A stretch of DNA of 34,092 nt from Eubacterium sp. (lineage in GTDB: Bacteria; Bacillota; Clostridia; Lachnospirales; Lachnospiraceae), in contig JAGAOE010000227.1 of the NCBI GenBank assembly GCA_017623885.1, positions 1-34,092 on the forward strand. The letters run 5' to 3'. How positions within the stretch are numbered: position 1 is the first letter of the stretch; each line of letters begins with the position of its first letter. This document shows positions 1 to 34,092 of the stretch, piece after piece. The translations under genes were made by a program, and so were the position numbers. Below the pieces are notes generated by a model. That model worked only from the letters and a program-made list of their open reading frames with translations, had not been told where the DNA came from and ran no database searches.

Positions 1-933
1 ACACAACGAAAAGAAGCGGACACCGTTCAGATTCTCTCCGGCGTCTTTGAAGGAAAAACAACCGGAACGCCGATTTCTCTCGCTGTCATTAATACCGATC
101 AGCGCTCTCGCGACTACGGCGATATCGCTACTTATTATCGCCCCGGACATGCGGACTACACCTTTGATCAAAAATATGGTTTCCGCGATTATCGCGGCGG
201 CGGACGTTCTTCCGGTCGTGAGACCATCGGTCGTGTGGCAGCAGGTGCGATTGCCGCAAAGCTGCTCGCTTCGCTCGGCATTGAAGTTCATGCCTATGCG
301 ACTGCCATCGGGCCGGTACGCATCAATGATTCCCGCTTTGATCTTTCACAGGCACAGAAAAATCCGGTCGGTATGCCGGATGCAATCGCTGCTGACGAAG
401 CACAGAAATATTTGGACACATGCATGAAAAATCAGGATTCCTGCGGCGGTATCATCGAATGCTGCATTACAGGTATGCCCGCCGGAATCGGCGATCCGGT
501 CTTTGACAAGCTGGATGCAAATCTGGCAAAAGCGATGCTGTCTATCGGAAGCGTCAAAGGCTTTGAAATCGGCGACGGATTTGCTGTCGCACAAGCACGT
601 GGCAGTGAGAACAACGATTCTTTCATCATGTCAAATGGTACGGTCGCCAAATCGACCAATCACGCCGGCGGTATTCTCGGCGGCATGAGCGACGGCTCAC
701 CGATTGTCTTTCGTGTGGCAGTCAAGCCGACACCGTCCATCAGTCAGACACAGCATACCGTCAATCAGTCCGGTGAGGAAATCGACATCGCAATCAAAGG
801 TCGTCATGACCCCATTATCGTACCGCGTGCCATCGTCGTTGTTGAGACAATGGCGGCTGTCACCATCCTGGATTTATTACTCGCAAACATGAGTGCAAAA
901 TTAGAATCAATTCAGACCATTTACCAAAAATAA
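1..933 (+). CDS. aroC: Chorismate synthase, 5'-truncated by window edge
   Basis: Makes chorismate from 5-enolpyruvylshikimate-3-phosphate, the last step of the shikimate pathway, using reduced FMN in the cytosol. The reading frame is open from base 1, so the start lies outside the window; about 310 residues are visible against roughly 360-390 for the family, so about 50-70 N-terminal residues are missing. Family motifs are clear: FEGKTTGTPISL near visible residues 16-27, RPGHADYTF, then RGGGRSSGRET and the later segment with GGMSDGSPI and AVKPTPSI. An internal ATG at 235 is not the start, because strongly conserved sequence precedes it. It ends with TAA, followed about 27 bases later by a terminator. 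Its upstream neighbours cannot be seen. Identification is secure. Confidence 0.96.
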   Translation, partial: TQRKEADTVQILSGVFEGKTTGTPISLAVINTDQRSRDYGDIATYYRPGHADYTFDQKYGFRDYRGGGRSSGRETIGRVAAGAIAAKLLASLGIEVHAYATAIGPVRINDSRFDLSQAQKNPVGMPDAIAADEAQKYLDTCMKNQDSCGGIIECCITGMPAGIGDPVFDKLDANLAKAMLSIGSVKGFEIGDGFAVAQARGSENNDSFIMSNGTVAKSTNHAGGILGGMSDGSPIVFRVAVKPTPSISQTQHTVNQSGEEIDIAIKGRHDPIIVPRAIVVVETMAAVTILDLLLANMSAKLESIQTIYQK

Positions 934-959
934 ATTGATGATTCCTACGAAACAAAAAT

Positions 960-1005
960 CACCCGATACAGAAAACTTTTGAAATTACGTTTTCCGTATC
1001 GGGTG
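960..1005. terminator. Bidirectional terminator between aroC and the chemoreceptor
   Basis: A 10-bp outer stem (960-969 with 996-1005, CACCCGATAC/GTATCGGGTG) continues after one mismatch into GAAAAC/GTTTTC, with a 12-nt loop. On the plus strand TTTT follows; on the minus strand ATTTTTG follows. It separates two convergent genes and can serve both. Confidence 0.85.
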
Positions 1006-1028
1006 GTTTTACATATTCGTCTTAATTT

Positions 1029-2393
1029 TTATATTGCTTTAAACTTCGAGATTTCATCTCTTAATGAGTTCGCCACATTATCATTCATGGATGTGTACTG
1101 TCCGATCTGTGTCATATGCTCTGTCAGCTCACGAATCGCATTCGTCAATACGCCGACACTCTCATTCTCCTGCAATGCCTCACCGGACATCGTATTCAAT
1201 CTTTCATCCATCCGCTGTGTCGCTTCTACAAAGAACGCAGCCTTGTCATTGAATGCATTCATCATTTCTTCTACGTTATCCGCATCTCTGAGATAATCTG
1301 CTGCTGCCGTAACAAATTCATCATAATCTTTTGAAACATTTGTCGATACAAACTCAAGCAGTTTTTCGGATGCCTCTGCCAGACTTCTGACAGAACCAGT
1401 CACCTCATTGCTGATTTCCTGAATGCTGTTTGCTGTATTGCGGCTGTTATCTGCCAGCAATCGAATCTCATCGGCAACTACCGCAAATCCCTTTCCGGCT
1501 TCTCCGGCACGTGCTGCCTCTATCGATGCATTTAACGCCAATAAATTCGTCTGACTTGCAATCGAAAGAATCTCATCCGTAAGCTGCTGAATCGCATCTA
1601 CACTCTTACTGCTCTCTACGGATGCCTCTAAATCATCTCGCAACAACGTCGTAATCGAATTTGATTTTTCTTTGCTGCCCGCAGCAAGCTCGCGCACATG
1701 ATCCGCACGGTATTTCATCTCTTCGGAGTACGCCTTACCTTTGATGGCCGCATCTGACATCGATTGGCTGTCACAATTTAATGTGCTCATATCAGACATA
1801 ATCGTATCAATCGAGTCTACAAACGACTGAATCTGCATACTCAATTCGCTGGCGCGTTCCTCAATCACTCCTGCATCATTTGTGGAGCTGGATACACGAG
1901 AAGAAATATTACCGGAAGACATGTCCAAAGAACCTGCATGTGTCTTGATCTGTTTGATAATCATCTGCAACTTATCCATATATAAGTTAATGCCATTGAC
2001 CATACTACCAATTTCATCCACTTTGTTCGTTACAATTCGATTACCCAGATCGCCTTCGTTATTTTCCAATTGCTCTGTCAGTTCGTCTAACTGGTTCGTT
2101 ACATTTTTTAACGGCTTCGTCACACATCTGTAAGCCACCAGAATCGAAACAACCACCATCGATAACTGGAAACTGGAAAAAAGTCCATTCGTTGATAAGG
2201 CTTCTGTTATTCCGTTTGCTGTCTCTGTCGCGATTTCCTTCACAGCTGCCTCATCCATTTCCCCGCTTGCTAACGTCTCCATCGCTGCTCTGGCATCCTG
2301 CATGCTGCCAATTACAAACATATTAACCGAAATCGTCAATATGAAAATAACGATTAACGGCAGCATAATTTTGAAAGTAATACTTTTTCTCAT
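1029..2393 (-). CDS. Methyl-accepting chemotaxis protein with a very small extracellular domain
   Basis: A chemoreceptor that would signal to CheA/CheW. I chose the ATG at 2393 (454 aa) because GAGGA lies just before it and a consensus promoter lies upstream, so the longer frame reaching 2474 is not translated. TM1 is about residues 8-30, TM2 about 72-90, leaving only about 40 residues outside. A HAMP-like region follows TM2 (about 91-145), then a long helical signalling domain. The highly conserved hairpin tip is at about 281-314 ([20 protein letters not shown], then [14 protein letters not shown]). No chemotaxis or flagellar gene lies nearby. The gene has its own promoter and stands alone. 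Function as an MCP is secure; the ligand is unknown. Confidence 0.93.
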
Positions 2394-2427
2394 AGTTTTC
2401 CTCGTTCTTTCGTTACATTTTTTCAAT

Positions 2428-2456
2428 ATTATACAAAAAAATGCAACAAATGACAA
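2428..2456 (-). promoter_or_regulatory. Sigma-A type promoter for the chemoreceptor gene
   Basis: On the minus strand TTGTCA (2456-2451), a 17-base spacer and a perfect TATAAT (2433-2428). Predicted transcription starts about 25-30 bases before the chosen ATG at 2393. Confidence 0.75.
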
Positions 2457-2488
2457 GTTTCTATGTAAGAACAATACAAAAAAATATA

Positions 2489-3706
2489 CTATTTCATCTT
2501 TACAGTCTCTTTCATTGCTACCGAGCAGGCGATATCACCCACAACGTTACAACAGGTCGCACCCATATCACACAAAGTATTGATACTGATATAGACACCC
2601 ATCACTCCGGTCGGAAGTCCTGCGATCGCTGCCAGTGCAGCAAAAGATGCAATCGCACCGCCGGGCACACCGGGTGTACCGACACTCAACAACGTATTTG
2701 ACAACAATACGACTGCGAGCAATCCGATATTCACCTCTACATTACATGCATTTGCAAAAAATACGATCATAAAAGACATCAAAATCGAAACAGCATCCAT
2801 ATTGATGGTCGCACCGAGCGGCAACGCCAAAGAAGAAATCTCATTCGGCACTTCCAACTCATCTGCACATTTTTTACTAATCGGCAATGTCGCAGAGCTG
2901 GAGCATGTACCGAACGCATTGAGTGCTGCCGGCATAATCGTCACGAAAAACTTTCGGATACTGCACTTTCCGATAGCCTTTACAACAAAACCATACATAA
3001 TAAACAAATAGCCAAACATTGCCAAATATAATGCGATTAACACTTTTCCCAATGCAACAATTGTTTCTACTCCGTTTGTGTAGATTACACCTGCAATCGA
3101 GCAAAATACTCCAATCGGTGTGAAATACATCACCACGCCAATGATTTTGATAGAAATCTCATTCATCGCTTCTGCCAAATCCACAACAGGCTTTGCTTTC
3201 TCACCCAGTGATAAACAGGTAATACCGATAATAATCGCAAATACGAGTACCTGAAGCATATTTCCCTCTGCAAAAGAAGCGACCGGGTTTGCAGGAATCA
3301 ATGACTGAACCGTATCCAACAGACTCGTAAACGGTGTCGCCTCCACATTCGACTCCATCATCTCAATCTGAACACCCTCGCCCAGACGCAACGCCTTCGG
3401 CAAAAACAATCCAATCAAGCTCGCAATCAACGTCGTGATAACGAAATACAATACGCTTTGTCCACCGATTTTTCCGGTCTCGGAAACACTTCCGATTCCC
3501 TTGATTCCTACGATTAAAGAGCAGAACACCAACGGATAAATCATCATGCGCAGTGCATTCATATACAAGTTTGTAATCAGCGTAATCACCGGGAGCATCC
3601 ATTCAAATCTTCCGGGCATCACCAGTCCAAATACAATTCCAAGTATCAGACCGCTAAAAATCGCCGCCGTAATCCGCAAAGAACTTGCTTTTTTCTTTTG
3701 TGACAT
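2489..3706 (-). CDS. DAACS-family sodium/cation:amino acid symporter (SDF family)
   Basis: An inner-membrane secondary transporter of the dicarboxylate/amino acid:cation symporter family (Pfam SDF). The start at 3706 (405 aa) is chosen because GGAGG lies 8 bases before it; an ATG six bases upstream is only 2 bases from the same site. Hydrophobic helices run throughout. Family hallmarks near the C-terminus are visible: the serine-rich [10 protein letters not shown] of hairpin 1, LGATINMDA in TM7, GTPGVPGG of hairpin 2 and [12 protein letters not shown] in TM8. By the spacing of TM8, D380, N387 and D391 match GltPh D394, N401 and D405, while the substrate side-chain arginine (R397) is A383. An acidic substrate is therefore unlikely; a neutral amino acid is my inference. 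It has its own promoter. Confidence 0.92.
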
Positions 3707-3736
3707 TTTCATTTCCTCCAAATTTTTTTATTTACT

Positions 3737-3765
3737 ATTCTACCATTCCTTTCCGGTATCTGCAA
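3737..3765 (-). promoter_or_regulatory. Putative promoter for the DAACS symporter gene
   Basis: On the minus strand TTGCAG (3765-3760), 17 bases, TAGAAT (3742-3737). The -10 is one base off consensus, the -35 is weak. It lies downstream of the TPM-gene terminator, so the symporter is probably a separate unit. Confidence 0.5.
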
Positions 3766-3798
3766 ACTATTTGTCATAGCATCAAAAGCACAACAAAA

Positions 3799-3832
3799 GT
3801 GCTCCAAAAGTCATATCTGACTTTTGGAGCAC
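3799..3832 (-). terminator. Rho-independent terminator of the SPFH/zinc-ribbon/TPM operon
   Basis: A perfect 15-bp stem (3799-3813 with 3818-3832) and a 4-base loop, followed on the minus strand by TTTTGTTG. It sits 35 bases after the stop of the TPM gene. Confidence 0.88.
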
Positions 3833-3866
3833 CCTCTTTACTTCTAACTAATTAATTCAGCAACTA

Positions 3867-4667
3867 TCAGAACTTCCCACCGCCGCCGCCATGCGAGCTG
3901 CCGGAAGAAGATCTATGTACACTCGAACCATTGTTGTCTGTTTCGATTTTTACTTTTTTCGTGTTTGAATACAGGAACACATCGCTCTGTCCTTTCATTT
4001 TCACACTGCCGGGAACGATATATCCGTCTGCATCATGCTGGAATGCAACCGATTTTAACTGGCTCTTCCATACAAGTGTAACGATAAACGCGATGACAAA
4101 GCCAATCACCAACGCGAGGAACAAACTCACTACAATTTGTTCTTCCAATCCTAATTCTACATTTCCGTAGACATTTCCGTCTAATGCATCCTGAATCAAT
4201 CGAGCACTCGTAGAAGCATAGGTAGAAAATGCATCATAATATGCGCCTTCTGACAAGTCAGGCAAAATACATTCTCCTACATACTCAATTCCGACATCCG
4301 TAAATGCAGTAATTCCGTAGCCTGACGTAGAAATCCACCAGTCGCGCGTAGACATACATACCAGTAACAGCAATCCATCTTCGCAATAACCGTTATAATC
4401 ATAATAGTCATCTGCATATTCCATCGGTGTCTTTCCATCCAGCGAATCGACGGTCACTACCACTGCATCCATATTAAAAGAATCTTGAATCACTTGCAGC
4501 TCGCTTGCCAGTGCCGCGATCTCATCCTCAGTCATCAGACCGGCTTCATCCACTACTAATGGCGGGTTTTCGCTACTTGTCCCTGCCATCACAGGTACTG
4601 CGCTGCTAATCACAACAAATGCAGCCAGCAGCATCGGTAAAACGATATTTTTTAATTTTCTCATCAT
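3867..4667 (-). CDS. TPM-domain membrane protein, YdjH-like
   Basis: 266 aa. A signal peptide covers about residues 1-29 (basic start, hydrophobic core, VMAG cleavage region). A TPM domain (formerly called TPM phosphatase) follows to about residue 165, starting with the typical VVDEAGLMTEDE. A transmembrane helix is at about 182-204, then a cytoplasmic tail ending in a Ser/Gly-rich segment with GGGGGKF, as in many TPM proteins. GGAGG lies 4 bases before the first ATG and 7 before a second one at 4664; the two starts differ by one residue. It is the last gene of a tight three-gene operon, 10 bases after the zinc-ribbon gene. B. subtilis YdjH in the pspA operon has the same layout. TPM domains act in several processes; the activity here is not known. 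Confidence 0.85.
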   Translation of the reverse strand: MMRKLKNIVLPMLLAAFVVISSAVPVMAGTSSENPPLVVDEAGLMTEDEIAALASELQVIQDSFNMDAVVVTVDSLDGKTPMEYADDYYDYNGYCEDGLLLLVCMSTRDWWISTSGYGITAFTDVGIEYVGECILPDLSEGAYYDAFSTYASTSARLIQDALDGNVYGNVELGLEEQIVVSLFLALVIGFVIAFIVTLVWKSQLKSVAFQHDADGYIVPGSVKMKGQSDVFLYSNTKKVKIETDNNGSSVHRSSSGSSHGGGGGKF

Positions 4668-4677
4668 CTACCCTCCA

Positions 4678-5757
4678 TTACAATATAAGCATTGAAATAA
4701 TAAATACGATAAGACCGAAGATACCGGTCAGCTTGAAACGCCAAGCGCGCACCAAACCTTTGTCACACGGCAAATCTCCTACCAATTTTCCGGTCTGTCC
4801 ATTGACTGCAAAGGTATATTTTTTATCTTTCCAGTTTGTATTTAAAATCCACACCGGACACAACGCATATTTTACAACACCATTGTCTGTATGCACATTT
4901 GTCATCGTAGGAACAACCGAATCATAGCCCACCGTTGTCTTTCTAAATTCTTCGCTCACGCTTGCCTTGATACGCTCATTTATACGAGCATTTCCCTCAT
5001 CTACTGCGACATCGTAGCGGTCTGCCAGATAGCCTGCCAGATAGGGTGTCTTGAATTCTACCGCATCTTTGTAATGGAACGGCTCAATCGATTCCATCAA
5101 ATCGTCCGGCATATTGCTGGAGCCGTCAAACGGAATTCCGCTAAAGGAAATCGAACCGTTTCTTGTCAGCAAGTAATGACTGGTTTTTGTATAACGATAT
5201 TTGCCACTCGTCCACACCTTTGTGCGCGTCGCATTGTAGCGAATCGATGCATCCGCATCCATATCTACCAGCCAGAACGGTACATAAATTCCTTTGATCT
5301 CATCTAAATGATTTTCGTCCTTAAACACCTTCGGTAACAGTTTTTTACCTTTGTAGTGCTCCTTTAACAGTTCTTTTGCCCGCTTTTTATCCACCTTAAA
5401 CGGAATAATCACATCCGGCTTCAAATCACCTGCCAGATTTCCCTTTACGACAATCGGACTGTCACAATACGGGCAGGAAATCGATGCGGTATTCTCATCA
5501 CCGATAATCTGTCCGCCACAGGAATTACAGATACAAATCTGCAAGCCTTCTGCCTCATCTGCCTGAAATTCTTCATTGGATGACATCTGAATATTCAAAT
5601 CATCCGTCACTTCTTCACGTGTCGCTTCCTCACACTGTGCCAGTACATCCACTTCAAACTCGGTATCGCAATACGGGCACTTCACATTCTGACTGCTACT
5701 GTTAAATTCCAGTGCACCTCCACAACACGGACACTTATATTCTTGAACGTTTGCCAT
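4678..5757 (-). CDS. Membrane-anchored double zinc-ribbon protein, YdjG-like
   Basis: 359 aa. Two zinc ribbons are visible: C9/C12 with C27/C30, and C77/C80 with C95/C98. A long soluble region with no motif I can name follows, then a single C-terminal transmembrane helix (about 341-358) preceded by a basic stretch. Homologues are often labelled TFIIB-type zinc ribbon or, misleadingly, PriA-like helicase; no helicase motif is present. The order of parts matches B. subtilis YdjG. The ATG at 5757 follows an AGGAGG; the SPFH gene ends 13 bases upstream. Operon context suggests a membrane complex with the SPFH and TPM proteins. That partnership is inferred from the Bacillus system. Confidence 0.8.
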   Translation of the reverse strand: MANVQEYKCPCCGGALEFNSSSQNVKCPYCDTEFEVDVLAQCEEATREEVTDDLNIQMSSNEEFQADEAEGLQICICNSCGGQIIGDENTASISCPYCDSPIVVKGNLAGDLKPDVIIPFKVDKKRAKELLKEHYKGKKLLPKVFKDENHLDEIKGIYVPFWLVDMDADASIRYNATRTKVWTSGKYRYTKTSHYLLTRNGSISFSGIPFDGSSNMPDDLMESIEPFHYKDAVEFKTPYLAGYLADRYDVAVDEGNARINERIKASVSEEFRKTTVGYDSVVPTMTNVHTDNGVVKYALCPVWILNTNWKDKKYTFAVNGQTGKLVGDLPCDKGLVRAWRFKLTGIFGLIVFIISMLIL

Positions 5758-5770
5758 ATATCCTCCTTAT

Positions 5771-7009
5771 CTATGCACGGGGTGTTCCACATTCGCTACA
5801 GAATTTACCGGTATTTACTGCACCGCAAGAACATCTCCACTCAGCAGACGGCTTGGGTGCGCCGCATTCTGAACAGAATTTTCCGGTATTTGAAGCTCCG
5901 CAAGCACAGTTCCAAGCGCCGGCCGGTGCCTGCGGCTGTACCGGCTGCTGCGGCCGTTGCATCTGCTGCATTTGCTGCATCTGTTGCGCCTGCTGTGCCT
6001 GTTGCTGACCCATTGCAAACAGATTCTGCGCATTCATGCCACCGGCATTCATCGCCATATTCATTCCCATAAATCCATTCATTGCTCCGCCTGCATTCGA
6101 AGCTGCTGCACGCATCGCATCTGCCTGTGCACTCACCAATGTTGCTGCTGCCATATTCGCATTTTGCATCACCGCAGTGCGCTGCAAATCTTTTATCATC
6201 TGTGCATCTTCATCCGGGAGTGTCACAGAACCCAACGCAATACTCACAATCTGAAGACCGCGAAGCTGTGACCACTTGTCTGACAATGCGCTGTTCATCG
6301 CCTGCTCTAATTCGGTATTATGCGCTACGATCTGATTCGGACGCAATTCCAGCTCTGACATTCTTCCTAATGCCGGCTGCAATGCACTGATAAATTCTGT
6401 CTTTAACTGTCCGTCAATATTTTCTCTGTCATATGCCTGTGTCACATTACCGCATACATTTGTGTAAAACAGCAACGGATCTGAAATGCGATAAGAATAC
6501 ACACCGGAACAACGCAGTGATACATCTACATCCAGACCGATTTTCGAATCTACCACGCGGAACGGCACCGGATTCGGTGTACCGAATTTGTTGCCGATGA
6601 CTTCTTTTGTATTGATATAGTAAACGCGCTGATCGCTTGCCACCTCTCCGCCAAACGTGAAGCGTTTTCCGATCTCATCAAAGGACTTGCGGATGCTGTC
6701 TCCCAAATCGCCACAGAAAACACTCGGCTGCGTCGATGCATCATAAATGAATTCGCCCGGCTCTGCACATACTTCTACGACCTTTCCCTGCTCTACGATC
6801 AACATACACTGACCGTCTGCAACAGCGATTACCGAATCAGAGGTGATTACATTTTCATTTCCTTTTGTATTTGAAGAACGCTTGCTCGTTCTCTTTGAAC
6901 CCTTTACAACCAAGGTATCTGCATCTAACGAATCACAATAAAAAAATTCTTTCCACTGGTCTGCCATTGCTCCGCCTGCAGCACCCATTGCAGCTTTTAT
7001 TAATCCCAT
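5771..7009 (-). CDS. SPFH/Band-7 domain protein with Gln-rich linker and two C-terminal zinc ribbons, YdjI-like
   Basis: 412 aa. The N-terminal two-thirds is an SPFH domain of the type once annotated as 'virion core protein'. From about residue 315 the chain turns Ala/Met/Asn-rich, then Gln-rich (repeated QQMQQM), and ends in two near-identical short zinc ribbons, each of the form C-x-C-(8)-C-x2-C with NTGKFCSECG. No transmembrane helix is evident. The ATG at 7009 follows AGGAGG by 9 bases. It is the first gene of an operon with YdjG- and YdjH-like proteins. In B. subtilis these three help place PspA at the membrane under envelope stress; here no pspA is visible. SPFH assignment is firm, the stress role inferred. 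Confidence 0.85.
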   Translation of the reverse strand: MGLIKAAMGAAGGAMADQWKEFFYCDSLDADTLVVKGSKRTSKRSSNTKGNENVITSDSVIAVADGQCMLIVEQGKVVEVCAEPGEFIYDASTQPSVFCGDLGDSIRKSFDEIGKRFTFGGEVASDQRVYYINTKEVIGNKFGTPNPVPFRVVDSKIGLDVDVSLRCSGVYSYRISDPLLFYTNVCGNVTQAYDRENIDGQLKTEFISALQPALGRMSELELRPNQIVAHNTELEQAMNSALSDKWSQLRGLQIVSIALGSVTLPDEDAQMIKDLQRTAVMQNANMAAATLVSAQADAMRAAASNAGGAMNGFMGMNMAMNAGGMNAQNLFAMGQQQAQQAQQMQQMQQMQRPQQPVQPQAPAGAWNCACGASNTGKFCSECGAPKPSAEWRCSCGAVNTGKFCSECGTPRA

Positions 7010-7077
7010 AATATTAGTCCTCCTGTTTTTATGTTTGTAATATTCTGAGCCAACTACATCGCTCTGCCCATTTTTTC

Positions 7078-7090
7078 TGTCGTTTCGACA
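7078..7090. promoter_or_regulatory. Possible operator palindrome in the SPFH operon leader
   Basis: TGTCG-TTT-CGACA, a perfect 5-bp dyad with a 3-base centre, lying just downstream of the predicted -10 of the SPFH operon. Its position suits a repressor site, but no binding protein is known and such short dyads occur by chance. Confidence 0.25.
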
Positions 7091-7104
7091 TTCTTCACTT
7101 TATT

Positions 7105-7133
7105 ATCATACAATATCTTTTGTCTATGCGCAA
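7105..7133 (-). promoter_or_regulatory. Putative promoter of the SPFH/zinc-ribbon/TPM operon
   Basis: On the minus strand TTGCGC (7133-7128), 17 bases, TATGAT (7110-7105). The -10 is one base off consensus; the -35 keeps only TTG. No clear sigma-W (ECF) signature was seen, although the B. subtilis counterpart is sigma-W controlled. Confidence 0.4.
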
Positions 7134-7169
7134 TAGTTCTGTTTTTACTCGTTCCAACTCGCTATGTTC

Positions 7170-7198
7170 TTGCATTTTTAGCTTCTATCCGTTATTCT
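7170..7198 (+). promoter_or_regulatory. Weak candidate promoter for glutamine synthetase
   Basis: TTGCAT (7170-7175), 17 bases, TATTCT (7193-7198), about 95 bases before the start codon. Both hexamers are imperfect. The 7010-7295 gap holds this site, the SPFH promoter and the small palindrome; no riboswitch or T-box was recognised. Confidence 0.25.
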
Positions 7199-7295
7199 AT
7201 TAGTAAAATTTATGCAGTACGTCACCGTACCGATGCTATCTAAATCTTTATGTTTATTTACCATCGGTTATACCACACAAGCAAAGGAGAAAAAC

Positions 7296-8720
7296 ATGGT
7301 AAAAAGTGTATCGGAATTGATGAACTTCATCAAAGAAAACGGACTTCAAATGATTGATTTTAAAATCGTCGATATCAACGGACAGTATCGTCACGTTACG
7401 ATTCCTGCAGAACAGTTTAATGAAAGCACTGTGACTGGCGGCATCGGATTCGACGCATCCAATTACGGATACGCCGTAGTGGAAAAAAGTGATATGGTGT
7501 TTATTCCTGATTTGGACACCGCACTGGTTGATCCATTCTGCAATATTCCCACATTATCCATTACCGGAAATGCGATGATTATTGATTATCCGGAAAACAA
7601 ACCGCTCGACCAATATCCGCGAAACATCGTACTGGCAGCCGAGCAGTACATGAAGGATACAGGCATCGCAGATACCATGCTGATCTTACCGGAATTCGAA
7701 TTTCATCTGTTTGACGAGGCCGGCTGGTGCGTCAGACCGGATCAGATCAGTATGTCTGTAGACGCTTCACAGGCTTACTGGAACAGCGATGTCGAAGGCA
7801 AAGGCTGTGTCGTAGCTCATCAGAAAAATTACCACATTGCCAAACCGTTTGACACCTCTTATGAATGCCGTTCAGAAATGTGTCTGGAAATGCAAAAAGC
7901 AGGTATTCCGATCAAATATCATCATCCTGAGGTCGGTGCTGCCGGACAGTTTGAAATCGAGCCGATGCTCGGACAGATGTCTAAGATGGCTGATAATACC
8001 ATGATGATCAAATATATCATCCACAACACCGCTTTAAAATATGGCAAAGTCGCTACTTTCATGCCCAAGCCTGTTTACGGTGAAGCAGGAAACGGTATGC
8101 ATGTTCACATGTTATTATTAAAAGACGGCGAGCCTGTATTCTCAGATGACAACGGTTACTCACATTTGAGCGAAACTGCACACTATTTCATGGGTGGTCT
8201 GTTAAAGCATATCGCTTCTTTATGTGCCCTGACAAATCCCAGCACGAACTCTTTCAAGCGTTTAGTACCCGGATTTGAGGCACCGGTTACGGTCGGCTAT
8301 GCGACTTCAAACCGCAGTGCGGTGATTCGTATTCCTGCATATGCAAAGACTCCGAAAATGAGACGTTTCGAGCTTCGCAATCCGGATGCAACCTGTAATC
8401 CGTATCTGTGCTATGCAGCGATTCTCATGGCAGGTCTCGACGGTGTAAAGAACAAAATCGATCCGCACGCAAATGGCTGGGGACCGTATGACATGAATCT
8501 GTACTCTCTGTCAGAAGAAGAAAAAGCAAAGCTGTCTTCTCTCCCGACTTGTCTGGACGATGCATTGGATGCACTTGAAAAAGATCACGACTACCTGACT
8601 GCAGGCGGCGTTTTCCCTGAGCATCTCATCAAAAAGTTCATCGAGAACAAGCGTAAGGAATGTGCAGAGATCGCAAAAGTTCCGCATCCGGTAGAATTCG
8701 AAAAATACTTTAATCTGTAA
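7296..8720 (+). CDS. glnA: Glutamine synthetase, type I
   Basis: Makes glutamine from glutamate, ammonia and ATP; a cytosolic dodecamer. The ATG at 7296 (474 aa) has AAAGGAG just upstream; an earlier in-frame ATG at 7212 lacks a ribosome site and family similarity. Catalytic landmarks are all present: EFEFHLF (133-139), QFEIE (218-222), NGMHVHM (266-272), the NPSTNSFKRLVPGFEAP segment (314-330) and RFELRNPD (357-364). Length and the region around 150-190 are closer to the E. coli-like (GSI-beta) form of about 470 residues than to the shorter Bacillus form of about 440. Tyr403 sits in NLYSLSEEE, aligned with the E. coli adenylylation tyrosine (NLYDLPPEE). Whether it is modified is unknown. It is a single-gene unit ending in a terminator. 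Confidence 0.95.
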   Translation: MVKSVSELMNFIKENGLQMIDFKIVDINGQYRHVTIPAEQFNESTVTGGIGFDASNYGYAVVEKSDMVFIPDLDTALVDPFCNIPTLSITGNAMIIDYPENKPLDQYPRNIVLAAEQYMKDTGIADTMLILPEFEFHLFDEAGWCVRPDQISMSVDASQAYWNSDVEGKGCVVAHQKNYHIAKPFDTSYECRSEMCLEMQKAGIPIKYHHPEVGAAGQFEIEPMLGQMSKMADNTMMIKYIIHNTALKYGKVATFMPKPVYGEAGNGMHVHMLLLKDGEPVFSDDNGYSHLSETAHYFMGGLLKHIASLCALTNPSTNSFKRLVPGFEAPVTVGYATSNRSAVIRIPAYAKTPKMRRFELRNPDATCNPYLCYAAILMAGLDGVKNKIDPHANGWGPYDMNLYSLSEEEKAKLSSLPTCLDDALDALEKDHDYLTAGGVFPEHLIKKFIENKRKECAEIAKVPHPVEFEKYFNL

Positions 8721-8760
8721 TTCTACAGAAACCATAGCAACAAGATCTTTTCTATGAAAT

Positions 8761-8795
8761 AAAAAGGACTTGTCCATTATGGACAGGTCCCTTTT
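8761..8795. terminator. Bidirectional terminator between glnA and the lactonase gene
   Basis: A 3-base loop (8777-8779) with arms 8766-8776 and 8780-8790 (one G-T pair), a single mismatch, then four A-T pairs. The A-run on one side and T-run on the other give a terminator for both convergent genes. Confidence 0.85.
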
Positions 8796-8816
8796 CATGT
8801 TCAATATTCTGATTGA

Positions 8817-9872
8817 TTACAGCTTGTGAACTGCCACACAGTTCGGCTTGTAGACGTTAATCGGTTTTCCCTGCATGAGAAAATAACGTTCTTCATAGTT
8901 CATCTTAAAAATACAAATCTCATTATTCTCGTGATTCAATGTCATGAAATGCTCATTATCAGGGAAGACACGAACCGATTTCGGGAATTCACCACTGATT
9001 TTGCTATTGCAGTTTAAGGTCAACAGTCCGGTTTCCTGATCAATGTCATAAATCACTGCTGAATTTACACCGGCATTTACTACAAACAAATGCTTGCCAT
9101 CCGGTGTGATGGTCATTGCAGTCGCACTGCAGATATCATCATCATGCGGATCTGTAGTCGTAATCTCCTGCAAGAATTCAAATTCAGGTTCACCGTTTTT
9201 TTCCTCATAACGATATACATTTACACAATTCATCAATTCACACAAGACATATGCAAATTTTCCGTCATCAGAAAAACGCATACTCTTCGGTGCAGAATCC
9301 ATTTGACAACGCAAAATGTCCGTATTGTGAATCTGTCCGCTGGGTACATCCATGTGATACAGCTTTACCTGATCCAATCCACCATCAACTGCACATACAT
9401 ATTTCTGGTCCGGTGTCAGACGCACACAGTTTACATGCGGTCTGGAGCTGCGCTCAGCGATGCATCGTCCCATACCCTTGTGGAAAACACCATCTGCAAT
9501 TCCTTTGATCGCACCACTTTCCGGATTCAAGTGCATAACGGTCACGCGCGCATCGTGATAACCGCCGACAAATAAATACCTGTCGTCTGCAGAAATGTCA
9601 ACAAAACAGCCTCTCATGCCACCAATCCATGCTTTATTGATAGGCTCCAAATCGCCGTCCTTTAAAATGCGAAAAGACTGTACACCTTCGTCTGCAATCG
9701 AATACAAATATTTTCCATTGTTTGAAATCACCAGATAAGATGCATTGTTAATCGGTATCACTTTGCGTTCTACCATTGTTCCGTTTCCTTCATCCAAATC
9801 ATAGAGATGAATACCTATACTGTTCTCGTGGGTGTAGGTTCCCACATATGCTACATATTTGTCCTTTCCCAT
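8817..9872 (-). CDS. pgl: Beta-propeller lactonase family protein (6-phosphogluconolactonase-like)
   Basis: 351 aa, covering a complete seven-bladed propeller of the lactonase family (Pfam Lactonase). It starts with YVAYVGTYTHENSIGIHLYD and repeats blades with SNNGKYLY, SADDRYLFVGGY, TPDQKYVCAVD, SDDGKFAYVLCE and TPDGKHLFVVNAG. E. coli Pgl of this fold hydrolyses 6-phosphogluconolactone; other members act on different lactones, so the substrate is not certain. No signal peptide, so cytosolic. Its ATG overlaps the trhP stop by one base (TAATG), with AGGA inside trhP, so translation is probably coupled. It is the last gene of the ireB-to-pgl operon. Confidence 0.85.
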   Translation of the reverse strand: MGKDKYVAYVGTYTHENSIGIHLYDLDEGNGTMVERKVIPINNASYLVISNNGKYLYSIADEGVQSFRILKDGDLEPINKAWIGGMRGCFVDISADDRYLFVGGYHDARVTVMHLNPESGAIKGIADGVFHKGMGRCIAERSSRPHVNCVRLTPDQKYVCAVDGGLDQVKLYHMDVPSGQIHNTDILRCQMDSAPKSMRFSDDGKFAYVLCELMNCVNVYRYEEKNGEPEFEFLQEITTTDPHDDDICSATAMTITPDGKHLFVVNAGVNSAVIYDIDQETGLLTLNCNSKISGEFPKSVRVFPDNEHFMTLNHENNEICIFKMNYEERYFLMQGKPINVYKPNCVAVHKL

Positions 9873-11107
9873 TATTCTTCCTCGTCCTTTCTTCGTAAAA
9901 TATCGTATATATCAAGCGGATAACCCAGATCGATCCACAGCTTTTGCTTCGGATGCGGTGCACTCATCTGGTCTTCTCCATCCTCGTTTACAATCCGCTT
10001 TACTTCTACTTCTATATTTTCTCCGTTCGGCTTCATGACTTCAATCATCTCACCGACAGAAAATTTATTTCTCTGTTCAATCTCATACAGACCGTTCTCA
10101 TTCACAGAACCCACGATACCCAGATACGTGTATTCCTTGATATACGTGTTGCTATCGTAAATCTGTGCTTCCTCTGAAGGTTTTCCGAAGAAAAATCCTG
10201 TCGTAAACTGGCGATAGGTACAGTTCGATATCTGATCCAGATACCACGCCATATTCTTGCGATACAGCTCCGGTGACTCCATATAATCATCGATTGCTTT
10301 TCGGTAAGTGCGCGCCACCGTCGCTACATACAACGCTGTTTTCATACGCCCTTCGATTTTAAAGCTATCGATTCCCGCATCAATCAGCTCCGGTATATAC
10401 TCTATCATACATAAGTCTTTCGAATTGAAAATGTACGTTCCACGCTCATTTTCATATACCGGTAAATATTCTCCGGGACGGCTCTCCTCCACAACCGCAT
10501 ATTTCCAACGACACGGATGTGTACATGCCCCCTGATTGGCATCACGCCCGGTGAAATAATTCGATAACAGGCAACGGCCGGAATAAGAAATGCACATCGC
10601 ACCATGTATAAATGTCTCGATTTCCAGCTCATCCGGGATGTTCGCCCGTATCTCCTTAATCTCTTCCATAGAAAGCTCTCGCGCAGACACGACACGCTTT
10701 GCACCCTGCTGCTGCCAGAACTGATAGGTGCCGTAATTTGTATTATTTGCCTGCGTACTCACATGCAGCTCCATATCCGGCAACACCTCACGGGCAATCA
10801 TAAAAATACCGGGATCTGAAATAATCAACGCATCTACTCCCACCGTCTTCAATTCTTCAAAATATTCCCGCACACCTGCCAAATCTCCGTTATGTGCCAA
10901 AATATTTGCAGTCACATATACTTTTACGTCATGTGCATGCGCAAAACGAACGCCTTCACGCATCTCTTCCAACGAAAAATTTTTTGCTTTCGCCCGCAAG
11001 CCAAATGCCTCGCCGCCAATATACACGGCATCGGCACCAAACATGACCGCAATCTTTAACACCTCCAGACTGCTCGCCGGGACCAAAAGCTCAGGTACTT
11101 TTCTCAT
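9872..11107 (-). CDS. trhP: Peptidase U32 family tRNA uridine-34 hydroxylase (YrrO/TrhP type)
   Basis: Family known to hydroxylate U34 of tRNA to 5-hydroxyuridine; E. coli YegQ and B. subtilis YrrO belong here, and the old 'peptidase' name is probably wrong for this branch. 411 aa from the ATG at 11107, which has GGAG about 8 bases upstream; an in-frame TTG at 11125 is discounted. The U32 signature is at about 164-182 (ETFIHGAMCISYSGRCLLS). Four cysteines, C172, C179, C195 and C199, fit the cluster-binding set. It lies 14 bases after trmR, whose product methylates the hydroxyl, so the two steps of 5-methoxyuridine synthesis are adjacent. B. subtilis has a second, smaller paralogue (YrrN) beside YrrO; none is seen here. 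Confidence 0.9.
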   Translation of the reverse strand: MRKVPELLVPASSLEVLKIAVMFGADAVYIGGEAFGLRAKAKNFSLEEMREGVRFAHAHDVKVYVTANILAHNGDLAGVREYFEELKTVGVDALIISDPGIFMIAREVLPDMELHVSTQANNTNYGTYQFWQQQGAKRVVSARELSMEEIKEIRANIPDELEIETFIHGAMCISYSGRCLLSNYFTGRDANQGACTHPCRWKYAVVEESRPGEYLPVYENERGTYIFNSKDLCMIEYIPELIDAGIDSFKIEGRMKTALYVATVARTYRKAIDDYMESPELYRKNMAWYLDQISNCTYRQFTTGFFFGKPSEEAQIYDSNTYIKEYTYLGIVGSVNENGLYEIEQRNKFSVGEMIEVMKPNGENIEVEVKRIVNEDGEDQMSAPHPKQKLWIDLGYPLDIYDILRRKDEEE

Positions 11108-11121
11108 ACTCTTTTCTCCAA

Positions 11122-11781
11122 TCAACTGTTGCCTAATTTTACACTGACTGCTGCACCATCACCGACCGGCAGTACGGTCGTCACCAATTGCTCGTGATGC
11201 GTCAGTGTATATAAATAATCGCGCATGCGTTTGTGAATCGTGCGATTTCTTCTCGTCACTGCAAAACGCGATTCGATGATATCTCCGTCAAACAAGACAT
11301 TGTCACTCAGCAGCAAGCCGTCATCGACCAGTAACTCCACCGCCGTCGGCAGCAACAGGGGATACTGTCCTTTCGCCGCATCCATAAAAATCCAATCATA
11401 TCGCTCGCCTTGTGCCAGGAGCTGCGGTAAAACCTCTCCTGCATCTCCTTCAATCAGCGTAATCTGCTGTTCTCTTCCGGCACGTCGGAAGTTTTCCCGT
11501 GCCACCGGTATACGCGGCGGCCAGTTTTCAATCGTTGTAATCGTCGCTTCTACCGGATTATTTTCTGCCATTAAAAGTGCTGAAAAACCAATCGCACAGC
11601 CCACTTCCAATATCCGCTGCGGCTTTTTTACCGCCAGCAGGAATTTCAAAAAAACCTGCATGTCCTTTCGAATGATTGGCACCTCATCTGCCAAGGCTTC
11701 CATCTCTATCTGATTCAGCAGCTCACTATTTCCGCGATCCAGAGAATTCAGATAAGTCAATAATCTCTCATCCAGAATCAT
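11122..11781 (-). CDS. trmR: tRNA 5-hydroxyuridine methyltransferase (YrrM/TrmR)
   Basis: 219 aa class I SAM-dependent O-methyltransferase. It converts 5-hydroxyuridine at tRNA position 34 to 5-methoxyuridine. SAM motif I is EVGCAIGFSALLMAE (about residues 59-73), followed by TIENWP, EGDAGEVLP and the FMDAAKGQYP motif typical of O-methyltransferase family 3. Start ATG at 11781 with AGAGG upstream. Immediate linkage to trhP, as in B. subtilis yrrMNO, supports TrmR over a generic catechol methyltransferase. It starts only 18 bases after the likely original stop (11799) of the interrupted MltG-like gene. Confidence 0.88.
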   Translation of the reverse strand: MILDERLLTYLNSLDRGNSELLNQIEMEALADEVPIIRKDMQVFLKFLLAVKKPQRILEVGCAIGFSALLMAENNPVEATITTIENWPPRIPVARENFRRAGREQQITLIEGDAGEVLPQLLAQGERYDWIFMDAAKGQYPLLLPTAVELLVDDGLLLSDNVLFDGDIIESRFAVTRRNRTIHKRMRDYLYTLTHHEQLVTTVLPVGDGAAVSVKLGNS

Positions 11782-11798
11782 TTTTCTGCCTCTTCTAT

Positions 11799-11888
11799 CT
11801 ATTCTTCCTTCGGCGGCGTCATCGCTGCCATCAGTTCGCGCGCTGCCATCGCAGTGCTGACCTTATAAGAGCCGGGCTGTGGTTTATA
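11799..11888 (-). pseudogene. In-frame 3' remnant of the MltG-like gene after a TGA stop
   Basis: Directly after the TGA at 11891-11889 the same frame stays open for 29 codons, to a TAG at 11801-11799. It encodes YKPQPGSYKVSTAM followed by AARELMAAM, which looks like the natural continuation of an MltG/YceG-type domain (a PGxY.lS.sm..emm.m pattern). The normal operon spacing to trmR is restored if the gene ends here. Either a nonsense mutation or a base error made the stop. Confidence 0.6.
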
Positions 11889-12158
11889 TCATGATAGCTT
11901 TTCCTGTAACAGAAATAGATATGCATCACGCACCAGTCCTTTCTCTACCATCAGCTCTGCCAGCTCCATTTGATCCATATCCTCTGTAATCTGTACCAGC
12001 ATCTCTGTACCGTCCTGCGCAGAAATCGGTGGTTCTGTATATACACGGTAGCCAAAATCATAACACTTTAGCCCTACCTGATACAAACCGCAAACAACTA
12101 ACAGACAAAAAAGCACGGTTATGCTGATACTGAGGATACGAAGTACTACTTTACTCAT
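11889..12158 (-). CDS. Small MltG/YceG-like membrane protein, probably truncated
   Basis: 89 aa. One N-terminal transmembrane helix (about 7-29) and an extracellular segment; residues 51-89 (TEMLVQITEDMDQMELAELM onward, ending LFLLQEKLS) resemble the LysM-like subdomain of the endolytic transglycosylase MltG. The catalytic domain is absent. B. subtilis has full-length mltG (yrrL) at this place before yrrM, so position supports the link. GGAGG lies 8 bases before the ATG at 12158. The frame is cut by TGA while recognisable sequence goes on for 29 codons; the intact form would be about 119 aa. Without a catalytic domain it is probably regulatory or structural. Resemblance is judged by eye. Confidence 0.65.
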   Translation of the reverse strand: MSKVVLRILSISITVLFCLLVVCGLYQVGLKCYDFGYRVYTEPPISAQDGTEMLVQITEDMDQMELAELMVEKGLVRDAYLFLLQEKLS

Positions 12159-12173
12159 AGGAACACCCTCCGC

Positions 12174-12536
12174 TCAGTTTTCCTGCAAAAAATCCGTATT
12201 GAAATCCAAATTTTGCAAAATCGTCCAATTCACCTGCTGAAACAGTCTGCACACTGCCAGTTCTGCTGCAAGAAATTCCTGCACATACGGATTTTCTCGA
12301 AAATCTGTATACTGCTCATCCATCAAATCTACTTTATTAAACAAATCTGTCGAGCCATTTACCTGCTGCGTAAACCAGTTCATTCGGAACTCATCTATTT
12401 TTTGCTGTAAACCGGAAAACTCTGCCACTTTTGCTTCTGCCCGTTGAAAACGAACATATTCTTCACTGTTTTTCATTGCCGATACGAGCTGCTCCAAAGC
12501 ATGCTCCATCTGTATACCCTTTGTATTTTGCATCAT
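12174..12536 (-). CDS. YlbF/YmcA family protein
   Basis: 120 aa as given; mostly helical, with the family pattern of SEEYVRFQRAEAKV, QQKIDEFR and a late NPYVQEFLAAE segment. In B. subtilis YlbF, YmcA and YaaT form the Ric complex, which affects RNase Y specificity, competence and sporulation; which paralogue this is cannot be told. The start is unsure: ATGs at 12536 and 12533 have AGGA only 1-4 bases away, while the ATG at 12509 (111 aa) has AAAGGG at a normal distance and fits the family N-terminus better. It follows RNase J by 7 bases at the longest start, in the same operon, a telling link to RNA decay. Confidence 0.8.
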   Translation of the reverse strand: MMQNTKGIQMEHALEQLVSAMKNSEEYVRFQRAEAKVAEFSGLQQKIDEFRMNWFTQQVNGSTDLFNKVDLMDEQYTDFRENPYVQEFLAAELAVCRLFQQVNWTILQNLDFNTDFLQEN

Positions 12537-12543
12537 ATCCTAT

Positions 12544-14211
12544 TTACACTTCCATGATAATCGGAATAATCATAGGTCTTCGTTTTGTCTCTTTCCAGAC
12601 AAAACTACTCAGTGCATCCTTGATCTCCTGTTTAATTTTTCCCCAGTCTGTCACACCATTGTCCATCAAATGCTCCATCGTGCTGTTCAATAATGCCTGT
12701 GCATCATCCATCAAATCACCGGCATCACGCACATAGACGAATCCGCGTGATACGATATCCGGTCCTGCCAGCACCTGACCGGAGCCACCCTCCAGCGTCA
12801 GTACGACAACTATGATACCTTCTTCTGCCAGAATCCGTCGATCGCGCAATACGATATTGCCAACGTCTCCGACACCCAGACCGTCTACCATGACATCTCC
12901 GACATGCACTTTTCCGTTTACCCGTGCACTGCTGTCATCCAATTCCAATACATCGCCGGAATTGATCAGGAACACATTCTCTTTTTCCATGCCAAGTTCC
13001 TGTGCGATTTTTGCCTGCGCCTTGCGATGCTTATACTCTCCGTGAATCGGTATCGCATACTTCGGACGCACCAAAGAATAAATCAATTTTATATCTTCCT
13101 GACACGCATGTCCGGAAACATGCACATCCTGGAAAATCACCTCTGCACCTTTGCGTGACAAATCGTTGATAACCTTTGACACGGCTTTTTCGTTTCCGGG
13201 AATCGGATTGGAGCTAAAGACAATCGTGTCATTCGGACGGATACTCACCTTACGGTGTGTTCCATTCGCCATGCGCGACAGCGCCGCCATCGACTCGCCC
13301 TGACTACCGGTCGTAATCAACACCGTCTTCTCCGGCGGATAATTCTTCAAATGCTCGATATCTACAAGTGTATTGTCCGGAATACTGATATAACCCAGCT
13401 CAGTCGCTGTGGAAATAATATTCACCATACTCCGACCTTCTACGACTACTTTTCTTCCGTATTTGTATGCCTGATTAATAATCTGCTGTACACGGTCTAC
13501 GTTCGACGCAAACGTTGCGACAATGATACGATTATTCTGATGTTCTTCAAAAATGCTTTCCAGTGCTCTTCCCACAGTCTTTTCTGACATGGTAAAGCCC
13601 GGACGCTCTGCATTCGTGCTATCGCACATGAGTGCAAGCACACCTTTTTTTCCAATCTCGCCGAAACGCTGTAAATCAATCGCGTCTCCGAATACCGGTG
13701 TATAATCCACCTTAAAGTCACCGGTGTGTACCACGATGCCTGCCGGTGAATAAATCGCCAATGCAGCCGCATCCTGTATACTGTGATTTGTCTTTATAAA
13801 TTCTACACGAAAACAGCCCGCATTGATGTGCTGACCGTATTTCACAATCTTTCTTTTTACTTTACGAATCAATTCATGTTCTTCTAATTTATGATCAATA
13901 ATACCGATTGTCAGTTTTGTCGCATAAATCGGCACATTTATCTCACGCAAAATATACGGCAATGCGCCAATATGGTCCTCATGTCCGTGCGTAATAAAAA
14001 AGCCCTTGACCTTATCCAGATTCTCCTTCAAATATGTCACATCAGGAATAACCAGATCGATTCCGAGCATGTCATCTTCCGGGAAAGACAGCCCGCAGTC
14101 TACTACGATAATACTGTCGTCATACTCAAACGCAGTAATATTCATACCAATCTGCTCTAATCCTCCAAGCGGAATGACTTTCAACTTCTTATTCTGTTTT
14201 TCTTTCTTCAA
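12544..14211 (-). CDS. rnj: Ribonuclease J
   Basis: A metallo-beta-lactamase/beta-CASP nuclease with endonuclease and 5'-3' exonuclease activity, central to mRNA decay and rRNA processing in Firmicutes. I place the start at a TTG at 14211, 6 bases after a perfect AGGAGG. This gives 555 aa, the length of B. subtilis RNase J1, and begins just before the conserved VIPLGGLEQIGMN; the frame further upstream to 14298 has no family similarity. The metal motif HGHEDH is at 75-80, and the beta-CASP part contains CDSTNAERPGFTMSE, VSGHACQEDI and PIHGEYKH. It lies inside the operon between yrzB and the ylbF-like gene. A hairpin in the 91-base gap before it could affect expression. Confidence 0.95.
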   Translation of the reverse strand: MKKEKQNKKLKVIPLGGLEQIGMNITAFEYDDSIIVVDCGLSFPEDDMLGIDLVIPDVTYLKENLDKVKGFFITHGHEDHIGALPYILREINVPIYATKLTIGIIDHKLEEHELIRKVKRKIVKYGQHINAGCFRVEFIKTNHSIQDAAALAIYSPAGIVVHTGDFKVDYTPVFGDAIDLQRFGEIGKKGVLALMCDSTNAERPGFTMSEKTVGRALESIFEEHQNNRIIVATFASNVDRVQQIINQAYKYGRKVVVEGRSMVNIISTATELGYISIPDNTLVDIEHLKNYPPEKTVLITTGSQGESMAALSRMANGTHRKVSIRPNDTIVFSSNPIPGNEKAVSKVINDLSRKGAEVIFQDVHVSGHACQEDIKLIYSLVRPKYAIPIHGEYKHRKAQAKIAQELGMEKENVFLINSGDVLELDDSSARVNGKVHVGDVMVDGLGVGDVGNIVLRDRRILAEEGIIVVVLTLEGGSGQVLAGPDIVSRGFVYVRDAGDLMDDAQALLNSTMEHLMDNGVTDWGKIKQEIKDALSSFVWKETKRRPMIIPIIMEV

Positions 14212-14271
14212 ATGAAACCTCCTATTTTTTTGGATACACGACCCGCACAGGTGTCTGTCAGATGTCTCTGA

Positions 14272-14294
14272 AAATGCTGATTGATTCAGCATTT
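14272..14294 (-). other. Hairpin between yrzB and RNase J
   Basis: A perfect 9-bp inverted repeat AAATGCTGA / TCAGCATTT with a 5-base centre, 8 bases after the yrzB stop and about 60 bases before the RNase J start. The core GCTGAATCAATCAGC nearly recurs at 22812-22826. It could be a weak attenuator or an mRNA processing site; the T-run after it is only four bases. Confidence 0.5.
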
Positions 14295-14302
14295 CCACAG
14301 AT

Positions 14303-14557
14303 TTAAACGATCTCCACGTCCTCCATCATCTCAGCAAACACTTTTGCGAGTGCATTTAATTCTGTCTCATCTTCTACCATGTCATAGGTAGATTCTCCGT
14401 CTGACTCGATGGATTCCTTCATGATATAACAATCACAATCTCCATCTTCATCCTCCGTCACCAAAATATAATTATATCCATTTATTTTTGTTTGTTCTAA
14501 TACGTAAAATTCTACGGTTTCCCCATCTATCGGGTCTGTAAATACAACCTTTTCCAT
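14303..14557 (-). CDS. DUF1292 protein, YrzB-like
   Basis: 84 aa, very acidic. It begins MEKVVFTDPIDGETVEFYVLE and has the family's NGYNYILVTEDEDGDCDCYI core. The start at 14557 follows GGAGG by 5 bases; the frame extends to 14605 without a better site. Function is unknown in any organism I can name; it almost always follows ruvX/yqgF and ireB in Firmicutes, as it does here. Confidence 0.88.
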   Translation of the reverse strand: MEKVVFTDPIDGETVEFYVLEQTKINGYNYILVTEDEDGDCDCYIMKESIESDGESTYDMVEDETELNALAKVFAEMMEDVEIV

Positions 14558-14619
14558 CGTGTCCTCCACGCCATATTCTAAGTCTGTAACACATGACGAC
14601 TCCATCTGTCCGAAAAATA

Positions 14620-15090
14620 CTATTCATCTCTTTCCTCTGCCGCCATCACATCATTCGCTGCTTCCGTGCGCATTTCTTTCGCCGCCATATAGCCCTGCAA
14701 AATAAAAATCGCTGCAATCTCATCTACATGTTCTTTTCGCTGCACATAATCCAGTCCTGCCTCCATCATGGAACGATCTGCTGCGACAGTCGTCAGTCGC
14801 TCATCCCACAACGCCACCGGCAAACCGGTACGCTTTTCCAACAATTCTTTAAATTCCTTTGTCTTCTCGCAGCGCTCGCCTTCTGTACCGTTCATATTCT
14901 TCGGATATCCCAATACCAGCTCTGTCACTTCGTATTGCTCTACCAGCTCCTGAATACGCGCCAATGTCTGCCGTAATTTGTTCGGTGATTTGCGGCGCAC
15001 AATCTCTACCCCCTGTGCAGTAATACCAAGCGGGTCACTGACTGCAACGCCTACGGTCTTCGAGCCAAAGTCTAATCCCATGATTCGCAT
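14620..15090 (-). CDS. ruvX: YqgF/RuvX RNase H-fold nuclease
   Basis: 156 aa. The RNase H-like fold is shown by [15 protein letters not shown] (5-19) with the catalytic aspartate, [17 protein letters not shown] and the late [12 protein letters not shown]. The family processes the 5' end of pre-16S rRNA; a Holliday-junction resolvase role has also been proposed. It starts 8 bases after ireB and precedes yrzB, the usual trio. The C-terminal extension of about 20 residues after the last motif is not conserved. Confidence 0.94.
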
Positions 15091-15098
15091 TTCGTCAC

Positions 15099-15362
15099 CT
15101 ATTTTACAAAATTCTTTTTAATATAATCTGCAAGCAATTCCTCTACCAGCTCATCACGCTCTACCTTCATAATGAGACTTCGCGCATTGTTATGACTGGT
15201 AATATAGGTCGGATCTCCGGACATAATATAGCCCACGATCTGATTTAACGGATTATATCCTTTTTCTGACAGAGAGCGATAAACAATATCTAATACATCT
15301 TTTACCTGTATCTCCGGTTCTTTTTCCACTTTAAAAAATTGTGTCTGATTCTTATCCTGCAT
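15099..15362 (-). CDS. ireB: IreB family regulatory phosphoprotein
   Basis: 87 aa, full length. The family block [20 protein letters not shown] is present, followed by [17 protein letters not shown]. In Enterococcus IreB is a substrate of the PASTA kinase IreK and lowers cephalosporin resistance; phosphorylation is on N-terminal threonines, and Thr7 is the only candidate here. AAGGA lies 9 bases before the ATG. It is the first gene of the long operon running to pgl and has its own strong promoter overlapping the mtaB stop. Confidence 0.93.
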
Positions 15363-15445
15363 AATTTCACGTCCTTATCACTGCGCATTTTTCTTCATTT
15401 CTTCGCGCCATCTTTTGTGCTTTTAACAAAAGCATGTTCTGTATT

Positions 15446-15474
15446 ATTTTAATATAGATACAAGAAAAATTCAA
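15446..15474 (-). promoter_or_regulatory. Sigma-A type promoter of the ireB operon
   Basis: On the minus strand TTGAAT (15474-15469), 17 bases, TAAAAT (15451-15446). The -35 overlaps the last codons of mtaB. A small hairpin, TGCTTTT/AAAAGCA at 15418-15434, lies in the transcribed leader. Confidence 0.65.
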
Positions 15475-16901
15475 CTGTTATATTGTTCTCCATGAACATC
15501 AAACGAATACAATCCATCGGCAACCGCATCTCCTACCATGCCCTTACAAAGCAGATTCACATATTCTTCTTCTCTCTGTCCGGGTAAAAGCTCCATCGCA
15601 AGTTTGACATATTCCGGCGTATACCCTGTCATATATTTTTTCTCATTTATCTGTTGCATTTCTTCAAACAACACGACCTGCTCTTTTTGTCTGTAAAAAC
15701 TACGGAATTCCTCTGACTGACGTTTTTCCATTTCCAAAAGCTGCGCACTCCGCTCTTTTTTCACAGGCTCCGGAATCTGGTTCGGCATCCGCTCCGCACG
15801 CGTTCCGTGTCTCTTTGAATACTGAAAAATATGCATTTCGTAAAAACTGATTTTCTCTAAAAACGCTTTTGTCTGCGCAAACTCTTCCTCTGTTTCTCCC
15901 GGAAAACCTACAATCACATCTGTCGTTATCGCCGGATGCTCATATGCTTCACGCAGGAGTTCGCAGCTATGCGCATACTCTGCTGTCGTGTACTTCCGGT
16001 TCATGCGAAGAAGTGTCGCATCACATCCGCTCTGAAGCGAAAGATGAAAATGCGGACACACCTTCGGCAAGCATTTCAGACGTTCTACAAACTGCTCTGT
16101 AATAATGCGCGGCTCCAAAGAACCGAGACGGATGCGCTTGATTCCCGGTATCTCATGCACCATCTGAATCAGCTCCAACAGGCCGAAAGACTCGCCCGCA
16201 CCATAAGAGCTCAGATGGATTCCCGTCAGCACGATTTCCTGATAGCCTTTCTGTGCCAATGCACAGGCTTCTTCATAGACCTGCTGCGGTGCACGGCTGC
16301 GCACTCGTCCGCGCGCATACGGAATAATACAATAGCTACAAAACTGATTACATCCGTCCTGCACTTTCATAAACGCACGTGTATGCTCTCCGGTTTTTTC
16401 TAAAAACAGCTCCTCATACGGCAAAATACCGTCATTGACGTCTATCACATCCACTAACTGCTCATGTTCTGTCGCTCTCTCACCTTTCTCTTTGTCCGGA
16501 TGAGACTGAAAGTATTGCTCTAACAACACCGGCAGTTCTGCTTTTTTATTATTTCCGATCACGATATCAATCGCTAAGTCCTCTTTTATTTTTTCACCTG
16601 CTGTCTGCACATAGCAACCTGCTGCCACCAGCACCGCCTGCGGATTTTGCTTGCGTGCGCGGTGAATCATCTGTCTGGATTTTCGATCCGCCATATTTGT
16701 AACGGAGCAGGTATTTATGACATATACATCCGCCGGTTCGGAAAAATCGACGATGCGATATCCCTGTTCTTCTAAGAGCTGCTGCATCGCCTCCGTCTCA
16801 TAGGCATTTACTTTGCAGCCCAGATTGTGCAACGCCGCCGTTCGCTTTCCTATCGCATGTCTTGTCATATCTTCTGCGGCATATTCTATTTCTTTTTCCA
16901 T
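15471..16901 (-). CDS. mtaB: tRNA t6A37 methylthiotransferase MtaB
   Basis: A radical SAM enzyme that adds a methylthio group to t6A37 of tRNAs reading ANN codons, giving ms2t6A. 476 aa. An N-terminal MTTase domain carries the three cluster cysteines C29 (NLGCKVN), C65 (NTCSV) and C96 (AGCY). The radical SAM cluster is C184-x3-C188-x2-C191 in DGCNQFCSYC. A TRAM-like C-terminal region includes YVKLAMELLPGQREEEYVNL. The LGCKVN rather than LGCPKN motif separates MtaB from RimO and MiaB. ATG at 16901 with AGGAG 6 bases upstream. B. subtilis has it (yqeV) after prmA-rsmE; here thiI and others intervene. I found no convincing promoter. Confidence 0.95.
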   Translation of the reverse strand: MEKEIEYAAEDMTRHAIGKRTAALHNLGCKVNAYETEAMQQLLEEQGYRIVDFSEPADVYVINTCSVTNMADRKSRQMIHRARKQNPQAVLVAAGCYVQTAGEKIKEDLAIDIVIGNNKKAELPVLLEQYFQSHPDKEKGERATEHEQLVDVIDVNDGILPYEELFLEKTGEHTRAFMKVQDGCNQFCSYCIIPYARGRVRSRAPQQVYEEACALAQKGYQEIVLTGIHLSSYGAGESFGLLELIQMVHEIPGIKRIRLGSLEPRIITEQFVERLKCLPKVCPHFHLSLQSGCDATLLRMNRKYTTAEYAHSCELLREAYEHPAITTDVIVGFPGETEEEFAQTKAFLEKISFYEMHIFQYSKRHGTRAERMPNQIPEPVKKERSAQLLEMEKRQSEEFRSFYRQKEQVVLFEEMQQINEKKYMTGYTPEYVKLAMELLPGQREEEYVNLLCKGMVGDAVADGLYSFDVHGEQYNS

Positions 16902-16933
16902 GCTACTCTCCTGACATTTTATTCTTTTATGAA

Positions 16934-16962
16934 TTGACTTTTCCTTGGAAAAAATGTACTAT
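16934..16962 (+). promoter_or_regulatory. Promoter of the HPr-like gene
   Basis: TTGACT (16934-16939), 17 bases, TACTAT (16957-16962), about 36 bases before the ATG. The -35 is one base off consensus. Confidence 0.6.
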
Positions 16963-16997
16963 GTGAATAGATGATTTGTAATCCAAGGAGGTTTTTT

Positions 16998-17231
16998 ATG
17001 AAGACAGTACAAATTTCTCTGAATTCCATCGACAAGGTAAAGTCTTTTGTGAATTCTATTACACAGTTTGATTTTGACTTTGATTTAATTTCCGGAAGAT
17101 ACGTAATTGATGCAAAATCTATCATGGGTATCTTCAGTTTAGATCTTTCAAAGCCGATTGAATTAGCAATTCATTCTGAGGCGAATACCGAAGAAATTAT
17201 GGAAGTCATCAAACCGTACTTAGTTGAGTAA
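16998..17231 (+). CDS. HPr-like protein without the active-site histidine
   Basis: 77 aa, from an ATG with AAGGAGG upstream. The fold of phosphocarrier HPr is suggested by SGRYVIDAKSIMGIFSLDL, which matches the HPr segment around Ser46 (KTVNLKSIMGVMSLG). The equivalent serine is Ser41. The GIHARP loop with His15 is replaced by SIDKVKS, two residues shorter, so it cannot carry phosphate from Enzyme I. This recalls Crh, which lacks His15 but keeps Ser46 as an HPr-kinase target in catabolite repression. A Crh-like regulatory role is inference; the Ser motif could also be structural. It is a single gene with its own promoter and terminator. Confidence 0.85.
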   Translation: MKTVQISLNSIDKVKSFVNSITQFDFDFDLISGRYVIDAKSIMGIFSLDLSKPIELAIHSEANTEEIMEVIKPYLVE

Positions 17232-17251
17232 TACGTTAGACAAATTCATAC

Positions 17252-17284
17252 AAAGAAGCCGTCACCGTTGGTGGCGGCTTCTTT
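17252..17284 (+). terminator. Terminator of the HPr-like gene
   Basis: A 15-bp stem (17252-17266 with 17270-17284, one G-T pair) and a 3-base loop, 20 bases after the stop. Only a short T-run follows (CTTTATT). Confidence 0.85.
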
Positions 17285-17289
17285 ATTGC

Positions 17290-17475
17290 TTCATAGGAAA
17301 GACCTTGTTGTATTAAAGCGTGAAAGTATAGCACTTTCCTATGAAACAAAGCACTTCGTGCACAGATGCGCAGCTAACGCGCGCAGAACAAAAGCTGTGC
17401 TGAGGTAGAACCTTGTAGGCGCAGAGTATACGAAGCACACTTTTGTTCTTTCATAGAAAAAAATTGATTTTCTAT
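17290..17475. repeat. Structured intergenic element A
   Basis: This fills the gap between the converging HPr-like gene and thiI. Four related segments pair in sequence: 17290-17301 with 17334-17345 (12 bp, perfect); the overlapping 17339-17346 with 17449-17456 (CTATGAAA/TTTCATAG); and 17453-17460 with 17468-17475 (ATAGAAAA/TTTTCTAT). Within the second stem, 17354-17359 pairs with 17430-17435 (CTTCGT/ACGAAG), enclosing a core with GCACAG/CTGTGC (17360-17365/17395-17400). Core ends CAGATGCGC (17363) and CAGAGTAT (17422-17429) recur in element B. No coding frame of note. Interpreted as a palindromic intergenic repeat or untranslated RNA. Confidence 0.45.
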
Positions 17476-17476
17476 A

Positions 17477-18661
17477 CTACGGTTCTGCATAAATGACTTC
17501 TGTTGTCTCAATCGCTGTCTGCAGCATCTCCTCTATCTTATCCTGCAAATGTGTCTCTGACTTTTTAATCGATTTTAAATTCGGTTTTGTCACCGGATGC
17601 TTTGCTACAAATATCGTACAGCAATCTTCAAACGGCAGAATCGATGTCTCATACGCATCTATTTTATACGAAATATCTACGATTTCCTGTTTGTCAAAGC
17701 CTATCAGCGGACGATACACCGGCAAGGTACATACTTCGTTCGTGCACGCAAGTGACGGCATCGTCTGGCTCGCCACCTGACCGATACTCTCTCCGGTAAT
17801 AAGGCCCAGACAGCCGGATTCTTTGGCAAAATGCTCTGCGATCATCATCATATAACGGCGCATAATAATCGTCAACTGATCATGCGGGCATTTCTCATAA
17901 ATATACAACTGAATTTCTGTAAAATTAACAATATTTAATTTTATCGGTCCGCTGTAGCGTGCGACGATTTTCGCCAAATCTACGACCTTTTGTTTTGCAC
18001 GCTCTGAAGTGTACGGCGGTGCATGGAAATAAGTCGCTTCCAGTCTGACACCGCGCTTGGCAATCATATAGCCTGCTACCGGACTGTCGATACCACCGGA
18101 CAGCAAAAGCATTGCTTTTCCTGCCGTTCCGACCGGCATACCGCCCGGTCCCGGAATTTCTGTCGAATACAAATTAATGTGGCTGCGAATCTCGACCTGT
18201 ATGCACACCTGCGGTTCATGCACATCTACACGCACCTGCGGAAATGCCTCTAATATTTTTTCTCCTAATGCGGCTGCCAGCTCCATCGATGTCATCGGAT
18301 AATTTTTTCTCGCGCGGCGCGCATTTACCTTAAAGGTAAAATTCTTATCCGGGTAAGCTTCGTCCACATATGCGACTACTGCCTCTGCCAGCTTATCAAA
18401 TCCTTCATCCTCTAAGCGCACCATCGGGCAGATACCTACCACACCAAATACCTTTGTAAGTGCACCCATCAATTCATCATAGTCGTATGCACCAAGTGCC
18501 TCCACATACATACGTCCATTTTCCTTGCTCACATGGAATTCACCTTCTACACGACGAACTGCATTTTGTAATTGCGAAAGCAAGGTATCTTCAAATATAT
18601 GTCTATTTTTTCCTTTTACGGCAATCTCGCCGTATTTTACTAGAAATGCCTGATAATTCAT
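17477..18661 (-). CDS. thiI: tRNA 4-thiouridine synthase ThiI
   Basis: Adenylates U8 of tRNA and inserts sulfur to give s4U; in some species also serves thiazole synthesis. 394 aa: an N-terminal ferredoxin-like and THUMP region (about 1-165), then a PP-loop ATPase with LLSGGIDSPVAGYM (186-199). No C-terminal rhodanese domain, as in B. subtilis ThiI, where a dedicated cysteine desulfurase supplies the sulfur. That partner is the gene immediately upstream (38-base gap). AGGAG lies 7 bases before the ATG. Last gene of the prmA operon. Confidence 0.95.
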   Translation of the reverse strand: MNYQAFLVKYGEIAVKGKNRHIFEDTLLSQLQNAVRRVEGEFHVSKENGRMYVEALGAYDYDELMGALTKVFGVVGICPMVRLEDEGFDKLAEAVVAYVDEAYPDKNFTFKVNARRARKNYPMTSMELAAALGEKILEAFPQVRVDVHEPQVCIQVEIRSHINLYSTEIPGPGGMPVGTAGKAMLLLSGGIDSPVAGYMIAKRGVRLEATYFHAPPYTSERAKQKVVDLAKIVARYSGPIKLNIVNFTEIQLYIYEKCPHDQLTIIMRRYMMMIAEHFAKESGCLGLITGESIGQVASQTMPSLACTNEVCTLPVYRPLIGFDKQEIVDISYKIDAYETSILPFEDCCTIFVAKHPVTKPNLKSIKKSETHLQDKIEEMLQTAIETTEVIYAEP

Positions 18662-18699
18662 ATCGTTGCTCCTTTTATTTGTCTTTCCTGTCTATTCAC

Positions 18700-19857
18700 T
18701 CAGTGTCTGCGAAATCTACGCAGCATAGGCAGCAGCTCTGCCAATTGTGCCAACACATAATCCGCTTCTTCTTTTGTGCTGTCTACAGAAAGCGAAAAAC
18801 GAACGGTCGCATCTAAAAGCTCTTCTTTTACTCCAATTGCTTTTAATGTACCCGAAATCGCCGGGTGGTTTGATGAACATGCAGAACCGGTCGATACATA
18901 TACGCCCCGTTCTTCCAATGCGTGTAACAATACCTCCGCACGGATTTTGTCAAAGCTCACACTCACGATATGCGGCGCTGCCTGTGAGCCTGTCGCGCCG
19001 TTCACCGTTGTCCCTTCCAATGCACACATGCCCTTCACCAAATATTCCCGCAATTCATATAATCGTTCGATTTTGGCATCAAAGTCTTCATACAATTCTG
19101 TCGCAGCCGCCCCCAGTCCGGCAATTCCTGCTACGTTTTCCGTACCGGAGCGCATATTTTTCTGCTGTCCGCCACCGTGAATCAACGGTTTAATTTTTGT
19201 CTTATCCTTAACATATAAAAATCCGATTCCTTTTGGTCCGTGAATCTTGTGTGCACTCACGCTCAACAAATCGATTCCCATTCGTTTCGGATATATCCGC
19301 AGTTTTCCGAATGACTGTATCGCATCTACATGTATGAGTGTTTTCGGATTTTTCTCATGAATCAGCTTTGCCGCTTCTTCTATCGGCTCTATCGTTCCGA
19401 TTTCATTATTCACATGCATCAGCGAGACCAGTATCGTATCTTCCCGCACAGCCTCTGCCAGCGCCTCCAGCGATATCATACCGGAACCATCCACCGGAAG
19501 ATAGGTCACTTCAAATCCCTGCTCCTCCAAAAATATCATCGGATTGTACACAGATGCATGCTCTATCGATGTCGTAATCAGATGCTTCCCGGCGCGCTGA
19601 TTTGCAAATGCCGTACCGATAATCGCCAGATTGTTGCTCTCTGTTCCGCCCGATGTAAAATAAATTTCTTTCTCTGCGACTTTTAAAATCTTTGCAATTT
19701 GCTCTGTCGCTGTCTTTATATATTTTTCTGCCACAACGCCTCTCATATGCAGCGAAGACGGATTCCCGTAATCCTCCAAAAGCACCTGCTGCATCAAATC
19801 AACGACACCCTTTGTACAGCGCGTCGTAGCCGAATTATCAAAATATACTTCCATCAC
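18700..19857 (-). CDS. Cysteine desulfurase (NifS/IscS family, NifZ-like partner of ThiI)
   Basis: A PLP enzyme that takes sulfur from cysteine onto its own cysteine as persulfide. 385 aa: GGTESNN (70-76), HVDAIQSFGK, the PLP lysine K204 in SAHKIHGPKG, RSGTENV, and the catalytic Cys327 in STGSACSSNHPAIS. The following thiI suggests that it mainly feeds 4-thiouridine synthesis, as B. subtilis NifZ does; a role in Fe-S assembly cannot be excluded. The start is a GTG at 19857, 10 bases after AGGAGG, or an ATG one codon later. It overlaps the rsmE 3' end by 20 bases, so translation is probably coupled. Confidence 0.93.
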   Translation of the reverse strand: MMEVYFDNSATTRCTKGVVDLMQQVLLEDYGNPSSLHMRGVVAEKYIKTATEQIAKILKVAEKEIYFTSGGTESNNLAIIGTAFANQRAGKHLITTSIEHASVYNPMIFLEEQGFEVTYLPVDGSGMISLEALAEAVREDTILVSLMHVNNEIGTIEPIEEAAKLIHEKNPKTLIHVDAIQSFGKLRIYPKRMGIDLLSVSAHKIHGPKGIGFLYVKDKTKIKPLIHGGGQQKNMRSGTENVAGIAGLGAAATELYEDFDAKIERLYELREYLVKGMCALEGTTVNGATGSQAAPHIVSVSFDKIRAEVLLHALEERGVYVSTGSACSSNHPAISGTLKAIGVKEELLDATVRFSLSVDSTKEEADYVLAQLAELLPMLRRFRRH

Positions 19858-20623
19858 TCGTTTTGTTCCTCCTGCTGCACGTTTCTTTTAACATCTCCAA
19901 TTGCAGCATCAGCATGGACAATGTCGTAATCGCTGCTGTATCCGTCCGCAAAATGCGTTGTCCCAGCGATATCACTTCTGAATATTCCCGCAACGCATCG
20001 ATTTCTTCCTCTGCGAATCCGCCTTCCGGTCCTATAAAAACACTGACACTTGACACATCTGCGAGCTTTTCTTTCACACGCGCAGTCGCAGCCATTCCCT
20101 CTTCATTTTCATAGGGAACCAGATTTAATTCACATTCTTTGGCATATGCGGCTGCTTCACGAAAGCTCATCACGGAATGAACGGTCGGAATCATGCTGCG
20201 CTTTGATTGCTTCGCTGCACTGCGTGCGATTTCCTGCCAGCGCGCCACTTTCTTTTCTGCCTTTTTCTCATCCAGCTTTACGACACAGTATTTCATCGCT
20301 ACCGGAATGATTTCATGCACTCCCAGCTCTACCGCCTTTTCAATGACAGTTTCCATGCGTTCGCCCTTTGGAATCCCCTGAAACAGATATATTTTTGCAG
20401 GCAGCTCGGTACCCGGTATATCCCGTTGTTCAATATGCAGCAGCACCTCCTGCTCACTCAACGTATCTACCGCACACAAAAAATCCCTGCCGCTCTGGTT
20501 ACTGATGCGCACATGTTCTCCGGGCTTCATACGCAAAACATTTTTGATATGATTTACATCTGAGCCGGTGATACTGATATATTCATTTCCTATCTGACTG
20601 TCTTCTACAAAAAACTGATACAT
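19838..20623 (-). CDS. rsmE: 16S rRNA m3U1498 methyltransferase RsmE
   Basis: A SPOUT-class methyltransferase acting on U1498 of 16S rRNA. 261 aa from the ATG at 20623, which has AGGA 6 bases upstream and begins MYQFFVEDSQIG; the frame continuing to 20671 overlaps prmA and is not family-like. A PUA-like N-terminus contains HIKNVLRMKPGEHVR. The SPOUT knot has FIGPEGGFAEEEID and SLGQRILRTDTAAI. It lies 17 bases after prmA, the standard Firmicutes pairing. Confidence 0.95.
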   Translation of the reverse strand: MYQFFVEDSQIGNEYISITGSDVNHIKNVLRMKPGEHVRISNQSGRDFLCAVDTLSEQEVLLHIEQRDIPGTELPAKIYLFQGIPKGERMETVIEKAVELGVHEIIPVAMKYCVVKLDEKKAEKKVARWQEIARSAAKQSKRSMIPTVHSVMSFREAAAYAKECELNLVPYENEEGMAATARVKEKLADVSSVSVFIGPEGGFAEEEIDALREYSEVISLGQRILRTDTAAITTLSMLMLQLEMLKETCSRRNKTSDGSIF

Positions 20624-20640
20624 ATCTTGTCCTGCTTTTT

Positions 20641-21603
20641 CTATTTTTTCCGTGCTGTAATGTTTACCCATTCACCCTGATGGTTAATCTCTTCAATCGT
20701 CAATCCGACTGCCTCCAATGCCGCAGCTACTTCTTTTTCCTTGAAATCGATGATTCCGGATGTAATCAGGATACCGCCTGACTTCATGCGTGCCGGAAGG
20801 ACCGGTGCCATCGGAATAATGACATCCGCCAAAATGTTTGCCACTACCACATCGTACTCACCACCTACCGTCTCCTGCAACTGCACATCATCAATCAGAT
20901 TTCCGCAATAGAACGTTCCCTGCTCTCTGGTCAGATGATTCACTTCAAAGTTTTCATATGTGGATGTCAGACACGCATCATCTATATCGGTTCCGACTAC
21001 GCTTCCTGCACCCAGCTTTAATGCAACAATCGACAAAATACCGCTACCACAGCCGACATCCAGCACGCGGTCGCCGGCTTTCATATATTTGCGAATCTGG
21101 CGAATGCAAAGCTGTGTCGTTTCATGTTTTCCAGTTCCAAATGATACACCGGGATCTATCTCGATCATAACTTTTCCCTCGTCCTCCGGACGCAGTTCTT
21201 CCCATGTCGGTTTAATCAAAATATCTTCCAGATAGAACGAGCTGAAAAACTTTTTCCAATTATTCATCCAATCAATATCCTCAGTCTGTCCGGCAGTAAT
21301 CGTCGCAGCACCGATATCCGCATATTGCTTTTGTTCTTCCAATGCCAGCATCACACGCTCTAATAACGCCTCACGTTCTTCTGCTGTCGTCTCGTCCGCA
21401 TCCAGATAGAACGTCACGCGGCTCGTGCCGTCATCCTCACCCAATTCAGCCGGAAAGTCGATAAACATCTCACCGATCTCTTCTTTTGTGAGCGGAACAT
21501 TGTTTTCAATCATCGCACCCTCTATACCCAGTTCATCCAGCATGGCAACGATCAAATCTTCTGCAATCGTCGTCGTCTCTATCGTATAGCTATACCATTT
21601 CAT
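20641..21603 (-). CDS. prmA: Ribosomal protein L11 methyltransferase
   Basis: Trimethylates ribosomal protein L11. 320 aa: an N-terminal substrate-binding domain starting MKWYSYTIETTT, then a class I SAM fold with DPGVSFGTGKHETT, LDVGCGSGILSI, and VVANILADVI in motif IV. AAGGAAG precedes the ATG at 21603. It heads the prmA-rsmE-desulfurase-thiI operon and has a strong promoter of its own. In B. subtilis prmA follows dnaJ directly; here about 3 kb of other genes lie between. Confidence 0.95.
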   Translation of the reverse strand: MKWYSYTIETTTIAEDLIVAMLDELGIEGAMIENNVPLTKEEIGEMFIDFPAELGEDDGTSRVTFYLDADETTAEEREALLERVMLALEEQKQYADIGAATITAGQTEDIDWMNNWKKFFSSFYLEDILIKPTWEELRPEDEGKVMIEIDPGVSFGTGKHETTQLCIRQIRKYMKAGDRVLDVGCGSGILSIVALKLGAGSVVGTDIDDACLTSTYENFEVNHLTREQGTFYCGNLIDDVQLQETVGGEYDVVVANILADVIIPMAPVLPARMKSGGILITSGIIDFKEKEVAAALEAVGLTIEEINHQGEWVNITARKK

Positions 21604-21622
21604 ATTCTATATACTTCCTTTC

Positions 21623-21650
21623 ATCATAAAGTACACCAAACATCTGTCAA
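21623..21650 (-). promoter_or_regulatory. Strong promoter of the prmA operon
   Basis: On the minus strand a perfect TTGACA (21650-21645), 16 bases, TATGAT (21628-21623). It lies just downstream of a strong terminator, so the prmA unit is transcribed independently of proC. Confidence 0.7.
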
Positions 21651-21672
21651 TTTCCATTCTATCATCTTACCA

Positions 21673-21703
21673 AAAACCCCGGCTATTGACAAGCCGGGGT
21701 TTT
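21673..21703 (-). terminator. Strong terminator upstream of prmA
   Basis: A perfect 12-bp GC-rich stem (21673-21684 with 21692-21703, AAAACCCCGGCT/AGCCGGGGTTTT) and a 7-base loop, with five Ts on the minus strand. It ends transcripts coming from proC and element B. Confidence 0.88.
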
Positions 21704-21708
21704 CATAA

Positions 21709-21733
21709 AGAAGCGCTTTCGTCAGCGACTTCT
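21709..21733. other. Second hairpin beside the prmA-side terminator
   Basis: AGAAG-CGCT pairs with AGCG-A-CTTCT (21709-21717 with 21724-21733, one bulged A), loop 6 bases. It lies between element B and the strong terminator. Confidence 0.45.
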
Positions 21734-21756
21734 CTGATTATTTTTCTATAAGCGAT

Positions 21757-21950
21757 TGTGAAACTCCTCGTTTACTTTGCTGCATAGTGCAACATTAACA
21801 ACGACCATAAGCAGATACTCTGAGTCCGTTGGTACTTAGGCGCTGTGTTTTAGCGCCTTATGTACCATTACGAGACGAGGGTAGCGCAAGCGTATCTGCG
21901 GTGGTTTGGTAATGTTGCACCGTTGCAGCATAAAAAATCGAAGTTTCTCA
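21757..21950. repeat. Structured intergenic element B (long imperfect palindrome)
   Basis: About 190 bases between the proC stop and the prmA-side terminator fold into one long stem. Pairs: 21779-21784 with 21924-21929 (GCTGCA), 21787-21797 with 21910-21920 (11 bp), 21811-21818 with 21892-21899 (GCAGATAC/GTATCTGC), and an apical hairpin of GGTAC/GTACC (21831-21835/21862-21866) and AGGCGCT/AGCGCCT (21838-21844/21852-21858). Weaker pairing continues outward between about 21757-21775 and 21930-21950. Read on the minus strand, its core begins CAGATACGC and ends CAGAGTAT, as in element A on the plus strand. No coding frame. It lies 3' of proC in the same sense as proC. Confidence 0.5.
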
Positions 21951-21954
21951 AATG

Positions 21955-22770
21955 TTATTTTTTTCCTAATTCACGAGACTTTTCTGCGCCCACATGAACC
22001 GCATCCATCACAGCAGCTCGCATGCCGCCTTTTTCCAACGCATAGCAGCCTTCGATGGTCGTTCCCGCCGGCGAAGTCACCATATCTTTCATCGCACCCG
22101 GATGCATACCGCTCTCCAGATACATCTGTGCGGTTCCCATCACCGTCTGTGCCGCCAGCTTGTAAGCTGTCGCACGCGGCAAGCCTTCCCGCACACCACC
22201 GTCTGCCATCGCCTCGATAAACATCGCTACATACGCCGGTCCGCTTCCGCTCACACCGCACACGGCATCAATCAGCGCTTCCGGCACCCATTCTACGATA
22301 CCGAGCGGTTGAAACAAAAGCTCTGCCTCTTTTTTCTCATCTTCCGTCAAATCACAATCGCTACACAGCGCAAACGCTCCGGAAAGTACCATCGCCGGTG
22401 TATTCGGCATCGTGCGAAGCACTCTGGGCTTTCCGTCAATCATCGCACGAATGCGCTCTGCGGACAGACCCGCTGCGATTGATATCACGCACTTATCGTC
22501 CAACGCACGCTTGGTCGTAGCAAGCGTCTCTTTCATATACTGCGGCTTGACCGCCAGAAAAATAATATCTGCTGCTTTGCACACCTGCTCGTTGTTTACC
22601 ATGACACGCACACCATACGCACGCATCGCTTCCTGTGCTTCTTCGCTGATGTCGTATACATAAATTTGCTCTTTCTGTGCAATTCCGCTCTGTACAATGC
22701 CTTTCAGAATCGCACCTCCCATATTTCCGCAACCGATAAATCCTATTCTCTTTGTTATTTTCTCACTCAT
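21955..22770 (-). CDS. proC: Pyrroline-5-carboxylate reductase
   Basis: Last step of proline synthesis: reduces pyrroline-5-carboxylate with NAD(P)H. 271 aa, normal length. The Rossmann motif is GFIGCGNMGGAI (9-20). The C-terminal helical domain has the family signature VCGVSGSGPAYVAMFIEAMA, then TAYKLAAQTVMGTAQ, and ends with the typical TSPAGTTIEGCYALEKGGMR. GAGGAG precedes the ATG by 8 bases. The other proline genes (proA, proB) are not in the window. It follows an XRE regulator by about 73 bases; whether the regulator acts on proC is not known. Confidence 0.95.
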   Translation of the reverse strand: MSEKITKRIGFIGCGNMGGAILKGIVQSGIAQKEQIYVYDISEEAQEAMRAYGVRVMVNNEQVCKAADIIFLAVKPQYMKETLATTKRALDDKCVISIAAGLSAERIRAMIDGKPRVLRTMPNTPAMVLSGAFALCSDCDLTEDEKKEAELLFQPLGIVEWVPEALIDAVCGVSGSGPAYVAMFIEAMADGGVREGLPRATAYKLAAQTVMGTAQMYLESGMHPGAMKDMVTSPAGTTIEGCYALEKGGMRAAVMDAVHVGAEKSRELGKK

Positions 22771-22811
22771 CTAAAATTCTCCTCTTTCATCGCAGCGATA
22801 TCCGGGAACCT

Positions 22812-22826
22812 GCTGATTCATTCAGC
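22812..22826. other. Small hairpin between the XRE regulator and proC
   Basis: GCTGA-TTCAT-TCAGC, 18 bases after the regulator stop. On the minus strand it reads GCTGAATGAATCAGC, one base different from the core of the hairpin at 14272-14294. Confidence 0.4.
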
Positions 22827-22843
22827 GTCTCCTGATTATCAAG

Positions 22844-23878
22844 TTATTCGCGTCCGAATATCGCGCCTATCACAGCACTTACTGCACCAAACAGTACACC
22901 GGCAACCGGGAAAATAATCCATGATACGCCCCAGTTTCCACTCGCAAAGCTATAAAACAAATATACTGCTACTACCAGACTCCAGTATGCGCCCGACAAT
23001 TTTTCCACGCGTTTTTTTGCCGGTGTATAATCACCTACCTGCAGCAATTTATCAAATGATGCATAAATCATACCTGTCATTGTCATCAAAAATACACCGA
23101 CTCCTACGAACAATAACAATATGCAGACACCGATCACCAGCAATAAATTTTCTTCTGTAAAAATTGACATACACAATAGCGGAATCACGCCCATGATACA
23201 TAATACCACACCTACTGTAATTCCATAGCGGAATGTCATCGTATAGGAATCTTTTTCTTCTTCTACGAGCTGATAACTACTCTCCGAAAGTTCCACCAGC
23301 TCTTTTTCCAAATATTCATAAGAAGATAGCCGCATTGAATTTAAAATCAAAACAGCGACAGCAATTGCTATCATCACTAATAAAACAATCAGACCAACTC
23401 CTCCGGCAACTGATTCCGGAATCAATGCCACTCCGCCAAATAATGAGCTCTCTTCTGCCAATACTGCTAACAGCATCAGACAAACCGGGCTCAAAATGCA
23501 AAGCAACACGCCGATTGCAATACGAGGTGCACATTCACGCACTGTCTGCAAGTATTCATTCACTTCCGGTTCTGACATGAAACGCTGAGACTTTTTTCCT
23601 AAAGCAACCTTTTCTGATACTTTTTCTTCCGTATCAACCGTCTGTGCTCGCATCATTTCTTCTGCTTCGTTTGCTTCTTCTGTCTCTTCTTTTAATAAGT
23701 AATCTGTGCTGACATTCCACAGCTCGCTCATCCGAAGTATTTTCTCGATATCCGGTGAGCATTCTCCCAACTCCCATTTTGAGACCGACTGTCTCGATAC
23801 ATTCAATCGCTCTGCTAATTCTTCCTGCGACCATCCGGATTTTTTTCGGAGGTCCATAATTTTTTCTGACAAACGCAT
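22844..23878 (-). CDS. XRE-family regulator with C-terminal membrane domain
   Basis: 344 aa from the ATG at 23878, chosen because the HTH begins at once (MRLSEKIMDLRKKSGWSQEE) and AAAGGA lies upstream; an earlier ATG at 23905 has a poorly placed site. The HTH_3 domain covers about residues 4-60, with SQEELAERLNVSRQSVSKWE as the recognition part. A linker of about 70 residues rich in Glu follows. The rest has about six transmembrane helices in three pairs, separated by a charged segment near residues 220-240. It may sense the membrane while holding DNA; the signal is unknown. It diverges from no gene but has dyads in its upstream region that may be its own operators. Confidence 0.85.
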   Translation of the reverse strand: MRLSEKIMDLRKKSGWSQEELAERLNVSRQSVSKWELGECSPDIEKILRMSELWNVSTDYLLKEETEEANEAEEMMRAQTVDTEEKVSEKVALGKKSQRFMSEPEVNEYLQTVRECAPRIAIGVLLCILSPVCLMLLAVLAEESSLFGGVALIPESVAGGVGLIVLLVMIAIAVAVLILNSMRLSSYEYLEKELVELSESSYQLVEEEKDSYTMTFRYGITVGVVLCIMGVIPLLCMSIFTEENLLLVIGVCILLLFVGVGVFLMTMTGMIYASFDKLLQVGDYTPAKKRVEKLSGAYWSLVVAVYLFYSFASGNWGVSWIIFPVAGVLFGAVSAVIGAIFGRE

Positions 23879-23925
23879 AATTGCCAACCATCCTTTCGTA
23901 TTCATATAAACTTTTCTTACCTCAT

Positions 23926-23954
23926 AGTTTATACATGAAAAAGACCGTTGGCAA
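23926..23954 (-). promoter_or_regulatory. Weak candidate promoter of the XRE regulator
   Basis: On the minus strand TTGCCA (23954-23949), 17 bases, TAAACT (23931-23926); TATAAA two bases nearer would give a 15-base spacer. The -35 lies inside the dyad GTTG-G-CAAC (23947-23955). Confidence 0.3.
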
Positions 23955-23979
23955 CTACCAATTTGAATTTTCAATTTGT

Positions 23980-23992
23980 CAACCTGCGGTTG
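23980..23992. promoter_or_regulatory. Possible operator dyad upstream of the XRE regulator
   Basis: CAACC-TGC-GGTTG, a perfect 5-bp dyad with a 3-base centre. A second, GTTG-centred dyad overlaps the candidate -35 at 23947-23955, and TTGAA-TT-TTCAA lies between them (23963-23974). The cluster suggests binding sites, perhaps for autoregulation. Confidence 0.35.
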
Positions 23993-24048
23993 CAAAACCG
24001 TTCAAAGCAGTTGATTCTGAACAGTTGCGCGGTTCATAAGGTAAACTT

Positions 24049-24582
24049 TTAAACCGCAAAATGGGTACGCAAGCGATCGTATTCTCTGTTAATCTCCTGC
24101 AAGGTCTCCGTATCGCCACAAATGTTATCCGGGTGATAAATCTTTATCAAATCCTTATAACGTTTCTTTAATGCAATCTCACTTTTCACACCGATAAAGA
24201 ATAATTCGCCCTTTATTGAAGTACGATGACTCTGGTGTGACGGCTCCTGTTTTTGATTAAACTGTCTCACACGATCATAAAACTCACGCTGTCGTTCCAG
24301 ATAGCTCTTCTCATTTGCCAGTTTTCGCAGTTCGTCCTCTAAGACTTTCTGCTTCATCACTAAAACATGTTCTTCCTGCGCCCGAAATCTAGCGTCTGCT
24401 TCCTTCTGTCTGTCGAAATCTTTACGTTCACGTTCCAGCTTCGCACGCTGCAATTCAAATTTTTTCTTCTCGTCTTCCAATACACGTCTGCCATGTTCTA
24501 TTTCTGCAGTTTTTTTATAAAACCAGCGCTGAAATGCTATCAATTCATCTTGTGTCTCAGGTACAACCATGGACATAGACAT
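24049..24582 (-). CDS. Coiled-coil protein with a C-terminal J-domain-like segment
   Basis: 177 aa from the ATG at 24582, which has AGGAG 9 bases upstream; the ATG at 24588 is only 3 bases from it. Residues about 15-110 are rich in Glu, Lys, Arg and Gln and look like one long coiled coil (EDEKKKFELQRAKLERERKD and similar). The last 55 residues resemble a J domain: LFFIGVKSEIALKKRYKDL, then IYHPDN with the HPD triad at 150-152, then LQEINREYDRL. Helix I is short. It sits next to dnaJ but has its own candidate promoter and lies beyond the dnaJ terminator. A DnaK co-chaperone with a specific target is plausible; I know no characterised homologue. Confidence 0.75.
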   Translation of the reverse strand: MSMSMVVPETQDELIAFQRWFYKKTAEIEHGRRVLEDEKKKFELQRAKLERERKDFDRQKEADARFRAQEEHVLVMKQKVLEDELRKLANEKSYLERQREFYDRVRQFNQKQEPSHQSHRTSIKGELFFIGVKSEIALKKRYKDLIKIYHPDNICGDTETLQEINREYDRLRTHFAV

Positions 24583-24628
24583 ATGCATTCGCTCCTTTGT
24601 ATAAATGAAAAAAAATCGCTTCCAATCA

Positions 24629-24658
24629 AGTATATCGTCAACCTTATAAAAAAATCAA
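24629..24658 (-). promoter_or_regulatory. Candidate promoter of the coiled-coil J-protein gene
   Basis: On the minus strand TTGATT (24658-24653), 18 bases, TATACT (24634-24629). The -35 overlaps the last bases of the dnaJ terminator stem. Confidence 0.4.
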
Positions 24659-24707
24659 GATATTGCGTAAAAAAAATAAAAATTTTTTCTTGACACAATA
24701 TCTTGAT
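24654..24707 (-). terminator. Terminator of the hrcA-dnaJ operon, with a large AT loop
   Basis: A perfect 12-bp inverted repeat ATCAAGATATTG/CAATATCTTGAT (24654-24665 with 24696-24707) encloses a 30-base A/T-rich loop and is followed on the minus strand by seven Ts. The loop is unusually long, so efficiency is uncertain. Confidence 0.6.
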
Positions 24708-24761
24708 ATGTTTTTTTGAAAACATATTCACGATAAGGAACTTATTTTGAATAATTATCCA

Positions 24762-25925
24762 CTATTTTTTTCTGCCAAAGGGCTTCTTTTTATGTTTTAC
24801 TTCTCCGTCGGCTGCACCGTTTTGATTTGCAAGCGAATTGCCGGTCAATGCATCAAACTGGCGAAGTAATTCTTTCGCCTCGCTGTTCAAGCCGGTCGGC
24901 ACCTGTACCACTAAGGTCACGTACTGATCGCCGCGCACATTTGAATTACGAAGAGACGGAACACCTTTTCCTCTCAGACGAATCCGAGTATCAGTCTGTG
25001 TACCGGGTTTTACTTCGTAAATGACATCGCCGTCTACGGTTCCGATACGCACTTCACCGCCGAGCGCTGCCTGCGCATATGAAATCGGCGCGGTCGAGAA
25101 CAAATCCATATCCCTTCTCTGCAAGAAAGGATGTGCACTGACAAGAACCTCTACAAGAAGGTCTCCTCTCGGTCCGCCGTTTACGCCGGGCTCACCTTTT
25201 TCACGAATACGCACACTCTGACCGTGATCAATACCTGCCGGAATACTTACTTCTATCTTCTTTCGCTTGTTCAGATAACCGGTACCACGACATCCGGAGC
25301 ATTTCTCTTTTATAATCTTTCCACTGCCGTTACAATCCGGACAAGTCGTAATGTTTTGCACCATTCCAAACAGCGACTGCTGCGTCATGCGCACCTGACC
25401 ACGACCACCACATTTCGTACAGGTCTCAGGCGTACTTCCCGCCTTTGCTCCTGTACCGTGACAATCCGGGCACTCATCCTTCAGTACCATATCGATTTCT
25501 TTTTTACAGCCAAATACGGCTTCCTCAAAGGTAATACGAACCTGCGTGCGAACATTTGCCCCTTTCATCGGTCCATTGTTTGCACGTCTGCCGCCTCCAA
25601 AGCCGCCGCCAAATAAATCTCCGAAGATATCTCCGAAGCTGCCGAAAATATCTCCCATATCACTAAAGTCAAAACCGCCACCGCCGCCGGCGCCGCCTTC
25701 AAATGCCGCATGACCAAACTGATCATACTGACGTCTCTTCTCCGGATCGCTCAGAATCGCATACGCCTCTGACGCTTCCTTAAACTTTGCCTCAGCCTCA
25801 GCATCACCCGGATTTGTGTCCGGGTGATACTTCTTGGCGAGTACGCGGTATGCTTTTTTCAGTGCTGCATCATCGGCATTTTTCTCAACGCCGAGTACCT
25901 CGTAATAATCTCTCTTGTTTGCCAT
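24762..25925 (-). CDS. dnaJ: Chaperone DnaJ
   Basis: 387 aa co-chaperone that stimulates DnaK ATPase and binds unfolded protein. The J domain (1-70) starts [20 protein letters not shown] and has [10 protein letters not shown] Gly/Phe-rich linker follows (about 75-115), then four CxxCxGxG zinc motifs ([32 protein letters not shown]) and the C-terminal substrate domain. It starts 2 bases after the dnaK stop, with AAGGA inside dnaK. Last gene of the CIRCE-controlled operon. Confidence 0.97.
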
Positions 25926-25927
25926 TT

Positions 25928-27802
25928 TTATACTTCCTTGAAGTCTGCATCTACTACGTCGTCATCTGCTGCGGTAGCACCGGCACCCATATCCGGGCCT
26001 GCGCCTGCACCCATATCCGGGCCTGCACCTGCTGCCTGAGCGCCTTCATACATCTTTGCAAATACTTTCTGTGCGCTTTCCATCAGCTTTTCTTTTGCTG
26101 CCTTCATGTCGCTCACAACTGACTCCGTCATGTTTTCAGGTTCCGGATTTGCATCAACCAATGCTTTCAACGCATTCAAGTCTGCCTCTACAGCAGCCTT
26201 ATCTGCTGCATCTAACTTATCTCCTACCTGCTCTAATGCCTGCTGTGTCTGGAATACAAAGGAATCTGCATCATTTCTGGTATCGATTGCTTCCTTGCGC
26301 TTCTTATCCTGAGCTTCGTACTCAGCTGCTTCTTTTACTGCCTTTTCGATCTCATCATCAGACATGTTAGAGCCTGCTGTAATTGTAATGTGCTGCTCTT
26401 TTCCTGTTCCTAAATCTTTTGCAGATACATTTACGATACCGTTTGCATCGATATCAAATGTAACTTCGATCTGAGGAACACCACGACGTGCCGGCGGAAT
26501 ACCATCCAGACGGAACTGTCCCAGTGACTTATTGTCTCTCGCAAACTGACGCTCGCCCTGTACGACATTGATATCAACAGCGGTCTGATTGTCTGCTGCG
26601 GTAGAGAAAATCTGGCTCTTCTTTGTCGGAATCGTTGTATTACGCTCAATCAATCTGGTTGCCACACCACCCATTGTCTCGATAGACAGTGATAACGGTG
26701 TAACGTCTAACAACAGAATCTCGCCTGCGCCGGCATCTCCTGCCAGCTTACCACCCTGAATAGATGCACCGATTGCTACACACTCATCCGGGTTCAAGCT
26801 CTTGCTCGGCTCTTTTCCGGTCAACTGTTTTACCTTCTCCTGTACTGCAGGAATACGTGTAGAACCACCAACGAGGAGCACCTGTCCTAAATCAGAATTA
26901 TTTAATCCTGCATCTCTCATTGCGTTCTGTACGGGAATTGCAGTTCTCTCCACTAAATCGTGTGTCAATTCATCGAATTTCGCTCTGCTCAGGTTCATAT
27001 CAAAATGCTTCGGTCCCTCTGCTGTCGCTGTGATGAACGGAAGGTTGATATTTGTAGTAGTAGCAGAAGAAAGCTCCTTCTTTGCCTTCTCAGCAGCCTC
27101 TTTCAAACGCTGTAAAGCCATCTTGTCATTTGAAAGATCTACGCCTTCTGCCTTTTTAAACTCATCGATCATCCACTGGGTCACACGGTTGTCAAAGTCA
27201 TCACCACCCAGACAGGTATCTCCGTTAGTAGACAATACTTCGATAACGCCGTCACCGATTTCGATAATGGATACGTCGAATGTACCACCACCTAAGTCGT
27301 ATACCATGATTTTCTGTTCTTTTTCATTGTCCAGACCATAAGCCAATGCTGCTGCGGTCGGCTCGTTAATAATACGCTTTACATCTAATCCTGCAATCTT
27401 TCCGGCATCCTTTGTTGCCTGACGCTGTGCATCATTGAAATATGCAGGTACGGTAATAACTGCCTCAGTAACAGACTCGCCAAGATAGCTTTCTGCATCT
27501 GCTTTCAATTTCTGTAATATCATCGCTGAAATCTGCTGCGGGCTGTAGCTCTTGTCATCGATTGCCTGCTTAAAGTCAGTTCCCATATGTCTCTTAATAG
27601 AAGAAACGGTCTTTTCTGCATTTGTAACTGCCTGACGCTTTGCAGGCTCACCTACTAAACGCTCACCGTTCTTTGTGAATGCTACGATCGACGGTGTTGT
27701 TCTTGCACCCTCCTGATTTGCGATAACGGTAGGTTTTCCACCTTCCATAACAGCCACACAACTGTTTGTTGTTCCTAAGTCAATACCAATAATCTTGCTC
27801 AT
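25928..27802 (-). CDS. dnaK: Chaperone DnaK (Hsp70)
   Basis: 624 aa. The ATPase domain starts [20 protein letters not shown] and holds [19 protein letters not shown] and LVGGSTRIP. The substrate domain has [14 protein letters not shown]. Like other Gram-positive DnaKs it lacks the roughly 24-residue insertion of the E. coli ATPase domain. The tail is Gly/Ala-rich and contains a duplicated GAGPDM unit encoded by a 24-base tandem repeat. AGGAGG lies 8 bases before the ATG. Works with DnaJ and GrpE from the same operon. Confidence 0.98.
25983..26030. repeat. 24-base tandem repeat in the dnaK 3' end
   Basis: Two 24-base units, differing at one base, encode the repeated AGAGPDMG part of the DnaK tail. 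Copy number probably varies between strains. Confidence 0.8.
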
Positions 27803-27844
27803 AATGTTTTCCTCCTACTTTATAATAAAAATGTATTACTCTTA

Positions 27845-28510
27845 TTACTGTACAACTGCGACCATACTATGGCGTACCACACTGTCACGGTACATATATC
27901 CTTTGAGAAGCTCCTGTGCTACTACACCGGATTCATACTCCTCGCTCTCTACCTGCATCACTGCATTGTGATATTCAGGATCGAACTCTTTTCCAACTGC
28001 CTCTATCGGCTTGATATCCAGCTCTGCAAATACAGACATCATCTGCTTGTAGATTTTATCCATTCCATCTACGAATGCATCACTTTTCTGTTCTTCCGGC
28101 ACTGCGCTCAAACCGCGCTCAAAATTGTCTACAACCGGCAATATTTTTTCTACAATGCTTTTGACACCGACTTCATACATCTGGTTTTTTTCTTTTTCCG
28201 TGCGCTTACGGAAATTCTCAAACTCAGCCATCTGACGCTTCACCTGATCGGTCAGCTCTTCAATTCGCTCGTCTTTTTTGTCTTTCTTTTTTTCTTTTTT
28301 CTTAAACGGACTCTTTTTCTCGCTCTTTTCTTCTTTCGCTTCAGATGCTTCTTCCTGTTCTGCCTCTGCCTGCGCGTCTTCCGGAGTATCCGTTTTCTCT
28401 GCAGTGCTTTCCTCTGTCACCGCTTCGTCTGCAGTTTCCGAAGTCTGTTCCGCTGTCGCAGTTTCTTCTGTCTCTACTTCCTGCTCCAATGTAGTCTTTT
28501 CTTCTGACAT
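27845..28510 (-). CDS. grpE: Nucleotide exchange factor GrpE
   Basis: 221 aa from the ATG at 28510 (MSEEKTTLEQ), with GGTG 6 bases upstream; an in-frame GTG at 28558 is only 3 bases from a good AAAGGA and is less likely. Releases ADP from DnaK. The first 90 or so residues are low complexity: acidic Glu/Ala/Thr, then a basic run with KKEKKKDKKD. The GrpE core follows, with QMAEFENFRKRTEKEK, a long helix, then the C-terminal beta domain with PIEAVGKEFDPEYHNAVM and GYMYRDSVVRHSMVAV. Second gene of the operon. The long charged N-terminus exceeds that of E. coli GrpE. Confidence 0.95.
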   Translation of the reverse strand: MSEEKTTLEQEVETEETATAEQTSETADEAVTEESTAEKTDTPEDAQAEAEQEEASEAKEEKSEKKSPFKKKEKKKDKKDERIEELTDQVKRQMAEFENFRKRTEKEKNQMYEVGVKSIVEKILPVVDNFERGLSAVPEEQKSDAFVDGMDKIYKQMMSVFAELDIKPIEAVGKEFDPEYHNAVMQVESEEYESGVVAQELLKGYMYRDSVVRHSMVAVVQ

Positions 28511-28646
28511 CCTATACACCGTTTGCAAGTATTCATAGCGATTGTATGAATACCACACGCTTCCTTTCTATACTTATTTATACTTATTTCACATAGGGTT
28601 TCTATTTATTGATGCTTATTGATGCAGTGTTCTTTTGTAGCTGCAC

Positions 28647-29696
28647 TCAACTGTCTTTCGCAGGTGTGCGGAAAATACCGTCCAACTGCTGTTTTAACGT
28701 TTTCAGGTTATCCACCACGTTTTCGTAATCCATTCGCTTCGGACCGATGATACCAATCGTACCCTTCATTCCTTCGCCCAGCTCATATGTCGCAGTCACC
28801 ACACTACAATCCTTCATGGTCTGTACCGGGGATTCGCTTCCGATATATACCTGTATGCCTGTATTTTCTCCGTCCGTCAGTGATTCATTCACCAGACTCG
28901 CCAATTGCTGTTTTTCTTCAAAAGCGGAAATCAACTCTGTCGCACGATTCGAATCAGCCAACTCCGGATACTTAAATATGTTTGTCGCACCGCTCGTATA
29001 AATCTCTAAATCTTCATCTTCGGACAAAGACTCGGCAATCGCATCCAACACCTTACTCACGATTTCACCGTGAATACCCGCCTGCTCTTTCAGCTTGGCG
29101 ATCGTCGCCAAATTAATCTGGTCTAATGTCAAACCGTTCAGACTCGTATTGAGCAGTAAATTCAATTTTAAAATCTGCTCATTGTCCATGCCGGAAAGGT
29201 CTGTACGGATGATTTTGTTTTTTACGATATTTCCTTCCAAGACAATCACTGCCAGCAATTGCTCTTCATCGACCTGCGACATCTGGATAAATTTCAGCTT
29301 ACCGTGCTGATACTGCGGTGCTGTAATCATCGTCGCATAATTCGTATTCGTCGCCAGCATCTTTACCACGTTTTTCAGCACCTGCTCCATTTTTTCCGTA
29401 CGCTCAATCACAAAATTTTTCATTTCTGTCACTTCGCGTTCTTTTTCTTCCATAAGATTATCTACATAAAAACGATAACCCTGATCAGAAGGTATTCTGC
29501 CGGCAGATGTATGCGGCTGAATAATATAACCCAGCTCTTCCAAATCAGACATCTCATTACGAATCGTCGCAGAGCTCAGATTCAAGTCTGTATATTTGGA
29601 AATCGTTCGAGAGCCGACCGGCTCTCCGGTCTCCAGATAGGTTCGTATGATAGCTTTTAGTATTTTTGTTTTTCTTTCATCTAACTGCGTCATCAT
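28647..29696 (-). CDS. hrcA: Heat-inducible transcription repressor HrcA
   Basis: 349 aa. Binds CIRCE and represses the class I heat-shock genes; its folding depends on GroEL. The N-terminal winged helix has LKAIIRTYLETGEPVGSRTI and SSATIRNEMSDLEELGYI, then HTSAGRIPSDQGYRFYVD. The C-terminal part has GPKRMDYENVV. Two adjacent ATGs exist at 29696 and 29693; AGAGG is 3 bases from the first and 6 from the second, so the second is slightly favoured. A perfect CIRCE lies 24 bases upstream, so the operon represses itself. The 136-base gap to grpE holds only short direct repeats (TATACTTATT twice, TTATTGATGC twice). Confidence 0.97.
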   Translation of the reverse strand: MMTQLDERKTKILKAIIRTYLETGEPVGSRTISKYTDLNLSSATIRNEMSDLEELGYIIQPHTSAGRIPSDQGYRFYVDNLMEEKEREVTEMKNFVIERTEKMEQVLKNVVKMLATNTNYATMITAPQYQHGKLKFIQMSQVDEEQLLAVIVLEGNIVKNKIIRTDLSGMDNEQILKLNLLLNTSLNGLTLDQINLATIAKLKEQAGIHGEIVSKVLDAIAESLSEDEDLEIYTSGATNIFKYPELADSNRATELISAFEEKQQLASLVNESLTDGENTGIQVYIGSESPVQTMKDCSVVTATYELGEGMKGTIGIIGPKRMDYENVVDNLKTLKQQLDGIFRTPAKDS

Positions 29697-29719
29697 TTAC
29701 CTCTCTGCTTTTGCAATTA

Positions 29720-29746
29720 TTAGCACTCACTACAAAAGAGTGCTAA
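29720..29746 (-). promoter_or_regulatory. CIRCE operator
   Basis: A perfect TTAGCACTC, 9 bases, GAGTGCTAA, the HrcA binding site. It lies about 15 bases downstream of the -10, in the transcribed leader of hrcA. Confidence 0.97.
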
Positions 29747-29760
29747 TCGTTTCTGTAACT

Positions 29761-29789
29761 AAGATAACACTGACCTTTGCTAATGTCAA
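29761..29789 (-). promoter_or_regulatory. Promoter of the hrcA-grpE-dnaK-dnaJ operon
   Basis: On the minus strand a perfect TTGACA (29789-29784), 17 bases, TATCTT (29766-29761), directly followed by CIRCE. Confidence 0.85.
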
Positions 29790-29820
29790 CCTATAATTCA
29801 TAAAAAAAGTATGAAATTCA

Positions 29821-30204
29821 TTACCGCTTATCATTTGCTTTATTTTGAAACTTCTCTTTTTGCACAACGAAACGTTCGTGTTTTCCTTCACCGACCGTTC
29901 CTTTCTCGTCGTACGCAGTCACCTGAAATACCAGACGACGTCCGTCTATCTCTGTCAAGGTCGATTCACAGGTCACGTTCATCCCCACCGGTGTCGGTGC
30001 CGTATGACGAATTTCCAGCAGCGTTCCGACACTTGTATTTTCTTCGCCCAGCGCATCCGCGATACTTCTCCAGCAGGTTTCCTCCATCAGCGCAATCATC
30101 GCCGGCGTTGCAAAGACTTCCAGCACGCCGCTTCCCATTGCAAGTGCAGTATTTTTTTCATTTACGGTTACCGTCTGTGTTCCTTTTATTCCATTCTCTA
30201 ACAT
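29821..30204 (-). CDS. FlK-like hot-dog thioesterase
   Basis: 127 aa, a single hot-dog domain of the thioesterase family that includes fluoroacetyl-CoA thioesterase FlK. Visible pattern: GSGVLEVFATPAMIALMEE (24-42), VGTLLEIRHTAPTPVGM with the conserved histidine, DGRRLVFQVTAYDEKG and GEGKHERFVV. FlK's catalytic residues are Thr, Glu and His; a glutamate (in LMEETC) and a histidine (in IRHTA) are at matching places. The true substrate is some acyl-CoA, not fluoroacetate as far as one can tell. AGGAGG lies 9 bases before the ATG. It stands alone between hrcA and the HD-GYP gene. Confidence 0.85.
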   Translation of the reverse strand: MLENGIKGTQTVTVNEKNTALAMGSGVLEVFATPAMIALMEETCWRSIADALGEENTSVGTLLEIRHTAPTPVGMNVTCESTLTEIDGRRLVFQVTAYDEKGTVGEGKHERFVVQKEKFQNKANDKR

Positions 30205-30534
30205 TTGTTGTGTCCTCCTCGTTCTCTTAAATGCCTATTAAATATTTGTTTATATAGTTCCTGTATGTCCAATTGATTTTAACACGGTTTCTCACGTCTT
30301 TACAGTTGTTTTTCTATTTTATGCACATCTCATACATATAACTGTTCAGAGCCCACCTCGAAAATACGATGTATTCTACAAATTTATGTGCCAGTTATAT
30401 TACTGTTTATCAGTTGATTTTAGCACATTTAAGTAATATAATTGAGGGCGTAGAATTTCGTAATTACATCACTTTCAAATAACTGTGAACGATTATGCGC
30501 ATTATATCTTCACTATTTTATGGAGGCAATTGTT
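30205..30534. other. 330-base intergenic region between thioesterase and HD-GYP genes
   Basis: It is AT-rich with no coding frame. It holds the HD-GYP promoter (30414-30442), a 10-bp inverted repeat TTATATTACT/AGTAATATAA (30395-30404 with 30432-30441) overlapping the -10, and a direct repeat TTGATTTTARCAC (30273-30285 and 30414-30426, one difference), the second copy carrying the -35. No clear promoter for the thioesterase was found. No c-di-GMP riboswitch motif was recognised. Confidence 0.5.
30414..30442 (+). promoter_or_regulatory. Promoter of the HD-GYP gene
   Basis: TTGATT (30414-30419), 17 bases, a perfect TATAAT (30437-30442). An inverted repeat spans the spacer and -10, which could be a regulator site. 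Confidence 0.7.
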
Positions 30535-31836
30535 GTGAATCCGATTTATTATGTAATGATCTGTGTATGTATATTGAGTATGATTAGTATGTCCATCCTC
30601 GTAAATTGTAAATCTTCTTTATCTAAAATGGTGAAATGCTGGTTTACAATCACTTTTATGGGAATTGCCCTTGCTTCATCTGCCGAAATGGTTCGTTCGA
30701 TTTTAGACACCAGACCTGTCTCTGCGGATTTGTACAAGACGATTACACTGTTGGAATTTTGTATCACGCCACTTCTTCCGCTCCCGCTTTCTCTCGCGTG
30801 CGGAATTAAAAAACAGGCGTATCCCATCAGTGTTCTTATGGTTTTTCATATTTTACTTGAAATCATACTCGTAAACACCGGAGCCGTTTTTTCGGTAAGT
30901 GCACAGGGCATTTATCATAGAGGTGATTTTTACTTTATCTATATTTGCTCGTATATCATTTCTTTATTATATTTACTTTACGCGTTTTTCCTGATTTCCA
31001 AACGCTTCCGAAATCGGAATTTGATTATACTGATTGCCTCACTCGTCATTATCTTTGCAGGCATTATCCCCTCTTTAGTAGAGCGGGAAATCAAAACCGC
31101 ATTTCTCGGAATGACATTTATGGTCATCATCCTATATGCCTATTTTGAAGATTTGACACAGCAGGATCTCAACGCTGATTTGGCCGCACAAAATGAGCGA
31201 ATCAAAACGATGCAGTCCGGCACCATTATCGGAATCGCCAATCTCATCGAAAGTCGCGACAACAATACCGGTCAGCATGTCAAAAACACTTCGGAGTATG
31301 TACAGCTACTTGCTTCATCCGCGAAAGCTGCCCACCTCTACCCGGAAACGATTAATGACCATTTTATTGAATTGCTTGTCAGCGCAGCTCCACTCCATGA
31401 TGTCGGAAAAATTCTTGTACCTGACAGCATTTTGCAAAAACCCGGAAAACTCACCGATGAAGAATTCGAAATCATGAAAACGCATGCCGCTGAGGGTGGT
31501 AAAGTGATTCATCAGGTTCTGGCAGATGTGACCGACGAAGAATATCTGCAAATCGCATATGACGTCGCCACCTACCATCATGAAAAGTGGAATGGCACCG
31601 GTTATCCGTCCGGCTTGTCCTCACATGACATTCCCATCAGTGCCAGAATCATGGCAATCGCAGATGTCTATGACGCACTGACAATGGAACGTGTCTACAA
31701 AAAAGCGTTTCCGACCGACAAAGCGCTTTCTATTATATTAGAAGACGCCGGTTCACATTTTGATCCGCGTCTCGCTACACTCTTTGTATCAATTATGCGA
31801 AAAAAATTAGCAGAAGAAAAAACCGCAAGCTCCTAA
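30535..31836 (+). CDS. 7TM-HD-GYP domain protein, probable c-di-GMP phosphodiesterase
   Basis: 433 aa from a GTG at 30535, which has GGAGG 8 bases upstream; the ATG at 30520 contains that GGAGG and has no ribosome site of its own. The first 205 residues have seven hydrophobic helices, a 7TM sensor type found before kinases and HD-GYP domains. A helical linker follows, then HD-GYP: GQHVKNTSEY, LHDVGK with the HD pair near 288, KTHAAEGG, HHEKWNGTGYPSGL with the GYP motif, and ARIMAIADVYDAL. All metal ligands of active enzymes appear to be present, so hydrolysis of c-di-GMP is likely. The signal sensed is unknown. Single gene with its own promoter and terminator. Confidence 0.92.
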   Translation: MNPIYYVMICVCILSMISMSILVNCKSSLSKMVKCWFTITFMGIALASSAEMVRSILDTRPVSADLYKTITLLEFCITPLLPLPLSLACGIKKQAYPISVLMVFHILLEIILVNTGAVFSVSAQGIYHRGDFYFIYICSYIISLLYLLYAFFLISKRFRNRNLIILIASLVIIFAGIIPSLVEREIKTAFLGMTFMVIILYAYFEDLTQQDLNADLAAQNERIKTMQSGTIIGIANLIESRDNNTGQHVKNTSEYVQLLASSAKAAHLYPETINDHFIELLVSAAPLHDVGKILVPDSILQKPGKLTDEEFEIMKTHAAEGGKVIHQVLADVTDEEYLQIAYDVATYHHEKWNGTGYPSGLSSHDIPISARIMAIADVYDALTMERVYKKAFPTDKALSIILEDAGSHFDPRLATLFVSIMRKKLAEEKTASS

Positions 31837-31849
31837 TGCTTGCGGTTTT
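31819..31849. terminator. Bidirectional terminator between the HD-GYP gene and hemW
   Basis: A perfect 12-bp stem AAAACCGCAAGC/GCTTGCGGTTTT (31819-31830 with 31838-31849), loop 7 bases. The HD-GYP stop codon lies in the loop. A- and T-runs flank it on both strands. Confidence 0.9.
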
Positions 31850-31875
31850 TATCGTATATGACACTCCTATTGCTC

Positions 31876-33015
31876 TCACAAAAATCGGTACAACACCTGA
31901 TTGCTCACATCTCTGCCAAAGGAGGTCAGTCGATAGCGCGTTCCGGTGTCTTCCAGCAACTGCTGCGCACTCAATTCTGACAATACGTCTGCATAAACCG
32001 TCTCTGCAGCTAATCCAAATCGTTGTACAAATTCTGACTTCGCCACACCATCTGTCATACGCAGACCGAGATAGAAAAACTCTGCCATACTTTCCTTTTT
32101 TGATATCTGCTGCACATCCTGCGGTGCAAAATCTCCCATCAGGTACGCACTCATATCCGACGTATTGCAAAAACGTTTTCCATCTATGTAGGAAGCTGCG
32201 CCAAGACCAAAACCATAATATTCTTTTCCTGTCCAATAGCCGATATTATGTCTGCATGCATAGCCTTTTTTTGCATAATTCGAGATTTCATATCGCTCAT
32301 AACCGTAATCACTCAGCAATTTGCCGGTCAATTCATACATATCGCGCTCCTGCTCCTCGCTCGGCAAAATCTTCGGTATTTCACCGGCATCACGCAAGGC
32401 TTCATCTTCTGCATAACACTCAAAAAACGGAGTTCCTTTTTCTATGATCAAGCTATACGCAGAAATGTGTTCCGGATGCAATGTCAACACCTGACGAAGT
32501 GTTTTTTCGTATGTCTCGATTGTCTGTCCCGGCAAAGCACTCATCAAATCTACATTGATGTTGCGTATCCCGGCATCGCGAAGCAACTCATAGCTATGCA
32601 AAAAATCCTCGTAGGTATGGATACGCCCCAAAAGCTGCAATTCCTGCTCTTGCGCCGACTGCAAACCGACACTCACACGATTGATGCCGCCACTTACCAT
32701 CGCGCGCACTTTTTCCTTTGTCAGTGTCCCCGGATTTACTTCCATCGAAATCTCTGCATCTTTTGCAAGTACAAAGTGGTTTTGAATACAATTCATAAGC
32801 TGTTCCATCTGACTAATCAGCAGAACAGACGGCGTACCGCCTCCTATAAAGACCGTATCTATCGTTTTTCCGCGAAAAGAGGGCGCTTTGCTTACGATTT
32901 GTTTTTCCAGACAATCTATATATTCCGAAATCGTGGTCTGATTCGCCGGCGCGGACAAAAAATCACAGTAGGAACACTTTTTGATACAAAACGGAATATG
33001 AATGTATAGTTCCAT
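31876..33015 (-). CDS. hemW: Radical SAM heme chaperone HemW
   Basis: 379 aa from the ATG at 33015, 5 bases after AGGAGG; an upstream GTG in frame overlaps that site. Often called coproporphyrinogen III oxidase-like; HemW proteins insert heme into targets and do not oxidise coproporphyrinogen. The cluster motif is CIKKCSYCDF (about 10-19), lacking the extra cysteine of HemN. Then GGGTPSVL, EVNPGTL, RVSVGLQSAQ and NVDLMSALPGQT. A winged-helix C-terminus ends the protein. It is 23 bases after lepA, the standard Firmicutes pair; hrcA normally follows, but two inserted genes separate them here. Confidence 0.93.
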   Translation of the reverse strand: MELYIHIPFCIKKCSYCDFLSAPANQTTISEYIDCLEKQIVSKAPSFRGKTIDTVFIGGGTPSVLLISQMEQLMNCIQNHFVLAKDAEISMEVNPGTLTKEKVRAMVSGGINRVSVGLQSAQEQELQLLGRIHTYEDFLHSYELLRDAGIRNINVDLMSALPGQTIETYEKTLRQVLTLHPEHISAYSLIIEKGTPFFECYAEDEALRDAGEIPKILPSEEQERDMYELTGKLLSDYGYERYEISNYAKKGYACRHNIGYWTGKEYYGFGLGAASYIDGKRFCNTSDMSAYLMGDFAPQDVQQISKKESMAEFFYLGLRMTDGVAKSEFVQRFGLAAETVYADVLSELSAQQLLEDTGTRYRLTSFGRDVSNQVLYRFL

Positions 33016-33038
33016 CTGCTCCTCCTTCACTTGCTAAA

Positions 33039-34092
33039 TCATTTTCCTTCATCCAATTTCAGAACACTCATAAATGCTTCCTGCGGTATTTCTACACTGC
33101 CGACCTGACGCATTCTCTTTTTACCTTCTTTTTGCTTTTCAAGCAATTTTCTCTTTCTGGTAATATCTCCACCGTAACATTTTGCCAACACGTCTTTGCG
33201 CACCGCTTTTACCGTCTCACGTGCAATAATCTTGCTGCCGACTGCCGCCTGAATCGGAATCTCGAATAAATGTCTGGGAATTTCCCCTTTCAATCGTTCA
33301 CACATCCGACGACCGCGCTCATACGCAGTTCCGGCAAACACAATAAAGGATAACGCATCTACCGGCTCATGATTGATCAAAATATCTAATTTCACAAGAT
33401 CAGAACGCTCATAGCCCTTCATTTCGTAGTCAAACGAAGCATATCCGCGCGAACGTGATTTTAACGCATCAAAGAAATCATAGATAATCTCATTTAACGG
33501 CAAATCATATTTCAAGACCGCACGTGTTTCCTCGATGTATTCCATACTGATATAAATACCGCGTCGCTCTTGGCACAAATCCATAATCGAACCGATGAAT
33601 TCACTGGTCACCATGATTTCTGCCGACACAAACGGTTCTTCCATATATTCAATCTCAGAAGGGTCCGGTAAATTTGACGGATTCGTCAAATCAATCACTT
33701 CTCCATCTGTCTTATGCACTTTGTAAATAACACCCGGTGCTGTCGTCACCAAATCCAGATTGTATTCCCGCTCCAGACGCTCCTGTATAATCTCCAGATG
33801 CAACAAGCCTAAAAATCCACAGCGGAAACCAAATCCCAGCGCAATGGAAGTCTCCGGTTCAAAGTGCAACGATGCATCATTCAATTGAAGCTTTTCCAAC
33901 GCATCACGGAGATCCGGATATTTTGCACTGTCTGCAGGATACAGACCACAATATACCATCGGATTCACTTTTTTATATCCCGGCAACGGCTCTGCACACG
34001 GACGCTGCGCATCCGTCACGGTATCTCCCACTCGCGTATCCTTCACGTTCTTTAACGATGCCGTGATATAGCCTACCATACCGGCAGATAAT
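33039..34092 (-). CDS. lepA: Elongation factor 4 (LepA), 3' part only
   Basis: The frame is open to the right edge, so only the last 350 or so of about 600 residues are present; the GTPase domain is outside. Visible: [20 protein letters not shown] of domain 2, then [20 protein letters not shown], the EF-G-like domains with [14 protein letters not shown], and the LepA-specific C-terminal domain with [20 protein letters not shown] and [11 protein letters not shown]. The ATG at 34079 is internal, since conserved residues (LSAG) precede it. A ribosomal GTPase active in initiation or back-translocation. Upstream partner of hemW. Confidence 0.97.

Follow-up and report, generated by a model that had tools for sequence, protein, structure and literature searches.

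Downstream of proC in a Eubacterium sp. genome lies a palindrome of about 190 bases, at positions 21757-21950 of the window (the whole 34,092-nucleotide stretch of contig JAGAOE010000227.1 that was analysed). The locus raises the question of whether so long a fold belongs to the 3' end of proC or reached this site by another route. The explanation that we regard as very probable is that the palindrome is a MITE moved in trans by an IS1182-like transposase, with targeting linked to Shine-Dalgarno (SD) motifs, and that its core is an independent folded module.

The fold and its setting after proC

The predicted folding energy of 21757-21950 was -85.7 kcal/mol, compared with a mean of -51.2 (sd 4.2) in 200 dinucleotide-preserving shuffles (z = -8.24), none of which folded as well. 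This comparison had been proposed in a preliminary description of the DNA, and the native sequence clearly outperformed its controls. For the opposite strand of 21740-21962, z was -7.86 and again 0 of 200 shuffles were as good. The stems named in that description were all found in the sequence and in the predicted pairing: an 11-bp stem (21787-21797 with 21910-21920), an 8-bp stem GCAGATAC/GTATCTGC (21811-21818 with 21892-21899) and an apical plus-strand hairpin (21831-21866), in which a UU/UAU internal loop lies between a 5-bp stem GGTAC/GTACC (21831-21835 with 21862-21866) and a 7-bp stem AGGCGCT/AGCGCCT (21838-21844 with 21852-21858). The view of one folded unit, with structure beyond what a terminator needs, was borne out.

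The neighbouring genes are both on the minus strand: proC (pyrroline-5-carboxylate reductase, 21955-22770; TIGR00112, 292 bits) and prmA (50S ribosomal protein L11 methyltransferase, 20641-21603; TIGR00406, 198 bits). The closest named records to this proC come from Lachnospiraceae. A terminator had been noted after the palindrome, and it is indeed there, in the direction of proC, as a separate minus-strand hairpin (21673-21703, arms 21673-21684 and 21692-21703), outside the element and conserved in the sister species G002. The element itself lacks the properties of an intrinsic terminator (a G+C-rich hairpin with a T run serving the adjacent gene), and no ORF of at least 60 aa was present inside 21749-21957. 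The window contained no tRNA or tmRNA and no Rfam match at the gathering score; the best permissive match in the element reached 14 bits (E 3.7). Two other structures were seen in the window, a strong terminator-like hairpin at 955-1010 (22-nt arms at 91%, A/T-rich feet) and an AT-rich inverted repeat at 24648-24713 (29-nt arms, 83% complementary) upstream of a minus-strand ORF (24049-24588).

When 36 full copies drawn from four genomes were aligned, the unit measured 209 bp (21749-21957), slightly longer than the ~190 bases first described. It was assigned to the plus strand, the one whose core shows a GNRA loop. The left terminal inverted repeat, TAAGCGATTGTGAAACTC (family form TAGRYRWTTGCGAAACTC), occupies 21749-21766 on the plus strand, and the right one, which reads TAACATTTGAGAAACTTC from the outside inward and is decayed, occupies 21940-21957 on the minus strand. 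Between them, the conserved folded core (21808-21905, plus strand) corresponds to a model of 98 positions and 32 pairs, R1, and includes a two-base-pair GC stem closed by a GNRA tetraloop (21884-21891, plus strand; GCAA at 21886-21889). The element is flanked by a candidate 11-bp target duplication, TTATTTTTCTA at 21738-21748 and TTTTTTTCCTA at 21958-21968, the latter covering the last proC codons on the minus strand. The two are T-rich and identical at 9 of 11 positions, a weak match that scored under the cut used for the wider set of elements described below.

The element sits between the proC stop codon and the proC terminator, and the TAA stop codon (21955-21957, minus strand) is the complement of its last three bases. 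The copy would have landed at this site in such a way that its own last bases now form the stop codon. The corresponding site is empty in G002, where proC is 87% identical and is followed by the same terminator with no element between them; proC and prmA are adjacent in G001, and G009 has no element after proC. It is thus highly improbable that the palindrome evolved at this site as an ordinary, if elaborate, terminator or 3' UTR hairpin for proC, a reading that would suit its location after proC with a hairpin terminator next, but one that as a complete explanation is ruled out by this empty site and by the dozens of copies elsewhere in the genome, most relatives moreover preceding genes.

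Dispersed copies, their ends and a likely parent

The preliminary description, which read the palindrome as a structure after proC, was right about the folded unit and the separate terminator and missed its dispersed, mobile nature; that emerged from the genome-wide search it had called for, which returned many full and partial copies. The genome of origin (G000) is a draft assembly (2.2 Mb, 227 contigs) with a completeness of 76%. Copies were recovered at many places in it with 21740-21960 as the query, and the 194-base palindrome gave 41 matches at E ≤ 0.001, counting partial and overlapping ones. When copies were aligned together with their flanks, an abrupt boundary was observed at the terminal repeats TAGRYRWTTGCGAAACTC. 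With at most one mismatch, this pattern had 73 matches in the same genome and was present in 8 of the 10 genomes of the genus, while the reversed control gave 0 in 10/10. The terminal repeats also occurred in viral contigs (10 loci).

Elements with paired ends measured 209-211 bp in the genome of origin and 203-205 bp in G001, G002 and G004, and there were also a 287-bp form in G001 and short forms of 50-120 bp. The 287-bp form (L193, L195, L199) is the 205-bp form with ~82 nt more in one arm. At four loci of the genome of origin (L021, L022, L024, L028), half of the core or arm was swapped for another repeated module starting AAATGCTGATTATATTCGCATTTCC, which gives these copies a modular look. 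One further copy (L011:1-500, G000:C142) lay between flanks that are almost exact inverted repeats of one another; a fold-back in the assembly may be the cause.

Target duplications scored at least 6 in 31 of 65 distinct paired elements, compared with 0.25% of 2000 mismatched flank pairings; their lengths centred on 10-12 bp (~11 bp), and they were clear in only about half of the paired elements. These counts exclude 23 solo ends, the nested pairs in L175 and L181, duplicates of one element and copies truncated at the end of a contig (for example L017, L021-L026, L029 and L030). An end pairing of 1437 bp in L175 was rejected as an element, as it looked like chance and had a coding region inside. 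The search for an autonomous copy through long paired repeats in the first loci gave a single far pair, which consisted of two MITEs. The elements have the attributes of MITEs: they are short and numerous, with terminal inverted repeats and target duplications, they carry no transposase gene, and they have ends in common with an autonomous element, an insertion sequence (IS) of 1745 bp found in G327, G097 and other genomes.

The exact terminal repeat was present in 46 of the 397 genomes sampled from the family. In the complete genome G327 it bounds the 1745-bp element, which has one ORF of 498 aa and is present in six copies; at one locus (L307), two IS copies form a tandem pair with one common target duplication, the second at the edge of the first. 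The 498-aa protein contains a DUF772 transposase domain (54 bits; cut-off 23.1) and scored 22.2 against DDE_Tnp_1, below the cut-off of 23. Its match to NF033551 (IS1182) had an E-value of 2.7e-23; the 82.6 bits fall short of the curated cut-off of 270, and by that model the protein is not an IS1182 member. No meaningful relative was found among solved structures.

A relative of the transposase was found in 5 of 15 selected genomes, including G366, which has both a full-length relative with these repeats and core MITEs with the same ends. In the 10 own-genus genomes no relative, and hence no autonomous partner, was found, an empty answer that by itself shows little; G000 is 76% complete. IS4-type transposases (PF01609), considered as a partner within the genus, occurred at 12 places in 5 of the 10 genomes, with no matching terminal-repeat pair at the loci. 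The IS1182-like transposase of other Lachnospiraceae would be the enzyme that moves the MITE in trans.

The likeness of this transposase to the IS1182 family rests on NF033551 and the DUF772 domain; the score below the NF033551 cut-off and the target duplications of 10-12 bp set it apart. We take IS1272 to be a member of the IS1182 family. In the accessible text on IS1272, this element replaces stem-loops and leaves no duplication, and IS1182 is named once (PMC5678879). The MITEs resemble REP/BIME sequences with RAYT transposases in being dispersed extragenic palindromes. They differ in having long terminal repeats, a DDE-type partner IS and target duplications, which the REP/RAYT type lacks and which are present here in nearly half of the paired elements (31/65). 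An association of structured RNA with a transposon also recalls IStrons, but at ~95 nt the core falls far below the size of a group I intron, and the Rfam search revealed no intron.

Position relative to Shine-Dalgarno motifs

An SD-like motif was located 14-21 nt outside at least one end in 56 of the 65 elements (beside both ends in 3), versus 12.9% of random positions in the same loci. Across the 130 flanks, SD-like 4-mers were concentrated 15-23 nt outside the element. The mean distance was 16.9 nt (sd 2.4) to the best AGGAGG match and 29.3 nt (sd 2.8) to the start codon, the latter for the 49 flanks in which the tested range contained a start codon. Because these spreads are so close, they do not by themselves separate the SD from the start codon as the reference point. 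The window copy has no SD at the usual distance and is one of the 9 exceptions among the 65; its place after proC is atypical, since the majority of its relatives lie immediately upstream of a ribosome-binding site. Among the 23 solo ends, which were counted separately, 10 had an SD beside the visible end. The same peak was seen among the elements listed for further genera, in G196, G706, G103, G342, G366, G179, G017, G121, G066 and others, though not in all.

The SD was at the usual distance in 33 of 38 full copies that bear the core and in 19 of 23 short derivatives that do not, and the targeting therefore goes with the ends rather than with the core. Elements that combine the core with other ends agree: in G186, where they end in AGGGGCTGTAAAAAA, the SD was present in 1 of 11, and the small samples from G673 (ends CTATACTTTATTGTT; 0/3) and from a second core family in G196 (ends TAGCCATGAG(C/A)AAAACG; 1/3) were similar. 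In the IS, 12 of the 15 visible transposase-5' ends had an SD-like motif at a distance of 14-21 nt; for the opposite end the count was 0 of 15. This count was taken from 16 copies, some decayed, in G327, G097, G037, G056, G016, G366 and G673; the three without the SD were one tandem copy, one with AAGG only and one with AGGTAGG. The SD-proximal and SD-distal repeats of the MITEs differ only slightly, unlike those of the IS.

These positions suggest that the transposase reads its target asymmetrically and would insert ~17 nt before an AGGAG-type (Shine-Dalgarno) sequence, which would place the MITE in a 5' leader, or else at the upstream edge of an operon junction, and spare coding sequence. 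The fixed distance could also reflect selection, with insertions elsewhere lost because they destroy the cell or the gene, and those in 5' leaders tolerated. Intergenic space is limited, short leaders would keep surviving insertions close to genes, and distances to the start codon vary hardly more than those to the SD. We consider selection an improbable source of the pattern: the peak is only a few nt wide, the G186 elements with other ends are not found there, and where the SD is present the IS faces it with the same end in all 12 cases. In addition, no start codon was present within the tested range for six SD-like motifs, although the limits of that range may account for some of these. If targeting by the transposase is the true cause, a transposon that takes the ribosome-binding site as its address would have a simple means of inserting safely, and potentially with regulatory effect, through a recognition rule that is directly testable.

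The conserved core

In alignment A1 (36 elements, four genomes), 16 of 44 predicted pairs had two-sided changes. The core model R1 was found at E ≤ 0.001 in 106 of 397 genomes of the family sample (94 of 334 genera), with at most 10 candidates scored per genome. In the order sample it was found in 51 of 392 genomes at E ≤ 1e-4, and in the class sample in 7 of 291; all the core-positive genomes listed belong to the same family, Lachnospiraceae. Seven richer genomes had 5 to 46 core matches each. Between deeply diverged copy pairs in G000, identity was 94.5% in the core and 63-67% in the arms.

For covariation, 77 core matches from 68 loci (35 genomes by our own count) were aligned to the core model, a fit that favours the covariation result. 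Over ~95 nt, 96.9% of cells were paired and 28 of 32 pairs had two-sided changes. The covariation score was 0.546, compared with 0.191 for shuffled alignments (0/500 as high) and at most 0.114 for slid ones. The loop at columns 114-117 was GNRA in 74 of 77 matches. Wobbles were G-T in 241 cells and A-C in 8 (70 versus 8 when pairs whose commonest type is a wobble were excluded), an asymmetry that points to the plus strand.

According to the accessible part of one study, template switching in DNA can maintain hairpins and yield compensatory changes in palindromes (PMC8794818). With this possibility, and with both strands folding well, covariation alone is no proof of RNA, and the pairing of the arms, which template switching could maintain at the DNA level, is weak evidence for it. 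Judged from sequence, the GNRA and wobble asymmetries appear to be the better evidence.

The core was found between unrelated terminal repeats, and may have become attached to transposon ends of several different kinds. We suggest that it is an independent module constrained as a single-stranded plus-strand structure, most likely RNA. Among 72 matches with ORFs on both sides, called crudely, no fixed orientation of the core to its neighbours was found: the plus strand was antisense to both ORFs in 31, sense to both in 20 and mixed in 13 and 8. In the genome of origin it was antisense to the downstream SD gene in 10 of 14 cases and sense in 4, the reverse of the bias in G001, G002 and G004, where it was sense in 15 of 17.

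Given this variable orientation, the core probably serves the element rather than the neighbouring gene. That it is a cis-acting regulator of that gene (a leader RNA, attenuator or mRNA stabiliser) kept for the host would be in keeping with its strong plus-strand conservation and with the sense bias in G001, G002 and G004; the reversed bias in the genome of origin and the mixed orientations over all 72 matches make such a role distinctly doubtful. A function as single-stranded DNA instead of RNA, for instance as a hairpin read by a transposase or nicking enzyme, is rather unlikely. The presence of the core inside several kinds of transposon ends and its free orientation to genes would both suit it, and small GC-closed loops are stable in DNA too. 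The variation within the GNRA loop and the frequent G-T pairs are what RNA would allow, and these favour the RNA reading.

The palindrome would then belong to a known type of element, unusual in its targeting, and would carry what seems an undescribed RNA-like module. More tentatively, the core may represent a new class of Lachnospiraceae mobile structured RNA that acts for transposons, in trans or in cis, perhaps as a binding partner of transposases or as protection for the transcripts of elements, and that several unrelated transposon systems have taken up, the IS1182-like family using the SD as its address to gene leaders. If so, mobile elements of a major gut bacterial group would have a new device made of RNA (or single-stranded DNA), a module that recurs with different transposon ends around it in roughly one in four of the Lachnospiraceae genomes sampled and that belongs to no Rfam family.

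MITEs with RNA structure are already known: BOX, RUP and SPRITE of Streptococcus pneumoniae, as described in the accessible text of PMC3049150, are interspersed, MITE-like repeats of small size, for which extensive RNA structure is predicted and some of which are co-transcribed. In the same text, 36 BOX copies supply the stop codon at the extreme 3' end of a gene, as the window copy does for proC. The elements described here differ in sequence and host and in having a single folded core common to a bacterial family and combined with different terminal repeats; a fixed insertion distance before the SD is not mentioned for BOX, RUP or SPRITE in that text. A literature search over titles and abstract openings, with subscription literature mostly outside it, returned nothing on the element, on SD targeting by an IS or on the core RNA, which is no proof of absence; as far as it shows, the SD-related targeting with its matching IS and the widely shared core are new.

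The surroundings of the core also varied. In G215 (L384-L386) and G298 (L359-L360, L259), the long arms beside it vary between copies, each being self-complementary. In G399 (L382), G378 (L383) and G696 (L325), cores occurred in close pairs or triplets at a locus, some of them oppositely oriented.
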